From Alkalicoccus sp. (GTDB taxonomy: Bacteria > Bacillota > Bacilli > Bacillales > Salisediminibacteriaceae): a stretch of 64,000 bases of DNA. Below, in pieces: positions 1-64,000 of the stretch (the first letter of the stretch is position 1; the number at the start of each line of letters is the position of its first letter). The notes beneath the pieces are model-generated. The model saw only the letters and a program-made list of their open reading frames with translations, did no database searches and was not told the DNA's origin. The position numbers and the translations under genes were made by a program. The stretch covers positions 124,001 to 188,000 of the forward strand of contig REBZ01000106.1 of NCBI GenBank assembly GCA_007692495.1. The letters are read 5' to 3'.

Positions 1-419
1 CTGCTTTTACATTTGAATTTGCTGACAGGGAGGCGGACGGTTATCCTGCGATTCAGGAGAGGTACGGTCTGAATATCGAGGACGTGCAGACGATGGAGCC
101 GGGCCTGCGTTCAGAAGCTCTCGTTGCTGAAAATGTTGATCTGATCGATGCGTACTCCACGGACAGCTATATGATACGGTATAATCTGACCGCCCTTGAA
201 GATGACGAAAATGTTTTCCCGCCGTTTAATGGTGCCCCTCTGTTCCGTGAGGATGTTCTCGAAGAATACCCGGAAATTGAACCGGTTCTGAACCAGCTCA
301 GCGGCATGATTACGGAAGAAGAAATGATGGAAATGAATTACGCAGTCGATGAAGAAGATGAAGATGCTGAAGAAATTGCAGAAATTTATCTTCAGGAAGC
401 AGGTTTACTGGAGCAGTAA
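1..419 (+). CDS. Glycine betaine/osmoprotectant ABC transporter substrate-binding protein, C-terminal part (5' end outside window)
   Basis: Frame open from base 3 (AFTFEFADREADGYPAIQERYGLNIEDVQTMEPG...); resembles OpuAC/OpuCC C-terminal region. Confidence 0.75.
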   Translation, partial: AFTFEFADREADGYPAIQERYGLNIEDVQTMEPGLRSEALVAENVDLIDAYSTDSYMIRYNLTALEDDENVFPPFNGAPLFREDVLEEYPEIEPVLNQLSGMITEEEMMEMNYAVDEEDEDAEEIAEIYLQEAGLLEQ

Positions 420-469
420 AACGAATATAAATAGAATAAGGGAATGTTTTTCAAGGGGGATGGATAAAG

Positions 470-892
470 ATGTTCAATAATATTTTACTGGCAGGTGATG
501 GTTCACAGCACTCGCTCAGGGCATGTGAAAAAGCTGTTTATATAGCGGGAGGTACGGAAGGTGCGCACATTAAGCTGATTCATGTGGTTGATGATCTTCC
601 GACACGCACGGACGTCATGGATGAAGAAATGAAACCGAGAGATATTCCGGAGCACAGACGCCGGCGCGTACAGCATCTTATTGACTATCTTGAAGAAACT
701 GGTGTTTCTTTTGAAGTTAAACACGTCTTCGGAGAACCCGGACCTACGATTGTCCGCGAAGCCAACGACAATGAAACAGATCTTGTAATCATCGGAAGCC
801 GCGGTCTGAACCAGTTCCAGCAGATGGTGCTGGGAAGTGTCAGCCATAAAGTAGCTAAACGGGCATCCTGTCCCGTGATGATTGTTAAATAG
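470..892 (+). CDS. Universal stress protein (UspA family)
   Basis: MFNNILLAGDGSQHSLRA start and C-terminal GSRGLNQFQQMVLGSVSHKVAKRASCPVMIVK typical of Usp. Confidence 0.92.
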   Translation: MFNNILLAGDGSQHSLRACEKAVYIAGGTEGAHIKLIHVVDDLPTRTDVMDEEMKPRDIPEHRRRRVQHLIDYLEETGVSFEVKHVFGEPGPTIVREANDNETDLVIIGSRGLNQFQQMVLGSVSHKVAKRASCPVMIVK

Positions 893-907
893 GAGGTATA
901 AATAAAT

Positions 908-1315
908 ATGATGAATCAGGAAGAACGCAGAGAAGTATTGAGAAATTCAAAGCACATTGCTGTAGTAGGTCTGTCGGACAAGCCCCATCGTACGTCGTAT
1001 CAGGTGACAGAAGCGCTGCTTGACGCCGGGTACGAGATTACTCCGGTAAATCCGGTGGTAGAAGAAGTTTTTGGCCGTAAAGCCGTTTCCTCGATCAGCG
1101 AACTCGGGGATGATGTGGATATCATTAACGTTTTCCGCCGGAGTGAATATCTTCCGGAACTGGCGGAAGAAGCAGTTAAAACGAATGTCCCTGTATTTTG
1201 GGCCCAGACGGGTGTTTATAATGAAGAGGCCGAAAAACACCTGAAGGAACACGGCAAAAAAGTAGCTATGGACTACTGTATAAAAGTAGAGCACGCTGTC
1301 CTTATCGGAAAATAA
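908..1315 (+). CDS. CoA-binding protein (YccU-like, Rossmann fold)
   Basis: AVVGLSDKPHRTSYQVTEALLDAGYEITPVNP motif; RBS upstream. Confidence 0.88.
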   Translation: MMNQEERREVLRNSKHIAVVGLSDKPHRTSYQVTEALLDAGYEITPVNPVVEEVFGRKAVSSISELGDDVDIINVFRRSEYLPELAEEAVKTNVPVFWAQTGVYNEEAEKHLKEHGKKVAMDYCIKVEHAVLIGK

Positions 1316-1323
1316 TAATCGGA

Positions 1324-1358
1324 TGAAAAAAAGATGGCTCCGGAGCCATCTTTTTTTC
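1324..1358 (+). terminator. Rho-independent terminator
   Basis: aaaaaaagatggctccggagccatctttttttc hairpin plus T-tract after the CoA-binding gene. Confidence 0.9.
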
Positions 1359-1494
1359 GTCCTGTACTTTCGAAATTACTCGTAAAACGTAAGTAAAGGC
1401 TGTTTATCCTCATACATAAGGTAAGGAAGTTTCATCTCAAGCACAATGAATGGGCCAGAAAAAACGCTTTGGATTTAAAAATGCGTACATATGT

Positions 1495-1525
1495 TTGACA
1501 AAGCCCCCTCCTTTCCGTTAATAAT
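1495..1525 (+). promoter_or_regulatory. Putative sigma-A promoter of parEC
   Basis: TTGACA at 1495-1500, about 17-18 nt spacer, TAATAA-like -10. Confidence 0.5.
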
Positions 1526-1624
1526 AGTAAATGCAGAGATGCTCGTGAAATAGCATACGAACTATGATAAAGTGAGAACGGCAGCAGCATCCGAATGCTC
1601 AGGCAGTAGAAAGGGGCAAGGAAC

Positions 1625-3592
1625 GTGAAAAAACAGGCTTTTGATTATAATGATGATGCGATTCAAGTACTTGAAGGTCTTGAAGCAGTCAGAAAAAGAC
1701 CGGGAATGTACATTGGAAGTACGGATCACCGGGGACTGCATCATTTAATTTTTGAAATAGTGGATAATTCTGTAGATGAAATTCTTGCAGGATACGGAAA
1801 TAAAATTACTGTCACGCTCCATAAAGACAACAGTGTGACAGTTTCAGATAATGGAAGAGGCTATCCCGTCGGAATGCATGCCACGGGGAAACCGACTCCG
1901 GAAGTAATACTGACCGTACTTCACGCCGGCGGAAAGTTTGGTCAGGGCGGATATAAGACGAGCGGAGGGCTTCACGGAGTTGGTGCTTCTGTAGTAAACG
2001 CCCTGTCCTCGGCTTTAAAAGTGCGAATTTACCGGAATGGAAAAACTTACGAACAAAAGTTCGAGCAGGGAGGTCATCCGGCAACCACGCTCGTAGAAAA
2101 AGGAAACACAGGAAAAACAGGCACGGAACTGACATTTACCCCAGACAAAGAAATATTCCAGACAGTTTCTTTTCATTATGAAACCGTTGCGGAAAGACTC
2201 CGGGAAGCAGCTTTTCTATTAAAAGGTGCAGAACTGGAGCTGGTTGATAAAAGAAATGATCAGCAGGAAAGCTTCAAGTATGAAACCGGCCTGGAAGCTT
2301 TTGTTGAGTATTTAAATGAGGATAAAGAAATACTTCATCCAGTTATTTCAGTAGAAGGCGTCAGCGACCGTATAGAAGTTGATTTTGCCTTTCAGTATAA
2401 TGATGCTTACACTGAAAACCTCCTGTCCTTCGTGAATAACGTCCGGACAAAAGATGGTGGAACCCATGAACTCGGGGCAAAAACAGCCATTACACGTGCT
2501 GTCAATGAGCATGCACGTAAACTGGTTCTGTTAAAAGACAAAGATAAGAATCTGGACGGCAGTGATATACGAGAAGGGTTTACAGGGGTTCTCTCCGTAC
2601 GTGTCCCGGAAGAAGTACTGCAGTTTGAAGGACAGACAAAAAGCAAGCTCGGAACAGCTGCTGCACGTTCAGCGGTCGATCACGTAATCACCGCGAAATT
2701 CACCTATTACCTGGAGGAAAATCCGGATTTCAGCAATACGCTTATTAAAAAAGCGATTAAAGCTTCCCAGGCCCGGGAGGCAGCTCGAAAAGCACGGGAA
2801 GATGCCAGAAGCGGGCGTAAAAACAAACGAAAAGATGCCATGCTGTCCGGGAAGCTTACGCCGGCTCAGTCGAAAAACCCTAAAAGAAATGAATTGTACC
2901 TTGTTGAGGGGGATTCCGCGGGAGGTTCTGCCAAACAGGGAAGAGACCGTAAATTTCAGGCGGTGCTTCCACTGCGCGGAAAAGTGATCAATACGGAAAA
3001 AGCAAAACTTGCCGATATTATGAAAAACGAAGAAATCCGTACGATTATTTACGCCCTCGGAGCAGACGTGGGGGCAGACTTTAATCTGGAAAATTTAAAT
3101 TACGATAAAGTGGTCATCATGACCGATGCTGATACAGATGGTGCGCATATTCAAGTGCTGCTTCTTACTTTCTTCTACCGTTACATGAGACCGCTTGTTG
3201 AAGCAGGAAGAGTCTATATTGCCCTTCCACCTTTGTATAAAGTAAGCAGAGGCACCGGTAAAAAAGAAAAAACAGAATATGCATGGGATGAAGATGGGAT
3301 GAAAAAAGCAATGAAAACGGTAGGTAAGGGGTATACGATTCAACGATATAAAGGTCTCGGGGAGATGGATGCCACACAGCTGTGGGAAACAACGATGGAT
3401 CCGGATTCCAGAACCCTTGTTCGTGTTACGATAGAAGATATTGCCCGGGCAGAAAGACAAGTTTCGACACTAATGGGTGATAAAGTGGAACCCCGTCGGA
3501 AGTGGATCGAAAATCATGTGAAATTCGGACTGGATGATGAGTCCAACATACTTGAAAACGACAGTCTGCATGTAACAGAGGAGGAGGAATAA
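1625..3592 (+). CDS. parE: DNA topoisomerase IV subunit B
   Basis: GHKL ATPase motifs (EIVDNSVDE, SDNGRGYPVG, TSGGLHGVGASVVNALS), toprim EGDSAGG and DADTDGAHI; GTG start; directly followed by parC. Confidence 0.96.
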   Translation: MKKQAFDYNDDAIQVLEGLEAVRKRPGMYIGSTDHRGLHHLIFEIVDNSVDEILAGYGNKITVTLHKDNSVTVSDNGRGYPVGMHATGKPTPEVILTVLHAGGKFGQGGYKTSGGLHGVGASVVNALSSALKVRIYRNGKTYEQKFEQGGHPATTLVEKGNTGKTGTELTFTPDKEIFQTVSFHYETVAERLREAAFLLKGAELELVDKRNDQQESFKYETGLEAFVEYLNEDKEILHPVISVEGVSDRIEVDFAFQYNDAYTENLLSFVNNVRTKDGGTHELGAKTAITRAVNEHARKLVLLKDKDKNLDGSDIREGFTGVLSVRVPEEVLQFEGQTKSKLGTAAARSAVDHVITAKFTYYLEENPDFSNTLIKKAIKASQAREAARKAREDARSGRKNKRKDAMLSGKLTPAQSKNPKRNELYLVEGDSAGGSAKQGRDRKFQAVLPLRGKVINTEKAKLADIMKNEEIRTIIYALGADVGADFNLENLNYDKVVIMTDADTDGAHIQVLLLTFFYRYMRPLVEAGRVYIALPPLYKVSRGTGKKEKTEYAWDEDGMKKAMKTVGKGYTIQRYKGLGEMDATQLWETTMDPDSRTLVRVTIEDIARAERQVSTLMGDKVEPRRKWIENHVKFGLDDESNILENDSLHVTEEEE

Positions 3593-3595
3593 TCA

Positions 3596-6013
3596 TTGGC
3601 TGAAAAAGAACGCTATCTGGACCTTCCTTTGGAGGAAGTACTGGGAGACCGTTTTGGAAGGTACAGTAAATATATAATACAGGACAGAGCACTTCCAGAT
3701 GCAAGGGATGGACTGAAGCCGGTGCAGCGCAGAATTTTATATGCGATGTATCACGACAGAAACACTTCAGACAAACCATTCCGAAAATCGGCCAAAACGG
3801 TTGGTAATGTTATTGGTAATTATCATCCGCACGGTGATTCGTCAGTGTATGAAGCAATGATCCGTCAAAGCCAGGACTGGAAAATGCGGATGCCGCTCGT
3901 TCAAATGCACGGAAACAATGGCTCAGTGGACGGAGATCCACCGGCAGCTATGCGTTATACGGAAGCCCGGCTTGCTTCGCTTTCTGAAAAAATGCTCGAG
4001 GATATTGATAAAAACACTGTCGATTTCATGCCCAATTTTGATGATTCGCAGGAAGAACCAGTAGTACTGCCTGCCTCTTTCCCGAATCTTCTCGTTAATG
4101 GCTCGACGGGTATTTCCAGTGGATATGCAACCGACATCCCGCCGCATGCCATCCATGAAGTTATTGATGCAGCTGTTAAACTGATCGAAAAGCCGGATGC
4201 TTCTCTGGATGAGCTGATGCAGCATATACAGGGACCGGATTTCCCGACCGGAGGTATTATTCAGGGACTCGACGGCATTAAAAAAGCATACGAAACAGGG
4301 CGGGGCAAAGTGATTGTCAGAGGCAGAGCAGCGATTGAACCGCTTCGCGGAGGCCGTGAGCAGATTGTTATTACAGAAATTCCATTTGAAGTAAACAAAG
4401 CAGTGCTCGTAAAGAAAATGGATGAGCTCAGAATTGATAAAAAAGTGGAAGGAATGGCAGAAGTCCGGGACGAAACCGACCGTACCGGTATGAGAATCGT
4501 TGTAGAGCTGAAAAAAGAGGCTGATGCAAAGGGTGTGCTGAATTTCCTTTATAAATCGACAGATCTTCAGACAACCTTCAATTTCAATATGGTGGCAATT
4601 GCTCAAAAAACCCCCCAGCTGATGAATTTAAAACAGCTCCTTGAAGCCTACACAGAGCACCAGAAAGAAGTTATTATCCGGCGTACCGAATACGAGCTGG
4701 AAAAAGCTAAAGAAAGAGCACATGTTGTGGAAGGTCTTATTAAAGCCATTTCCATTCTTGATGAAGTGATTCAGGTGATCCGCAGTGCAACAGATAAAAA
4801 AGATGCGAAAAGCAGGCTGGAAGAAGCGTTCGGGTTTACTTCCGTCCAATCAGAGGCAATCGTTACACTTCAGCTTTACAGACTGACTAACACTGATATT
4901 ACAACGTTGGAAAACGAAGCAGATAAGCTCCGCAAAAACATTGCCGCCTGGGAAGAATTACTTGCTTCAGATAAGAAACTCGCTTCCGAAATGAAAAAAG
5001 AGCTCCGTCAAGTAAGAAAACAGTTTGCTGACGAACGCCGTACAGCTGTTGAGGAAGAAATTGAAGAAATAAAAATCGATCTGGAAGTAATGGTTCCTTC
5101 TGAAGATGTCAGGGTTTCTGTCACTAAAGAAGGATATATAAAGAGGTCAAGCCTGCGAAGTTTTTCTGCTTCAAATGGGGAACCGCCTGTTATGAAAGAT
5201 ACAGACCGTCTTATGTATTCTCAGGAAGTTAATACAACGGATACCCTCCTGCTGTTCACTAACAAAGGATCGTATTTGTACGTGCCCGTTCATACAATTC
5301 CTGAAATGAAATGGAAAGAAAGTGGACAGCATATTGCCAACGTCGTAACTGTCAATCAGGAAGATGAGATCATTGCTGCTCTTCCTGTTAAAAATTTCGC
5401 GGACACCGAAAGCTTTCTTACATTTATTACTAAATACGGCATGATAAAAAGAACTCCTCTCAAAGATTATGAAGCCCAGCGCTATTCAAAAGCACTGATG
5501 GGTGTGAAATTGAAAAAAGGTGATGAAGTAGAATCTGTTTATGAAACGAGCGGCAGTAATGAGGTTATTCTGCTTACTTACGAAGGATACGTCCTCCGGT
5601 ATGCGGAAACAGAAGTCAACCCGACAGGGCAGAGAACAGGCGGTATGAAGGCTATTAATTTAAAAGACGGGGACTTTATAGCAGCTTCCGGTGTGTACAG
5701 TCCGTCAGCCCCACGGGATATATATATAATAACGCACCGGGGGGCACTGAAACGAATATCACCAGATAAGTTGGAAGCTCAGGGAAGAGCAACAAGAGGT
5801 GTTAAAATTCTCAAAGAGCTGAAGAAAAACCCCCATCGTATAAAAGGCGGGGGAATGGCAGGACGGGAAGAAACAGTCAGCATCCAGACAGCTGATTACA
5901 CTCTCCATGAATTTAAGGCTGGAGAGATACGACCCGGCGATAGGTATACGAATGGCTCGTTTGTTGTAGACACAGAATTGTACGGGCAAATAAAAGACGT
6001 ATGGATTGAATAA
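3596..6013 (+). CDS. parC: DNA topoisomerase IV subunit A
   Basis: Type IIA topoisomerase A motifs (DGLKPVQRRILYAM, AMRYTEARL); 3 nt after parE. Confidence 0.96.
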   Translation: MAEKERYLDLPLEEVLGDRFGRYSKYIIQDRALPDARDGLKPVQRRILYAMYHDRNTSDKPFRKSAKTVGNVIGNYHPHGDSSVYEAMIRQSQDWKMRMPLVQMHGNNGSVDGDPPAAMRYTEARLASLSEKMLEDIDKNTVDFMPNFDDSQEEPVVLPASFPNLLVNGSTGISSGYATDIPPHAIHEVIDAAVKLIEKPDASLDELMQHIQGPDFPTGGIIQGLDGIKKAYETGRGKVIVRGRAAIEPLRGGREQIVITEIPFEVNKAVLVKKMDELRIDKKVEGMAEVRDETDRTGMRIVVELKKEADAKGVLNFLYKSTDLQTTFNFNMVAIAQKTPQLMNLKQLLEAYTEHQKEVIIRRTEYELEKAKERAHVVEGLIKAISILDEVIQVIRSATDKKDAKSRLEEAFGFTSVQSEAIVTLQLYRLTNTDITTLENEADKLRKNIAAWEELLASDKKLASEMKKELRQVRKQFADERRTAVEEEIEEIKIDLEVMVPSEDVRVSVTKEGYIKRSSLRSFSASNGEPPVMKDTDRLMYSQEVNTTDTLLLFTNKGSYLYVPVHTIPEMKWKESGQHIANVVTVNQEDEIIAALPVKNFADTESFLTFITKYGMIKRTPLKDYEAQRYSKALMGVKLKKGDEVESVYETSGSNEVILLTYEGYVLRYAETEVNPTGQRTGGMKAINLKDGDFIAASGVYSPSAPRDIYIITHRGALKRISPDKLEAQGRATRGVKILKELKKNPHRIKGGGMAGREETVSIQTADYTLHEFKAGEIRPGDRYTNGSFVVDTELYGQIKDVWIE

Positions 6014-6024
6014 CTGCTGAAAAG

Positions 6025-6055
6025 CCGGCTGCCGGGACTATGGGGAGGCAGCCGG
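6025..6055 (+). terminator. Probable hairpin terminator after parC
   Basis: ccggctgcc ... ggcagccgg arms; weak T-rich tail. Confidence 0.5.
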
Positions 6056-6103
6056 GACTATTTTCATTTTAATTGTAGTTTGATATATTTATAGATATTA
6101 TTA

Positions 6104-6125
6104 TTACAGTAATATACCACTGTAA
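6104..6125. promoter_or_regulatory. Inverted repeat TTACAGT-8nt-ACTGTAA upstream of recombinase-like gene
   Basis: Perfect 7-bp arms with spacer AATATACC. Confidence 0.5.
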
Positions 6126-6220
6126 ATATTTATTCAATATAATTAAAAACACCTAAGAAAGTATACCAAATAGCTCCATAATATACTAGACATTATTAGC
6201 ATAGAAAGGAGAAAAAACGC

Positions 6221-7033
6221 GTGCCTTATGGATACAGCAGCTATTTAAAAGAACAGGGATATAAAGACACAACTATTGACGAACACGTACGACAGCTTGA
6301 ATATTTTTTTATCTTTCTGGACGGACTGCATAAGCGCGAAAAAGAACTTTATGAAATAGTTCCAGCCGATATAAAGCAGTATATTAAATATAAAAAAAGC
6401 CGTGATCTGAAAATCAGTACGATCAATAAAATAATTGCTATAATTAGACGCTTTTTTGACTACGCCTGGATGATTGATAAGGTAGCAGTTGATCCAGCGC
6501 AGAAAATAAGATATGAGCCGATTACTAAAGATGATAATGAACCTGTGGATTACAGAACACTACTTGAGCTTAAAGAGGCAGTGAATCAGGATATAGAAAC
6601 TCCAATGAAAAGAAAAATTATTTTTATCCTTGCGATGGCGGGTCTGCGTCCGGATGAGTTTAACATTACGTGGAATGAAGTTATTATCGATAAACAGCTG
6701 ATCCGGCTGTTTATTAATAAAAAGGGTCATGAACGGGTGATAAATATTTCCGGAGCTGATGCAGAAGTTTTCAAACAGTTTTCAGAAAATCAGCAGTCGT
6801 TATATGTATTAAACTCCAAAAGTCGTGATGGTGTGGAAAAACCACTGGAGCGTATGACGATAAGTCTCAACCTGCGGAAGATTTCGGATAAAAGTAATCT
6901 AAATACTCTTACGACAAACAATATACGGCGGGCGTACGGGGAATATTTACTGGAATCAGAAACGTATGACAGTGCAGCAGAAATGCTCGGCATCGATAAA
7001 TTAAGTTTAATGAAACTGTTAAGTTCATCGTAA
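6221..7033 (+). CDS. Tyrosine recombinase/phage integrase-like protein, apparently lacking catalytic Tyr and box-II His
   Basis: SAM-like N-terminal domain; box I AGLRPDEF keeps Arg; box II reads TNNIRRAY (His to Asn); C-terminus LGIDKLSLMKLLSSS has no LGH...Y. Confidence 0.75.
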   Translation: MPYGYSSYLKEQGYKDTTIDEHVRQLEYFFIFLDGLHKREKELYEIVPADIKQYIKYKKSRDLKISTINKIIAIIRRFFDYAWMIDKVAVDPAQKIRYEPITKDDNEPVDYRTLLELKEAVNQDIETPMKRKIIFILAMAGLRPDEFNITWNEVIIDKQLIRLFINKKGHERVINISGADAEVFKQFSENQQSLYVLNSKSRDGVEKPLERMTISLNLRKISDKSNLNTLTTNNIRRAYGEYLLESETYDSAAEMLGIDKLSLMKLLSSS

Positions 7034-7098
7034 AAATTCATTTATATCTCATATCTCAAAGTAATCTTTAGTATTGAAACAATAACATTTCATACGCT

Positions 7099-7130
<32 letters not shown>

Positions 7131-7144
7131 AGAAAATGATATTT

Positions 7145-7177
7145 TACAGGAGGGCCGTTTCATCAGCCCTCCTGTAT
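7145..7177 (-). terminator. Terminator of flavin reductase gene
   Basis: ACAGGAGGGC ... GCCCTCCTGT hairpin next to stop codon, A/T-rich flanks. Confidence 0.8.
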
Positions 7178-7178
7178 T

Positions 7179-7673
7179 TTATTTATAGAATTCTTCTGGT
7201 ATTGGTCCGAATACGCGCTTATGGTAAAGCAGCGGTGCTGTTTCATTATCGACAGCCTCCACAACTTCGCCAATGATTATTGTATGGTCTCCAGCTTCTA
7301 CTGTTTCATACACTTTACACTCCAGAAGTCCGGAATATCCGTCGATAACCGGCACATCATTTGCTGACGGCGACCACTGTACCTGACTGAAACGATCCGT
7401 TCCTTTTGTTGCAAACAGCATACATACATCACCCTGATCGTGTGCAAGCGTATGAACCGCAAAATGCTGCTGTTTCACAAATACGTCATGAGTTGAAACG
7501 TTTTTATCGATTGCCCAGGATATAAGCTTCGGCTTCATAGACACAGACGTAAATGAATTAACAGTTAAACCTACCGGTTCACCCTCCGGTGTTTTTGCCG
7601 TTACGACAGTTACTCCTGTCGGATAATTACCCATAATGCTTCTGAATGTAGTTTCTTCTGCCATTATCATCAC
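7179..7673 (-). CDS. Flavin reductase family protein (HpaC-like FMN-binding)
   Basis: FRSIMGNYPTGVTVVTAKTPEGEPVGLTVNSFTSVSMKPKLI motif. Confidence 0.92.
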   Translation of the reverse strand: MMIMAEETTFRSIMGNYPTGVTVVTAKTPEGEPVGLTVNSFTSVSMKPKLISWAIDKNVSTHDVFVKQQHFAVHTLAHDQGDVCMLFATKGTDRFSQVQWSPSANDVPVIDGYSGLLECKVYETVEAGDHTIIIGEVVEAVDNETAPLLYHKRVFGPIPEEFYK

Positions 7674-7743
7674 TCCATTTAAACAAACTAATTTAAAAAC
7701 TTTCTCTTTTACTTTATCATGATGGTTAAAAAAATGCGAAATT

Positions 7744-8736
7744 CTACGTTTTTACTGCTTTTGCGTAAATTTCAGCAAGCTTTTCACGTTCTGTTTGTAC
7801 ATCGTGGCATTTTCGGATGTAATCGGCTGCCCGTCTGGAGATATTTTCACGGAACGAACTCTCCAGTAGCAATTTACGGGCATAATAGTAAAACTCCTCA
7901 TCGGATTCAAAAAGACACCCTGTATATTCATGGGTTATAAGACTGCGGTTCCCCCGAATATTAGAAGCAATTACCGGTGTTCCCGCACTCATTGCCTCCA
8001 TAACGGCGGAAGACTGGCCTTCGCTTCGTGATGAATTAATAACAATCGAAGAATTCCGGTAGAGGTCTAACATCTCATGAAATGGACGTTCCCCTGCATA
8101 CGTAAGCCAGGATGATGTATGAACCTGTTTATTCAGCCAGTCTCCCTCTTCTTTTTCTATTACCGGCCCTGCAACGACAAGCTCTACATTTGGAAATTCT
8201 CCCCTTAGTTTTTCAGTAAGCATTACTGCCCGCCGGATATTCTTAACGTGACGTATCCCGGCCGGAAGAAATAATACTGCTTTATCATACCTGCTGTTAA
8301 GCACAGGCGCTGGCCGGAAAGGAAGCGGTTTGATACTCTGTGGAATAACACATATTTTATCATGACAGTCAGGTACTTCTTCAGCAACTTTCTCTTTCAT
8401 TCCTGTATCAAATACGTGTATAAAGGCTGAGCTTTTCAAACATTCAATAATAACAGGCCGTTTTTCTTCCTGAAATATGTCATGATTCATATCCGTTCCC
8501 GTCACCGTAATAATATAAGGAAGCGGTGCTTGAAGCTTTCTGTAATACAGGGCAAATTTGTAGGCGTGAAACCCGTGAAGAAGCTCTGTCCCTTCCATAG
8601 GCTCCTTGAAGGGGCCGGTTGAAGATATAATTTCTGTATTATATCCGGCGCTGCGTATGTTGTTTGCAATCCGATCTACCGTAATCTTATTTCCCCGCCA
8701 TTCGTCGTAGTGAGGGGATAAAAAAGTGATTTTCAT
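7744..8736 (-). CDS. Glycosyltransferase family 4 (GT-B fold)
   Basis: C-terminal SRSEGQSSAVMEAMSAGTPVIASNIRGNRSLI. Confidence 0.9.
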   Translation of the reverse strand: MKITFLSPHYDEWRGNKITVDRIANNIRSAGYNTEIISSTGPFKEPMEGTELLHGFHAYKFALYYRKLQAPLPYIITVTGTDMNHDIFQEEKRPVIIECLKSSAFIHVFDTGMKEKVAEEVPDCHDKICVIPQSIKPLPFRPAPVLNSRYDKAVLFLPAGIRHVKNIRRAVMLTEKLRGEFPNVELVVAGPVIEKEEGDWLNKQVHTSSWLTYAGERPFHEMLDLYRNSSIVINSSRSEGQSSAVMEAMSAGTPVIASNIRGNRSLITHEYTGCLFESDEEFYYYARKLLLESSFRENISRRAADYIRKCHDVQTEREKLAEIYAKAVKT

Positions 8737-8787
8737 GACTATCCTCCGTCCAATAATTCCATTAACAGCTTTTTTACTGACAAATAA

Positions 8788-8815
8788 AAGGCAGAGAGAT
8801 TATCTCCCTGCCTTA
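8788..8815 (-). terminator. Terminator after DUF2203 gene
   Basis: AAGGCAGAGAGATTATCTCCCTGCCTT hairpin with T-rich run on the minus strand. Confidence 0.8.
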
Positions 8816-8818
8816 AAA

Positions 8819-9211
8819 CTATAACGGTTTTCTGCCACCATAGCCATCCTGGAGGCCGTGATAAAATGAAATCTCTTCCTCACCTTCCCTCCAGCAGAGA
8901 TATACTTCCTGTCTGCCTTTAAAAGAAGGGAAATCCACAAGGGCAGGTTCTATACCCTTCAAAACCGCTCCGGTAGACTGAATATTATTTACGTGAAGCT
9001 GGGCCTGTATTTCCATAAATTCAAGCTCGCACTCCAAAGTGAACAGACTCTTTGTCTCAGTCTGGACATTTTGATGTCCTTCTTTAAGCTCCCGGTGCAG
9101 TTTCCACTTATCCTCAAATGACTCTTGTATTTGCTTCAGCTCCTGAATCTCTTCCTTTATAATCGGAAGCAGGCGGTTTGCCTGTTCAGCAGTAAAATAT
9201 TTTTTAGCCAT
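8819..9211 (-). CDS. DUF2203 family protein
   Basis: MAKKYFTAEQANRLLPIIKEEI start and YLCWREGEEEISFYHGLQDGYGGRKPL end typical of DUF2203. Confidence 0.8.
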   Translation of the reverse strand: MAKKYFTAEQANRLLPIIKEEIQELKQIQESFEDKWKLHRELKEGHQNVQTETKSLFTLECELEFMEIQAQLHVNNIQSTGAVLKGIEPALVDFPSFKGRQEVYLCWREGEEEISFYHGLQDGYGGRKPL

Positions 9212-9384
9212 ATCCAGTACCCCCCCCGGTACAATATCGTTTGTAATTGGCCAGTCATATCCTTATGACACAAAAATGAAAGGTTTGTCTATGTTTTGTA
9301 TATTCCCTTCTATTAAAACAATCAAACCGGATATGGATCGTTCCGTACAGTTCAACAGAACCTTTTTCTCACCAGCTGTTTTAA

Positions 9385-10128
9385 TTATATCAGTCTGAAA
9401 TTCCGGAAAGCTTCGGCTACACCATGATCTCCATTAGCTGCTGTAATAAAGTCCGCTTTTTCTTTAACCACGTCCTGGGCATTACCCATAGCAACACCGA
9501 CTCCTGCAGCCTGGATCATGCTTATATCGTTAAGACTGTCCCCGACAGCCATTACCTCGTTGAAAGAAAGGTTTTTAAATTCCAGCAGTGTTTCAATTGC
9601 TCCGGCTTTATGAACCCCTTCCGCGTTCACTTCAATGTTTAAGGGGCTAGAATTTGTAATTTCCAGACCTTCAAGCTGTTCCAGCTTTTTCAGCACCTCT
9701 TTTTTTATTTCCATACTGTCCATATCAAATCCAAATTTCAGCCATTCAAGATCTTTTAAATTATCCGGCATCTCCTGCTTCCATACTTTTCCGACAGAAG
9801 CAGCCCAGTGACGTGTGCCGTAAGTGTTACGTATCTCCCACATCGCTTCGACAAGCTCCGCCCTTAAAGAAGATCGTTCAATCAGCTCTGGTCCATTCAG
9901 ATGCCATATTTCACTGCCGTTGCCTGTAATAATATAATCTTTAAGACCAAGCTCGCCGGCAAACATATCAACAGCCTGAAGAGAACGTCCGGTCGCAATG
10001 ATGACTTCCACCCCATTTTCAACTGCTTGTTTAACAGCACTGCGGTTATCCGGGGAAATTGTATGGTCGTTCTGAAGCAGGGTTCCGTCCATATCGAGAA
10101 CGGCTAATTTAATGTCATAGTTGTTCAT
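9385..10128 (-). CDS. Cof-type HAD-IIB family hydrolase
   Basis: LDMDGTLL and VGDSLNDISMIQAAGVGVAMGNA motifs. Confidence 0.94.
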   Translation of the reverse strand: MNNYDIKLAVLDMDGTLLQNDHTISPDNRSAVKQAVENGVEVIIATGRSLQAVDMFAGELGLKDYIITGNGSEIWHLNGPELIERSSLRAELVEAMWEIRNTYGTRHWAASVGKVWKQEMPDNLKDLEWLKFGFDMDSMEIKKEVLKKLEQLEGLEITNSSPLNIEVNAEGVHKAGAIETLLEFKNLSFNEVMAVGDSLNDISMIQAAGVGVAMGNAQDVVKEKADFITAANGDHGVAEAFRNFRLI

Positions 10129-10144
10129 TATTGCATCTCTCCAC

Positions 10145-10351
10145 TCAGCGGATAATAAAATAAACTACGGTCAGTATCACTGTGGGAACAAACGCCACGA
10201 CGTAAAGAAGAGAAAGATTCGTATAGTGTTTCTTTGCTTTTGCAGAATTATTGTAACCTTTATCCTGAGGATTTATACCAATCATAATAGTAGCCGCAAG
10301 ACCGGCAGCGCATACAGCTGCAGCAGCAATCAGCAAAGGCATCATATTCAT
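10145..10351 (-). CDS. Small membrane protein (68 aa, two predicted TM segments)
   Basis: MNMMPLLIAAAAVCAAGLAATIMIGINPQDKGYNN... with hydrophobic C-terminus. Confidence 0.65.
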   Translation of the reverse strand: MNMMPLLIAAAAVCAAGLAATIMIGINPQDKGYNNSAKAKKHYTNLSLLYVVAFVPTVILTVVYFIIR

Positions 10352-10407
10352 TGTTTTACACCCCCGCTTTTTATATTATATAGGGGATTCACTCTGTGAT
10401 CAAAAAA

Positions 10408-13400
10408 CTAGTCCTGTTTCAGAGGAGAAGACGGCAGCATATCGAAGTCGTTCTTTTTCGAGCGTATAAAAGACAGCTGTTCTTCATCCATAAGCAGTTC
10501 ATATTTATCCTGCTCCCTTTTCAAGGACTGTATTACTTCCCGTCGCGTCGTTTCAGTAATTTCTTTTACAGCTTCATGCAGCACTTCCTGTGTTTCGAAT
10601 TCTTTTTTCTGCAGAACATCCGTCACCCGCTCCATCGCATCCTGAACGACTGCATCTTTCAGTTCTTTACTTTTATCCTGCTCAAAAAATTCTTTTTTAT
10701 TTTTCAGAAATGACTTGTAGCGTTCAATATTCTCAAGAAGGCTCACTGGTTCAAGCGGCGTTCTGATCCCCGTCTGAAAGGATGGTCTCGGAAAATGAAA
10801 TCCGCTGACTCTTTTTTGCAGATCCTGCTCGTACGTATCACACCAGCTTCTGAACAGCCGCTGAATCGCATGGTCGAGCCGGATCGATACCGCTTCCCAT
10901 TCCTGCCTTAAAAACTGTTCGCCTGTTGCAGACCAGTCCGTTAATGCCTGCTCCAGCTGCTGCTGAAGAGCTTTCCTGTTTTCTGCAGTAAGGACAGAAA
11001 CGTTCACCGAATTTTGATAATAATCATGAAGGACATAGCTCATACGTTTTCTTAAATAGAGGGAAAGCTGTTCCAATTCTCTAAGTGCGTCCCGTTCCAC
11101 GTACTGAAACGACTGGGCGGAAACTTCTTTGATTTCCTCTTCAATGATCTGTTTTTCTTCATTCAGAAGAGTTTTTCTTTCCGATGATTCCTGCGTCATA
11201 TAATTTTCAAAATGCTGAAGACGGTAGTAGAGTCTCTCAGCTTCCGACTGGATAAGCTGGAGACCAAGCTGTTTCAGCTCTGCAAGCACATTATCATAAA
11301 AGTGTGATGAAAATACAGCGAAGGAATCATCTCCGCTTTCAGGGTTTAACGCGAGTTTACTCGAAACGTGATACAATCTCGGATTTGTAAAACCGTTTTC
11401 CTTCAGCTGGGTGGAAACGTGCCGCCTTACCTGTTTCAGCTCCTGATCAGTTTCTGCCAGGTCACTAGCATTAATAACAAAATATAATTTATCGTTTGTA
11501 AAGCTTTCATTAACCGAGCTGACCTGCTGGAGAAAATACTGATCTGCTTTTGAAAAAGCATGGTTATAATATGTCAGATAAAAAATGGCATCAGAAGCTT
11601 CCAGCTGTTTAAAAGCTACATTCGTATGTCTTCCGTGGATCGAATTCACACCGGGAGTATCTACCAGAATTATTCCTTCGCGGGTCAGCCCGCAGTCGTA
11701 ATACATTGTTACTTCATCAACGAGACAGGCTGTTTCTTCATCCGCAATGTAGGGGGCAAGCCTCTCAATTTCCGTCCTTTCCGAGGTTCCTACCGCCTGC
11801 TGCTTTTCGCGGAGGCTTTTCTGAAGAATTTTCAAATAATCCACGCTCGACTTCTGCTGCTTTGTCAGTCTCGTCAAGTCCCGGTAATTCCATTTCGGAA
11901 GAGAGTCAATATCCAGATCCTGCCTTAACGACCTTCCAACAGAACGAATTTCTTCTGAAAGGCGGGTCCGGTCCTTGAAGTGAACGACCGCCTCCATATG
12001 CCCGTACTCCTCGTCCGGACGCCGGACGGTATTGACAGTAGCAGTCGTAGGGTGTGGAGAAACAGGCATGATATCCTCCCCGAGCAGTGCATTCGCAAAA
12101 CTTGATTTACCTGCACTGAAAGCCCCAAAAAGCGAAATCGTAAAGGATGATTTATTATAACTTTCAATCGTCTGCTGAAGTGATTCTCCCTCTTCCCGAA
12201 ATAAAGAGTGGTCTGTAAAATCCTCTTTCCATGAAGAAAGCTGCTGAATCCACGGGGCGACTGCCTCCTCCTGAAGGATGACTTTACTTTCCGGTGCAGT
12301 TTCTTCTTCGTCCAAACTTTCATCAGACGCTTCTGCAAGGTCAATACTCTGCCAGAAAAACTCTTCTTCTGATTCCCCGGCGCTCTGAATATCACTTAAT
12401 AGATCTTCCAGAGGCTTTACCGAGCCGGCTCTCGGTTTGTATCTTTCTGCTTCTTTCAAGAGAAGATCTGCTTTATTTTGAATAGAAAGAAGCTCCTCGT
12501 GGTACGCTTCCAGCTCCTGAAGCTGTTTCTTTTTTTCGGTAAGCCCGCTGATCTCTGCTTCCTTCCGCGGTTTGATTCCCTTAATGTACAAATAAAGCAG
12601 TTCTCCGCCTTTTCTTTTTACGTCTCTTACAATCTGGTCATTCATCTGCCTTGTCAGCGTATAAATATATTCTCTGTTCGTTGATTTGGAAGTAACCCAG
12701 CTGTCAATCCATTCCTCGGTGATCTGCATATCCAGCTCCTGCATCGCCTGCAGAAAATCTTCCTTGTTTGCCAGCTCCTGAACCGGTACACGGCGGAAAT
12801 AATCTTCTACATAATAAATCAGCTGGGATTTCAGATTGTCGTTTACCTCCACTGTCAGCTGACGAAGCCTTTTCTGCTGTTCCTCTTTAGTTTTTCTTCC
12901 GGAAAAAAGCACCCCGACTTTAAACTGTTTCTGTTTGGAATGAACAAATCGTTCCACTAGCTCCGTAGTTGTCGACGGGAACAAATGCACGTTATCATAC
13001 AGACGCTTCATTTCCTGCTCATAAGCTTCCTCCAGAAGTTCCTCATACTTTTCTGCCTGCTCCAGTTTTTCATTAACAGAGGACACTTCCTCGACTTCTG
13101 AGGAGGCAAAACCGGCATCTTCTGCACGCTGCAGCACTTCCTGTCTTTTTTCTTCCACATCCGACCGCAGCCGTTCTGTAAGAGCTTCATAAAATCCTTT
13201 TTTCAGCGCCTGCTGAGCTGGATCGGTAAAAGCCGGGCTTTCCTGAAGAATCGCCTTGATTTTATTTTTAAAGGCGGCAAATTCATTCAGCGAGTGCTCC
13301 GGCTCTTTCATAGTTGTAAAGAAAAACTGAACGTAGCGGATATGCCATTCTTCAAATACTTCATCTATACGGCTGCGGAAGTCTTCAACGGACATTTCTT

Positions 13401-13974
13401 TTTCGTCATGCTTGTCCACCTGATTGATGACGATAAAAATAGGTTTGCCTGATTCGGAAAGCTGTTTTAAAAAGTGAAGATTCGTTTCCGACTGCACATG
13501 GTTGTAATCCATGACATAAACAATCGCATCCGTCGAATACAGCTGTTCAGCGGTTACTTTCGCATGGGTGGGATCAGTCGAATCCACTCCGGGCGTATCT
13601 GCGATAACTCCATTGGCAGAGAGAAAAGAAATTGGTGCTGAAATGTGAATTTCACGGATCTCTCCTTCTTTTCCCCACTCTTTTATTTCACGCCACGGAA
13701 GTTCTCCGGTATAGGAATGGAGAATGCGGCTCTCCGGACCGAGAACTTTGAGACCAAACTCCCCTTTCGTTATTTTTATCACGTTGGCACTCGTCGGTAT
13801 CGGACTCGTCGGAAGCACCTCAGCTCCTACGAGTGCGTTTAACAGCGTTGATTTCCCTGCGGAAAAATGTCCGCAGAAAGCGATCTCAAAAACGCCGCTT
13901 GATCTTTTTTCTTCTATTTTTCTCAGGCGTTCTTCCTCCTGAGGGGTCAAATGCAGAGTTTCCAGTTCTATCAT
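10408..13974 (-). CDS. dynA: Bacterial dynamin family protein, tandem two-GTPase fusion (DynA/YpbR-like)
   Basis: Two P-loops (GHFSAGKSTLLNAL and GAFSAGKSSFANAL), two DTPGV motifs, about 1190 aa. Confidence 0.92.
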   Translation of the reverse strand: MIELETLHLTPQEEERLRKIEEKRSSGVFEIAFCGHFSAGKSTLLNALVGAEVLPTSPIPTSANVIKITKGEFGLKVLGPESRILHSYTGELPWREIKEWGKEGEIREIHISAPISFLSANGVIADTPGVDSTDPTHAKVTAEQLYSTDAIVYVMDYNHVQSETNLHFLKQLSESGKPIFIVINQVDKHDEKEMSVEDFRSRIDEVFEEWHIRYVQFFFTTMKEPEHSLNEFAAFKNKIKAILQESPAFTDPAQQALKKGFYEALTERLRSDVEEKRQEVLQRAEDAGFASSEVEEVSSVNEKLEQAEKYEELLEEAYEQEMKRLYDNVHLFPSTTTELVERFVHSKQKQFKVGVLFSGRKTKEEQQKRLRQLTVEVNDNLKSQLIYYVEDYFRRVPVQELANKEDFLQAMQELDMQITEEWIDSWVTSKSTNREYIYTLTRQMNDQIVRDVKRKGGELLYLYIKGIKPRKEAEISGLTEKKKQLQELEAYHEELLSIQNKADLLLKEAERYKPRAGSVKPLEDLLSDIQSAGESEEEFFWQSIDLAEASDESLDEEETAPESKVILQEEAVAPWIQQLSSWKEDFTDHSLFREEGESLQQTIESYNKSSFTISLFGAFSAGKSSFANALLGEDIMPVSPHPTTATVNTVRRPDEEYGHMEAVVHFKDRTRLSEEIRSVGRSLRQDLDIDSLPKWNYRDLTRLTKQQKSSVDYLKILQKSLREKQQAVGTSERTEIERLAPYIADEETACLVDEVTMYYDCGLTREGIILVDTPGVNSIHGRHTNVAFKQLEASDAIFYLTYYNHAFSKADQYFLQQVSSVNESFTNDKLYFVINASDLAETDQELKQVRRHVSTQLKENGFTNPRLYHVSSKLALNPESGDDSFAVFSSHFYDNVLAELKQLGLQLIQSEAERLYYRLQHFENYMTQESSERKTLLNEEKQIIEEEIKEVSAQSFQYVERDALRELEQLSLYLRKRMSYVLHDYYQNSVNVSVLTAENRKALQQQLEQALTDWSATGEQFLRQEWEAVSIRLDHAIQRLFRSWCDTYEQDLQKRVSGFHFPRPSFQTGIRTPLEPVSLLENIERYKSFLKNKKEFFEQDKSKELKDAVVQDAMERVTDVLQKKEFETQEVLHEAVKEITETTRREVIQSLKREQDKYELLMDEEQLSFIRSKKNDFDMLPSSPLKQD

Positions 13975-14132
13975 GCGTATACCTCCTCCTTTTCTCTCTA
14001 ACTATATCGAAAATGATGGAAAATTGAAATAAGCTGCTGCACAGCTTATAAAAGGCACTGCCTTTATTTAAGCACTTTTCATAAGATATACTGGGAGAAG
14101 TACTATATTTTTCCCGATGTCTGCTTTAAGCT

Positions 14133-14149
14133 GCCGGAATTAATCCGGC
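14133..14149. repeat. Palindrome GCCGGAATTAATCCGGC followed by A/T run
   Basis: Perfect dyad upstream of ORF 14183-14515; terminator-like or operator-like. Confidence 0.4.
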
Positions 14150-14182
14150 AAAAAATTTTATCTTATATAACTTCATCCGGAG

Positions 14183-14515
14183 GTGAAAATGATGGTGGAC
14201 CGGATCGTGCTCGGCTGTTTCAGCGGACTGCTGCTGTTTTATTTGTTTTTTTCGGCCGCCGATTATTCCAGGGAGCCTTATTTTGCAGCTGTTTTATTTA
14301 TTTTTGCGTTTTCTTTCATCGGTTTTTTCGTCTTTTATCCGGTCATTACTTCGTTCTGGTTTTTTACAGGAGCAGGCATTAACGCCGTGCTGATTGTCTT
14401 ACTGCCGCTTGAGTACGGAAGATACCTTCCTGCCATACTGCTTTTAATGCTGACCGCAGCCGCAGCCGCTGCCTTTATGCTCCTGCATCCGTCACAGAAG
14501 AAAGACCGCCGTTAA
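14183..14515 (+). CDS. Hypothetical small membrane protein
   Basis: RBS ggaggtgaaa upstream; hydrophobic TM segments. Confidence 0.6.
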   Translation: MKMMVDRIVLGCFSGLLLFYLFFSAADYSREPYFAAVLFIFAFSFIGFFVFYPVITSFWFFTGAGINAVLIVLLPLEYGRYLPAILLLMLTAAAAAAFMLLHPSQKKDRR

Positions 14516-15844
14516 CGTTCCGATTAATCCGTACATTATGGCGAAAGGCATATTCCTCCACGTAATACGGTACGGGTTTTGCAGAGTATTTGCTGCAGTA
14601 AGGGTCACCGTTACACCATATGTCCCCACCGTAGCTGTGGCCAGGGCTCCCGTAACGAGAACAATCGCAAAACTGAGGGGATTGGCTGCAGCAAAAAGCG
14701 GCGTCACAGCTTCCACAAGGACCGCAATTACAGCTATCGGATGAATGCCTGTCATACTTAAGAGAAGATAAGCCCCCTGAATCATAAACAGAGCAATCCA
14801 CGGAGTATCTTCTACTGCCAGAAACGGGGCCTGAATAATCTCCAACAGAGGGGTTTCATTCAACACAGAAGAAAAGAAAGCGAGAGAAACAAACAATAAA
14901 ATGAAATTCTGCATATGGGAGGCGCGTGTTTTCCAGAGCGGAACGCTCAGTTTAAAAAAACTTCTCGCACGGCGGATAACCAGTGCCCACAGAAAAGCAA
15001 ACGGAAATATGACGAGAGTTACCGTTAAAATAAAATTCAGCTGAAAAAAGTTTCCGATCGCAACAATACATATTAGAAACACCGTAAGAGCAGCTGCCAG
15101 CTGCAGCAAATCGGGCAGAAGCCTTTTTGGAGCGGACCCTGATGCATCTGAAATATAGGAAGTATTCCGCCAGCGGTTCCTGCCGACTATTCCATCAAGG
15201 GATAAAGTAAGGAAGGAGACGAGCATCAGCCACGGAAGCATTGTAAAATAACTGACTCCTGTGGCGTCCACACTGATGGCAACAAGAATTTCCATCGGAC
15301 TCCAGCAGAGTGCCGCGGCAAACCCGCGGAGTGTCGTTCTGGCAATAAAACTCTGCTGCACTTTAGTTTCCAATGCTTTGAGGTTCTCCCTTAATACACC
15401 CTGGCTCAGACTGAGAGCGGAAAGGTTTATAAATGCCGTAAGAATATAGGAAACAGCCAGTGCCCTCGGATAAAGCTGACCGAGACTTGATACGTCGGAA
15501 GCAAGCATCGTATTGATCCGCCGGTCATATCTGCCGGCTCTGACCGCACCGGACATCCAGGGGAGCATAAAGAGAAGCGATAACAGAGCCAGATTATCAT
15601 TAACATACAGTATGCTTTCCCACACCGGAAGGTTATATCTCCAGATCAGAATGATTCCTGTACCGCTGAACACAGCTGAAAGTATCCGGAAGAGACCGGA
15701 GGCATAACGGACGGAGACGAAAAACAGCAGCAGAACCAGGGCGGCGAGAAGTTCGCGGACTCCGGGAATATAGAAAAAAAGAGTGGATATGTATAAAACG
15801 ACTACTACAGAAAACAGGAGGTAGTGGCTGTCCCGCTGGATCAT
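14492..15844 (-). CDS. Multi-TM membrane protein, putative ion/organic acid transporter-like; paralog of 16719-18086
   Basis: Shares RgFAaaLcWSP, HPI(A/V)VI and C-terminal (K/R)NM patterns with the other copy. Confidence 0.75.
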   Translation of the reverse strand: MIQRDSHYLLFSVVVVLYISTLFFYIPGVRELLAALVLLLFFVSVRYASGLFRILSAVFSGTGIILIWRYNLPVWESILYVNDNLALLSLLFMLPWMSGAVRAGRYDRRINTMLASDVSSLGQLYPRALAVSYILTAFINLSALSLSQGVLRENLKALETKVQQSFIARTTLRGFAAALCWSPMEILVAISVDATGVSYFTMLPWLMLVSFLTLSLDGIVGRNRWRNTSYISDASGSAPKRLLPDLLQLAAALTVFLICIVAIGNFFQLNFILTVTLVIFPFAFLWALVIRRARSFFKLSVPLWKTRASHMQNFILLFVSLAFFSSVLNETPLLEIIQAPFLAVEDTPWIALFMIQGAYLLLSMTGIHPIAVIAVLVEAVTPLFAAANPLSFAIVLVTGALATATVGTYGVTVTLTAANTLQNPYRITWRNMPFAIMYGLIGTLTAVFLL

Positions 15845-16665
15845 CCGGACTTACCTCGTGTTTTTTTCACAACAATCTTTTCCATAATCCGCATCGGCAG
15901 CCATTTGTCGAGCAGGGCATATATTCCCGCTCCGGCCCCGACACGATAAAGGAAGGCCGGCTTTTTCATTTCGGAAATCCTGACGATCGTTTTTATGACC
16001 GCTTTTGGATCCGCTGCTTTTACAGAAGTATGTTCAACTTTTTCTTTCAGGTACTTTTCCAGTTCTTCATAATCCTCTCCATCGTAATACGAAGCAGTAT
16101 CCCTGCTTTTATCCCATATAGCTGTTTTAAACGAAGCAATTTCAAGCAGGGTGACATGAATGGCCAGCGGAAGCAGTTCAAAACGGAGAGACTGGCTCAT
16201 ACCGCGTAGAGCAAATTTAGAGGCGGCGTAAGCTCCCACCCCCGGGAGACCGATCCGCCCGCTCACGCTTCCCATTTGAATAATCTTTGCATCGCTGCTT
16301 TTTTTCAGCAGTGGAAGTGCAAGCCTCGTCACAGACGCAGTCCCGGTCACATTTACATTGAACTGATGTTCCCAGTCACTGTCAGCCAGCGCTTCCTGCA
16401 CCCCGCCCTGACACATGCCGGCATTGTTGATCAGTACATCTATTCTCGAATATTCTTCTGCTATTTTCTTCATCACAGCGTGCCTGTCTTCTTTCACTGT
16501 TACATCCATACGATAAACAGCCGCTGCCCCTTCCCGGTAAAGGCTGTTCATGTCCTCCTCTTTCCGCACACACGCAATAACGATGCTGTCTTCTTTGAAT
16601 TGATGAACTATCTTACGGCCGAAGCCCCCGGCTGCACCAGTTACTACTATAATACGATCTTTCAT
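15841..16665 (-). CDS. SDR family oxidoreductase
   Basis: VVTGAAGGFGRKI, NNAGM and YAASKFALRG motifs; start placed at ATG with RBS gaaaggaggc, shorter than the ORF track. Confidence 0.92.
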   Translation of the reverse strand: MKDRIIVVTGAAGGFGRKIVHQFKEDSIVIACVRKEEDMNSLYREGAAAVYRMDVTVKEDRHAVMKKIAEEYSRIDVLINNAGMCQGGVQEALADSDWEHQFNVNVTGTASVTRLALPLLKKSSDAKIIQMGSVSGRIGLPGVGAYAASKFALRGMSQSLRFELLPLAIHVTLLEIASFKTAIWDKSRDTASYYDGEDYEELEKYLKEKVEHTSVKAADPKAVIKTIVRISEMKKPAFLYRVGAGAGIYALLDKWLPMRIMEKIVVKKTRGKSG

Positions 16666-16718
16666 ACCGTGCCTCCTTTCATGTATGATACGATAAAGCT
16701 GACTGGACAGAGAAGGGA

Positions 16719-18086
16719 GTGAGGATCCTGGCAAAACCGTTTCAGATTCTTGGATACACCGCCTATATAACAGCTTTTATCTTTCTTTTGGATACCGCTG
16801 TAAGAGCAGATATGTCCCTTGTATACGGTCTGCTTTCCCTTCTGCTGCTGATTGCGGCTTTTCTGCTTATTTCGATACCTAATAAGCTTATTATACTGCT
16901 CCTGACAGGCAGTGCCTCCCTCATCTTCATTCAGGAAGGTACCGGCCTGCGGGAAGCAGCTTCTGCCTTTGGTACGAATGCTAATATACTGGCTCTTTTT
17001 CTCCTTATTCCCCTTGCAGGTACATATATGAGCTACACAGGATATTTAACGAGTCTCAAACAGTTTATTGTTAAGCGGAGCACTGTTTCCGGAAGCCATC
17101 CCTATCGTCTCAGCTTCCTGCTGACGCTGAGCATCGGTTTTATACTTAATTACGGTTCACTCGCCATTATACGGCAGATTGCTGATGAAAGCTTCCGGTC
17201 CTTCCGTGAAAAACAGCTCACGCTGCATATGATGAGAGCTTTTGCCTGCTGTATGCTCTGGTCCCCGTATTTTGTCAACGTCGGACTCATTACAGCACTG
17301 TTTGATGTTTCCTGGTTTTCTATCGGAGTCTTCGGAATGATGATGGCATTGATTTACGCGTTGACTGCAGCTTTTTGGCTCCGATTCACCAGTTTCAGCC
17401 AGGAACGAATCGTGGAAAACAAACCGGAGCCCACGGAAAGGCCGGCATCGATTCTGCCGCTGCTCCGCTTCGGAGGGATTTTTACGGGATTATCCTTTCT
17501 TTTATACTATATGTTCGATGTCTCGATGATAGTCATTGTCTGTACAACAGCTGTGCTTCTTCCCGCAATATACGCCCTCCTGAAAAAAGAAGCCAACGGC
17601 TATTATGCAGAACTTATTAAAGATTCATCCCACGCTTTTTTCCGGCTGAGAAACGAACTTTCCATCTTTATAGCTTCCGGCTTTTTCGGAACCGCTGTCT
17701 CCTCCACTGATGCGGGTACAGTAATTTCCAGCCAGCTCGCTGCATGGACTTCCGGATCGGTCCTGCTGTTTACAGTAATCATCATAGTTGTTACTACTAT
17801 GTTTGCGCTTATCGGCTTTCATCCAATAGTCATCATTATCGGTATAGGCAGTTCCCTGAACCTGGAAGCTCTGCAGATCAGTCCCGAGTATGCTTCGCTT
17901 CTCCTGCTTGCTGCATGGACTACTGCTACACAGGTTTCTCCTTTTGCCGGACAAATTCTCATGTCTTCCAGGCTGATGAAGGTTACACCTCTGGAAATAT
18001 CCAGAAAGAATATGGGGTTCACTGCCTTTGCAGGAACACTGCTCGTCCTGTTTCTTTACAGCCTTCATCTTACAGGGATGCTGTAA
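16719..18086 (+). CDS. Multi-TM membrane protein, paralog of 14492-15844
   Basis: Shared MRAFACCMLWSPYFVNVG, GFHPIVIIIG and SRKNMGF patterns. Confidence 0.75.
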   Translation: MRILAKPFQILGYTAYITAFIFLLDTAVRADMSLVYGLLSLLLLIAAFLLISIPNKLIILLLTGSASLIFIQEGTGLREAASAFGTNANILALFLLIPLAGTYMSYTGYLTSLKQFIVKRSTVSGSHPYRLSFLLTLSIGFILNYGSLAIIRQIADESFRSFREKQLTLHMMRAFACCMLWSPYFVNVGLITALFDVSWFSIGVFGMMMALIYALTAAFWLRFTSFSQERIVENKPEPTERPASILPLLRFGGIFTGLSFLLYYMFDVSMIVIVCTTAVLLPAIYALLKKEANGYYAELIKDSSHAFFRLRNELSIFIASGFFGTAVSSTDAGTVISSQLAAWTSGSVLLFTVIIIVVTTMFALIGFHPIVIIIGIGSSLNLEALQISPEYASLLLLAAWTTATQVSPFAGQILMSSRLMKVTPLEISRKNMGFTAFAGTLLVLFLYSLHLTGML

Positions 18087-18130
18087 ATACCGTTCTGGTT
18101 CACACTTATTTGTTCTTTCCCTTAAAATCA

Positions 18131-18170
18131 AAAAAGACCAGCCCCGGTTATATTTCGGCTGGTCTTTTTA
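18131..18170. terminator. Bidirectional terminator
   Basis: aaaaagaccagcc ... ggctggtcttttt, 13-bp perfect arms between convergent genes. Confidence 0.9.
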
Positions 18171-18377
18171 TTATGCTTTTTCTACAAGCTCATATTCCGT
18201 ATGTCGGAGTACGGTTCTCGGTTTTGCTCCATCCTCATCCCGGTTTTCCATTTCCACAGATATGGAATTTGTATATGGTGAAATCACTTTTGCAAGTTCC
18301 CCTTTATAGTCACCGGCTGTAACGAGCACCTGATCACCGGACTGGACCAGTTCTTCTTCCTGTTCTTCTTCGGCCAT
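18171..18377 (-). CDS. DUF2187 (YkvS-like, KOW-like) small protein
   Basis: GDQVLVTAGDYKGELAKVISPYTNSISVEM; likely start MAEEEQEEE internal to ORF. Confidence 0.72.
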   Translation of the reverse strand: MAEEEQEEELVQSGDQVLVTAGDYKGELAKVISPYTNSISVEMENRDEDGAKPRTVLRHTEYELVEKA

Positions 18378-18457
18378 CTTTCTTCTCTCCCTTCCAACTG
18401 TACGTTCTTTCAAGGTGATAATACACGCTTCTATTTACAAGGTCAACTAAAGTTATA

Positions 18458-18757
18458 TTACGTTCTTGAACTGGAGATTGTCATCGCATCCAGATTAAGC
18501 TTTGCTCCGGTCATCAGAAGAAAATCCAGTCCGACCACCCCATCTTCCTCGAGTTCATCGAGTTCAACAGAAAAACTGCTTACTTTTAATGGCCCGATGC
18601 TTACAGCATCCAGCACGTCGTGCGGGACTTTCTTTCGGTTAAAAACAGTGGAGCGTCTCCCGGTATCGATAAGAACTCGAAACGTTTCATACTCCCCGTG
18701 TATTTTAACTCTGGCTTCTGTATACAGACGTCCATCTTTTTTTTCAAGTGATTTCAT
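18458..18757 (-). CDS. Small retropepsin-like (clan AA) aspartic protease-like protein, 99 aa
   Basis: FRVLIDTGRRSTVF (DTG) and GVVGLDFLLMTGAKLNL (G-hG-D-h) motifs; start at ATG with RBS aaggggg. Confidence 0.68.
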   Translation of the reverse strand: MKSLEKKDGRLYTEARVKIHGEYETFRVLIDTGRRSTVFNRKKVPHDVLDAVSIGPLKVSSFSVELDELEEDGVVGLDFLLMTGAKLNLDAMTISSSRT

Positions 18758-18954
18758 TATGTACTCCCCCTTCAGGATAACATGCATAAGTACTGCTTTT
18801 CTGTCATTATACATAATTTTTCCTCTAAAAAACAGAGGGCCGAACTTTACAACCAGTAATTTCATCACAGCTTTCTGTCACTGTGCACGCCGGGCACTTT
18901 TTCTGTTCCGATGTAATCCGTTTGCTACATTCGAGCCTCCGGACCAGGTATCGT

Positions 18955-21102
18955 TTATGTCGGACGCGAAGAAAAGATAACTTTTTTATTTTCCCTGTCC
19001 CATGCCAGGGCTGCCTGAAACGTTTCTTCTCCTTTTTTAAAACCGTCGATTTTCTCAGTTTTTCCATCTTTAAGCAGCGCCTTCACCTGTTTTAAAGGAA
19101 TCTTTTTCCCGAGAATCGTTTTGGAAACAGTAAAACTGCAGGAAGTGCTCCTGTAGGCACTGCAGCCGTAAAAAACCCCCTTGTCGACTACATTTGAACT
19201 GCACAGTGGACACGGACCAGCGTTTACTGTACGTTTTTTCCCGCTCTTACTGTTTGTCTGCGCAGGAAGGGCTTCTTTATCCACTTTCCAATCTCCGGAT
19301 TCTTTTTGAGCTTCGTTAACGAGGTGGGAAGTCAGTTTTTTCACCTGTTCCAGAAAAGCACCGGCCCCTTTTTTTCCTTCCCCTATTTCAGCGAGGCGCT
19401 GCTCCCATTTTGCTGTCATCTCCGGGGACGCAAGGATAGTGCCGGATACAGCGAAATATAATGCTTCTCCTTTTTCTGTTGCAAAAACCATGTTTTTTGT
19501 AACCCGGATATATCCTCTTTCCTTTAACACTGTAATTATTCCTGCCCTCGTCGCTTCCGTACCAAGTCCCTCGGTTTCTTTCATCACCTGGGCCAGTTCG
19601 GGATCCAGCTGCCTGCCGCACGTTTTCATCAGCTGAATTAAGTCTCCTTCCGTAAATCTTTTCGGAGGCTTCGTTTTCTTTGAAAGTACCTCTGTCCCGG
19701 TTACTTTGGAAGGAAGACCTTTATAGAGATTGTGCAGCCCTTTTTCTGTCTTGTTATCCTCTGACGAAGGAATAATTTTTTTCCATCCTTCCTGCACCAT
19801 CCGGGAAGTTTTGGACCGGAACACCGCCCGCCCGTCCACAAGTGTTTCAACTGACAGATCTTCCATGATGCAGACTTTTTCATGAGCTGCCAGCAGCCGT
19901 TTAATAACAGCACTATATAATTTTTTTTCATCGTCAGCCAGTTTTTCCGGATCTTTAATTTCCTCTGTCGGAATAATCGCGTAGTGATCTTTCACTTTTC
20001 TGCTGTCTACATACCGCTTATTATTCAATACAGACTGCCCGTCGAGCGGGAAATACGATGCAAACGCAGAAATATTTTTCAAATTTGCGAGCATCGATGG
20101 AAACTGAGAGGCTTCTTCTTTCGTCACATGGGCTGAATCGGTACGAGGATACGTTATCAGTCCTTTCGTATAAAGCTTCTGAGCCGTATCCAGCGTTTTT
20201 TTAGGAGAAAATTTAAACGCTTTATTCGCATAGGACTGAAGCGTCGATAATGAAAACAGCTGCGGCGGTGGGATTTTTCTTTCTTTCGCCGTATAATTTG
20301 TCAATTCTGCCTGTTTATTTTCAGCAAAGGAAGCTATTTTTTCAGCAAGCTCACGGCTCCTGATTCTGGATTCTCCTTCGTCAGTCCATGTTCCTTTGTA
20401 CGTCCCATGTTCATGTGTAAACTCCGCTTCCACCTCCCAGTAAGGTTCCGGTTCGAACGCAGCAATGGTGTGCTCCCGTTCCACGACAAGGCACAGCGTC
20501 GGCGTCTGCACACGCCCTACAGAAAAAACATCCTGAACACCGTGCTGCTGCATAAGAAGGGTATACACTCTTGATGCGTTCATCCCTATAAGCCAGTCAG
20601 CATAGGCACGGCTGACTGCCTCTGTAAAAAGAGGTTCTGTTTCCCTTCCATCTTTTAACCCTGCAAATCCTTCCTGAACAGCCTGGGGAGTGAGGGAGGA
20701 AATCCATAGTCTGAATAAAGGTTTATGGACATTGATCTCTTTTAAAATCAGCCGGATAATCGCTTCTCCCTCTCTTTCGGCATCACCGGCGTGAACAATA
20801 CTTTTTATTTTTTCCTGCTTCGCAAACCGCTGAATAACACTAAATTCGCGTCTGCGCTTAACCCTGTATTCAAACTTTTCCGGTATCATGGGCAGACAGT
20901 CGAGTTTCCACCGCTTCCATTCTTTATTGTAACTTTCGGGAGGTACAGGTTCCAGCAGGTGACCAAGGGCCCACGTCATAACCGCACCACGAGGAAAAGC
21001 AGCACATGGCTCTATCGTGATATGATCTTTTTCTTTTTTAAAAGGAAAAGGAGCAGCCAGTTTTTTGGCCTGGTCCGGTTTCTCCGCTATAATAAGCTGC
21101 AT
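18955..21102 (-). CDS. topB: DNA topoisomerase III
   Basis: MQLIIAEKPDQAKKLA, GDAEREGEAI, SVGRVQTPTL, YPRTDSAHV; start ATG at 21102 with RBS gaaaggag. Confidence 0.95.
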   Translation of the reverse strand: MQLIIAEKPDQAKKLAAPFPFKKEKDHITIEPCAAFPRGAVMTWALGHLLEPVPPESYNKEWKRWKLDCLPMIPEKFEYRVKRRREFSVIQRFAKQEKIKSIVHAGDAEREGEAIIRLILKEINVHKPLFRLWISSLTPQAVQEGFAGLKDGRETEPLFTEAVSRAYADWLIGMNASRVYTLLMQQHGVQDVFSVGRVQTPTLCLVVEREHTIAAFEPEPYWEVEAEFTHEHGTYKGTWTDEGESRIRSRELAEKIASFAENKQAELTNYTAKERKIPPPQLFSLSTLQSYANKAFKFSPKKTLDTAQKLYTKGLITYPRTDSAHVTKEEASQFPSMLANLKNISAFASYFPLDGQSVLNNKRYVDSRKVKDHYAIIPTEEIKDPEKLADDEKKLYSAVIKRLLAAHEKVCIMEDLSVETLVDGRAVFRSKTSRMVQEGWKKIIPSSEDNKTEKGLHNLYKGLPSKVTGTEVLSKKTKPPKRFTEGDLIQLMKTCGRQLDPELAQVMKETEGLGTEATRAGIITVLKERGYIRVTKNMVFATEKGEALYFAVSGTILASPEMTAKWEQRLAEIGEGKKGAGAFLEQVKKLTSHLVNEAQKESGDWKVDKEALPAQTNSKSGKKRTVNAGPCPLCSSNVVDKGVFYGCSAYRSTSCSFTVSKTILGKKIPLKQVKALLKDGKTEKIDGFKKGEETFQAALAWDRENKKVIFSSRPT

Positions 21103-21273
21103 TGTACGCAGTCTCCTTTCAGGTGGAAGAACGTTTGTTTCCATCCCCTTTATTTTATAACCATCGGCTCTCCAGTGCAATAAGAAGGGGGCATCATATG
21201 AACTATTGTGCCAGCTTACCATCTGGGCACCTTTATTAACAAAAAGTCTTACCTTACTCCCCCAAGAGAAAGA

Positions 21274-21343
21274 CTGATTTTCACCGATTTTTAATCATGA
21301 AGAAGCTGCCCGCTCCACCTGCGGACAGCTTCTTGAAAATCAG
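21274..21343. repeat. Nested hairpin: 9-bp outer arms (CTGATTTTC/GAAAATCAG) around a 14-bp inner stem
   Basis: Inner arms AAGAAGCTGCCCGC (21300-21313) and GCGGACAGCTTCTT (21321-21334), one mismatch. Confidence 0.7.
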
Positions 21344-21390
21344 ATATATGGCATATCTTAATGCTCTGCCGTAGAGAGCAGCACCTTACT

Positions 21391-22251
21391 CTATTCTTCT
21401 TTTTCTACTAAATACGTGCGACCGGGTTCCTGCCTGATCATTTTTTCCTTCATTAATTTTCCAAGCGCCCGCTTGAATGCGGCTTTGCTTAACCCGAAGG
21501 CAGCCTGTATTTCTTCCGGTGTGGACTTGTCAGTAAAAGGCATGGCTCCGCCCCTTTCCTGGAGCACCTGAAGTACTTTGTCAGCGTCTTTCCCCTGCGC
21601 TACCACTCTTTCATCCCGCAGCGTGACATTTATTGTTCCGTCTTCTTTCACATCGATAACTCTTCCTTCAATCAGTTGACCGAGACGCGGCAGAAAATCC
21701 GCTTCACTTTCGTGGATAAAACCGCGGATTCCGTCTTCCGTAATTAAAGCCGTGCCGCCCTCCTTATGACTGTACACATTCCCTTTTACTGTTTCCCCGT
21801 ATAGACTTCTGTCTGCCTGTTCTTTTTCTTCCGCGATAACTGTTTCCCGAACAGGTACAGCTTTCAGCCGCCCTTTACGGTCGTGATCAAGCGTTACGAA
21901 CAACCGGTCTCCTCTTATCGGCCACAAGTCCCTGTTTTCAGGAAGGTCGTCTTTTGAAACGAGGATATCTTTTGGAAGACCGATATCCACAAACACCCCT
22001 GCGTCAATACCCGAAACAACATACACCCACCCGTAGGATGAAACTGTCACATCCGGAAGAGCTGCTGAAGCAGTGAGTTTGCCCTGTTTGTCCTCATAAA
22101 TAAAAACATCAGCCGTCTTCCCGGGGGCTTCTTCCACGTCCTCTGCCGGCAGGAGTATATGCTCTCCTTTATGTTCCAGTATGATTCCTTTTCTAGTCTG
22201 TTTAAAAAAATTGGCCGTAACAATCTGTCCGCTGATAGGTGTCTGATCCAT
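21391..22251 (-). CDS. cvfB: CvfB/YitL family S1 RNA-binding protein
   Basis: S1-like repeats (DAGVFVDIGLPKDILVSKDDLP; GQLIEGRVIDVKEDGTINVTLR) plus C-terminal winged helix. Confidence 0.9.
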   Translation of the reverse strand: MDQTPISGQIVTANFFKQTRKGIILEHKGEHILLPAEDVEEAPGKTADVFIYEDKQGKLTASAALPDVTVSSYGWVYVVSGIDAGVFVDIGLPKDILVSKDDLPENRDLWPIRGDRLFVTLDHDRKGRLKAVPVRETVIAEEKEQADRSLYGETVKGNVYSHKEGGTALITEDGIRGFIHESEADFLPRLGQLIEGRVIDVKEDGTINVTLRDERVVAQGKDADKVLQVLQERGGAMPFTDKSTPEEIQAAFGLSKAAFKRALGKLMKEKMIRQEPGRTYLVEKEE

Positions 22252-22390
22252 AATGTTTTCCTCCTGTGATTACCTGCTCCTGCGTTTATAAAACATGCAC
22301 TGAGCTCATCGCTCTGTGCTCAAGCAGTATTGTAAATAAATTTAAAAAACCCTACCAATGAATATATCACTGATAAGGCCCGGATTGAAA

Positions 22391-23659
22391 TTAAATAAGC
22401 AGATTAAAAAGATCTTCATCTTTATTAATTTCTATATAAGCAAAACCTTTTTTGTCCATTCTGTCAATAAGCGCGTGATAGTCCTCCCGGTATTTCAGCT
22501 CAATTCCGCAAAGTACCGGTCCTTTATCCCGATTATTTTTTTTCGTATACTCGAATCTCGTAATATCATCATCCGGTCCAAGAACTTCGATTAAAAATTC
22601 CCGAAGTGCTCCGGCCCTCTGTGGGAAATTGACTATGAAATAATGTTTCAGTCCCTGGTATATCATCGACCGCTCCTTTACTTCCTGCATCCGGTCAATG
22701 TCATTGTTTCCACCACTGACTACGCACACCACCGTCTTCCCCTTAATCTGATCTTTGTAATCATCAAGGGCGGCTACTGAAAGGGCTCCTGCCGGTTCAG
22801 CGACGATCGCATTTTCGTTATAAAGGTTCAGCATTGTAGAGCAGAGATGCCCCTCATCCATCAGCACGATATCATCGACAACGTTTTTGGCTATCTCATA
22901 ACTCGTATACCCGACTTTTTTCACTGCCGCTCCGTCGACAAATTTGTTGATTTTCGGCAGGGAGGTTACTTCCCCGTGATCGAAAGAAGTCTTCATTCCG
23001 GGAGCTCCTGCCGGTTCTACTCCAATCATTTTTGTCGAGGGAGAAATTTCTTTAAAATAGGAACCGACCCCGGAGATGAGGCCGCCGCCTCCGATACTCA
23101 TAAAGACGTGGGATACCGGTACGTCAATGTCCTCCAGTATTTCCATTCCTACGGTCCCCTGCCCGGCGATCGTCCGGACATCGTCGAACGGGTGAATGAA
23201 TGTCATTCCTTCCTCATTACAGAGTGCCATTGCTTCATGGAACGCATCATCAAAAGTATCACCTGTTAAAACAACTTCTACAAAAGGCTCTCCGAAAAAC
23301 TCCACCCGGGACACTTTTTGACGGGGAGTCGTCGAAGGCATGTATATTCTTCCACGGACGCCGAGTGCTTTGCAGGAATAGGCGACTCCCTGAGCATGAT
23401 TACCGGCACTAGCACATACAACACCTTTCTGGAGATCCTGTTCGGAAAGTCCCTGCATCAGATTGTATGCCCCTCGAAGCTTGAATGAACGCACCACTTG
23501 AAGATCCTCCCGCTTCAAATAAACGTCCGCTCCATACTTTTCTGACAAGATGGCATCCTTCTGAAGCGGTGTTTTAACGACGACATCTTTCAAAGCCTGG
23601 TGGGCAAGCAGAATGTCTTTTACCTGAACTCCTTGCTTTGTTGTCTCTTCCATCTGCAA
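22391..23659 (-). CDS. ilvA: Threonine ammonia-lyase (biosynthetic type with ACT-like C-terminal domain)
   Basis: KREDLQVVRSFKLRGAYN PLP-lysine motif, SIGGGGLISG glycine loop. Confidence 0.95.
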   Translation of the reverse strand: MQMEETTKQGVQVKDILLAHQALKDVVVKTPLQKDAILSEKYGADVYLKREDLQVVRSFKLRGAYNLMQGLSEQDLQKGVVCASAGNHAQGVAYSCKALGVRGRIYMPSTTPRQKVSRVEFFGEPFVEVVLTGDTFDDAFHEAMALCNEEGMTFIHPFDDVRTIAGQGTVGMEILEDIDVPVSHVFMSIGGGGLISGVGSYFKEISPSTKMIGVEPAGAPGMKTSFDHGEVTSLPKINKFVDGAAVKKVGYTSYEIAKNVVDDIVLMDEGHLCSTMLNLYNENAIVAEPAGALSVAALDDYKDQIKGKTVVCVVSGGNNDIDRMQEVKERSMIYQGLKHYFIVNFPQRAGALREFLIEVLGPDDDITRFEYTKKNNRDKGPVLCGIELKYREDYHALIDRMDKKGFAYIEINKDEDLFNLLI

Positions 23660-23741
23660 AATCTCCTCTTATTTCGAATATTATGACTAATAGTAACACA
23701 GGTTGCACGGCCTGAAAACAGCGGATAATCAACATTCTATA

Positions 23742-23758
23742 TTGTAAGCGCTCTTATT
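23742..23758 (+). promoter_or_regulatory. Putative cre (CcpA) site upstream of ilvA
   Basis: TTGTAAGCGCTCTTATT; 15/17 to the cre consensus WTGNAARCGNWWWCAWW as recalled. Confidence 0.4.
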
Positions 23759-23809
23759 TGATTAACAAAAGAATCCTCATCCAATTATTTCTATATATAC
23801 TACTGAAAA

Positions 23810-23850
23810 AAAAGACACAGACCCCTTAATAAAGGGTTCCGTGTCTTTTC
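23810..23850 (-). terminator. Terminator overlapping end of exonuclease CDS
   Basis: Minus strand AAAGACACGGAACCCTTTATTAAGGGGTCTGTGTCTTTTTTTT; stop TAA within the hairpin. Confidence 0.85.
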
Positions 23851-24545
23851 TGGGCAAGCTTCGTATACACATCTTTCAATGAAAGACAATTTTCCTCCTC
23901 AAATTTTTCAGTGCACGTTTTCCATAATTCCGCTGCAGCTTTCGCATCTTCCAGTGCATGATGTCTTTCTGCCAGCGGAATGTTAAAGTGTCCACAGCAT
24001 TCCTCCAGCGTATACAGCGGTTTATCGGGGGACAAAAGAGCTGCCATATAGGATGTATCAAGAAGACGGTAATTGAATTTCATCCGGAACAGATCCCACA
24101 GAATCTTTTCCATAAAACGGCGTTCATGAGAGGCATGGTGTGCCGCCAGCGTGCGGCCTTCGATAAAATATAAAAAGTCCTTCACTACGTGTTCTGCGGA
24201 AGGTGCCTCCTTCAGCTGTTCTCCGGTTATCCCTGTCAGTTCCGTAATATGTTCGGGGGGAGTTTTATCGGAATAAATTAAGGAATAAAACTCTTCTGTT
24301 TTACCACGGTTAATAGTCACAGCTCCAATGGATAAAATTATGTCTCCTTTTCCAGGAGAAAAACCTGTAGTTTCCAAATCGAAAGCTGCAACCGGAAGAT
24401 CCGTGAGAGGAAGGGTAAGATGCTCCATCTGTTTCCGGTCACGCTGAAGCCTTCTTGCATAGGCGATCGCTTCAGCATCTCTCCTTCCTTTTGCCGGGTA
24501 GGTGCTTCCCCCAAGCTGCTGTTTCCATAGATCGATCATTCTCAT
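23826..24545 (-). CDS. 3'-5' exonuclease domain protein (DnaQ/PolC epsilon-like)
   Basis: VAAFDLETTGFSP (ExoI), HHALEDAKAAAELW (ExoIII). Confidence 0.9.
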   Translation of the reverse strand: MRMIDLWKQQLGGSTYPAKGRRDAEAIAYARRLQRDRKQMEHLTLPLTDLPVAAFDLETTGFSPGKGDIILSIGAVTINRGKTEEFYSLIYSDKTPPEHITELTGITGEQLKEAPSAEHVVKDFLYFIEGRTLAAHHASHERRFMEKILWDLFRMKFNYRLLDTSYMAALLSPDKPLYTLEECCGHFNIPLAERHHALEDAKAAAELWKTCTEKFEEENCLSLKDVYTKLAQKRHGTLY

Positions 24546-25483
24546 TGCCGTCTCTTCCTTTCCAGATGTTCATAATAAGAATGGATGTTTTCCATCAGCC
24601 GTCTCCCTTCATTCATCCACTCCTTGACCTTTCGTTTCTCTTTGCGGTCCAGCGACGGGGCGTGAACGAGATGAACACCTTCGTAAAATTCTTTCGTTCT
24701 GCATTTCTCATGACGGAATGCCAGAGCGTCTCGAAAAGAAGGAGCGGCAGGCTGCATATAGGGGAATGTATACCCGAGCTCCTCCATGCGCTCCAGCGTA
24801 CTGACAGCAGTAATTTTCTCCATGACCGCTCCTGTTCTCGCACTGTTTACGTAAGGGAAAAGCACCGTCTCTTTAAAGTCGAAATACCCGTGCTGATCAG
24901 TAAGAATCTGACCAAAAATATTTTTTCTGCGCATCCGGAAAGAAGTGTTGGAAAGAATTCGTTCCCTTGTTTCGGGTTCTTCACAAAGCAGCTGGAATAA
25001 AGCCTCTTTGATTTCACGGATCCCCTGACCACTTCCAGTAAGCGGACGGGCATCAAATAAAATAAGAGCATGACGTACTCCTTCCCACGTCCCTTCCCTG
25101 ACCCAGTCAATCACCTGCTCCTTCATGCTGTCCACTGTTCTGCACCACCTCGGTTCCGAAGCCATGACACGTCCCTCACACAGGCTGTATCCTTTGTCCG
25201 TAAGGCCATCTGTAATCCTCCGGCCAAGCTCAAGAAAATACTTTGCATCTTTCTCCGTCCCCTCGTGCAGAAGCGCATGATCCTGATCACTGAGAACGCT
25301 CTGCTCCCTCCGCCCGGCACTACCCATAAGAAGAAAAGAAAAGCGGGCGGGCAGAAGCCCATACCCGCTTTCCATACTGACTGTGGCAGCTTTTACTACA
25401 CTGCGCATTACTTCGTCGTGCCTCTCATTTAACTCCCGGACTGTCTGGAAATCCTCCTTTATATTTTTTTCGGCTGTTATCAT
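24542..25483 (-). CDS. DUF294-type nucleotidyltransferase-like protein (GlnD-like NT domain)
   Basis: FSFLLMGSAGRREQSVLSDQDHALL; ATGA overlaps with both neighbours. Confidence 0.88.
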   Translation of the reverse strand: MITAEKNIKEDFQTVRELNERHDEVMRSVVKAATVSMESGYGLLPARFSFLLMGSAGRREQSVLSDQDHALLHEGTEKDAKYFLELGRRITDGLTDKGYSLCEGRVMASEPRWCRTVDSMKEQVIDWVREGTWEGVRHALILFDARPLTGSGQGIREIKEALFQLLCEEPETRERILSNTSFRMRRKNIFGQILTDQHGYFDFKETVLFPYVNSARTGAVMEKITAVSTLERMEELGYTFPYMQPAAPSFRDALAFRHEKCRTKEFYEGVHLVHAPSLDRKEKRKVKEWMNEGRRLMENIHSYYEHLERKRRQ

Positions 25484-26757
25484 GCGCCGTGCTTCTCTCT
25501 TGATGCTGTTTTTTCCGCAAGGTTCTCCGGATAGCCATAGCTTCCGTGTTCACTCATATCCAGCCCAATAAGTTCTTCTTCCTCCGATACTCTGATGCCT
25601 CCAAGTACTTTATCCAGCACTTTAAGAATGACAAACGATACTGCAAAGGCGTAAAGAGCGGAAACCGCAACCCCTGTAAACTGAACACCGAGCTGTGTAA
25701 CACCTCCACCGTAGAATAATCCAGGAAGACCCCCGTTCATTTCGGCCAGTGCCGGTGTAGCAAAAAAACCTGTCGAAAGGGTGCCCCAGATACCGGCCAC
25801 CCCGTGGACCGACAAAGCAAAAATCGGATCATCTATGCGCTGCTTCTGGAAAAATACCATACTGAAATGAACAATCAGTCCGGCTGCCGCCCCGATCACT
25901 ACTGCGGCCCAGGGAGCTACAAAAGCTGTTGAAGCTGTAATAGCAACGAGACCGGCCAGCGCACCGTTCAGCATAGTAGGAATATCATTTTTTCCGGTAA
26001 CAGCCGATACTACCACCATAGCTGATACAGCACCTGCCGCTGCAGCAAGCTGTGTTGTCAGGGCTACGTAACCGAAAAATGCCCCTTCTGCTCCAAGTGT
26101 AGAACCACCGTTAAATCCAAACCAGCCCACCCAGAGAATCAGTACACCAAGAGCTGTATAAACCTGGTTATGTCCCGCTAGATCATTCGAAGTACCGTCC
26201 TTATTAAACTTTCCAATTCTCGGTTTTAATATAATAGTTGCAGCCAGTGCTGCCATCGCACCAGTGAGGTGGACAACAGTAGAACCGGCAAAATCCTGTT
26301 TACCGAGTCCGGCGAGCCAGCCGTCCCCCCAGATCCAGTGTGCTACTACCGGATAGATAACAGCAGAAAATGCAACAGCAAAAATAATATAAACAGATAA
26401 TTTCGCTCTTTCAGCAAACCCGCCGAAAGCAATAGTCAGTGCAATTGCTGCAAATGCCAGCTGGAAAATAAAGTCGACTGATCCGGCGAGCCCGTCTACT
26501 GCAGAAGTGAAATCCCCATAGAAAAAGTCCGATAAGCCGATAAAGAGATTACCTTCCCCGTATATAAATCCGTACCCGACAGCCCAGAACACAAGGGAAG
26601 CTATCCCTACCGTGAAAATTGTTTTCCCGGCAATGTGTCCGGCATTTTTCATCCGGGTAGACCCTGCTTCAAGAAGAATAAACCCTCCCTGCATAAGCAG
26701 TACTAGAATAAAAGCTACAATGACCCAGACGTTGTTCAGTAAAAACATGTCTTCCAT
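25480..26757 (-). CDS. amt: Ammonium transporter (Amt family)
   Basis: FGGFAERAKLSVY, DFAGSTVVHLTGAMAAL, GVLILWVGWFGFNGGS; start ATG with RBS aaaggggga. Confidence 0.96.
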   Translation of the reverse strand: MEDMFLLNNVWVIVAFILVLLMQGGFILLEAGSTRMKNAGHIAGKTIFTVGIASLVFWAVGYGFIYGEGNLFIGLSDFFYGDFTSAVDGLAGSVDFIFQLAFAAIALTIAFGGFAERAKLSVYIIFAVAFSAVIYPVVAHWIWGDGWLAGLGKQDFAGSTVVHLTGAMAALAATIILKPRIGKFNKDGTSNDLAGHNQVYTALGVLILWVGWFGFNGGSTLGAEGAFFGYVALTTQLAAAAGAVSAMVVVSAVTGKNDIPTMLNGALAGLVAITASTAFVAPWAAVVIGAAAGLIVHFSMVFFQKQRIDDPIFALSVHGVAGIWGTLSTGFFATPALAEMNGGLPGLFYGGGVTQLGVQFTGVAVSALYAFAVSFVILKVLDKVLGGIRVSEEEELIGLDMSEHGSYGYPENLAEKTASREKHGA

Positions 26758-26944
26758 GTTTTTATTCCCCCTTTTTTTGTTATGGCTGTCAGCAAATGTA
26801 CCAGCAGCTATGAACCTTAGTATACCGGCGGAAATTTCTGGCACAACGAATTTGTCAGAAAATTTAACGGACTATTTTCCGTACAATGGACTTATAAATC
26901 ACCTTAAATATAAAGATTTTCGCTTAAAATCTCGCTTTTTACCA

Positions 26945-26990
26945 CGAAAAAAAGAAGCTTTTTTACGATAGAAAAAAGCTTCTTCCAAGT
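26945..26990 (-). terminator. Terminator of EamA transporter gene
   Basis: Minus strand aagaagctttttt ... aaaaaagcttctttttttc. Confidence 0.85.
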
Positions 26991-27018
26991 ATAAATTGAA
27001 TATTCAACGGTCGCTGAA

Positions 27019-27921
27019 TCAGCTGTACTTTTTCTTCAAAATCATCTGTTCCACATACCCTGTACCGAGAAGCACCCCGGACACAATAAAGAAAAAACCG
27101 ATAATCTGACTGCTGTAGATTGTTTCCCCGAGAAGGAAATATGACCCGAGAAGCGCAAAAAATGGTACAAAGTTATTAAAAAGGGCACTTTGTCCCGGAC
27201 CAATTTTTTGAATGGCAGCATTAAAAAGCAGGTGTCCCATTCCGGTGGCGAGAATCGCTGAACCGAAAAACACACTCAGTACGAGTACGCTGTATCCGGT
27301 GAATCCTGCAAATTGCGGTTCGATATAAAAGCTTATAATCAAAAGGCTGACTGATCCGATAAGCAGCATAAGCGCTGTCAGCCAGCGCGGGGACACAGTA
27401 ACAGAAGCCTGTTTAATCAATATAAATGAAACTGCCTGAAAAAGCATAGATAAAAAAACAAATAAATCCCCTCTGGATGCAGAGGAAACTCCTTCCTCCG
27501 GATTCAGTATAATGAAAACAATCCCGAGAAAGCCGAGTATAATTCCGGTGAACCGCCACCTCGTCAATGGATCCCCGAGAAAAATAACTGCCATCAGGGC
27601 GGTTGTTAACGGAATAAGACCGAGTATAAGAGAACCATTTGCCGCAGTAGTTTCTGTCAGTCCGACTGCAAGAAAAGCGTGGTGCCCTACCTGGCCGAAC
27701 AAAGCAGCCAAAACAATGATTTTCCACTCCCGCCGGGACAGGCGGCTTGTTTCTTTTAATAAAAGTACCGCCGCCATTGCAGCAATACCTGCCACTCCTA
27801 TTCTCATCCCCTGCATCTGTACCGGCTCCATGTGCTCGACGAGAAACTTGACCGCTACAACATTCAGCCCCCATATAAACATGACAAGAAGTAACAGCAG
27901 GTATGTAAACGTTTTATTCAC
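27019..27921 (-). CDS. DMT superfamily transporter (EamA)
   Basis: Ten TM segments, FIWGLNVVAVKFLVEHMEPVQMQGMRIG. Confidence 0.9.
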   Translation of the reverse strand: MNKTFTYLLLLLVMFIWGLNVVAVKFLVEHMEPVQMQGMRIGVAGIAAMAAVLLLKETSRLSRREWKIIVLAALFGQVGHHAFLAVGLTETTAANGSLILGLIPLTTALMAVIFLGDPLTRWRFTGIILGFLGIVFIILNPEEGVSSASRGDLFVFLSMLFQAVSFILIKQASVTVSPRWLTALMLLIGSVSLLIISFYIEPQFAGFTGYSVLVLSVFFGSAILATGMGHLLFNAAIQKIGPGQSALFNNFVPFFALLGSYFLLGETIYSSQIIGFFFIVSGVLLGTGYVEQMILKKKYS

Positions 27922-28078
27922 TATAGTTTCCCTCTCTTTCCTTTACTGCGGCATTTTGAAATTCCGCAGCACTCTATATCGCAAATAATTTTTATGGTAT
28001 GTTAGGTGTTGCGGCACGCCAGCCGTGAGAAAATGCAGCATCCACCTGCAGCAGCATCTTTAGAAAGGAGGTCCCGGA

Positions 28079-29158
28079 TTGATCAAGGAAATATTTATGC
28101 TGAGAAGCATCGGCTGTCTCAGCATCGTACTCCTGCACAGCATACATATCGGTATTGAAACAATGACTATACGGGAAATGGGTGAAATTTACGCCCTGTT
28201 TTTTGATTCCATACAGATGATACTATACTACGGAACCCCGATGTTTATCTTTATTTCTGAATTTCTGATCGCATATTCCTATCGGAACCGGGAACTCCCT
28301 TCTCATTTTTTAACTAAAAGAATGCGGTTTATTTTAGTTCCGTTCTTATGTATGGGTATTTTTTATGCTCTCCCGTTTTTTGCTGAAGGGCTGCAGAGCG
28401 GATTCACTAAAATGGCTATGAATGTTCTCGCAGGGGATTATCACGGTTATTTTATTCTGATCATATTCCAGTTCTACCTGTTTCATTTCTTATTTCATCG
28501 GAAGCTGAAGCAATGGAAACCATGGGTCGTGCTTTCCATTACGTTTATAATTAATGCCGGGTACCTCGGATTTTTTAATTTCACTTCCCCTCCTGAAAAC
28601 TTTCCGGCAGGCTCTTACATATGGGACCGCTTTTACTGGGTTCCCATGTTCGGTTGGGTTTTTTATTTTTCCGTGGGCTATTATGCAGGAACATACTATG
28701 AAAAATTCTCCCGTTTTATTGTCCAGTGGCGCTACTTGTTTATTCTCGGCCCGGTCATTACGAGCATTATGCTTTTGTATTTTTATCACTCCGGCATCCT
28801 GCAGGTACACAGCTCGAAAAGAACAGACATAATGATACACACAGTGATGTGCAGTTTTTTCCTGTTTTATATTACTGCAGAGATGAAAAAGCTGCCTGCT
28901 TTTTTAGAATATATCAGCCGTTTTTCTTTCGGGATTTTCCTGCTGCATTACTTTTATATTTTTCTGTTCGATTTCTTTTTCCAGATGAACCCGCTGCCGA
29001 TCGGCTTCGGATATATTATTATCCTCTTCGTCTTTAGTTTGACCGCTTCTATCGTAACAATACTGCTTGTTAACCGCTGGAAATACGGTTACATGGTCAT
29101 CGGGCAGATTGGTGCACCTTATAAACCCCCGAAAAAACCGGCCCCGGATCGCGCTTAG
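28079..29158 (+). CDS. Acyltransferase family 3 membrane protein
   Basis: LRSIGCLSIVLLHS start motif, multi-TM; TTG start with RBS aaaggaggtc. Confidence 0.88.
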   Translation: MIKEIFMLRSIGCLSIVLLHSIHIGIETMTIREMGEIYALFFDSIQMILYYGTPMFIFISEFLIAYSYRNRELPSHFLTKRMRFILVPFLCMGIFYALPFFAEGLQSGFTKMAMNVLAGDYHGYFILIIFQFYLFHFLFHRKLKQWKPWVVLSITFIINAGYLGFFNFTSPPENFPAGSYIWDRFYWVPMFGWVFYFSVGYYAGTYYEKFSRFIVQWRYLFILGPVITSIMLLYFYHSGILQVHSSKRTDIMIHTVMCSFFLFYITAEMKKLPAFLEYISRFSFGIFLLHYFYIFLFDFFFQMNPLPIGFGYIIILFVFSLTASIVTILLVNRWKYGYMVIGQIGAPYKPPKKPAPDRA

Positions 29159-29182
29159 CGGCTCCGGGCCGGTTTTTTAATC
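29134..29182. terminator. Bidirectional terminator spanning both convergent stop codons
   Basis: AAAAAACCGGCCCCGGA ... TCCGGGCCGGTTTTTT. Confidence 0.9.
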
Positions 29183-30268
29183 TTCTCTTATTTTGGAGTC
29201 AATTACAAACTGAAGCAGCTGAAGCCGCTGCAGATCGTTGACCGCACTTCTTGTAAACTGAAATGCCAGCCGGTTTGAGTCCACCCGGTGTACAAAAACG
29301 AGGTCCAGCTCGGGAATTATATCTATCGACTGACCGTAGCGCCCCACAGCAGAGTACATTTTCAGATCCGCATACGGGGACTCTGTAGCTGTCCACCATA
29401 AATAGCCGTAGTCAAAAATCGTATTACCCGGCACTTCCATTTTGGGGGAAGTGCTTTCTTCCACCCACTCCTCCGGGACAATCTGCTCGTTATCCCACAC
29501 CCCTTTCTGAAGATACAATTGGCCAAAACGTGCCATATCTCTGGCCGAAATGCGAAACAAATAGGAAGGGTGTCTGGAACGCCGGTTTTCATATTTATAC
29601 GTCGTATTACCAATGTCAAAATCCTCCATACCAAGCGGCTCGGCTATTCGTTTTTGAAAATGCTCAAACAGATCATCTTCTGTTTCACTATTATAAATAG
29701 TACCAAGTACGTTAAAATCCCAGTTGTTGTAATAGAACATTTCCCCTGGTGCATAGTCGCCCCGCGCCGGCCGGGCCAGTCTCATCCCCCAGGATTCCTC
29801 TCCTGCAGGCAGGTAGACACCCGATGATGAAGTCATAAGGTTTGACAGGGAGGCACGCCGCTCCACAGATGTAAGCGGCGGCTGGTCATTAATATCATAA
29901 TCATAAAGTGTTTCCTCAGGACGAAAAGATCCTTTCTCCATTTCAATACCGTAGAGGGCTGACAAAAAGCTTTTTCGCACGGAATGGGCATTCGTATTTT
30001 TTGTTACATCCCCCCATGAAAAAAGAACCTTCCCCTCTGAAACTACCATTGCTGCGGTTGAATTAAGTGACTCGTAATAAGTTCTTGCCTGATCCAGCGC
30101 CTCTGGATTAAAGCCTGCCTCCTCCGGGGAAGTGTGATACTCCCACGTCGTTTCTTCCGCCGGCTCCATGGAAAAGTACGTGTACATAAAAGCTCCCACC
30201 AGACATAATATTATCGTAATTAACACAGTTATCATACGGTTAAACAACACGATCATCCTCTGCGGCAT
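29177..30268 (-). CDS. Membrane-anchored serine hydrolase (class C beta-lactamase/PBP-like)
   Basis: SVRK (SxxK), YYNNWDF (YxN), N-terminal TM; start 30268 or 30256, since the ORF extension to 30391 runs into the riboswitch-like region. Confidence 0.85.
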   Translation of the reverse strand: MPQRMIVLFNRMITVLITIILCLVGAFMYTYFSMEPAEETTWEYHTSPEEAGFNPEALDQARTYYESLNSTAAMVVSEGKVLFSWGDVTKNTNAHSVRKSFLSALYGIEMEKGSFRPEETLYDYDINDQPPLTSVERRASLSNLMTSSSGVYLPAGEESWGMRLARPARGDYAPGEMFYYNNWDFNVLGTIYNSETEDDLFEHFQKRIAEPLGMEDFDIGNTTYKYENRRSRHPSYLFRISARDMARFGQLYLQKGVWDNEQIVPEEWVEESTSPKMEVPGNTIFDYGYLWWTATESPYADLKMYSAVGRYGQSIDIIPELDLVFVHRVDSNRLAFQFTRSAVNDLQRLQLLQFVIDSKIRED

Positions 30269-30398
30269 CTCTGTTTCTAACAATATATCAGAAACTGCCT
30301 CCCCTTTACCATTCCCCGCTTGACGCTTCCCGAAAAAGCTGATAGCTTTTAACTTACAACTGAATCGTTGCGATGAAAGTGGTGGGGTCACTACCGCA

Positions 30399-30475
30399 GG
30401 AGCAGCTTCTGGAGAGACTGCAGTAATGCAGCGCCGAAGGGTTCACAATCTCAGGCACACGGACAGGAGAAAATA
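30399..30475 (+). ncRNA. Glycine riboswitch aptamer (apparently singlet)
   Basis: CTGGAGAGACTGCAGTAATGCAGCGCCGAAGGGTTCACAATCTCAGGCACACGGACAGG contains conserved GGAGAG / GCGCCGAAGG / CTCAGGC / GGACAG elements; T8 run at 30528-30535. Confidence 0.88.
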
Positions 30476-30583
30476 ATCTAAAGATTTATTTTTCACTTGT
30501 GCTCGGGAATGGTTTCAGGACCAGTCCTTTTTTTTATGCCGCTGTAAGGCAGTCATTTTATTTTAAGGAAAGCAGGTGGAAAG

Positions 30584-30859
30584 ATGAAAGAGAAAAAAGC
30601 AGTCATCAGCGTCGTAGGGAAAGATCAGGTAGGTATTATCGCCGGTGTTACCACTGTTCTTGCAGACAATGATATAAATATACTCGATATTTCCCAGACT
30701 ATTCTGCAGGATTTTTTTACGATGATGATGCTTGTAGAAATAAAAGATCCAGAGAAAATGGAACAACTTCAGCTTGACCTTGAAGAAATCAGAAACAGGA
30801 TGCATTTAAAAATAGACGTGCAGCGGGAGGACCTCTTCCAGACGATGCACCGTATTTAG
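30584..30859 (+). CDS. ACT domain-containing protein (UPF0237)
   Basis: [36 protein letters not shown]. Confidence 0.93.
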
Positions 30860-30870
30860 GAGGAACAGCC

Positions 30871-32232
30871 TTGAGTTTAGCATTTCAGGAAATTCAGGAA
30901 ACGATCCGCATGATCCAGATGGAAAAGCTGGATATCCGGACTGTCACAATGGGAATCAGCTTAAAGGACTGTATGGACCAGAACCCTGCTGTTATGAGAA
31001 AGCTCGTTTACGAGAAAATTCTTTCCCACGCAGGCTCGCTCGTAGAGGAAGCTGAAATAATATCAGAGGAGTACGGCATACCGATTGTCAATAAGCGCAT
31101 CTCTATTACGCCCGCTGCCGAACTGCTCGGCACTTCCACAGTGGAAGATGCTGTGGAACTTGCGAAAACACTCGACAAAGCAGCGGCAGCGACGGGTATA
31201 GATTTCATTGGAGGTTTTTCTGCGCTTATCCACAAAGGAGCTGCCCGTGGGGATGAAATACTTCTCGATGCCCTGCCGAGGGCACTCAGCGAAACGTCGA
31301 GAGTGTGCGGCTCCGTATCAGTTGCAACAACAAAAACTGGCATTAACATGGACGGGGTTAAAAAACTGGGCGAAGTTATTAAAGAAGCATCCGACAGAAC
31401 AGCTGACAACAATGGCATCGCCTGTGCCAAATTCGTTGTTTTCTGCAACCCTGCAGAAGATAATCCATTTATGGCCGGGGCGTTTCACGGGACGGGCGAG
31501 CAGGAAGTCGTACTGAACGTCGGTGTAAGCGGACCGGGAGTAGTTCTAAACGCTTTAAAACGTTACCCCGAGGCAGATCTCGGAGAAGTTTCCGAAGTTA
31601 TTAAAAGAACAGCTTTTAAAATTACCCGGGCCGGTGAACTGATCGGCCGGGAAGTTGCTTCGCGTCTCGGCATTGAATTTGGCATAATGGATCTTTCCCT
31701 CGCACCTACCAATGCCATGAATGATTCAGTAGCTGAAATTCTGGAAGAAATCGGACTCGAACAGGTCGGCACCCACGGGACGATTGCAGCTCTTGCAATG
31801 ATGAATGATGCCGTGAAAAAGGGTGGGGCTATGGCAAGTTCCTATGTCGGCGGACTTTCCGGAGCCTTTATTCCTGTGTCTGAGGACAACGGTATGATTA
31901 AAGGTATCGAGGATGGCTCTCTGAGCCTTTCCAAGCTTGAAGCAATGACATGCGTCTGCTCTGTCGGACTGGATATGATTGCATTGAACGGTGACGCTGA
32001 TGCTTCCGGTATTTCCGGTCTGATTGCGGATGAAATGGCTATTGGGATGATTAATAAAAAAACAACAGCCGTCCGGGTTATTCCGGTGCCGGGAATGAAA
32101 GAAGGGGATATGGCGGAATTCGGAGGTCTTCTCGGAAGAGCACCTGTTATCAGTCTCAACCCGCGCTCCCCAGAAAAGTTCATCCGTCGCGGTGGAAGGA
32201 TTCCCGCTCCTTTACAGGCCCTGATCAACTAA
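30871..32232 (+). CDS. PFL-like family protein UPF0210/DUF711
   Basis: Sequence typical of UPF0210 ([50 protein letters not shown]). Confidence 0.92.
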
Positions 32233-32364
32233 AAAAAGATTTTATGAATAACGGCTCCGTTTAAGCTCCATCTTAAAACATTTTATCCTGTATAAAAACT
32301 AATTGAAAATTTAGTGATTTTTATCTATGATGTTGACATAAGGTTTATTCCGCACAATAATAGA

Positions 32365-32594
32365 AGAAAATCCGCCGGAAGATTAGTAGCCCCCCCTCCA
32401 TCTACAGAGAGCACCGGTCCTCAGGCTGAAAACCGGTGCAGTCATGCGAAGGGGCGAACCTGCTTCCAGTATGAGCGGACGGCACACTCCGTTAAAAGTG
32501 ATTTTGAAGCGGACTGTTTATCAGTCAATTAAGGTGGTACCGCGGCGAGCTCCTGCTCTTCGTCCTTTATTTAAAGGATGGAGAGCTTTTTATT
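32365..32594 (+). promoter_or_regulatory. T-box riboswitch, specifier CCU (Pro), controlling proBA
   Basis: T-box AAGGTGGTACCGCGG at 32531-32545; stem I with AGTAG and AGAGAG; specifier loop GAA-CCT at 32456-32461; terminator TCCTTTatttAAAGGA followed by T-run. Confidence 0.95.
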
Positions 32595-32612
32595 TGTTTC
32601 AGGAAAGGAAGA

Positions 32613-33734
32613 ATGGACATGTCAAAAAAACGCTTAGTAGTAAAAATCGGCAGCAGCTCCCTCACGGACCGGGATGGCACCCTCTCCCCGTTGAAACTGG
32701 CAAAATTCTGCGATGCTTTCGCATCCGTTAAAAAAGCCGGTCACGAACTGATTGTCGTTTCTTCAGGCTCTGTAGCTGCCGGGTTTCGTGAAATCGGCTA
32801 TCCATCCAAGCCGCAGACAGTACGTTCCAAACAGGCCGCTGCTGCAGTAGGACAGAGCCTTTTAATGCAGCAGTACCGCTTTTCGCTCCAGCAGTACGGG
32901 ATAACTCCTGCTCAGATGCTTTTGACAAGACACGATTTCCGAAATCCGGAAAATTATCAAAATATATTTGAATCCCTTACTGAACTGCTGAAAAGAGGAG
33001 TCCTTCCCATTATTAACGAAAATGATTCCACAGCAGTCGACGAACTAACTTTCGGAGATAATGATATGCTCTCTGCCCTCCTCAGCGGAGTCGTGCATGC
33101 CGACATGCTGCTGTTAATGACGGATATCGACGGAATTTACAATGACAATCCTTTTCAAAACCCGGAAGCAGAAAAATACGAAAAAATTTATACGATCGAT
33201 CACGACCTGCTCGGCCGTGCCGGTGTTTCCTCCTCTACTGTCGGAACCGGGGGCATGCATGCCAAACTTCTCGCTGCCACAGCTGCCCAGCAGATGGGTA
33301 CTGCTGTTTACATCAGTACCTTTAAAGAAACAGAACCATTTCAGGATATTGCTTCCTACAAAGGAAAAGGAACGTATATTCTGCCGGCAGATGAAAAACA
33401 GATGCGTACAAGCAGGCAGTGGATTGCTTATCACGCTTCCCCCCGGGGAGCTCTGAAAGTGGATGCGGGGGCCGCTGAAGCCCTTCTTCATCAAGGAAAA
33501 AGCCTTCTGCTCGTTGGAGTCGTTTCCGTGGAAGGTGCATTTAAAAAGGGGGACGTACTGGATGTTTTTGACGAGCACGGGGAACTCCTCGGAAAAGGAA
33601 AGGCTGCCGCGGAGGCCCGGGAGCTGCATGAACATTCTTCCTCCAGCGGTTCCTCCCCACTTGTTATCCATCGGGATTTCTGGGTCACGTTAAACCATCG
33701 CTATACGAGAAAGGAAGATAACTATGCAGAATGA
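32613..33734 (+). CDS. proB: Glutamate 5-kinase
   Basis: KRLVVKIGSSSL; INENDSTAVDELTFGDNDMLSA; C-terminal PUA-like region. Confidence 0.96.
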   Translation: MDMSKKRLVVKIGSSSLTDRDGTLSPLKLAKFCDAFASVKKAGHELIVVSSGSVAAGFREIGYPSKPQTVRSKQAAAAVGQSLLMQQYRFSLQQYGITPAQMLLTRHDFRNPENYQNIFESLTELLKRGVLPIINENDSTAVDELTFGDNDMLSALLSGVVHADMLLLMTDIDGIYNDNPFQNPEAEKYEKIYTIDHDLLGRAGVSSSTVGTGGMHAKLLAATAAQQMGTAVYISTFKETEPFQDIASYKGKGTYILPADEKQMRTSRQWIAYHASPRGALKVDAGAAEALLHQGKSLLLVGVVSVEGAFKKGDVLDVFDEHGELLGKGKAAAEARELHEHSSSSGSSPLVIHRDFWVTLNHRYTRKEDNYAE

Positions 33735-34998
33735 AGTATTATCGAAAGCTCAGAAAGCTAAATCCATTTCCTCCACTCTCGCAAAATTTACTCAGGAGGA
33801 CCGATCAGCTGCCCTTCTGACAATCGCAGATACTCTGGATAAGAATACGTCTTATATTCTCCAGGAAAACAGCAGAGACGTGAAAAAAGCAGAAGAAAAC
33901 AAAGTATCCAACGCGCTGATCGACCGGCTACGTTTGGATGAGCACCGGCTTAAAGCAATTACAGAGGCAGTACGCGACGTGGCCTCCCTTCCTGATCCAA
34001 CAGGAGAGGTACTATGGGAAGAAGACCGTCCTAACGGGCTTCACATTAAACAGGTCCGGGTGCCGATTGGAGTAATAGGCGTTATTTACGAAGCGCGACC
34101 AAACGTTACCGTTGATATTTCTTCTCTCGCCCTTAAAACCGGAAATACCGTACTGCTGCGCGGGAGTTCTTCTACAATACACTCCAACAAGGCGATTACC
34201 TCTGTCATTCAGGAAGCTTTAAAGACGTCGGGTTTCCCGCCTGAAAGTGTCCAGCTTATCGAAAACACTGACCGCACTCTTACTAAATCACTATTCACCG
34301 CCAGAGAGTATGTTGACGTCATTATTCCGCGCGGTGGAAAAGCACTTATTGACACTGTCGTTCGTGAATCGGAAGTCCCTGTTATTGAAACGGGTGCCGG
34401 AAACTGTCATATTTATATCGACGAAAGTGCGGATGAAAAGCTCGCACGGAGAATTGCTGTCGACGCCAAAGTGCAGAGACCTTCCGTCTGCAACGCATGC
34501 GAAACTTTTCTAATTCATGAAAATTGGGCACAGAGCCACCTTACTTTACTCACTGACGACCTTCTTTCACACGGTGTTACATTGAAAGGAGATGCCTCCT
34601 CACGTTCTCTGGACAGCCGGATTGAAACTGCAGATGAAGATGACTGGGATACGGAGTTTTTATCCCTGACTGCAGCCGTGAAAATTGTGTCTGGTGTCCA
34701 GGAAGCAGTTTCCCACATTCAAAAACACGGTACAAAGCATTCCGAGGCTGTCTTAACAGAAACACCGGAAGTTGTAGAAACTTTTTATAATCAGGTGGAT
34801 GCGAGTACGCTGTATCACAATGCTTCGACCCGGTTTACTGACGGTTTTGAATTCGGATTCGGTGCCGAAGTCGGTATCAGCACGCAGAAACTGCACGCCC
34901 GGGGAGCTATGGGACTCCCTGCTTTGACGACTACCAAATACCTTGTTCAAGGGACCGGCCAGACGAAAGGAGACCTCCCCCTTCACGAAAAACATTAA
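33724..34998 (+). CDS. proA: Glutamate-5-semialdehyde dehydrogenase
   Basis: GVIGVIYEARPNVTVDISSLALKTGN; PVIETGAGNCHIYID. Confidence 0.96.
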   Translation: MQNEVLSKAQKAKSISSTLAKFTQEDRSAALLTIADTLDKNTSYILQENSRDVKKAEENKVSNALIDRLRLDEHRLKAITEAVRDVASLPDPTGEVLWEEDRPNGLHIKQVRVPIGVIGVIYEARPNVTVDISSLALKTGNTVLLRGSSSTIHSNKAITSVIQEALKTSGFPPESVQLIENTDRTLTKSLFTAREYVDVIIPRGGKALIDTVVRESEVPVIETGAGNCHIYIDESADEKLARRIAVDAKVQRPSVCNACETFLIHENWAQSHLTLLTDDLLSHGVTLKGDASSRSLDSRIETADEDDWDTEFLSLTAAVKIVSGVQEAVSHIQKHGTKHSEAVLTETPEVVETFYNQVDASTLYHNASTRFTDGFEFGFGAEVGISTQKLHARGAMGLPALTTTKYLVQGTGQTKGDLPLHEKH

Positions 34999-35023
34999 AA
35001 ATCGTGCAGGATCTTGTCTTTTG

Positions 35024-35032
35024 TGCTATAAT
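35024..35032 (+). promoter_or_regulatory. Putative extended -10 promoter of typA
   Basis: TGCTATAAT; no clear -35. Confidence 0.45.
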
Positions 35033-35074
35033 GGATAAGATGTAATCCCATAGAAGACAGGAGCGTTTTAACGA

Positions 35075-36913
35075 ATGAGCGTACGAAACGATGTAAGAAA
35101 CATTGCCATTATTGCCCACGTAGACCACGGTAAAACAACGCTGGTTGATGAACTGCTAAAACAGTCAGGAACTTTCAGCGAACATGAACAAGTAGCAGAG
35201 CGCGCGATGGACAATAATGATATTGAAAAAGAACGCGGTATCACGATCCTCGCAAAAAATACAGCTGTAAAATATGAAGACAAGCGGATCAACATTCTCG
35301 ATACTCCCGGCCACGCGGATTTCGGCGGCGAGGTTGAGCGTATTCTGAAAATGGTCGATGGCGTCCTACTTGTCGTTGATGCTTTTGAAGGCTGTATGCC
35401 GCAGACGCGTTTCGTATTGAAAAAAGCTCTGGAGCAGAAACTTACTCCAGTTGTTGTTGTTAATAAAATCGACCGCCCGATGGCCCGTCCTTCCGAAGTA
35501 GTGGATGAGGTGCTCGATCTCTTTATAGAGCTTGACGCAGATGAAGATCAGCTGGATTTCCCGGTTGTTTATACGTCTGCAGTCAACGGAACAGCAAGTC
35601 TGAAAGACGACGTTCAGGATGACAATATGTCGGTTGTCTTCAAAACCGTAGTGGATAACGTCCCTGCTCCGGAAGACAACTCCACGGAACCGTTCCAGTT
35701 TCAGGTAACAATGCTTGATTACAACGACTACCTGGGCCGCATAGGAGTCGGACGGGTTTTCCGTGGCACAGTTAAAAAAGGCGACCAGGCGGTGCTTCTT
35801 AAAAGAGACGGTACCGAAAAAAGCTTCCGCATCACGAAAATGTTCGGCTTTTTCGGACTGAAAAAAGAAGAAATAAGCGAAGCGAAAGCCGGAGATCTGA
35901 TTGCCCTTTCCGGCGTGGAAGACATCATGGTCGGAGATACTGTCTGCCCTCCGGATCACGCGGAGCCGATGGAGCACGTGCGTATTGATGAACCGACGCT
36001 GCAGATGACTTTTCTCGTTAATAACAGCCCGTTTGCAGGACGCGAAGGCGATCACGTGACAAGCCGGAAAATTGAAGCGCGCCTGCTGACGCAGGTGGAA
36101 ACAGACGTCAGTCTGCGCGTGGAACCGACTTCTTCACCGGACGCGTGGACTGTTTCCGGACGCGGGGAGCTCCACCTTTCCATTCTGATTGAAAACCTCC
36201 GCCGTGAAGGATTTGAGCTTCAAGTTTCCAAGCCTGAAGTAATCATCAAGGAAGTTGACGGCGTGCAGTGTGAACCTTTTGAAAGCGTACAGGTGGATGT
36301 ACCCGAGGAGTACACCGGCTCTGTTATGGAATCACTCGGGGACCGTAAAGGCGAGATGATGAACATGATTAACAAAGGCGATGGACAGGTACGACTTGAG
36401 TTCCTCGTCCCTTCCCGCGGACTGATCGGTTATACGACAGAATTTATGTCCCAGACAAAAGGCTACGGCATACTAAACCATTCCTTCGACAGCTACCGCC
36501 CAAGAGCCCAGGGTCACGTCGGAGGCCGACGACAGGGTGTTCTCGTGTCTATGGAAACCGCCAAGGCTACTGGATACGGTATGCTTCAGGTGGAAGACCG
36601 CGGTACGCTCTTTGTAGAGCCGGGCACCGATATATATGAAGGAATGATTGTCGGAGAGCATAACCGCGATAATGATCTCACCGTCAACATTACAAAAATG
36701 AAAGCTCAGACCAACATCCGCTCTGCAACAAAAGAGCAGACAGTTACTATGAAGCGCCCGCGTGTTCTGACGCTGGAAGAAGCGCTCGAGTATCTTAATG
36801 ACGATGAATATTGTGAAGTAACACCGGAATCCATTCGACTCCGTAAAAAAATTCTTGATAAAAGCATGCGCGAACGTGAAGAAAAGCGCCGCAAGCTGTC
36901 AGCTAAAAATTAA
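35075..36913 (+). CDS. typA: Translational GTPase TypA/BipA
   Basis: [32 protein letters not shown]; long BipA C-terminal domain. Confidence 0.96.
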
Positions 36914-36965
36914 TCATACAAAAAAACGCCGCCGGAGATTTCTCTCCCGGCGTTTTTTTGTATGA
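36914..36965. terminator. Long bidirectional terminator after typA
   Basis: Perfect 18-bp arms TCATACAAAAAAACGCCG / CGGCGTTTTTTTGTATGA. Confidence 0.92.
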
Positions 36966-36990
36966 AATCTTCTTTAGTAATTGGCTACCT

Positions 36991-37230
36991 TGAAAATAAA
37001 GCAGATAACTAAGGGAGGGCCGGCTTCAGCTGATTTCTTCCGCCCGGCCTTGATCACTCAGGAGCCCCCCATGTCCACTACAGCTTACGGTAAAAAAGAC
37101 AGAGCAGGATCTTCCGTCCACACAGGCTTCGTTCTTCCTGCTTGGGTGGAGGTTACATTACGATAAAAGGGCCTTTTCATCTATTATGGTGCAAGGATGT
37201 GGCATAAATGTCTCTGTTATAGTTCCGTGT
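36991..37230 (-). repeat. Intergenic repeat family A, copy 1
   Basis: Reverse complement closely matches 63613-63880; terminal motif AACAGAGACATTTAT. Confidence 0.85.
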
Positions 37231-37584
37231 TGTTATTGGAGTGCCTGCTTTTTTTTACTCTATGTCGAATATTGTTCATAAAAAAAGCAGAAGGACGTAT
37301 CTTTCTTTCATGGTAGAAAAATTGAAGCGGAAACCGGTCCGATTGATAGATCCCACAGGAGGCAGCTGTCAGCCGGCGATCTCCTCCACAGCAGAGCTGA
37401 AGCGAAGTTTTCTACATTTATCAACCCTGGCCTTGGTTTTTAGGCCTGTGCTTTTCTGCTGGTCTGTCTACGCAGGTTCATTTGATGAAATGTCGGTAGA
37501 CCGGCTTTTATTAAATGGAATTTATTTGGTTAATATGGTTTTATGGAATGAGATGCTTATATTCCCCAAGTTTACGTAAGAGCC

Positions 37585-37822
37585 TAAACTTTAACAGAGA
37601 CATTGATGCAGTTAAAAACGGCACTATAAAAAAATGAAACCATCCAACGCTGTGTAAAGAAGGCGGGGACACCCGGAGGATCAGCGCCGTTCGGGAATTA
37701 ATTTTGGTGGCCTTTTCTACCGTCAAAATCAGCCGGGAACAAGCCCTCGGGCAAGCGTCACCGGGAGTGCAGCAGCGTTATGTCCTCTCATAAACGAGCT
37801 GTTTACAAGGCAGCTTAATAAT
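37585..37822 (+). repeat. Intergenic repeat family B, copy 1
   Basis: Direct repeat of 40281-40510; starts CTTTAACAGAGACATTGATGC. Confidence 0.88.
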
Positions 37823-37848
37823 TATACCGGACTGACCTTTTTTATTCT

Positions 37849-38559
37849 TCATAAACTGAATTCTTCCATCGCTGAGTCCGTTTCCTCCTCGAGCACACCT
37901 ATATATTTAAGTGTCACGCTGTGCGAGGAATGATTAAAAAGCTGCTGAAGAAAGGAAGCGTCTCCGTATTTTTTATAAAAGTGATACCCAAAAGTTTTAC
38001 GCAGCGTATGGGCACCAACTTTCTGCAGGCCGGCCTGTTCCGCAGCAGATTTAAGTATTTTATTCGCCCGGTCCCTCTGAAGCGGTTTTTTTGTTTTACT
38101 GGAGGAAAATAAATATTCCTCATCTTCCATTGAAGCTGTATACGTAAATATTCTGTTTCGAAGAGATTTATTGAGCGGTACCCTCGTTCCGTTTTTCTTT
38201 GTAAAAAGCTCTTTTTTTCCTCTGACATCACCTGCTGTTAATTGAAGCATCTCCCCTAAAGCTAAGCCTGTATTTATTCCAAAATCAAATAATAATAAAT
38301 CTCTCGGTGTATCATAGAGTATATTTTTCATTGATTTAATTTGATCAGCGCTTTTCAGAGGTTCTATCGGTCTCGGTCCCATCGCCAGCAGTGCCTGAAA
38401 GTTAGATTTTAATTTTTCAGGTCTTCTGCCTGTTTTTTTCAATTGAGCCAGTCTCGTAATCCTGGCTTCGATTTCATCTTTACCCAGTTTATTTTCAAGA
38501 CGGCTGTATTCTTTTTCTGAAAGAAAAACGCCTTTATCTGCCTTCCTGATCCTGCTCAT
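37849..38559 (-). CDS. Tyrosine-type recombinase/integrase-like protein, box-I Arg replaced by Ala
   Basis: GINTGLALGEMLQL (Arg to Ala), GAHTLRKTFGYHFYK, FNHSSHSVTLKYIG keeps HxxR and Tyr. Confidence 0.82.
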   Translation of the reverse strand: MSRIRKADKGVFLSEKEYSRLENKLGKDEIEARITRLAQLKKTGRRPEKLKSNFQALLAMGPRPIEPLKSADQIKSMKNILYDTPRDLLLFDFGINTGLALGEMLQLTAGDVRGKKELFTKKNGTRVPLNKSLRNRIFTYTASMEDEEYLFSSSKTKKPLQRDRANKILKSAAEQAGLQKVGAHTLRKTFGYHFYKKYGDASFLQQLFNHSSHSVTLKYIGVLEEETDSAMEEFSL

Positions 38560-38587
38560 GGCTTACCCTCCCTAATAATACAAATCT

Positions 38588-38663
38588 CTCATTTAGTATT
38601 ATAATAATAAAATAAGAAGTAATCAAATTTTCCTGACAATACTAAATGAGTCCTTAGTATTGT
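38588..38663. promoter_or_regulatory. Array of three TTAGTATT half-sites upstream of second recombinase-like gene
   Basis: CTCATTTAGTATT / AATACTAAATGAG (13-bp arms) and ACAATACTAA-8nt-TTAGTATTGT (10-bp arms). Confidence 0.7.
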
Positions 38664-38726
38664 TGTTTCTCTTTCGGTTTTGTTTTTCACTTCTTCAGGT
38701 AAAGACAAGCAGGAGGTGCTTTTATT

Positions 38727-39122
38727 GTGAAACATATTGTTTTATTTGATGGTATCTGTAATTTTTGTGACTGGAGTGTGCAATTCATAATAAAAAGAGA
38801 CCCGGAGGCTCATTTTACTTTTGCCTCCCTGCAGAGCCGTAAAGGAACGGAACTGCGTGAAGCTTTTCAGGTTCCTCAAGCTCTCGACAGCGTCGTCTTT
38901 ATACGTTCTGATGGACAGGTATTTACAGAGTCTGAGGCTGCGCTGCAAATTTGCGGGAAACTCAGCGGCCCTATGAAGCTTTTACAGGCCTTTTATATCA
39001 TCCCGAGGCCTGTAAGAGACATGCTCTATAGAACAGCTGCACGCAGCCGCTACCGTGTTTTCGGCAAAAAAGAAGCATGCCGTATTCCTTCAAAGGAAGA
39101 AGCGGCACGCTTTTTGGATTAA
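38727..39122 (+). CDS. DCC family thiol-disulfide oxidoreductase (DUF393, YuxK-like)
   Basis: IVLFDGICNFCDWSVQFIIKRDP. Confidence 0.92.
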   Translation: MKHIVLFDGICNFCDWSVQFIIKRDPEAHFTFASLQSRKGTELREAFQVPQALDSVVFIRSDGQVFTESEAALQICGKLSGPMKLLQAFYIIPRPVRDMLYRTAARSRYRVFGKKEACRIPSKEEAARFLD

Positions 39123-39937
39123 ATATTTAATATCCTGTCTTCCTTCCCGTCAGGTTCAGGAAAGATATCCGGATGAAGCAGATAAGCAGCTTCTGCGAGT
39201 CCGATAAGAAGCCTCGGAGACGGCCTGCAGTAATACGGTTCTTCGAGAATATGAATCTGATCTTCTCTGACGGCTTTCATTTCTGACCAGCCCGGCCTTT
39301 TTCTTATTACTTTTGGATTCACTTTATTTTTCCTTACGCCGACCCAGGCTGCCAGAATATATTCAGGATTTCTATTCAGCACTTCTTCCCACGTGGTCTG
39401 TACGCTTGCCTGGTCAACGTCGCTAAAGATATTTACAGCTCCAGCGAGTTCTCCCATTTCTGTGAGCCAGTTCTTTTTCCCGGGGGTAAAGATCGGCTTT
39501 GGCCACCATTCCCAGTAGATTCGTTTTTTATATTCTACCTGGCTGGAAAGTCTGCGGTACTTAGCAATAAAAAGAAGAAAAGCTTCCTTTAGCTCCCTGC
39601 CTTTTTCCGGATTTCCCGCCTCCCGGCACATATTTTCGAGAATATTTCCGATATCAGATAAAGTTTCCGGGTTTTCCACAATGGTGTATGGAATGTTTCT
39701 TTCTTTCAGCTGTTCGATGTTTTTTTCCATTCCAGGAACGCTTAAGGAAGCGTACACGAGATCCGGTTTTAAATCCTCAAGTTTATTCATGTTGATGTCC
39801 AGGTCCGGCCCGAGCCGCGGCAGGTGCTGAATACTCTCAGGCCAGTCGGAAAAATCGTCCACTCCTGCTACGGAGTCAATCAACCCGGCATAAGCCAGCA
39901 GTTCAGTGTTGCTCGGACAAATGGAAACGATTTTCAT
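39119..39937 (-). CDS. Cobalamin-binding/BtuF-like substrate-binding protein without signal peptide
   Basis: IVSICPSNTELLAYAGLIDSVAGVDDFSDWP; no lipobox or signal sequence. Confidence 0.85.
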   Translation of the reverse strand: MKIVSICPSNTELLAYAGLIDSVAGVDDFSDWPESIQHLPRLGPDLDINMNKLEDLKPDLVYASLSVPGMEKNIEQLKERNIPYTIVENPETLSDIGNILENMCREAGNPEKGRELKEAFLLFIAKYRRLSSQVEYKKRIYWEWWPKPIFTPGKKNWLTEMGELAGAVNIFSDVDQASVQTTWEEVLNRNPEYILAAWVGVRKNKVNPKVIRKRPGWSEMKAVREDQIHILEEPYYCRPSPRLLIGLAEAAYLLHPDIFPEPDGKEDRILNI

Positions 39938-40280
39938 AATGCAGCCCCCTTATATTTTAGCTGTATAGAAATTCATAGTTCTTAGTAAGGAAAGGGAAAC
40001 GTTTTTCAGCTGGTTAGTCTCAGCGGATTCTTCTATTGAAAAAGCCGGTAGAACAGCCTTGAATAGATGTAATCTGTTAATTTAATTTGGATTTATTGGA
40101 ATATATACCTTTTTTCTCTAATTTCACGCAAGAGACAAATTCATTGCTGATTGCTGCAGATCTCCTTATATTACTGGCGTCCACCAGTTCACGCTTCGTT
40201 TTTCCATCTCTTCCATCCGGAAAGCTGAGAGCCTTCTCCGCGGCAGTTGAAAAGAGCCGCAGACCTGGATATCAGTACGT

Positions 40281-40510
40281 AGCTTTAACAGAGACATTGA
40301 TGCGTTAAAACTGCACCATAAAAAAATGAAAATATCCAACGCTTTGTAACGAAGGCGGGGACACCCGGAGGATCAGCGCGGTTCGGGACTCCAATTTTGG
40401 CGAACTTTTCTCCCGCCAAAATTAGTCGGGAACAAGCCCTCGGGTAAGCCTCGCCGAGAGTGCAGCAGCGTTGTGTTCATTTCATAAACGAGTTATTTTC
40501 AATGCAGCCT
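40281..40510 (+). repeat. Intergenic repeat family B, copy 2
   Basis: Matches 37585-37822; hairpin AATTTTGGCG/CGCCAAAATT; ends at the stop codon of the convergent exonuclease gene. Confidence 0.88.
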
Positions 40511-41372
40511 ATATCTTAATCAGACCATACTCTCCAAGTATTTCCGGACTGCGCCCACCTGCAGCAGGAAGCTCTGTATCTTTCTCAGCTATGCTGCGGA
40601 CAGCTTCGATATTCGTTTCAATAGTAACAAGCTCTCTGCTTATCTTTACTGATTCTTCACCATCTTCAAGTTTCTTTTTGTAACGCTTGAACAGCGGATC
40701 CAGTTCCGGAAGCTTTTTGTAAAGCTCTTCAATGGAACCGTACTGCTTGATCAGAGGGAGAGCAGATTTTTCGCCGACACCGGGGCATCCGGGAATGTTA
40801 TCACTTGGATCGCCGAGCAGAGCTTTCACTTCTATCCATTGTGCAGGTGCAATCCCGTATTCCTGCCGGAAATCTTTTTCTGTAAAGTGATGTTCCTGCT
40901 TTTTCTTCATAAACAGCTGGTCTGTAGATTCAGACAGCAGTTGAAACAGGTCACGGTCATTACTGTATATATATGACCGGCCGCCTGTAAAATGAGTGCT
41001 GAATGTACCAATGATATCATCTGCTTCATACCCGTCCACCTGCAGCTGGTGAATCCCCAGTTCTTCCAGTATTTCCGATGCGAGGTGATACTGGTCAATC
41101 AGCGGTTCGGGCAGATCCTGCCTCTGGGCTTTGTAAAAAGCGTACTCCTGATTACGGAGTGTATCTTTTCTTTTACCGTCCCAGGCCACTGTCATATTCG
41201 TTGCTCCAAGCTTTTCTTCCAGCTGGTTCAGCTTGGCAAAAAAGACACGTGCGGCGTTAATATATCTTCCCTTCTGATTTTTTGGAAGGTTTTCCGGGTC
41301 TTTTCCGTAGGCCGTGGCAAAATAGGCTCTGCTTAAAAGATTAAAACCGTCTATTAATACAAAATGTTTCAT
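40509..41372 (-). CDS. 5'-3' exonuclease (YpcP-like, PIN/FEN domain)
   Basis: VLIDGFNLLSRAYFAT; GYEADDIIGTFS; ALLGDPSDNIPGCPGVGEKSALPLI. Confidence 0.94.
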   Translation of the reverse strand: MKHFVLIDGFNLLSRAYFATAYGKDPENLPKNQKGRYINAARVFFAKLNQLEEKLGATNMTVAWDGKRKDTLRNQEYAFYKAQRQDLPEPLIDQYHLASEILEELGIHQLQVDGYEADDIIGTFSTHFTGGRSYIYSNDRDLFQLLSESTDQLFMKKKQEHHFTEKDFRQEYGIAPAQWIEVKALLGDPSDNIPGCPGVGEKSALPLIKQYGSIEELYKKLPELDPLFKRYKKKLEDGEESVKISRELVTIETNIEAVRSIAEKDTELPAAGGRSPEILGEYGLIKI

Positions 41373-41478
41373 ATCTATCCATCCTTTTTAATTAATCGGC
41401 AGACATTATGTTTTCCCAGCCTTCACTTATCCACCGTAATATTTTTATGTAAACTAAATATCGTCCTGCGTAATTTAT

Positions 41479-41976
41479 TCAAAAGCTGTTTTTCTTCTGC
41501 AGCGGAGGATGTTTTACTAGATATTCTGGAAGCGGAGCAAGTGTATCTACAGCAGATTGAAGATCCCGAAGAATATATCCTATCCCCCGGCAGTGGATCA
41601 ACGGATAATTTACCGTTACTCCTGGAAAAACTTTTTCCAAAAAAGACCGGTATTTTTTCCCTGTAAGCACAGTAATCCTGTCATATTGCAGTAAGTTCTG
41701 TCTTATCACCTGAAGCCGGAGCTCCCGCACAGATATAATGCTTTTCCTGGAGGAATGAAAACTTAAGTCATAATTTTCTCCCACTTTATCCGTAAGTGCT
41801 AAAAATCCATGTTTTGCTGAAAGGATGCGTACGTCACTGCAGAACACATCAGCATAAGTGCGACTTTTTCTATGGAGCGTTCCGGTATATGCGTTGCCGG
41901 CCGGAACCTCCTTTAATTCTGGGTGCTCATCCCAAATTTTCTTTCTGCCGCAGGGAACAATGCATAACGAATTCAA
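41479..41976 (-). CDS. DUF6884-like protein
   Basis: LCIVPCGRKKIWDE ... VRILSAKHGFLALTDKVGENYDLSF. Confidence 0.7.
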   Translation of the reverse strand: MNSLCIVPCGRKKIWDEHPELKEVPAGNAYTGTLHRKSRTYADVFCSDVRILSAKHGFLALTDKVGENYDLSFHSSRKSIISVRELRLQVIRQNLLQYDRITVLTGKKYRSFLEKVFPGVTVNYPLIHCRGIGYILRDLQSAVDTLAPLPEYLVKHPPLQKKNSF

Positions 41977-42281
41977 ATAGTATCCTCCTTTTTTTCTATC
42001 CTAACACATAATTTATTTTCAGCGGAACGATTGGTCACTTTTGACGCCCTCCCTTAATAAGCTGCCTCAAAACGGGAAAGATAAATCACCGTGTCATTTT
42101 CATAATTTCCCACACAATATAATTCCCGGATTGGTTTCAAAAGGCTATTATGCGGGTTTATTAATAGTAATCAGACCTTCTCAGACTCTCCTTTCTTCCT
42201 GCCCCTCCCTCCAGGAAATTTTCCGCGTTTAATACTGCTGTTTTGTCTCCCCCTTCCTAAACTTAAAAAGGAGCGAGCATT

Positions 42282-43529
42282 ATGGAACAGTTTAAATTAT
42301 CTTTTTCAGGTGGTGGTTTTCGGGCAGCCTTTTTTTGTCTCGGTGCTTACCGCAGACTTGTGGAGCTTGGTGTTCATAAAAATATTAAATTGATCAGTTC
42401 TGTATCCGGGGGCAGTATTACAGCAGCAGTGATCATGATGGAACTTGCCGACAGGGATTTTAAAGATGTATCGGATTTTGATATCCGGGTAACGGAAAAA
42501 CTCAAAGCTTTTGGCAAGAGTAATTTTCGTAACGTATTGCTGCGGCGGGCTGTCCGGCCGAATTTGGGTAACTTCCGTGCCGAATTACTGCGGGCCCGTA
42601 ACAGCCGCCTGCTTCCTGAAATGCTCAATGAATATTTGTTTTACGGGATGAAGCTGACAGAGCTTCCCGAATATCCGGTCTGGATCTGTAATGCTACCAA
42701 TCTGCAGACACTTAAAAGAATTTCGTTCAGCAGAACAAAAATCTGCGACGAAGTACTCGGAGACTGTCTAAATGTCTCCGGCCTGACCACTGCAGAAGCT
42801 GTAGCTGCCTCTTCTGCCTTTCCGGTTATGTTTGAACCGGTGCATCTTGACCTTAAAAACCGTCCATTCGATAAAACAGAAAAACAATATAAAAACTTCC
42901 ACCTCACAGATGGAGGAGTTTACGATAACCTTGGTTCTGAGGAACTTTTGGATAGAGGCAGCCGTTACATGATTCTGGACGCCTCTGCCAGATTGAAACC
43001 GTGGGATACAGACAAACACCCCACCTGGCGGGAACGACAGTCCAGAATTTTCAGTGTAAGTCTTGATCAGGTGGCTGAATTGAGAAAGAAACTTATAAGA
43101 AAAGACGACTCGAGAGGCGTTCAGCTTGTTAATGTGGAAACGATCCGCGAAAACGCAGCTTTTCAGGTAGAATATTGGGAAAGCCGCGGGCATATTCTGG
43201 ATCTGCCGGTTTACCCGGAATTGTATACTGACATAGAAAAGATGCTAGCCGCTCTCCGCACAGACCTGGATACGTTCAGTGATATTGAAATGCGGACTTT
43301 AATGTGGGCAGGGGCTGTCCGTGCGGATCTCGGCATAAAAGTTCTTTTCAGCGCTGGCGAAATGCCTGCCACTAATAAAAGGTATGAGGTCCCGCTGATT
43401 GCTGATTACACGACGAAGGATCTCGAAGTGATTCGCTTCGCATTAAAAAACGGATGGAAACGCCGAAAACTTGCCGGTCTGTTCCAGACCGATCAGCGCA
43501 GAACAAGAAAGCTCAACAAAACGTCATAA
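42282..43529 (+). CDS. Patatin-like phospholipase family protein
   Basis: SFSGGGFRAAFFCLGAYRRL; ISSVSGGSITAA (nucleophile elbow); TDGGVYDNLG (catalytic Asp); RBS aaaaggagc. Confidence 0.88.
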   Translation: MEQFKLSFSGGGFRAAFFCLGAYRRLVELGVHKNIKLISSVSGGSITAAVIMMELADRDFKDVSDFDIRVTEKLKAFGKSNFRNVLLRRAVRPNLGNFRAELLRARNSRLLPEMLNEYLFYGMKLTELPEYPVWICNATNLQTLKRISFSRTKICDEVLGDCLNVSGLTTAEAVAASSAFPVMFEPVHLDLKNRPFDKTEKQYKNFHLTDGGVYDNLGSEELLDRGSRYMILDASARLKPWDTDKHPTWRERQSRIFSVSLDQVAELRKKLIRKDDSRGVQLVNVETIRENAAFQVEYWESRGHILDLPVYPELYTDIEKMLAALRTDLDTFSDIEMRTLMWAGAVRADLGIKVLFSAGEMPATNKRYEVPLIADYTTKDLEVIRFALKNGWKRRKLAGLFQTDQRRTRKLNKTS

Positions 43530-43561
43530 AAGCCCTGCTGATCGAAACTTCACGAAAAAAC

Positions 43562-43606
43562 ACCTTCAGGAAGATACTGCATCGACCTGAAGGTGCTTTT
43601 TTATTA
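43562..43606. terminator. Terminator between patatin-like gene and ilvE
   Basis: caccttcagg ... cctgaaggtgctttttt. Confidence 0.85.
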
Positions 43607-43621
43607 TTTCGGCTGATTGAT

Positions 43622-44695
43622 TTACAGCTTAATTCTCGTAGTCCAGTTAAAAGGGTCATCCTCTTTCCCTGTCTGGATGCTCGTTAACGTCTGATAGAGG
43701 GATTTTGTTGTTTCTCCTGTATCACGTCCATTAACAATTAAAGTGTGCTCTTTCCAGTGCAGTTCTCCAATAGGCGAAATAACCGCTGCGGTTCCGGAAC
43801 CGAAAGCTTCTTCCAGGCGCCCTTCGTCGTAAGCCTTCAAAATTTCCTGCATCGTAATACGTTTTTCCACAACCGGTATATCCCAGTATTCCAGCAGCTC
43901 AATAACTGATTTTCTCGTTATTCCTTCCAAAATGCTGTCGTTCAGTTCCGGGGTTACAATTTCCCCGTCAATCTTGAAAAAGACATTCATGCTTCCGACT
44001 TCTTCAATATATTTCTTTTCCACCCCGTCGAGCCACAAAACCTGGGCATGGCCTTCACTGGAAGCTTTGGACTGGGCAGTATAGCCGGAGGAATAGTTCC
44101 CTCCAGTTTTAGCAGTTCCGGTTCCACCGCGGGCTGCACGGGTAAAATGATCCTCCACCATAATACTTACCGGATGGATTCCCTCCGGGTAGTAAGAACC
44201 TACAGGAGAGAGAATTATTAGAAATTTGTAGCTGCGTGCCGGAGCTACCTGCAGACTCGGTTCGGTTGCGATAACAAACGGCCGTATATAAAGGGAAGTC
44301 CCTTCTGCCGAGGGAATCCAGTCTTTTTCAAGCTCAAGCAGCTGACGCAGATAATCCAGTACAAGTTCTTCATTAATAGGCGGTATACGCAGTCTTCTGT
44401 TGGACCGGTTCATTCGTTTAAAGTTTTCTTCTGGACGGAATAAAATAATATCGCCTTCCGGGCCTTTATAAGCTTTCAAACCTTCGAATACGCTCTGGCT
44501 GTAGTGAAAAACCATGGCTGCAGGGTCAATGTCCACAGGTGCATACGGTTTGATCTCCGGGTAAATCCACCCTTTCTCTTCAGTATATTCCATCGTAAAC
44601 ATATGATCCGTAAACGTTTTTCCGAACTGGAGTGTCTCTGGATCCGGTTTCGTTTTTTTATGCTCTGCTTCTGTTATGGCAATTGTAGCTTCCAT
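43622..44695 (-). CDS. ilvE: Branched-chain amino acid aminotransferase
   Basis: HYSQSVFEGLKAYKGPEGDIILFRP; GSGTAAVISPIGELHW. Confidence 0.95.
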   Translation of the reverse strand: MEATIAITEAEHKKTKPDPETLQFGKTFTDHMFTMEYTEEKGWIYPEIKPYAPVDIDPAAMVFHYSQSVFEGLKAYKGPEGDIILFRPEENFKRMNRSNRRLRIPPINEELVLDYLRQLLELEKDWIPSAEGTSLYIRPFVIATEPSLQVAPARSYKFLIILSPVGSYYPEGIHPVSIMVEDHFTRAARGGTGTAKTGGNYSSGYTAQSKASSEGHAQVLWLDGVEKKYIEEVGSMNVFFKIDGEIVTPELNDSILEGITRKSVIELLEYWDIPVVEKRITMQEILKAYDEGRLEEAFGSGTAAVISPIGELHWKEHTLIVNGRDTGETTKSLYQTLTSIQTGKEDDPFNWTTRIKL

Positions 44696-44776
44696 AAACT
44701 ATCCCTCTCTTTCATCGCTGCTTTCTTCTGAGAATGTCTCATATTGTATCATGAATCACTCTGTAATTGTGTGAAT

Positions 44777-44789
44777 AATTTCGAAAATT
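44777..44789. promoter_or_regulatory. Imperfect CodY-box-like dyad upstream of ilvE
   Basis: AATTTCGAAAATT, close to AATTTTCWGAAAATT as recalled but shorter. Confidence 0.3.
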
Positions 44790-44795
44790 CATGAA

Positions 44796-46172
44796 TTATT
44801 TTAAAAGCGAAGATTCCGCTTCCTTTAATTGGGAAACAACCTGTTCCTGGCCTGTACCTCCGTAGCTGTTCCTGTTTCTCACAACCTGTGACGGTTCCAG
44901 TACATGATAAATATCTTCTTCAAAAAGCGAATGGAACTGCTTATATTCCTCGATTGTTAAATCAAGAAGAAATTTCTTCTTATTAATGGAATAAAGTACA
45001 ATTTTTCCGATAACCTCGTGAGCTTCGCGGAATGGAACATCCTTGTTTACCAGATAATCAGCGATATCTGTAGCGTTCGAAAAATCCTCCGAAACAGCCT
45101 GTTTCATATTTTCTGTTTTTACTTCCATTGTTTCAATCATCGGCGCAAGCATAGCGAGACCTGCCTCCAGTGTTTCCACTGTATCAAACATGCCTTCCTT
45201 GTCTTCCTGCATATCTTTATTGTAAGCAAGCGGGAGACCTTTTAAAACTGTCAGAAGACCGAATAAATTACCATACACTCTTCCTGTTTTTGCCCGTAAA
45301 AGTTCCGGTACGTCCGGGTTCTTTTTCTGAGGCATAATGGACGAACCGGTGCAGAACGAATCATCCAGCTCAATAAATTGAAACTCCTGACTGCTCCATA
45401 TCACCAATTCTTCCGAAAGACGGGAGATATGCATCATCATAATGGAAGCAGCCGACATAAACTCGAGAATAAAATCCCTGTCACTTACAGCATCCATACT
45501 GTTGGCATAAACTTGATCAAACCCGAGACTATGTGCTGATTCATGCCGGTCTATCGGGAAAGTCGTACCGGCAAGCGCGCCTGCCCCCAGAGGAGAGATA
45601 TTCGTCCGCTTCAGGCCGTCCTCGAATCTCTCCTTATCCCTCTGAAGCATCCAGAAATAGGCAAGAAGATGATGAGCAAAAGAAACAGGCTGGGCACGCT
45701 GCAAATGTGTGTAACCCGGCAGCAGCGTTTCTACGTGTTTTTCAGCCTGATGAAAAATCGCCTTTTGAGTTTTTGAAATCAACTCAATGATTGCTTCTGT
45801 ATGCTCTTTTAAGTACAGGTGCATATCGGTTGCCACCTGGTCGTTTCGGCTTCTTCCTGTGTGAAGTTTTCCGCCGACCGGCCCTATTTCTTCGATAAGG
45901 AATTTTTCAATATTCATATGAATATCTTCGTCTGCAGTACTGTACTCAAGTTCTCCTGCCTCCAGCTTCTCACCGACCTTCATTAAACCATTTACGATTT
46001 GCTCTTTTTCTTCGTGCGAAACAATGCCCTGTCCCGCAAGCATCGAAACGTGGGCAATACTTCCTTTAATGTCCTGAGCAGCAAGTTTCTGATCGAATCC
46101 AATAGAAGCTGTTTCTTCTTCAACGAGTTTATTCGTAGGTTTTGTAAATCTTCCGCCCCAAAGTTTGGACAT
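44796..46172 (-). CDS. argH: Argininosuccinate lyase
   Basis: [32 protein letters not shown]. Confidence 0.96.
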
Positions 46173-46391
46173 ATGTATCTCTCCTTCATTATCTACAGTA
46201 TAGTGCTGTCTTCACCTGCTTTTAATTTTCAACAGTATATATTTAGTATATAGAAATCAAACCGAATATTCTAATATATTTGTATCCTTTAATTATGTGT
46301 CTGCACGTCAACACTATTCATTAAGTAAAGATTTTCATATTATTCAGCCGGCTTTCGTGTTTCAGGAAGTTTAAACAGACTGTTTCATAAA

Positions 46392-46426
46392 AAAAGGCGG
46401 GAAAATGCCAGCGGCATTTTCCCTAC
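46392..46426 (-). terminator. Terminator after argG
   Basis: Minus strand GGGAAAATGCCgctGGCATTTTCCCgccttttttt. Confidence 0.85.
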
Positions 46427-46442
46427 CCTTTCCTTCAACCAC

Positions 46443-47663
46443 CTATTTTATATCAATGAGCGATTTTTTCTTTTGGTTCACCTGGGAATAAGTCTTCGTT
46501 GAAAGACCCCAAAGTTTAATGAATCCTTTAGCTGCATCATGGTCAAATGCATCGTTTTTAGAATAAGAAGCAAGCTCTTCGTTATAAAGGCTGTTATCGG
46601 AATGTCTTGCAACAACCGTATGCGTACCCTTCCACAGCTTTAATTTAACTTTACCGTTTACCTGCTGCTGGGTTTCTGAAATAAATCCATACAGAGCATC
46701 CTTCAGCGGTGAGTACCAGAGACCATCATAAATCAACTGTGTAAATCTCTGTTCAATCTGCGTCTTAAACTGGGTAACTTCTTTCGTCAGCGTTAAAAAT
46801 TCGAGTTCTTTGTGCGCGTTGATTAAAGTCATTGCTCCAGGATTTTCGTAGACTTCTCTTGCCTTAATACCGACAAGTCTGTTTTCAATATGATCAATTC
46901 GCCCAATGCCGTGTTTTCCGGCTGTTTTATTAAGATCTTTTATGATCTGGGAAAAAGATTTTTCTTCTCCGTTAATGGAAACCGGCTTTCCTCCTTCGAA
47001 AGCAATTTCTACATATTCCGGCTCATCCGGCGTGTCTGCAATATTAGCCGTCCAGTCAAATGCTTCCTCCGGCGCTTCTTTCCACGTATCTTCGAGTACA
47101 CCTGCTTCACAGGCTCTTCCCCATATATTGGCATCAATGGAATATGGTTTTTCAACATTCACTGGAACTTTGATGCCTTTCTTTTTCGCATATTCTATTT
47201 CTTCTTCCCTGTTCATGCTCCACTCACGGATCGGGGCAATAACTTCCAGGTCCGGATTCAGCGCCTGAATGGAAACTTCGAATCTGACCTGGTCGTTTCC
47301 TTTCCCCGTGCAGCCATGTGCTACAGCCACGGCGCCCTCCTGTTCTGCAACTTCGACAAGAAGTCTGGAAATAAGCGGTCGTGAAAGTGCAGAGGAAAGC
47401 GGGTATTTCCCTTCATAAAGTGTGTTTGCCTGCAGTGCTGGAAGCAGGTAATCTTCTGCGAGAAGATCGTTGGCATCAATGATTACTGCTTTCTCCGCTC
47501 CCACAGTCAATGCCTTTTCTTTCAGTGCTTCCAGGTCTTTACCTTCACCGATCTCAAGACCCAGAGCAATAACTTCGTAACCGTATTCTTCCTGTAAATA
47601 TTTAATGCAGACGGAAGTATCAAGACCTCCGGAATAAGCGAGTACTACTTTACCTTTGCTCAT
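46443..47663 (-). CDS. argG: Argininosuccinate synthase
   Basis: [31 protein letters not shown]; start MSKGK at 47663. Confidence 0.96.
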
Positions 47664-47741
47664 GCATAATCTCTCCCTCAAATTAGTATTTATATAGATA
47701 CTAACGTATCTTTATGCATAAAGCAACAAAAAAACACAAAT

Positions 47742-48671
47742 TTATTTTATTAATTTCTTAAGAAGGGCTTTCTGGGCGTGCAGTCGGTTTTCTGCTTCGT
47801 CAAATACATAGGAATGAGGACCGTCAATAATAGATGCTGTGACTTCTTCTTCCCGGTGGGCAGGCAGGCAGTGCAGAAACATAAAATCATCCCGGGCATA
47901 CTTTACAAGTTCTTCGTTTACCTGGTACGGACGGAAAAGCTGAAGACGTTCTGCTGTTTCGCCTTCCTGTCCCATGCTCGTCCAGACATCCGTCACAATG
48001 ACGTCCGCCTCTTCTGCAGCTTCGCATGGATCTGCATAAAATTGCAGTCGTTCTTCTCCATATTTATCCACAGCTTCTTTCCAGATCGCTTCTGCCGGTT
48101 CAAACCCTTCAGGGCTTGCGACACTCACCTTCATTCCGCTGAGAAGCGCTCCCTGTATAAGAGAATGCGTCATGTTATTATTGCCGTCTCCGGTAAAAGC
48201 CAGCTTCAGGCCTTCCCATCTCCCTTTCTGCTCATAAATTGTCATCAAGTCTGCAAGTACCTGGGTTGGATGGTGCTGATCTGTCAACCCATTAATTATC
48301 GGAACTGAAGATCCGGCTGCAAATTCTTCAACAATTTGATGATCAAAAGTACGTATCATTATACCATCGACATATCTGGAAAGAACCTTCGCAGTATCGT
48401 CGATGGATTCTCCCCGCCCCAGCTGCATATCATTGGAATTAAGAAACAAAGCGTGACCGCCAAGCTGTGTCATCCCTACTTCAAATGACACGCGGGTGCG
48501 GGTTGATGACTTTTCAAATATCATCCCCAGAGTTTTTCCGGCCAGGTGGGGATGGGGCACCCCGTTTTTCTGCTGATGCTTCATCTGGACGGCTTCTTCG
48601 ATAAGTTCTTTTAAATCCCCTGAAGATAAATCATTCATTGTCAGAAGATGCTCTAAAACTTTCGTAGTCAT
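47742..48671 (-). CDS. argF: Ornithine carbamoyltransferase
   Basis: FEKSSTRTRVSFEVGMTQLGG; HCLPAHR. Confidence 0.96.
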   Translation of the reverse strand: MTTKVLEHLLTMNDLSSGDLKELIEEAVQMKHQQKNGVPHPHLAGKTLGMIFEKSSTRTRVSFEVGMTQLGGHALFLNSNDMQLGRGESIDDTAKVLSRYVDGIMIRTFDHQIVEEFAAGSSVPIINGLTDQHHPTQVLADLMTIYEQKGRWEGLKLAFTGDGNNNMTHSLIQGALLSGMKVSVASPEGFEPAEAIWKEAVDKYGEERLQFYADPCEAAEEADVIVTDVWTSMGQEGETAERLQLFRPYQVNEELVKYARDDFMFLHCLPAHREEEVTASIIDGPHSYVFDEAENRLHAQKALLKKLIK

Positions 48672-51600
48672 TTTATTTCCTCCTTAACCAATCTGAGATC
48701 CTGTACTGCCTGGGCATCATCATCATCTGAAATATGATTCATATAAAGTGCAGCTGTATCAATATGAGTAAAACACGGGACATCGTAGGCAGCGGCGAGT
48801 TCTCTCAGCTTAAACCCGAATGACTCCGGATTACGTCCCTGGGTGGGAATATTAATGACACAGTCTATTTGTTCTTTTTTAATAAGAGCCTCAATCTCCT
48901 CCAGTGACTCAACCGCTTCAGCCGCTGTTCCCCTGTTTTTAAAATAACGGGCCGTTCCAGGAGTAGCGAAAATGTCATCTGCTTTCGAGCTCACAGCTTC
49001 ATAAAGATTCTCATAGTCTCTGGACGAAGCAGCAAGCAGCAGTGAAGGATTTTTACCGGGGGACGGGAAGACCTTCGTAAGAGCTTTTTCAAAGCTGCGG
49101 GCAATTCCTATTTTTTCGCCGGTGGATTTCATTTCCGGACTTAGGGAATGGTCAACTCCCTTCAGTTTTTTATCAGAAAAAACAGGTGCTTTAACCGTTA
49201 CATATTCAGGTGGCGGCATAAGTCCTGTCGACGTTAAAGGATAACCAAGCTGTACTTTTACTGCTTCCTCAATCATCGGAGCGCCAGTGACTTTACTGAT
49301 TATCGGCACTGTTCGGGAAGCCCTTGGATTTACTTCAATTACGTAAATCGTCCCATGGTGGATAACGAATTGAATATTCATAATTCCAATAACCGGAGTG
49401 ATGGATGCAATTTTTTTACTGATATCCACGATTGCGGCAACTTCGCTTTCCGCCAATGTCTGTGGTGGGAAAACTGTAATACTGTCGCCAGAATGAACTC
49501 CCGCTTTTTCAATATGCTCGAATATACCAGGTATGAAAACATTTTCTCCATCAGAAATGACGTCTGCTTCACATTCCTTTCCAGGCAGAAAAGCATCTGC
49601 CAAAAGAGGCCAGCATTTGTCGTTTGTCGTTGCGGAAAGCCGCGATACATAGTTCTGAAGTTCTGTTTCGCTGTAGCAGATGTACATGGACTGTCCGCCG
49701 ATCACGTAGGATGGTCTTACTAAAACAGGATAGGAAAGGGAGGCAGCAGCTTCGAGGAGCTCTTTTTCACTGTAAGCCAGACTTCCTTCAATATGAGGTA
49801 TGTCCAGTTTATTCAACAGACGGTAGAATTTATCTCTGTCTTCCAGCAATTGAATATCTTCCGGCTTTGTGCCGAGTACTTTGATTCCCGCATCCTGCAG
49901 TTCATCTGCCAGATTGACTGCTGTCTGGCCTCCGAACTGCAGCAGCACACCTTCCACGTTTTCTTTCGATGCGACGTACAGCACATCTTCAGCTGTTATT
50001 GGTTCAAAATACAGTCTGTCAGCGACCGAATAATCCGTGCTTACCGTTTCTGGATTATTGTTAATGACGACAGCTTCCCATCCGAGAGCTTTAACTGCTT
50101 CAGCCGCGTGAACAGAGCAGTAGTCAAATTCTACACCCTGGCCGATCCTGATCGGTCCGGACCCGACAATCAGCAGCCTGCGTGCATCAAAATCTGTTTC
50201 CACTTCGTCCATTCCCTGCCATGTCGAATAATAATAAGGAGTTACCGCTTCAAATTCCCCGGCGCATGTATCCACAAGTTTGTAGGCCGGTTTCATGTTT
50301 AATTCATCCATTTTATACCGTACGGCTTCTTCTTTCACGCGTGTCAATTCAGCAATCCTGTGGGTACTGATATTCATCTTCTTTAATGTGAGAAGCTCAT
50401 TCTCCGAAAGATCTTTCAGCTTCCGTCCGTTGATCTGCTGCTCCGCATCCACGATCCGCTTTACTTTGTGCAGATACCAGGGATCAATATCCGTCCACTC
50501 ATGAAGCTGCGTAATTTCGATACCCCTATCGACCGCTTCTGCAAGAGCGAAAAGTCTGAGGTCGTTTGCTGTTGTTAAGAGAGATTTCAGTTCTTCCGTG
50601 CACTTATTTTTCATGTTTTTCATAGACAGGCTGAATACGTTCATTTCCAGTGACCGGACCGCTTTATTCAGTGCAGCCTCAAACGTTCTGTCGATGGCCA
50701 TTACTTCCCCGGTTGCTTTCATCTGTGTTCCGAGCGTTCTGTCTGCTTCGGAGAATTTATCAAAAGGAAAGCGCGGCAGCTTAACGACGGTGTAATCAAG
50801 AGCAGGCTCAAACGAGGCATATGTGTTTCCGGTTATAGGATTAATAATTTCGTCCAGGTGGTAACCGACAGCACACTTTGCCGCTATTCTTGCAATTGGA
50901 TAGCCGGTTGCCTTGGAAGCAAGAGCCGAAGAGCGGCTCACCCGCGGATTCACTTCAATGATCGCATACTCATTTTTATGAGGATGGACAGCAAACTGAA
51001 TGTTGCACCCTCCTACTACTCCAAGAGCGCGAATAACTTTTAAGGAAGAGGATCGAAGCTGCTGGTACTGGCGGTCTGTAAGCGTCTGGGATGGGGCAGT
51101 GACGATGGAATCCCCTGTATGGACACCGACAGCATCCATATTTTCCATGTTGCAGACGATAATACACGTATCGTTTTTATCTCTCATTACTTCATACTCT
51201 ACTTCTTTCCATCCCTTAATACTTTTTTCCACCAATACCTGGCTGATAGGACTTGCTTTTAATGCCTGTCGAAGACGTTCCTGCAGTTCTTCTTCGGAAT
51301 AGGCAAACCCTCCCCCGGCGCCTCCGAGCGTGTAGGCGGGACGAAGGATAACCGGCAGGCCGGTTTCCGCCGCGAAGTTTTCTCCTTCTTTAATGGAAGA
51401 GACGATTTCTGAAGGAGGTACAGGTTCATTTATCTGCTGCATCAGTGTGCGGAAAAGTTCCCGGTCTTCCCCCTGCTTAATGGAAGAAGGGGAAGTGCCC
51501 AGTATTTCAACATTATATTTTTCCAGTATGCCTTTCTCAGACAACTCCATTGTTAAATTCAGGCCGGTCTGCCCTCCAAGGGATCCAATGAGACCATCAG

Positions 51601-51847
51601 GCTTTTCAGCTGCGATGATTTTTTCCAGTGACACAGTATCCAGGGGTTCCATATACACCCTGTCCGCAATCTGCTCATCTGTCATGATTGTAGCAGGGTT
51701 GTTGTTAACAAGGACGACTTCAATGTTTTCTTCTTTCAGTGCAAGGCAGGCCTGGGTTCCTGCATAATCAAATTCAGCTGCCTGTCCGATAACTATAGGG
51801 CCGGACCCTATAACAAGTACTTTATTTATACGCTGACTGTTCTGCAT
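48668..51847 (-). CDS. carB: Carbamoyl-phosphate synthase large chain
   Basis: Two ATP-grasp halves, 1059 aa; VLVIGSGPIVIGQAAEFDYAGTQAC; 4-nt overlap with argF. Confidence 0.96.
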   Translation of the reverse strand: MQNSQRINKVLVIGSGPIVIGQAAEFDYAGTQACLALKEENIEVVLVNNNPATIMTDEQIADRVYMEPLDTVSLEKIIAAEKPDGLIGSLGGQTGLNLTMELSEKGILEKYNVEILGTSPSSIKQGEDRELFRTLMQQINEPVPPSEIVSSIKEGENFAAETGLPVILRPAYTLGGAGGGFAYSEEELQERLRQALKASPISQVLVEKSIKGWKEVEYEVMRDKNDTCIIVCNMENMDAVGVHTGDSIVTAPSQTLTDRQYQQLRSSSLKVIRALGVVGGCNIQFAVHPHKNEYAIIEVNPRVSRSSALASKATGYPIARIAAKCAVGYHLDEIINPITGNTYASFEPALDYTVVKLPRFPFDKFSEADRTLGTQMKATGEVMAIDRTFEAALNKAVRSLEMNVFSLSMKNMKNKCTEELKSLLTTANDLRLFALAEAVDRGIEITQLHEWTDIDPWYLHKVKRIVDAEQQINGRKLKDLSENELLTLKKMNISTHRIAELTRVKEEAVRYKMDELNMKPAYKLVDTCAGEFEAVTPYYYSTWQGMDEVETDFDARRLLIVGSGPIRIGQGVEFDYCSVHAAEAVKALGWEAVVINNNPETVSTDYSVADRLYFEPITAEDVLYVASKENVEGVLLQFGGQTAVNLADELQDAGIKVLGTKPEDIQLLEDRDKFYRLLNKLDIPHIEGSLAYSEKELLEAAASLSYPVLVRPSYVIGGQSMYICYSETELQNYVSRLSATTNDKCWPLLADAFLPGKECEADVISDGENVFIPGIFEHIEKAGVHSGDSITVFPPQTLAESEVAAIVDISKKIASITPVIGIMNIQFVIHHGTIYVIEVNPRASRTVPIISKVTGAPMIEEAVKVQLGYPLTSTGLMPPPEYVTVKAPVFSDKKLKGVDHSLSPEMKSTGEKIGIARSFEKALTKVFPSPGKNPSLLLAASSRDYENLYEAVSSKADDIFATPGTARYFKNRGTAAEAVESLEEIEALIKKEQIDCVINIPTQGRNPESFGFKLRELAAAYDVPCFTHIDTAALYMNHISDDDDAQAVQDLRLVKEEIK

Positions 51848-52929
51848 AGCTTCTTTCCTCCTGTTGACAGACTCTGGACAAACTCATCGAATATATACGC
51901 AGTATCACTTGGACCGGGATGAGCTTCCGGATGGAACTGCACGGACTGAAGAGGGAGGAATTTGTGCTGTATGCCTTCTACAGTTTTGTCATTAACATTA
52001 ACAAACAGTGGTTCGAACCCTGCAGTCCCAAGCGTTTTCTCCCGTATAACATAGCCGTGATTCTGGGAGGTCATACTGACTTTCCCCGTAGACAGATGCT
52101 TTACCGGGTGGTTGCTCCCTCTGTGTCCAAAGGGCATTTTTTCAGTTTCCGCCCCATGGGCCAGTGCCATCAGCTGATGCCCGAGGCAGACTCCAAGACA
52201 TGGAAATTCCATCGTAATACTATATATTTCCGGAAGATAATTTTTTAAAGCCAAGGGATCCCCCGGGCCATTACTGAAAAGGACTCCATCGGGATTTAAT
52301 TGTTTTACTGTATCCAGTGTCGTATCAAATGGCACGATCGTCACCCGGCATCCTGCCTTTTTTAAAGCCTGGGGGATGGAGGATTTGCTGCCGTAATCGA
52401 AAAGAACAATATGAGCTCCTTCTCCTTCAGAATAATGTTTCACTTCTTTTATAGAAACTTCTGCAACCAGCTGTATATCGGGAGAAGTGCCGCTGCAGAA
52501 TTCCTCTGCTTCACAGGGGGTTGAAACGATTCTTGCCCGGACAGTTTCCGCCTGTCTAATAATTTTAACTAATGCACGGGTATCAACTCCTGCCAGTCCG
52601 GCTACTCCGTGGGACACGAGATAGTCGTGAATCGTTCCGGCAGATTCATGATGATTCGGTTCGTGACAGTCGTCATTGATAATTACTCCCTCAGCTGCCG
52701 GTCTTTCACTTTCATCATCTATATTGTTCCATCCATAATTTCCTATCATTGGATAGGTAAACGTAAGAATCTGTCCTTTGTAGGATGGATCTGTCATCAT
52801 TTCCTGATATCCTGTCATAGCAGTATTAAAAACGAGTTCGCCTTCCGGTTCTTTATGAGCTCCGATCCGGATTCCTTCAAAAACATGACCTGTATCTAAA
52901 ACAAGATATCCTGCTGTCACTTTTTCCAC
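51826..52929 (-). CDS. carA: Carbamoyl-phosphate synthase small chain
   Basis: GLAGVDTRALVKIIR; FPCLGVCLGHQLMALAHGAE. Confidence 0.95.
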   Translation of the reverse strand: MEKVTAGYLVLDTGHVFEGIRIGAHKEPEGELVFNTAMTGYQEMMTDPSYKGQILTFTYPMIGNYGWNNIDDESERPAAEGVIINDDCHEPNHHESAGTIHDYLVSHGVAGLAGVDTRALVKIIRQAETVRARIVSTPCEAEEFCSGTSPDIQLVAEVSIKEVKHYSEGEGAHIVLFDYGSKSSIPQALKKAGCRVTIVPFDTTLDTVKQLNPDGVLFSNGPGDPLALKNYLPEIYSITMEFPCLGVCLGHQLMALAHGAETEKMPFGHRGSNHPVKHLSTGKVSMTSQNHGYVIREKTLGTAGFEPLFVNVNDKTVEGIQHKFLPLQSVQFHPEAHPGPSDTAYIFDEFVQSLSTGGKKLCRTVSV

Positions 52930-54110
52930 GCTCCTTTTTTCACTTTTTCAAGAGCTTCAGAAAGCCCTGCAGAGAACTTCTCCAGTTCTTTTTTTTCAAC
53001 GGTGAGAGGCGGCAGTATCCGCAGTACATTTTCTCCTGCCGGGAGTGCAAGAATGCTGTTGTTTCTTAATTCCGTAATCAAAGGAGCAGCCGGACGGTTA
53101 AAATCTATACCAATAAGCATTCCCCGTCCCCTGATTTCCGCCTTCTCCTCTTCAAGTACTTTTTCCAGTGAAGAGTGGAAAAAAGCAGCTTTTTCCCGGA
53201 CAACCTCTAAAAACTTCGGATGACTGACCTTTTCTACGGTTGCGCACAGGGCAGCCATTGCTAGCGGATTGCCTCCAAAAGTACTTCCGTGGGTGCCGGG
53301 GCCAAAAGAATTTCCTACTTTTTCGGTGGACAGCATGACGCCGACAGGAAATCCCGAGCCAATCCCTTTTGCGAGCGTCAGGATATCTGGTTCAATACCG
53401 TATTGTTCACTTACTGTAAACGTCCCTGTACGTCCTGCACCGGTCTGAATTTCATCCACTATCAGAAGAATGTCATTTTTTCTGCAGAATTCGGCAAGCT
53501 TTGTAATCCACTCTTCGTCCGCCGGAATGACTCCTCCTTCTCCCTGAACAAGCTCAAGCATCACAGCAGCAGTTGTTCCGGGGTCAATACTGTTTAAAGA
53601 ATGAATGTCATTGTAAGGCAGGTAAGAAAATCCCGGCATCAGCGGAGCAAACCCATAGTGTATTTTTTCCTGAGCTGTAGCCGACATAGCCCCTCCCGTC
53701 CGTCCATGAAACGACTGGGAAAAGGTAATAATTTCTTTTTTCTCTGATTGGCTCCGATCATGCATGTATTTTCTGGCAAGTTTCCATGCTGCTTCATTTG
53801 CTTCTGCACCGCTGTTGCAGAAAAAGGCCTTATTCAGAGCCCCGTGTGCCAGCAGAGAAGCTGCTTTTTCCTGCAGCGGAATATGATACAGGTTGGAGCA
53901 GTGCCACAGCTTTTCAGTCTGTTCCTGCACAGCTTTTTTCACTTCAGACGGTACGTGCCCGAGGTTGCAGGTGGCAATGCCTGACGTAAAGTCAAGGTAG
54001 GCGTTATCTTTGTCATCCCACAGCCAGCTGCCCTCTCCTTTTGTTACAGTAAGTGGAAAGCGGCTGTATGTTTCCATTACATGTGATTTCACTGCTGCGG
54101 TCTCAGGCAT
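52917..54110 (-). CDS. argD: Acetylornithine transaminase
   Basis: FFCNSGAEANEAAWKLARKY; LTLAKGIGSGFPVGVML. Confidence 0.95.
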   Translation of the reverse strand: MPETAAVKSHVMETYSRFPLTVTKGEGSWLWDDKDNAYLDFTSGIATCNLGHVPSEVKKAVQEQTEKLWHCSNLYHIPLQEKAASLLAHGALNKAFFCNSGAEANEAAWKLARKYMHDRSQSEKKEIITFSQSFHGRTGGAMSATAQEKIHYGFAPLMPGFSYLPYNDIHSLNSIDPGTTAAVMLELVQGEGGVIPADEEWITKLAEFCRKNDILLIVDEIQTGAGRTGTFTVSEQYGIEPDILTLAKGIGSGFPVGVMLSTEKVGNSFGPGTHGSTFGGNPLAMAALCATVEKVSHPKFLEVVREKAAFFHSSLEKVLEEEKAEIRGRGMLIGIDFNRPAAPLITELRNNSILALPAGENVLRILPPLTVEKKELEKFSAGLSEALEKVKKGAWKK

Positions 54111-54903
54111 ATGTTACTTCCTCCTTCATGATTTTCGTTCCGCATTCTCCCCCGGAAGCGTAAGTATGCAGCGAACTGCTGTCGAATCCGTTCAATATGA
54201 CAGTTTCTTTTACATTCTCCTGGAGACAGGATAATGCTGCCTGAACTTTTGGAATCATTCCTCCAGTTATTACTTCTTCTTCGATGAGAGATGCCGTTTC
54301 AGATGCCGTAAGCCGGGAGTAGACATGTGTACTGCTGATATGACGGTTCATTACTCCTGGAATATCACTCACAAAAATAATGTTTGCATGCAGCGCAGAC
54401 GCTACGGCCCCGGCTGCGGTATCCGCATTCACATTGAAAACAGTCCCATCCTCTCCAATCGATATCGGTGAAATAACAGGTATATATCCTTCTCCGCATA
54501 AAAGCTCTATTAAATGTCCGTCCACTTTTGTGATTTTTCCTACGTTGCCAATGCTTCCATCCGGTTTAACCGGCTCTGCCTTCATGCAGGCCCCGTCTAC
54601 GCCGCTGAATCCAAAAGCCCTGCCTCCTGCCTGGTACAGTTTAGCTGCAATTTTCTTATTGTAGTGACCGCTTAAAATCATTTCCGCTGTTTCTACAACT
54701 TCCGGAGTAGATACCCGGAGGCCGTCACGAAAGATAATTTCTGTTTTTTTCTGTTCCAGCGCTTCATTTATTTTAGGTCCCCCGCCGTGAACAATTACCG
54801 GACAGCATCCGTACTTATCTTTTAGTTCAGCAATATTTTGAAAAAACAATTCCGGCAGACGGGAAATGATACTTCCTCCGAGCTTTATTACGAGATAGGT
54901 CAT
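54103..54903 (-). CDS. argB: Acetylglutamate kinase
   Basis: VIKLGGS; VIVHGGGPKINEALE; NVNADTAAGAVASAL. Confidence 0.95.
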   Translation of the reverse strand: MTYLVIKLGGSIISRLPELFFQNIAELKDKYGCCPVIVHGGGPKINEALEQKKTEIIFRDGLRVSTPEVVETAEMILSGHYNKKIAAKLYQAGGRAFGFSGVDGACMKAEPVKPDGSIGNVGKITKVDGHLIELLCGEGYIPVISPISIGEDGTVFNVNADTAAGAVASALHANIIFVSDIPGVMNRHISSTHVYSRLTASETASLIEEEVITGGMIPKVQAALSCLQENVKETVILNGFDSSSLHTYASGGECGTKIMKEEVTYA

Positions 54904-54915
54904 TTACTTCACCTC

Positions 54916-56139
54916 CTATGTTCTGTAAGAAGCGTTGATTTTGACATAGTCATAGGTAAGATCGCATCCCCATGCGACAGCTTCCGATTCTCCCTGTTTT
55001 AAATCAACAGTAATTGTGATCGTCCCGTTTTCAAGGTACACTGTTGCTTCTTCTTCACTGAAATCAAGCGGCAGGCCGTTTTCGACTACCTGGATTTCTC
55101 CCAAAAACACATCAACTGTTTCCGGAACTACCGGTTCACCGCTGTATCCCACAGCGCAGACCACTCTCCCCCAGTTTGGATCCGCCCCATAGACGGCTGT
55201 TTTCACGAGGTTTGAAGAGATCACTGTTTTAGCAATTTTTCCTGCAGCCTCCTCAGAAACTGCTCCTTTAACAGCTGTTTCGATAAGTTTCGTAGCGCCC
55301 TCCCCGTCTCGGGCAATTTTTTTGGCAAGAATTTCTGAAATGATAACAAACGCTTCAGCGAATTTTTCCCATTCCGGATGAGAAGGACTCAGCGGTTTAT
55401 TTTCCTGTTTCCCGTTTGCCATCACGAGTACGGTGTCGTTGGTACTGCTGTCTCCATCAACCGTTATCATGTTGTACGTTTTGTCAGTAGTCTGAGAAAG
55501 CAGAAGCTGGAGTGACTCCGGTTCAACGGCTGCATCAGTAGTAACATAGGAAAGCATCGTAGCCATGTTCGGATGGATCATACCGGATCCTTTCGCAGCA
55601 CCGCCGATTGTAATTCGTTTTCCGTCAATATCAACGGAAACTGCCGCATGCTTTGTTACAGTATCAGTTGTTAAAATAGCCTGTTCAAACAACGATGCCT
55701 GGTTAACCGATAAATCTACGGCATTAATGCCGGCTGAAATTTTATCCATCGGCAGTTGAACTCCGATAAGACCGGTTGAAGATATTCCCACGAGATGAGG
55801 ACTGAGATTCATCGCTTCTGCCGCCTGCTTCTGCATGGCCAAAGCATTGATCATTCCCTGCTCTCCGGTACAGGCATTTGCGTTTGCAGAATTTACTACA
55901 ACTGCCTGTAGCTTGTTTTCCACTGCCACCGCATCTTTTGTTACCTGGAGCGGCGCTGCCTGAAAACTGTTTGTTGTATAAACCCCGGCTGCGGCTGCCG
56001 GAACTTCAGAGTAAAGCCAGCCGAAATCCAATTTTTTTCTTCTCAGCCCGCAGTGGACTCCCCCTGCTGAAAAACCAGCCGGAGATGTTACATGACCTTC
56101 CTGCATAACGTTTACTCCTATTTTTTCACTTACCAGCAT
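54916..56139 (-). CDS. argJ: Bifunctional glutamate N-acetyltransferase/amino-acid acetyltransferase
   Basis: MIHPNMATMLSYVTTDAAV autoprocessing region; start MLVSEKIG at 56139 with RBS aaggag. Confidence 0.95.
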   Translation of the reverse strand: MLVSEKIGVNVMQEGHVTSPAGFSAGGVHCGLRRKKLDFGWLYSEVPAAAAGVYTTNSFQAAPLQVTKDAVAVENKLQAVVVNSANANACTGEQGMINALAMQKQAAEAMNLSPHLVGISSTGLIGVQLPMDKISAGINAVDLSVNQASLFEQAILTTDTVTKHAAVSVDIDGKRITIGGAAKGSGMIHPNMATMLSYVTTDAAVEPESLQLLLSQTTDKTYNMITVDGDSSTNDTVLVMANGKQENKPLSPSHPEWEKFAEAFVIISEILAKKIARDGEGATKLIETAVKGAVSEEAAGKIAKTVISSNLVKTAVYGADPNWGRVVCAVGYSGEPVVPETVDVFLGEIQVVENGLPLDFSEEEATVYLENGTITITVDLKQGESEAVAWGCDLTYDYVKINASYRT

Positions 56140-56152
56140 CTTTCTCACTCCT

Positions 56153-57181
56153 TTAAGGATATAGTGGGATTTCAGTAAGACCTTCCGATTCATTCCATCC
56201 GTTCATAAGATTCATATTCTGCACGGCCTGACCGGAAGCTCCCTTCACAAGGTTATCGATGACACTCACTACGAGCAGCCTCCCGGTTCTTTTATCCACC
56301 GAAATGCCGATGTCACAATAATTACTGCCGTAAACTTCTTTCGTTTGAGGTACAGCTCCCTCCGGACGAATCCTTACAAACGGGTGGTTTTCATAAAATT
56401 TTTGATAAGTTTCATGTAAACCGGAAGTATCATTCAAAGATAAATAACAAGTGCACATAATTCCTCTCGTCATCGGAATAAGATGCGTCTGAAATGAAAC
56501 AGGATGGTCTGCTGATGTTTCCTGTGCCAAGTACTGCTCAATTTCCGGTGTGTGCTGATGACTGCCGACTTTATAGGCTTTAATGTTTTCATTCGTTTCT
56601 GAAAAATGAGTCATCATGGACATTTTTCTTCCAGCACCGGAAACCCCGGTTTTACCATCGATAATAATATCTTTTTGAGAAGCTTTTCCCGAAATGACTG
56701 CCGGAAGAATACCAAGAAGAGCTGCTGTTGCAAAACAACCCGGATTGGAAATGATCTCTGCCTTTTTAATTTTTTCACCATTAATTTCGGGCATCCCGTA
56801 AACCGCTTGTTTCTGCAGCTCCTCCGAAGGTGCTTCTCCTCCGTACCATTGTTCATATTCATCCGGGCTGTCTATACGCAGATCGCCGGACAGGTCAATG
56901 TACTGCACCCGGGGCTGCCGGATCCGGGGAAGAAGTTCTTTAGCCACACCTGCCGGAGTTGCAAAAAAGACAATGTCCGCCTTTTCCAGTAAGCCGCTGT
57001 TAAGAGCGGTGAATTTTTCGTCTACTAGTGTTGTAAGGTGCGGGTAACGGTCAGCGACCGGTTCCCCTTCTTCACTTCGGGATATAAGAGCACTGATCTG
57101 GATATATGGATGTCTTTCAAGAATCCGGATCAGCTCCAGTGCTCCGTATCCCGTACCTCCTATAACTGCTGCCTGCTTCAT
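56153..57181 (-). CDS. argC: N-acetyl-gamma-glutamyl-phosphate reductase
   Basis: AAVIGGTGYGALELIRIL; SNPGCFATAALLGI. Confidence 0.95.
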   Translation of the reverse strand: MKQAAVIGGTGYGALELIRILERHPYIQISALISRSEEGEPVADRYPHLTTLVDEKFTALNSGLLEKADIVFFATPAGVAKELLPRIRQPRVQYIDLSGDLRIDSPDEYEQWYGGEAPSEELQKQAVYGMPEINGEKIKKAEIISNPGCFATAALLGILPAVISGKASQKDIIIDGKTGVSGAGRKMSMMTHFSETNENIKAYKVGSHQHTPEIEQYLAQETSADHPVSFQTHLIPMTRGIMCTCYLSLNDTSGLHETYQKFYENHPFVRIRPEGAVPQTKEVYGSNYCDIGISVDKRTGRLLVVSVIDNLVKGASGQAVQNMNLMNGWNESEGLTEIPLYP

Positions 57182-57221
57182 AAAAAGTCCCGCCTTTCGA
57201 AAACATATGAATTAATTCATC

Positions 57222-57285
57222 ATTATACTCTTAACATAATTTTTATGCAATATTATTTATGAACTAAAATGTTTTTTTATGCATG
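57222..57285 (-). promoter_or_regulatory. argC operon promoter with putative ARG boxes
   Basis: Minus strand TTGCAT-17nt-TATAAT (57245-57250 and 57222-57227); CATGCATAAAAAAACATT (57268-57285) and CATAAATAATATTGCATA (57244-57261) resemble the ArgR/AhrC consensus CATGAATAAAAATKCAAK as recalled. Confidence 0.7.
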
Positions 57286-57295
57286 AATGTATGAA

Positions 57296-57326
57296 AAAAA
57301 GCCCCCTTCCTAAAGGATCGGGGACA
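57296..57326 (-). terminator. Terminator overlapping the cls stop codon
   Basis: Minus strand CCCCGATCCTTTAGGAAGGGGGCTTTTTTT; stop TAG within hairpin. Confidence 0.8.
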
Positions 57327-58758
57327 GGAGTCTCGAAACAGACTCTTTGAAACGCACAGTTTTTGAACGTTTTTGGTATTTTTCTTCTGTCAGATTGTCA
57401 GAATGCATCATGTCCTGTTCAAAATCCCGTGCAAGAAGTTCAGATGTATCTTTATCGTATATAAATGCGTTCACCTCAAAGTTCAGCCGAAAACTTCTCA
57501 TATCAATATTTGCTGTTCCAACTGTACTTACGCTACGGTCAATCACTATTGACTTGGAGTGGATAAACCCATTTTGATAAATATATACATTCACTCCGGC
57601 TTTAAGCATCAGTCCGATATGGGAGAGCGTAGCCCAGTATATAAAAGGATGATCCGGTTTGTTAGGAATCATTACCCGTACGTCTTTCCCAGAAAGTGAG
57701 GCAATTCTCAGAGCATCGCTCAGACTTTCATCAGGGATAAAGTAAGGTGTTTGAATGTATATGGATTCTTTAGCACTCGTAATCATTTTTATATAACCAT
57801 TTTTAATCTGTTCCCATTCGGAATCCGGACCACTGGAAACAATCTGCACTGCTGCGTTGCCAAGAGGTTCTTTCATTGGGAAATAGTGAGGTTCATAGGC
57901 GATCACATGTTTTTTGGACGCCTGATTCCAATCCAGAATAAAACGCGTCTGCATCGGATCCACCGCGTTTCCGCAGATCCGGAGATGAGTGTCCCTCCAA
58001 TAACCGAATTTCCGGCTTTTCCCTAAATATTCATCTCCTGCATTGAATCCACCGACATACCCTATTTTGCCGTCTATAATAGCAAGTTTCCGGTGATTAC
58101 GGTAATTAAGCCGAAGATTTACAGGAGCCAGTTTCGAAGGAAAAAATACTCCTACTTCGCCTCCTGCTTCCGTAAGTTCCCGGAAATGTCTTCGTTTCAG
58201 CCTTCTTGAACCAAGTTCGTCGTAAAGAACCCGCACAGTAAGTCCTGCTTTCGCTTTTTGTGTAAGCAGGGAGATCAATTCCCTTCCCAGTTCGTCGTTA
58301 CGGAAAATATAATACTGCAGATGAATATGATCCTCTGCCTGACTAATATCTTTTATAAGCTGGTTGAATTTCTTTCTCCCGTCATTAAAAATATCGATCT
58401 GGTTATCTTTGGTAAGAATAGCATCATTATTTATAAGATGCATATAAATCATGTCCCTGGAAGGATCGATGTTTTCATTATGAAAATGAAAGGAAGGATT
58501 ACTTATCTGGTCCATCTGTTTTTTAAGAATATCGTGTATCCCTATTTTAGTAATTCCTTCCCAGTCGAAAAGGCGTCTGCGTGTTAAATTCTGTCCGAGA
58601 AAAATATAAATAATAAAACCGAGAAAAGGAATAAAAAACAGGATCAGTACCCAGGCCCAGGTGGCAGCGGCATTTTTTCGTTCAAAAAATATTATAATCC
58701 CGGCAAATAATATATTCACTATAAAAAGCAGTAATAATAAAATTGAAAGTATATCCAT
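57310..58758 (-). CDS. cls: Cardiolipin synthase (two HKD/PLD motifs)
   Basis: HRKLAIIDGKIGYVGGFNAGDEYLG and HSKSIVIDRSVSTVGTANIDMRSF; N-terminal TM segments. Confidence 0.95.
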   Translation of the reverse strand: MDILSILLLLLFIVNILFAGIIIFFERKNAAATWAWVLILFFIPFLGFIIYIFLGQNLTRRRLFDWEGITKIGIHDILKKQMDQISNPSFHFHNENIDPSRDMIYMHLINNDAILTKDNQIDIFNDGRKKFNQLIKDISQAEDHIHLQYYIFRNDELGRELISLLTQKAKAGLTVRVLYDELGSRRLKRRHFRELTEAGGEVGVFFPSKLAPVNLRLNYRNHRKLAIIDGKIGYVGGFNAGDEYLGKSRKFGYWRDTHLRICGNAVDPMQTRFILDWNQASKKHVIAYEPHYFPMKEPLGNAAVQIVSSGPDSEWEQIKNGYIKMITSAKESIYIQTPYFIPDESLSDALRIASLSGKDVRVMIPNKPDHPFIYWATLSHIGLMLKAGVNVYIYQNGFIHSKSIVIDRSVSTVGTANIDMRSFRLNFEVNAFIYDKDTSELLARDFEQDMMHSDNLTEEKYQKRSKTVRFKESVSRLLSPIL

Positions 58759-58845
58759 AGGACCTCCTGGTCGTAAGATGCTGCTTTTATTTTAACTCAC
58801 AAGGCGGTTCACTGCATCAGCTTCCATGTTTTTCCCACAAAAAAA

Positions 58846-58869
58846 CTGCAGAAAAGTAATTTTCTGCAG
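58846..58869 (-). terminator. Hairpin/terminator downstream of serine hydrolase gene
   Basis: CTGCAGAAAAGTAATTTTCTGCAG followed on minus strand by T7. Confidence 0.75.
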
Positions 58870-59029
58870 CTGGTTTGCTTCATTTTCAGCTTAGTATGAA
58901 TGCTTCCTATGGAACTAATTATTCCAGCGCCCTTCTGTACTTACCGGTCAAAAGCTTCCCTGGAAGCATTCCCGGAGTCCCTGGTAATCCGCCGTTTTAA
59001 GCTCAAGCTAATTTTCATCTGCTTTTTTA

Positions 59030-59884
59030 TTAATCGCTGGAGTAAACGTATTTAATAAACCACTGGAAAGGAAGCAGATCCTGTTTTGGAAGCTCTCCTA
59101 TAAACACAGCGGAAAGCTGTTTTTCCGGCACGAGAAACAAAAATTTCCCTTCCCTTCCCGCAGCATAGTAAACCGGAGGATCATCGGCTGTAATCCACCA
59201 GTGATATCCGTAGCTCTGTCCCCGGACTGCATTTTTCACGTGAGGCTTCAGCATACTTTTGATCCAGTCCTCTGAAACGATCTGTTTACCGTTCCACTTT
59301 CCTTTATTTAATACAAGTTCTCCAATTTTCATTAAATCCTCAGCCGATGTTTTAAGTCCGTATCCTCCAATCGGGTAATTTTCCGTTGAGCGTTCCCACT
59401 GCCAGCCGTTAATACCAAGTGGTTCAAACAATTTTTCTTCCGCAAAGTGCGCAGGGTTCTTCCCGGAGGCTTCGGCGAGCATAAGTATAAGAAGATATGA
59501 ATCAAAACTGTTATATGTCATACCTTCTTTTTCTGCTTTCATTTTCTCCACGGTATTTTTCCAGTTTTCTGACTGAATTACTTTGTTCCACTCTTTTTCC
59601 GAATATCCCGACTGCATTGTAAGCAGGTCCTCCACTGACCGGTTTTGTACAGAATGGTGGACACTGATCAAATCTTTAGTTTGAGTTTTCAATGTCATCA
59701 GTCCCTCATCCAGTGCAGTCCCGATAAGAAGAGCAAGTACCGATTTCGATACAGAATTGAGAACTTCGTGATCGTTTTCTTTACCTTTCTTTACGTATGT
59801 AAAGATTCTTTCATCCTTTTGATTAATTAAACAGGCATGAAGCCCGTGCTTTTTCAGTTCTTCCTCCAGTTTATCTGTCAGCAT
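59030..59884 (-). CDS. Cytoplasmic serine hydrolase (beta-lactamase family)
   Basis: SVSKSVLALLIG (SxxK); start MLTDKLEEEL inside the ORF, overlapping the msrA end. Confidence 0.82.
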   Translation of the reverse strand: MLTDKLEEELKKHGLHACLINQKDERIFTYVKKGKENDHEVLNSVSKSVLALLIGTALDEGLMTLKTQTKDLISVHHSVQNRSVEDLLTMQSGYSEKEWNKVIQSENWKNTVEKMKAEKEGMTYNSFDSYLLILMLAEASGKNPAHFAEEKLFEPLGINGWQWERSTENYPIGGYGLKTSAEDLMKIGELVLNKGKWNGKQIVSEDWIKSMLKPHVKNAVRGQSYGYHWWITADDPPVYYAAGREGKFLFLVPEKQLSAVFIGELPKQDLLPFQWFIKYVYSSD

Positions 59885-60422
59885 GATGAACCCCTTTCCA
59901 ATTTTTATCAATGAAATCTTCACGGCCGGAGTTAATACGCTCCGCTCTGTAGGCATCCGGATGTTTTTTATGGAATTTCTGGTGTTCTTCCTCAGCCTCA
60001 TAAAACGTCCCGGCCGGTAGAATTCTTGTCACCACAGGCTGTTGAAATGGACCTTCCTCGTCGAGTCTTTGTCTTGAAAGAAGAGCTTCCTGCCTCTGCT
60101 TTTCACTGTGATAAAATACAGCTGTCCGATACTGTTCACCACGGTCAAAAAACTGCCCGCCGTCGTCCGTCGGGTCCACCTGCCGCCAGTATAATTCAAG
60201 AAGCATGCTATAGGGATAAACAGAAGGATCATGGACAATCTGTACAGCTTCCATGTGCCCTGAAGTGCCTGTTTTCACGTCTTCATATGACGGGTTTTTA
60301 AGGTGTCCGCCAGTATAGCCGGAACGCACCTGTAATATTCCAGGTTGTTCATCAAAAGGTTTTACCATACACCAGAAACATCCTCCGGCAAAAGTAGCAA
60401 CTTCCATCTTTTCCTTCATCAT
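59871..60422 (-). CDS. msrA: Peptide-methionine (S)-S-oxide reductase
   Basis: ATFAGGCFWCMVKPFDEQPGI; GTSGHMEAVQIVHDP; RBS ggtgg before MMKEKM. Confidence 0.93.
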   Translation of the reverse strand: MMKEKMEVATFAGGCFWCMVKPFDEQPGILQVRSGYTGGHLKNPSYEDVKTGTSGHMEAVQIVHDPSVYPYSMLLELYWRQVDPTDDGGQFFDRGEQYRTAVFYHSEKQRQEALLSRQRLDEEGPFQQPVVTRILPAGTFYEAEEEHQKFHKKHPDAYRAERINSGREDFIDKNWKGVHHADR

Positions 60423-60432
60423 CTTCCACCCT

Positions 60433-61581
60433 TTATCTTTGGTTTTCTTCAAACAAATATAAAAAATCCTCATAACCCTGTCTCTTCATGTTTTCTTCAG
60501 CAATAAAAACAAGCGCTGCGGAATTGATTACATAATATCCATCTTCATACACTTCATCATCATGCACGTAGCCCAGGTGGGAATCTGCATAAAAACTTCT
60601 GACTTCCCGCCGTTGGCCTGAGGCTGTCATAATGGTTTCTTCGATAACATACTCCTCTGATAGAGGATTTGTAAAGCTTGGATAGCCCGTGCCGGATTCA
60701 AATTTATCCGTAGAGCTGAAGAGTGGTTCACCTGACACGACGTCTACGTAAATACCTTCCTCAAAGTGATTCCAGAAATCATTTTCAAACGGTTCCTCTG
60801 TTTCACGGTTCTGTGTCACCTCGAACTGCATCGACGTCAATCTTTCCTGAAGCCTCGCCTCGGACTCCTCTTCGTACTGTCTCCAGAAAGGCAGCTGATC
60901 CGGGTCAGACGCAACTTCATAGTCAAGATCTTCCCCCCAGTGTTCCTCCCTGAACTCGTCACGAACTGAATTAGCACGATAAAATTCATAGCGCACTGCG
61001 TTATCCCGGAAAAAGTTCTGGTGGTAATCCTCGGCCTGGTAAAAAGTTTCCGCAGGCCGGATGCTGGTAACGATCTGCCCGTCGAAGATCCCTGATTCTT
61101 CAAGACGTTTTTTTGATTCTTCCGCTGTTCTTTTCTGTTCTTTGGAGTGGTAAAAAATTGCTGTTGAATACTGCTCTCCTCTGTCTTCAAACTGCCCTTC
61201 CGGATCCGTCGGATCAATCTGCCTCCAGAATACTTCCAGCAGTTCTTCATACGTAACAAGAGACGCGTCATATCTCACTTTAACAGCTTCCATATGACCG
61301 GTTTCGCCGGAAGAAACTTCTTCATATGTTGGATTTTCCTGCTGTCCGCCGGTATATCCGGTCACTGCAGAATCAACCCCTTCGATTTCTTCAAATGGGG
61401 CTTCTATGCACCAGAAGCAGCCTCCAGCAAAAGTGGCTTCCTCCTGAAATGACTGGTTGTTCGTTTCAACAGGAAAACTTCCATAGGAGCGGTTGACCAC
61501 ATAGTCGTATATTATAGGAATAAAAACAACTGCTGAAATTACAATAATACTTGCAAACAGGGTGATTATTATCTTTCTCAT
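60433..61581 (-). CDS. Membrane-anchored MsrA-MsrB fusion; MsrB domain lacks the RYCxNSA catalytic Cys
   Basis: MRKIIITLFASIIVIS TM start; GGCFWCIEAPFEEIEG MsrA; SGTGYPSF ... HLGYVHDD ... GYYVINSAAL MsrB with Cys to Val. Confidence 0.88.
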   Translation of the reverse strand: MRKIIITLFASIIVISAVVFIPIIYDYVVNRSYGSFPVETNNQSFQEEATFAGGCFWCIEAPFEEIEGVDSAVTGYTGGQQENPTYEEVSSGETGHMEAVKVRYDASLVTYEELLEVFWRQIDPTDPEGQFEDRGEQYSTAIFYHSKEQKRTAEESKKRLEESGIFDGQIVTSIRPAETFYQAEDYHQNFFRDNAVRYEFYRANSVRDEFREEHWGEDLDYEVASDPDQLPFWRQYEEESEARLQERLTSMQFEVTQNRETEEPFENDFWNHFEEGIYVDVVSGEPLFSSTDKFESGTGYPSFTNPLSEEYVIEETIMTASGQRREVRSFYADSHLGYVHDDEVYEDGYYVINSAALVFIAEENMKRQGYEDFLYLFEENQR

Positions 61582-61647
61582 ACTCCTGCCCCCCCCCTGA
61601 TCCTGCATTTCCTCCAATTATAAAGGAATTAATACTTATACTCACGA

Positions 61648-61684
61648 AAAAAGCCTGTCCGTTTTTCAGGACAGGCAGAAAAAT
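61648..61684 (-). terminator. Terminator after Ohr gene
   Basis: CCTGTCCtgaaaaacGGACAGGCTTTTTT on minus strand. Confidence 0.88.
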
Positions 61685-61686
61685 TA

Positions 61687-62109
61687 TTATTCACTGATGA
61701 CGTTCAGCTGGACATCGACATTACCTCGTGTCGCCTTGGAATATGGGCAGAAATCGTGGGCTTTATGAGCAAGCTCTTCCGCTTCCTCTTTGTCCACTCC
61801 TTTAACCTGCACGTGCAAAGTTACACCGAGCTTAACTCCATTATCTTCAGGGTCTTTAAGAAGGCTGACTTCCGCCGTCACTTCGGATTCTATATCCTTA
61901 TCGGCTTTGGATGCCATTAAATTTAAGGCGCCGTCGTAACAAGCCGCATATCCTGCTGCAAACAACTGTTCCGGGTTGGATGCATCTTCGGGTATACCGT
62001 TTTTATCAGGCATTTTCAGCGCGACATCAACAACCCCGTTATCAGACTTAACGTGGCCTTCACGCCCGCCTTTAGCAGCGGCTTTTGTTGAAAATATTGT
62101 TTCTGCCAT
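61687..62109 (-). CDS. Organic hydroperoxide resistance protein (Ohr/OsmC)
   Basis: NPEQLFAAGYAACYDGAL and HDFCPYSKATRGNVDV with both redox Cys. Confidence 0.94.
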   Translation of the reverse strand: MAETIFSTKAAAKGGREGHVKSDNGVVDVALKMPDKNGIPEDASNPEQLFAAGYAACYDGALNLMASKADKDIESEVTAEVSLLKDPEDNGVKLGVTLHVQVKGVDKEEAEELAHKAHDFCPYSKATRGNVDVQLNVISE

Positions 62110-62296
62110 TTACCATCGACCTCCTTAGTTTTTATCACACACAGTTCTTTTCACTTTTTTTCCAAGAATTAAACATGCAGAAAAATAAAATCTCCTGTGA
62201 AACCAGGGGCCGGAATATTAAAAACTTCATTGGAGCCGTGTTTAAAATAAATTTTTACAGCCTGGGCGACCTTATACAGGCAGGAGGGGAAAAGCA

Positions 62297-63367
62297 TTAA
62301 TTTCTTTGTTTTCCACCAGCAGATTCAAGGTGTTCGGCCTCCTCTGCATGGAGAATCCTGCCTCTTAACTTCTTAATACGAAAACGGTCTCCCTTCAGCC
62401 AGTCTAAAAATGAAACAGCTGCAGGTTTCGCGTCGGGACCTATCCCGGCGAGCATACGAAGAGAACGTGTATCATAGACTGCTGAATGAATCGTTCCAGA
62501 CCAGTTTCCGTAGTCCGTCTTAGCTATTCCTTTGTCCAGATGATTCAGTATACGGTAAATGTCTCCGGCATTTTCGGACTGTTTTCTGTATTTAACGAGT
62601 TTTTCCATACGCGCTGTGGATTCTATAATTCTGTGACGATTTTCTTTTTGTTTGTCCACAGATCGGAAATGATTCGTACATACTCCTTCATCATTATTTA
62701 AAATCACAGCTCCTTTCGCCGATCCTTCAACGACTGCAGAAGTCCCAGCGGCATCTGTCATGGAATAATTAAATGAATGTCTGTGAGGCAGTTCCTGGAG
62801 CAGTTCAGCCGCTTCCTGCACATTTCGGCAGGAATCAAGTATAAATCTGGCGATCGAGCAGCAGATAAATCCATCCTCCGGGGATATGCGGTTTACAAAA
62901 TGGTAGCCTAAAGCCAGCCCGTGTTCATTCATGCCGTCCATCCGTCCGATTATTCTCTGGGCAAAGCCGATGTGGGCATATCCTTTTTCCGGCTGCCAGA
63001 GCACAAACCTGCCATCATAGGTTTTAGGATGGTAATCATAATTTCTGCCGTATATACCATTTTTCATTAGAGCACTGCATCCGCTCTTTTTCCAGCTCTG
63101 CTGGTAGCCTCCGTACTCATGGACGATATCCGACAGCCTCCACTCCAGCCCTTCCGCTAAACCGTGCATTTCTTCCCAGAGTGATGGCGAAAGAGATTTA
63201 ACCCATTTTTCAGTTTCCTGAACATCCGTCGAGTATCGGCGGATTGATTTTTTCCTTCGTTTTACATGGCGATTAAATAAAGGGGTTTCCTGAAGAGCTG
63301 CCGCCTGTTTCCGGCCGAATTCATAGGCATCTCCCCGTGCTTCTATAGCCACAATTCCGACATTCAT
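62297..63367 (-). CDS. C45 family peptidase / acyl-CoA:6-APA acyltransferase-like Ntn hydrolase
   Basis: SGCSALMKNGIYGRNYDYHP; GRMDGMNEHGLALGYHFV. Confidence 0.86.
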   Translation of the reverse strand: MNVGIVAIEARGDAYEFGRKQAAALQETPLFNRHVKRRKKSIRRYSTDVQETEKWVKSLSPSLWEEMHGLAEGLEWRLSDIVHEYGGYQQSWKKSGCSALMKNGIYGRNYDYHPKTYDGRFVLWQPEKGYAHIGFAQRIIGRMDGMNEHGLALGYHFVNRISPEDGFICCSIARFILDSCRNVQEAAELLQELPHRHSFNYSMTDAAGTSAVVEGSAKGAVILNNDEGVCTNHFRSVDKQKENRHRIIESTARMEKLVKYRKQSENAGDIYRILNHLDKGIAKTDYGNWSGTIHSAVYDTRSLRMLAGIGPDAKPAAVSFLDWLKGDRFRIKKLRGRILHAEEAEHLESAGGKQRN

Positions 63368-63612
63368 TCACGACACCTTCTTTCTTGTATACTCCCTGAA
63401 GCCTGCAATACTGCATAATAAGAGGAAATACTGACAGCACACAGTTCAATTGTTCCAGATTTCTCATATTCGTGTACCGGCATAAGCGGTTCATACTTCT
63501 TTCACAGTGGTTTTTTAAAAAATACACGATGAAACTATGTTTTGTTGAATCCCTGTTGATTACTAAAGCAGCTGTGCTGCAGACAAAAGGAGCCGCATGT
63601 ATCCTCATAACA

Positions 63613-63880
63613 GCACGGAACTTCAACAGAGACATTTATACCATAATAGATGAAAAGACCCTTTTATCGTAATGGAACCTCCTATCCAAACAGGAAGAAC
63701 AATGCCTGGTTGGACGGAAGATCCTGCTCTGTCTTTTTATTACCGTAAGCTGCAATGGACCTGGGGAGACTCCGGGGCTCAAGGCCGGGCGGAAGAAATC
63801 AGCTGAAGCCGGCCCGCCCGGAAAGCCTCCCTATGGAAACGAAGGCGGCCGGTCCTTACTTATCTGCATTATTTTTAATG
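63613..63880 (+). repeat. Intergenic repeat family A, copy 2
   Basis: Inverted relative to 36991-37230; shares CACGGAAC, AACAGAGACATTTAT, ATAATAGATGAAAAG and GGCCGGGCGGAAGAAATCAGCTGAAGCCGG. Confidence 0.85.
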
Positions 63881-64000
63881 TAACCTTCATAAAAAGTATA
63901 TCGGGAGATAGTGATGAAATAAATTAATAGGGCTTGAAATTTGTCTATAACTGCAGTAGAATACGGAAATTGTGAGATTGTTTGAAACAACTGCAGAGAG

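Follow-up and report, generated by a model that had tools for sequence, protein, structure and literature searches.

A type-2 singlet glycine riboswitch is defined by a ghost aptamer lying 5′ of the aptamer (PMC6944388). Type 2 goes with transport (OFF) genes, whereas type 1 goes with gcv genes, and 90% of type-2 singlets lie upstream of transport genes (PMC6944388). In Bacilli, type-2 singlets precede genes for sodium:alanine/glycine symporters (PMC6944388). In Streptococcus pyogenes, the glycine riboswitch that precedes a symporter gene represses it at high glycine through premature termination (PMC5829553). In Bacillus methanolicus MGA3, an Rfam glycine riboswitch was found in an RNA-seq-mapped 5′ UTR before BMMGA3_03000, a gene of "unknown function" that adjoins a TPP-controlled thiD-thiE pair; the riboswitch is listed there without interpretation (PMC4342826, Table 4).

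Here, we describe a glycine riboswitch in a 64-kb stretch of Alkalicoccus DNA (the window), located before a pair of genes encoding a UPF0237 ACT-domain protein and a UPF0210/DUF711 protein. Like the symporter leaders (PMC6944388), this leader has one aptamer and a 5′ ghost aptamer, and intrinsic-terminator OFF control, common to those leaders, is predicted for it as well. The target differs, being a transporter in the symporter leaders and the UPF0237-UPF0210 pair in the window, so the window leader departs from the transport-gene association, which is a tendency of type-2 singlets and not part of their definition. As in B. methanolicus MGA3 (PMC4342826), an Rfam glycine riboswitch precedes a gene of uncharacterized function. 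Both proteins have relatives of solved structure, 1ZPV for the ACT protein and 2HA9 (S. pneumoniae SP0239) for UPF0210.

Results

The features of the locus, all on the forward strand, are as follows.

30367..30406, +, ghost aptamer: outer helix 30367-30371/30402-30406 (GTTGC/GCAGC), inner hairpin 30379-30385/30391-30397
30399..30476, +, glycine riboswitch aptamer (RF00504): P1 30404-30411/30464-30471, P2 30418-30431, short P3 ending in the conserved CTCAGGC
30446..30459, +, predicted antiterminator 5′ strand, CAATCTCAGGCACA, the 3′ part of the aptamer
30497..30512, +, predicted antiterminator 3′ strand, TTGTGCTCGGGAATGG, overlapping the terminator 5′ arm
30505..30535, +, intrinsic terminator: hairpin 30505-30528, stem GGGAATGGT/ACCAGTCCT with one mismatch, -9.5 kcal/mol, then T8 at 30528-30535
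30584..30859, +, UPF0237 ACT-domain protein, 91 aa (NF001220, 117.1 bits against a cut-off of 74; Pfam ACT_6, 57.4 bits)
30871..32232, +, UPF0210/DUF711 protein, 453 aa (PF05167, 610.4 bits; NF003700, 710.4 bits against a cut-off of 440)

The initial annotation, made from the sequence alone, had proposed a singlet glycine riboswitch at this position and suggested a search with RF00504. An Rfam search at the gathering threshold (32 bits for RF00504) bore this out, with a match to the Glycine family at 30399-30476 on the forward strand (47.6 bits, E = 1.2e-6) that covers the complete model (positions 1-94). It is the sole Rfam match in the window at that threshold. All of the listed conserved elements are present in the order claimed: GGAGAG (30411-30416), the CTGCA/TGCAG hairpin (30418-30431), GCGCCGAAGG, CTCAGGC, and GGACAG (30461-30466). 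The hairpin had been labeled P3 and corresponds to P2 in the Rfam layout. The leader contains a single RF00504 match and no second glycine-binding aptamer, as proposed, and the leaders of relatives likewise give single RF00504 matches. One other glycine aptamer occurs in the host genome, before gcvT (66.3 bits). Judged by sequence, the window RNA belongs to an established riboswitch class, in which it is unremarkable, and is a predicted glycine binder. The aptamer is separated from the ACT gene by 107 nt.

A hairpin upstream of the aptamer had been suggested as a possible ghost aptamer stem, with the pairing GTGGT/ACTAC. In an alignment of 38 distinct leaders, compensatory changes support the ghost but place the conserved pairing in a slightly different register, 30379-30385 with 30391-30397. 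One pair of this hairpin is UA in 14 leaders, CG in 12, UG in 5, GU in 2, and AU in 2; another is UA in 25, GC in 8, and AU in 2; the closing pair is GC in 29, CG in 6, and UA in 2. The ghost outer helix appears alongside the aptamer in prefix folds of the window leader. Because its 3′ strand shares nucleotides with the start of P1, the ghost and P1 helices may not both reach full length. With one aptamer and a covarying 5′ ghost aptamer, the window leader is a type-2 singlet by sequence and predicted structure. The ghost aptamer also contains the GTG at which the mechanically called open reading frame of a beta-lactamase-family serine hydrolase begins (PF00144; 29177-30391, reverse strand); the true start of this gene is probably an internal ATG near 30277.

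The T8 run previously noticed before the ACT gene lies directly 3′ of the terminator hairpin. The terminator is missing from the output of a consensus terminator scan, probably because of its stem mismatch. When prefixes of the window leader were folded, aptamer-like structures appeared at 105-130 nt, an antiterminator at 150-160 nt, in which 30446-30459 is paired with 30497-30512, and the terminator at 165 nt or longer. Counting a pairing when at least 3 bases of the terminator 5′ arm are covered, 35 of 37 leaders allow the aptamer 3′ strand to pair over this arm (mean z of -2.6 against shuffles). In the window, the CAATCTCAGGCACA/TTGTGCTCGGGAATGG pairing has an energy of -15.5 kcal/mol for the whole duplex and is no better than shuffles (z = -1.2, p = 0.14). 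The case for the predicted antiterminator rests on the wider set of leaders; for the window, the succession of structures in lengthening prefixes is nevertheless the one that a switch would be expected to show. In many relatives, CAATCTC in the aptamer faces GAGATTG in the terminator. Leaders of family f43 have a different antiterminator helix with the same role; in L206, GGACAGAGTC, taken from the P1 3′ strand, pairs with GACTCTGTCC. The pairing is weak in leaders L035, L041, L046, L069, L125, and L197.

Since the antiterminator uses up the aptamer, glycine binding should favor the terminator, giving an OFF switch. The polarity, for which the initial annotation gave no direction, is therefore predicted to be transcriptional OFF. 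The full-length fold without ligand includes the terminator in its minimum-energy structure, and full-length thermodynamic folds alone are no proof of switching. A scan for the sigma-70 consensus found no convincing promoter directly upstream of the leader.

We then examined the two proteins. The UPF0210 gene begins 11 bp 3′ of the ACT gene, its mechanically called reading frame starting with TTG, and its closest named relative is from A. saliphilus (97% identity). Across 79 UPF0210 sequences, 167 of the 453 positions are at least 97% identical, and three cysteines (C34, C146, and C363 in the window protein) are near-invariant; this conservation points to an enzyme. The 2HA9 structure, called unpublished, shares its ten-stranded barrel with ribonucleotide reductase and pyruvate formate-lyase, but no radical glycine was found in 2HA9 (PMC4390871). 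Among characterized NCBIfam families, the ACT protein is closest to the ACT domains of PurU (27.4 bits) and GcvR (19.0 bits), both weak matches. The ACT domains of PurU (formyltetrahydrofolate deformylase) and GcvR (the glycine cleavage repressor) respond to glycine or one-carbon status.

UPF0210/DUF711 proteins occur in Bacilli, Clostridia, Deltaproteobacteria, spirochaetes, actinobacteria, and archaea. Laboratory strains of Lactococcus lactis and Corynebacterium glutamicum have UPF0210; a control search found none in Bacillus subtilis 168. Besides the ACT gene, the neighbors of UPF0210 in the loci inspected differ by lineage (an EamA transporter gene, spoVA genes, and others), and being unrelated from one lineage to the next, they offer no clue to function. 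No folate or purine genes adjoining the ACT-UPF0210 operon were seen in these loci. The threonine route to glycine was considered and set aside: threonine-aldolase-like and kbl-like genes are near-universal in the host family, with or without UPF0210, and so show no pattern complementary to it.

A survey of riboswitches upstream of the gene pair, as suggested in the initial annotation, recovered the same leader architecture in five Bacilli families and at two Clostridia loci. UPF0210 is carried by 24 of 36 genomes of the host family, and 21 of these 24 have a full-length glycine aptamer of short size (76-82 nt) immediately 5′ of the pair. No full-length glycine aptamer of this size was found away from the pair in the 36 genomes. 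The leader at UPF0210 was also detected in four other families of Bacilli (1/1 in f4, 3/3 in f12, 3/3 in f23, and 2/2 in f43), in an even sample in which 40 of 251 genomes carry UPF0210 and the upstream regions of most UPF0210-bearing members outside the host family were checked. Named loci with the aptamer belong to Alkalicoccus, Calidifontibacillus, Ureibacillus, Caldibacillus, and Bacillus marasmi. Outside Bacilli, the aptamer precedes the pair in Clostridium algifaecis (64.0 bits) and Clostridiales UBA8670 (62.5 bits).

The leader is missing from some relatives that have the genes. Three UPF0210-bearing genomes of the host family, all of one genus (G024, G030, and G031), have no aptamer even at E values up to 1. 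Also absent from these three genomes is the kbl-like gene (about 425 bits to TIGR01822) found in nearly all others of the family, and the two absences may be a shared clade loss. Among the sampled Bacilli, no aptamer was found upstream of UPF0210 in families f7, f8, f13 (seven genomes), f14, f17, f18, f27, f35, f37, and f41, or in Streptococcus-like genomes. At two Streptococcus-like loci (L201 and L205), the sequence preceding UPF0210 contains an L17 ribosomal protein downstream element (RF01708), so the pair there seems to follow a ribosomal protein operon. Many Clostridium UPF0210 loci also have no such glycine leader. Because genes in some relatives are without the leader, glycine control of the pair is not universal.

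At one locus (L202, genome G119), a TPP riboswitch before a thiM-like gene on the reverse strand and the glycine riboswitch before ACT-UPF0210 on the forward strand stand back to back, about 210 nt apart. By analogy with this arrangement, the TPP-controlled neighbors of BMMGA3_03000 in B. methanolicus suggest that it is a UPF0237 gene.

In Clostridium, we found a different class of leader at the orthologous pair. Eleven T-boxes precede ACT-UPF0210 at eight loci: one each at L075, L080, L086, L101, and L109, and two each at L085, L090, and L105. Specifiers were read by a rule (the codon, usually a purine, a pyrimidine-rich strand, and then GGAG) that was checked by eye on leaders of serS (TCC), metG (ATG), ileS (ATC), pheS (TTC), thrS (ACC), and proB (CCT), control genes recognized via their protein sequences. 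An automatic specifier pattern chose wrong sites in several T-boxes of C. carboxidivorans, and the rule is based on the leaders read by eye. All 11 specifiers are for glycine (GGA in 10 and GGC in 1), and all 11 T-boxes have GGTGGAACC with the GGAACC bulge, in which the A is able to base-pair with tRNA-Gly U73. In L085, the upstream T-box of the tandem carries GGC and the downstream T-box GGA.

The glycyl-tRNA synthetase gene glyS of C. carboxidivorans (716.7 bits; L214) has a further pair of short tandem T-boxes upstream with GGA specifiers and the same GGAACC bulge. The ACT-UPF0210 T-boxes resemble those of glyS in their short form, GGA specifier, and GGAACC bulge, and in three genomes in their tandem arrangement. 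T-boxes activate gene expression in response to uncharged cognate tRNA. The Clostridium T-boxes are thus predicted to sense uncharged tRNA-Gly, whereas the riboswitch of the window lineage is predicted to sense free glycine. A free-glycine sensor in Bacilli and a tRNA-Gly T-box in Clostridium, with the same predicted logic, point to expression of the pair when glycine is short.

Two other T-boxes came under consideration. The T-box-controlled ACT gene CD1564 of C. difficile (PMC11477304) was tried as a UPF0237 gene and rejected: the UPF0237-UPF0210 loci of that species are without a recognizable leader, and CD1564 is probably a different gene from the UPF0237 gene of the UPF0210 pair. In the window itself, a T-box leader before proB (32364-32586; RF00230 at 69.7 bits, under its cut-off of 93) has a CCT specifier for proline and a terminator at 32555-32586, and is probably ordinary.

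Discussion

From the sequence evidence, we consider it highly likely that the window leader is a type-2 singlet glycine riboswitch acting as a transcriptional OFF switch of the UPF0237-UPF0210 operon. At low glycine, the aptamer 3′ strand (30446-30459) would pair with 30497-30512 and occupy the terminator 5′ arm, allowing polymerase to proceed into the ACT gene. When glycine is abundant, the aptamer would stay folded and docked on the ghost aptamer, leaving the terminator arm free; the hairpin at 30505-30528 would then form, and transcription would end at T8. The ACT-UPF0210 pair would in this way be induced under glycine shortage.

The opposite polarity, a gcv-like ON switch through which excess glycine induces a pair that detoxifies or degrades glycine, has some precedent. 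Glycine riboswitches mostly precede gcv genes, as the second aptamer of the host genome does, and the gcv riboswitches are ON switches (PMC6944388, PMC11477304). The ligand-free minimum-energy fold of the full-length leader, with its terminator, also agrees with such a switch. We nevertheless regard it as unlikely, as the 5′ ghost places the leader with type 2, which goes with transport OFF genes, and not with the gcv-associated type 1 (PMC6944388). Pairing between the aptamer 3′ strand and the terminator arm, available to 35 of 37 leaders, argues against an ON switch as well, as do the Gly T-boxes at the orthologous operon, which activate at low levels of charged tRNA-Gly. More improbable still is that the aptamer is an evolutionary remnant or accidental neighbor of genes unrelated to glycine. 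Single RNA matches can be degenerate, and the genes of some relatives lack the leader; however, the full-length aptamer, its core motifs, the ghost, the terminator, and the antiterminator are kept over several families, and a mechanistically unrelated glycine sensor stands at the orthologous operon.

A link of UPF0237/UPF0210 to glycine, already proposed in the initial annotation, thus gains support from both the conserved leader at the pair and the independent glycine T-boxes of Clostridium, and the UPF0210 family very probably takes part in coping with glycine shortage. How it does so is a more evenly balanced question. Our preferred reading is that UPF0210 is an enzyme that supplies or saves glycine, with a glycine-sensing ACT protein as its partner, though we give about equal weight to a role in a neighboring pathway. 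In the preferred reading, the ACT protein would be a regulatory subunit of the UPF0210 enzyme that responds to glycine. It is a real though less than even possibility that the pair is regulated by glycine but works in one-carbon/folate, serine, or purine balance and neither makes nor saves glycine. The kinship of the ACT protein to PurU (27.4 bits) and GcvR (19.0 bits) would suit such a role, but these matches are weak and reflect domain kinship only, and the inspected loci have no folate or purine genes adjoining the operon. As a tentative proposal in its most specific form, UPF0210 could be a glycine-forming or glycine-sparing enzyme built on a non-glycyl-radical version of the ribonucleotide reductase/pyruvate formate-lyase barrel and used only under glycine shortage, with UPF0237 as its glycine-binding allosteric subunit.

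In the openly accessible article texts searched, we found no work joining glycine riboswitches with UPF0210, UPF0237, DUF711, COG3830, or COG2848, nor any joining T-boxes, glycine, and the UPF0237 ACT family. The conserved ACT-UPF0210 target, the predicted polarity, and the convergence with T-boxes appear to be new, not having been interpreted earlier. With this target, singlet glycine riboswitches gain a predicted role beyond gcv and transport genes. Two unrelated RNA sensors for one amino acid, with the same predicted logic, provide a testable lead on the uncharacterized UPF0210 family, namely glycine limitation. If the proposed roles of the two proteins are true, one step would come under control twice, through the RNA and through the protein, and the same function would be expected in the archaea and Corynebacterium that bear the UPF0210 family.
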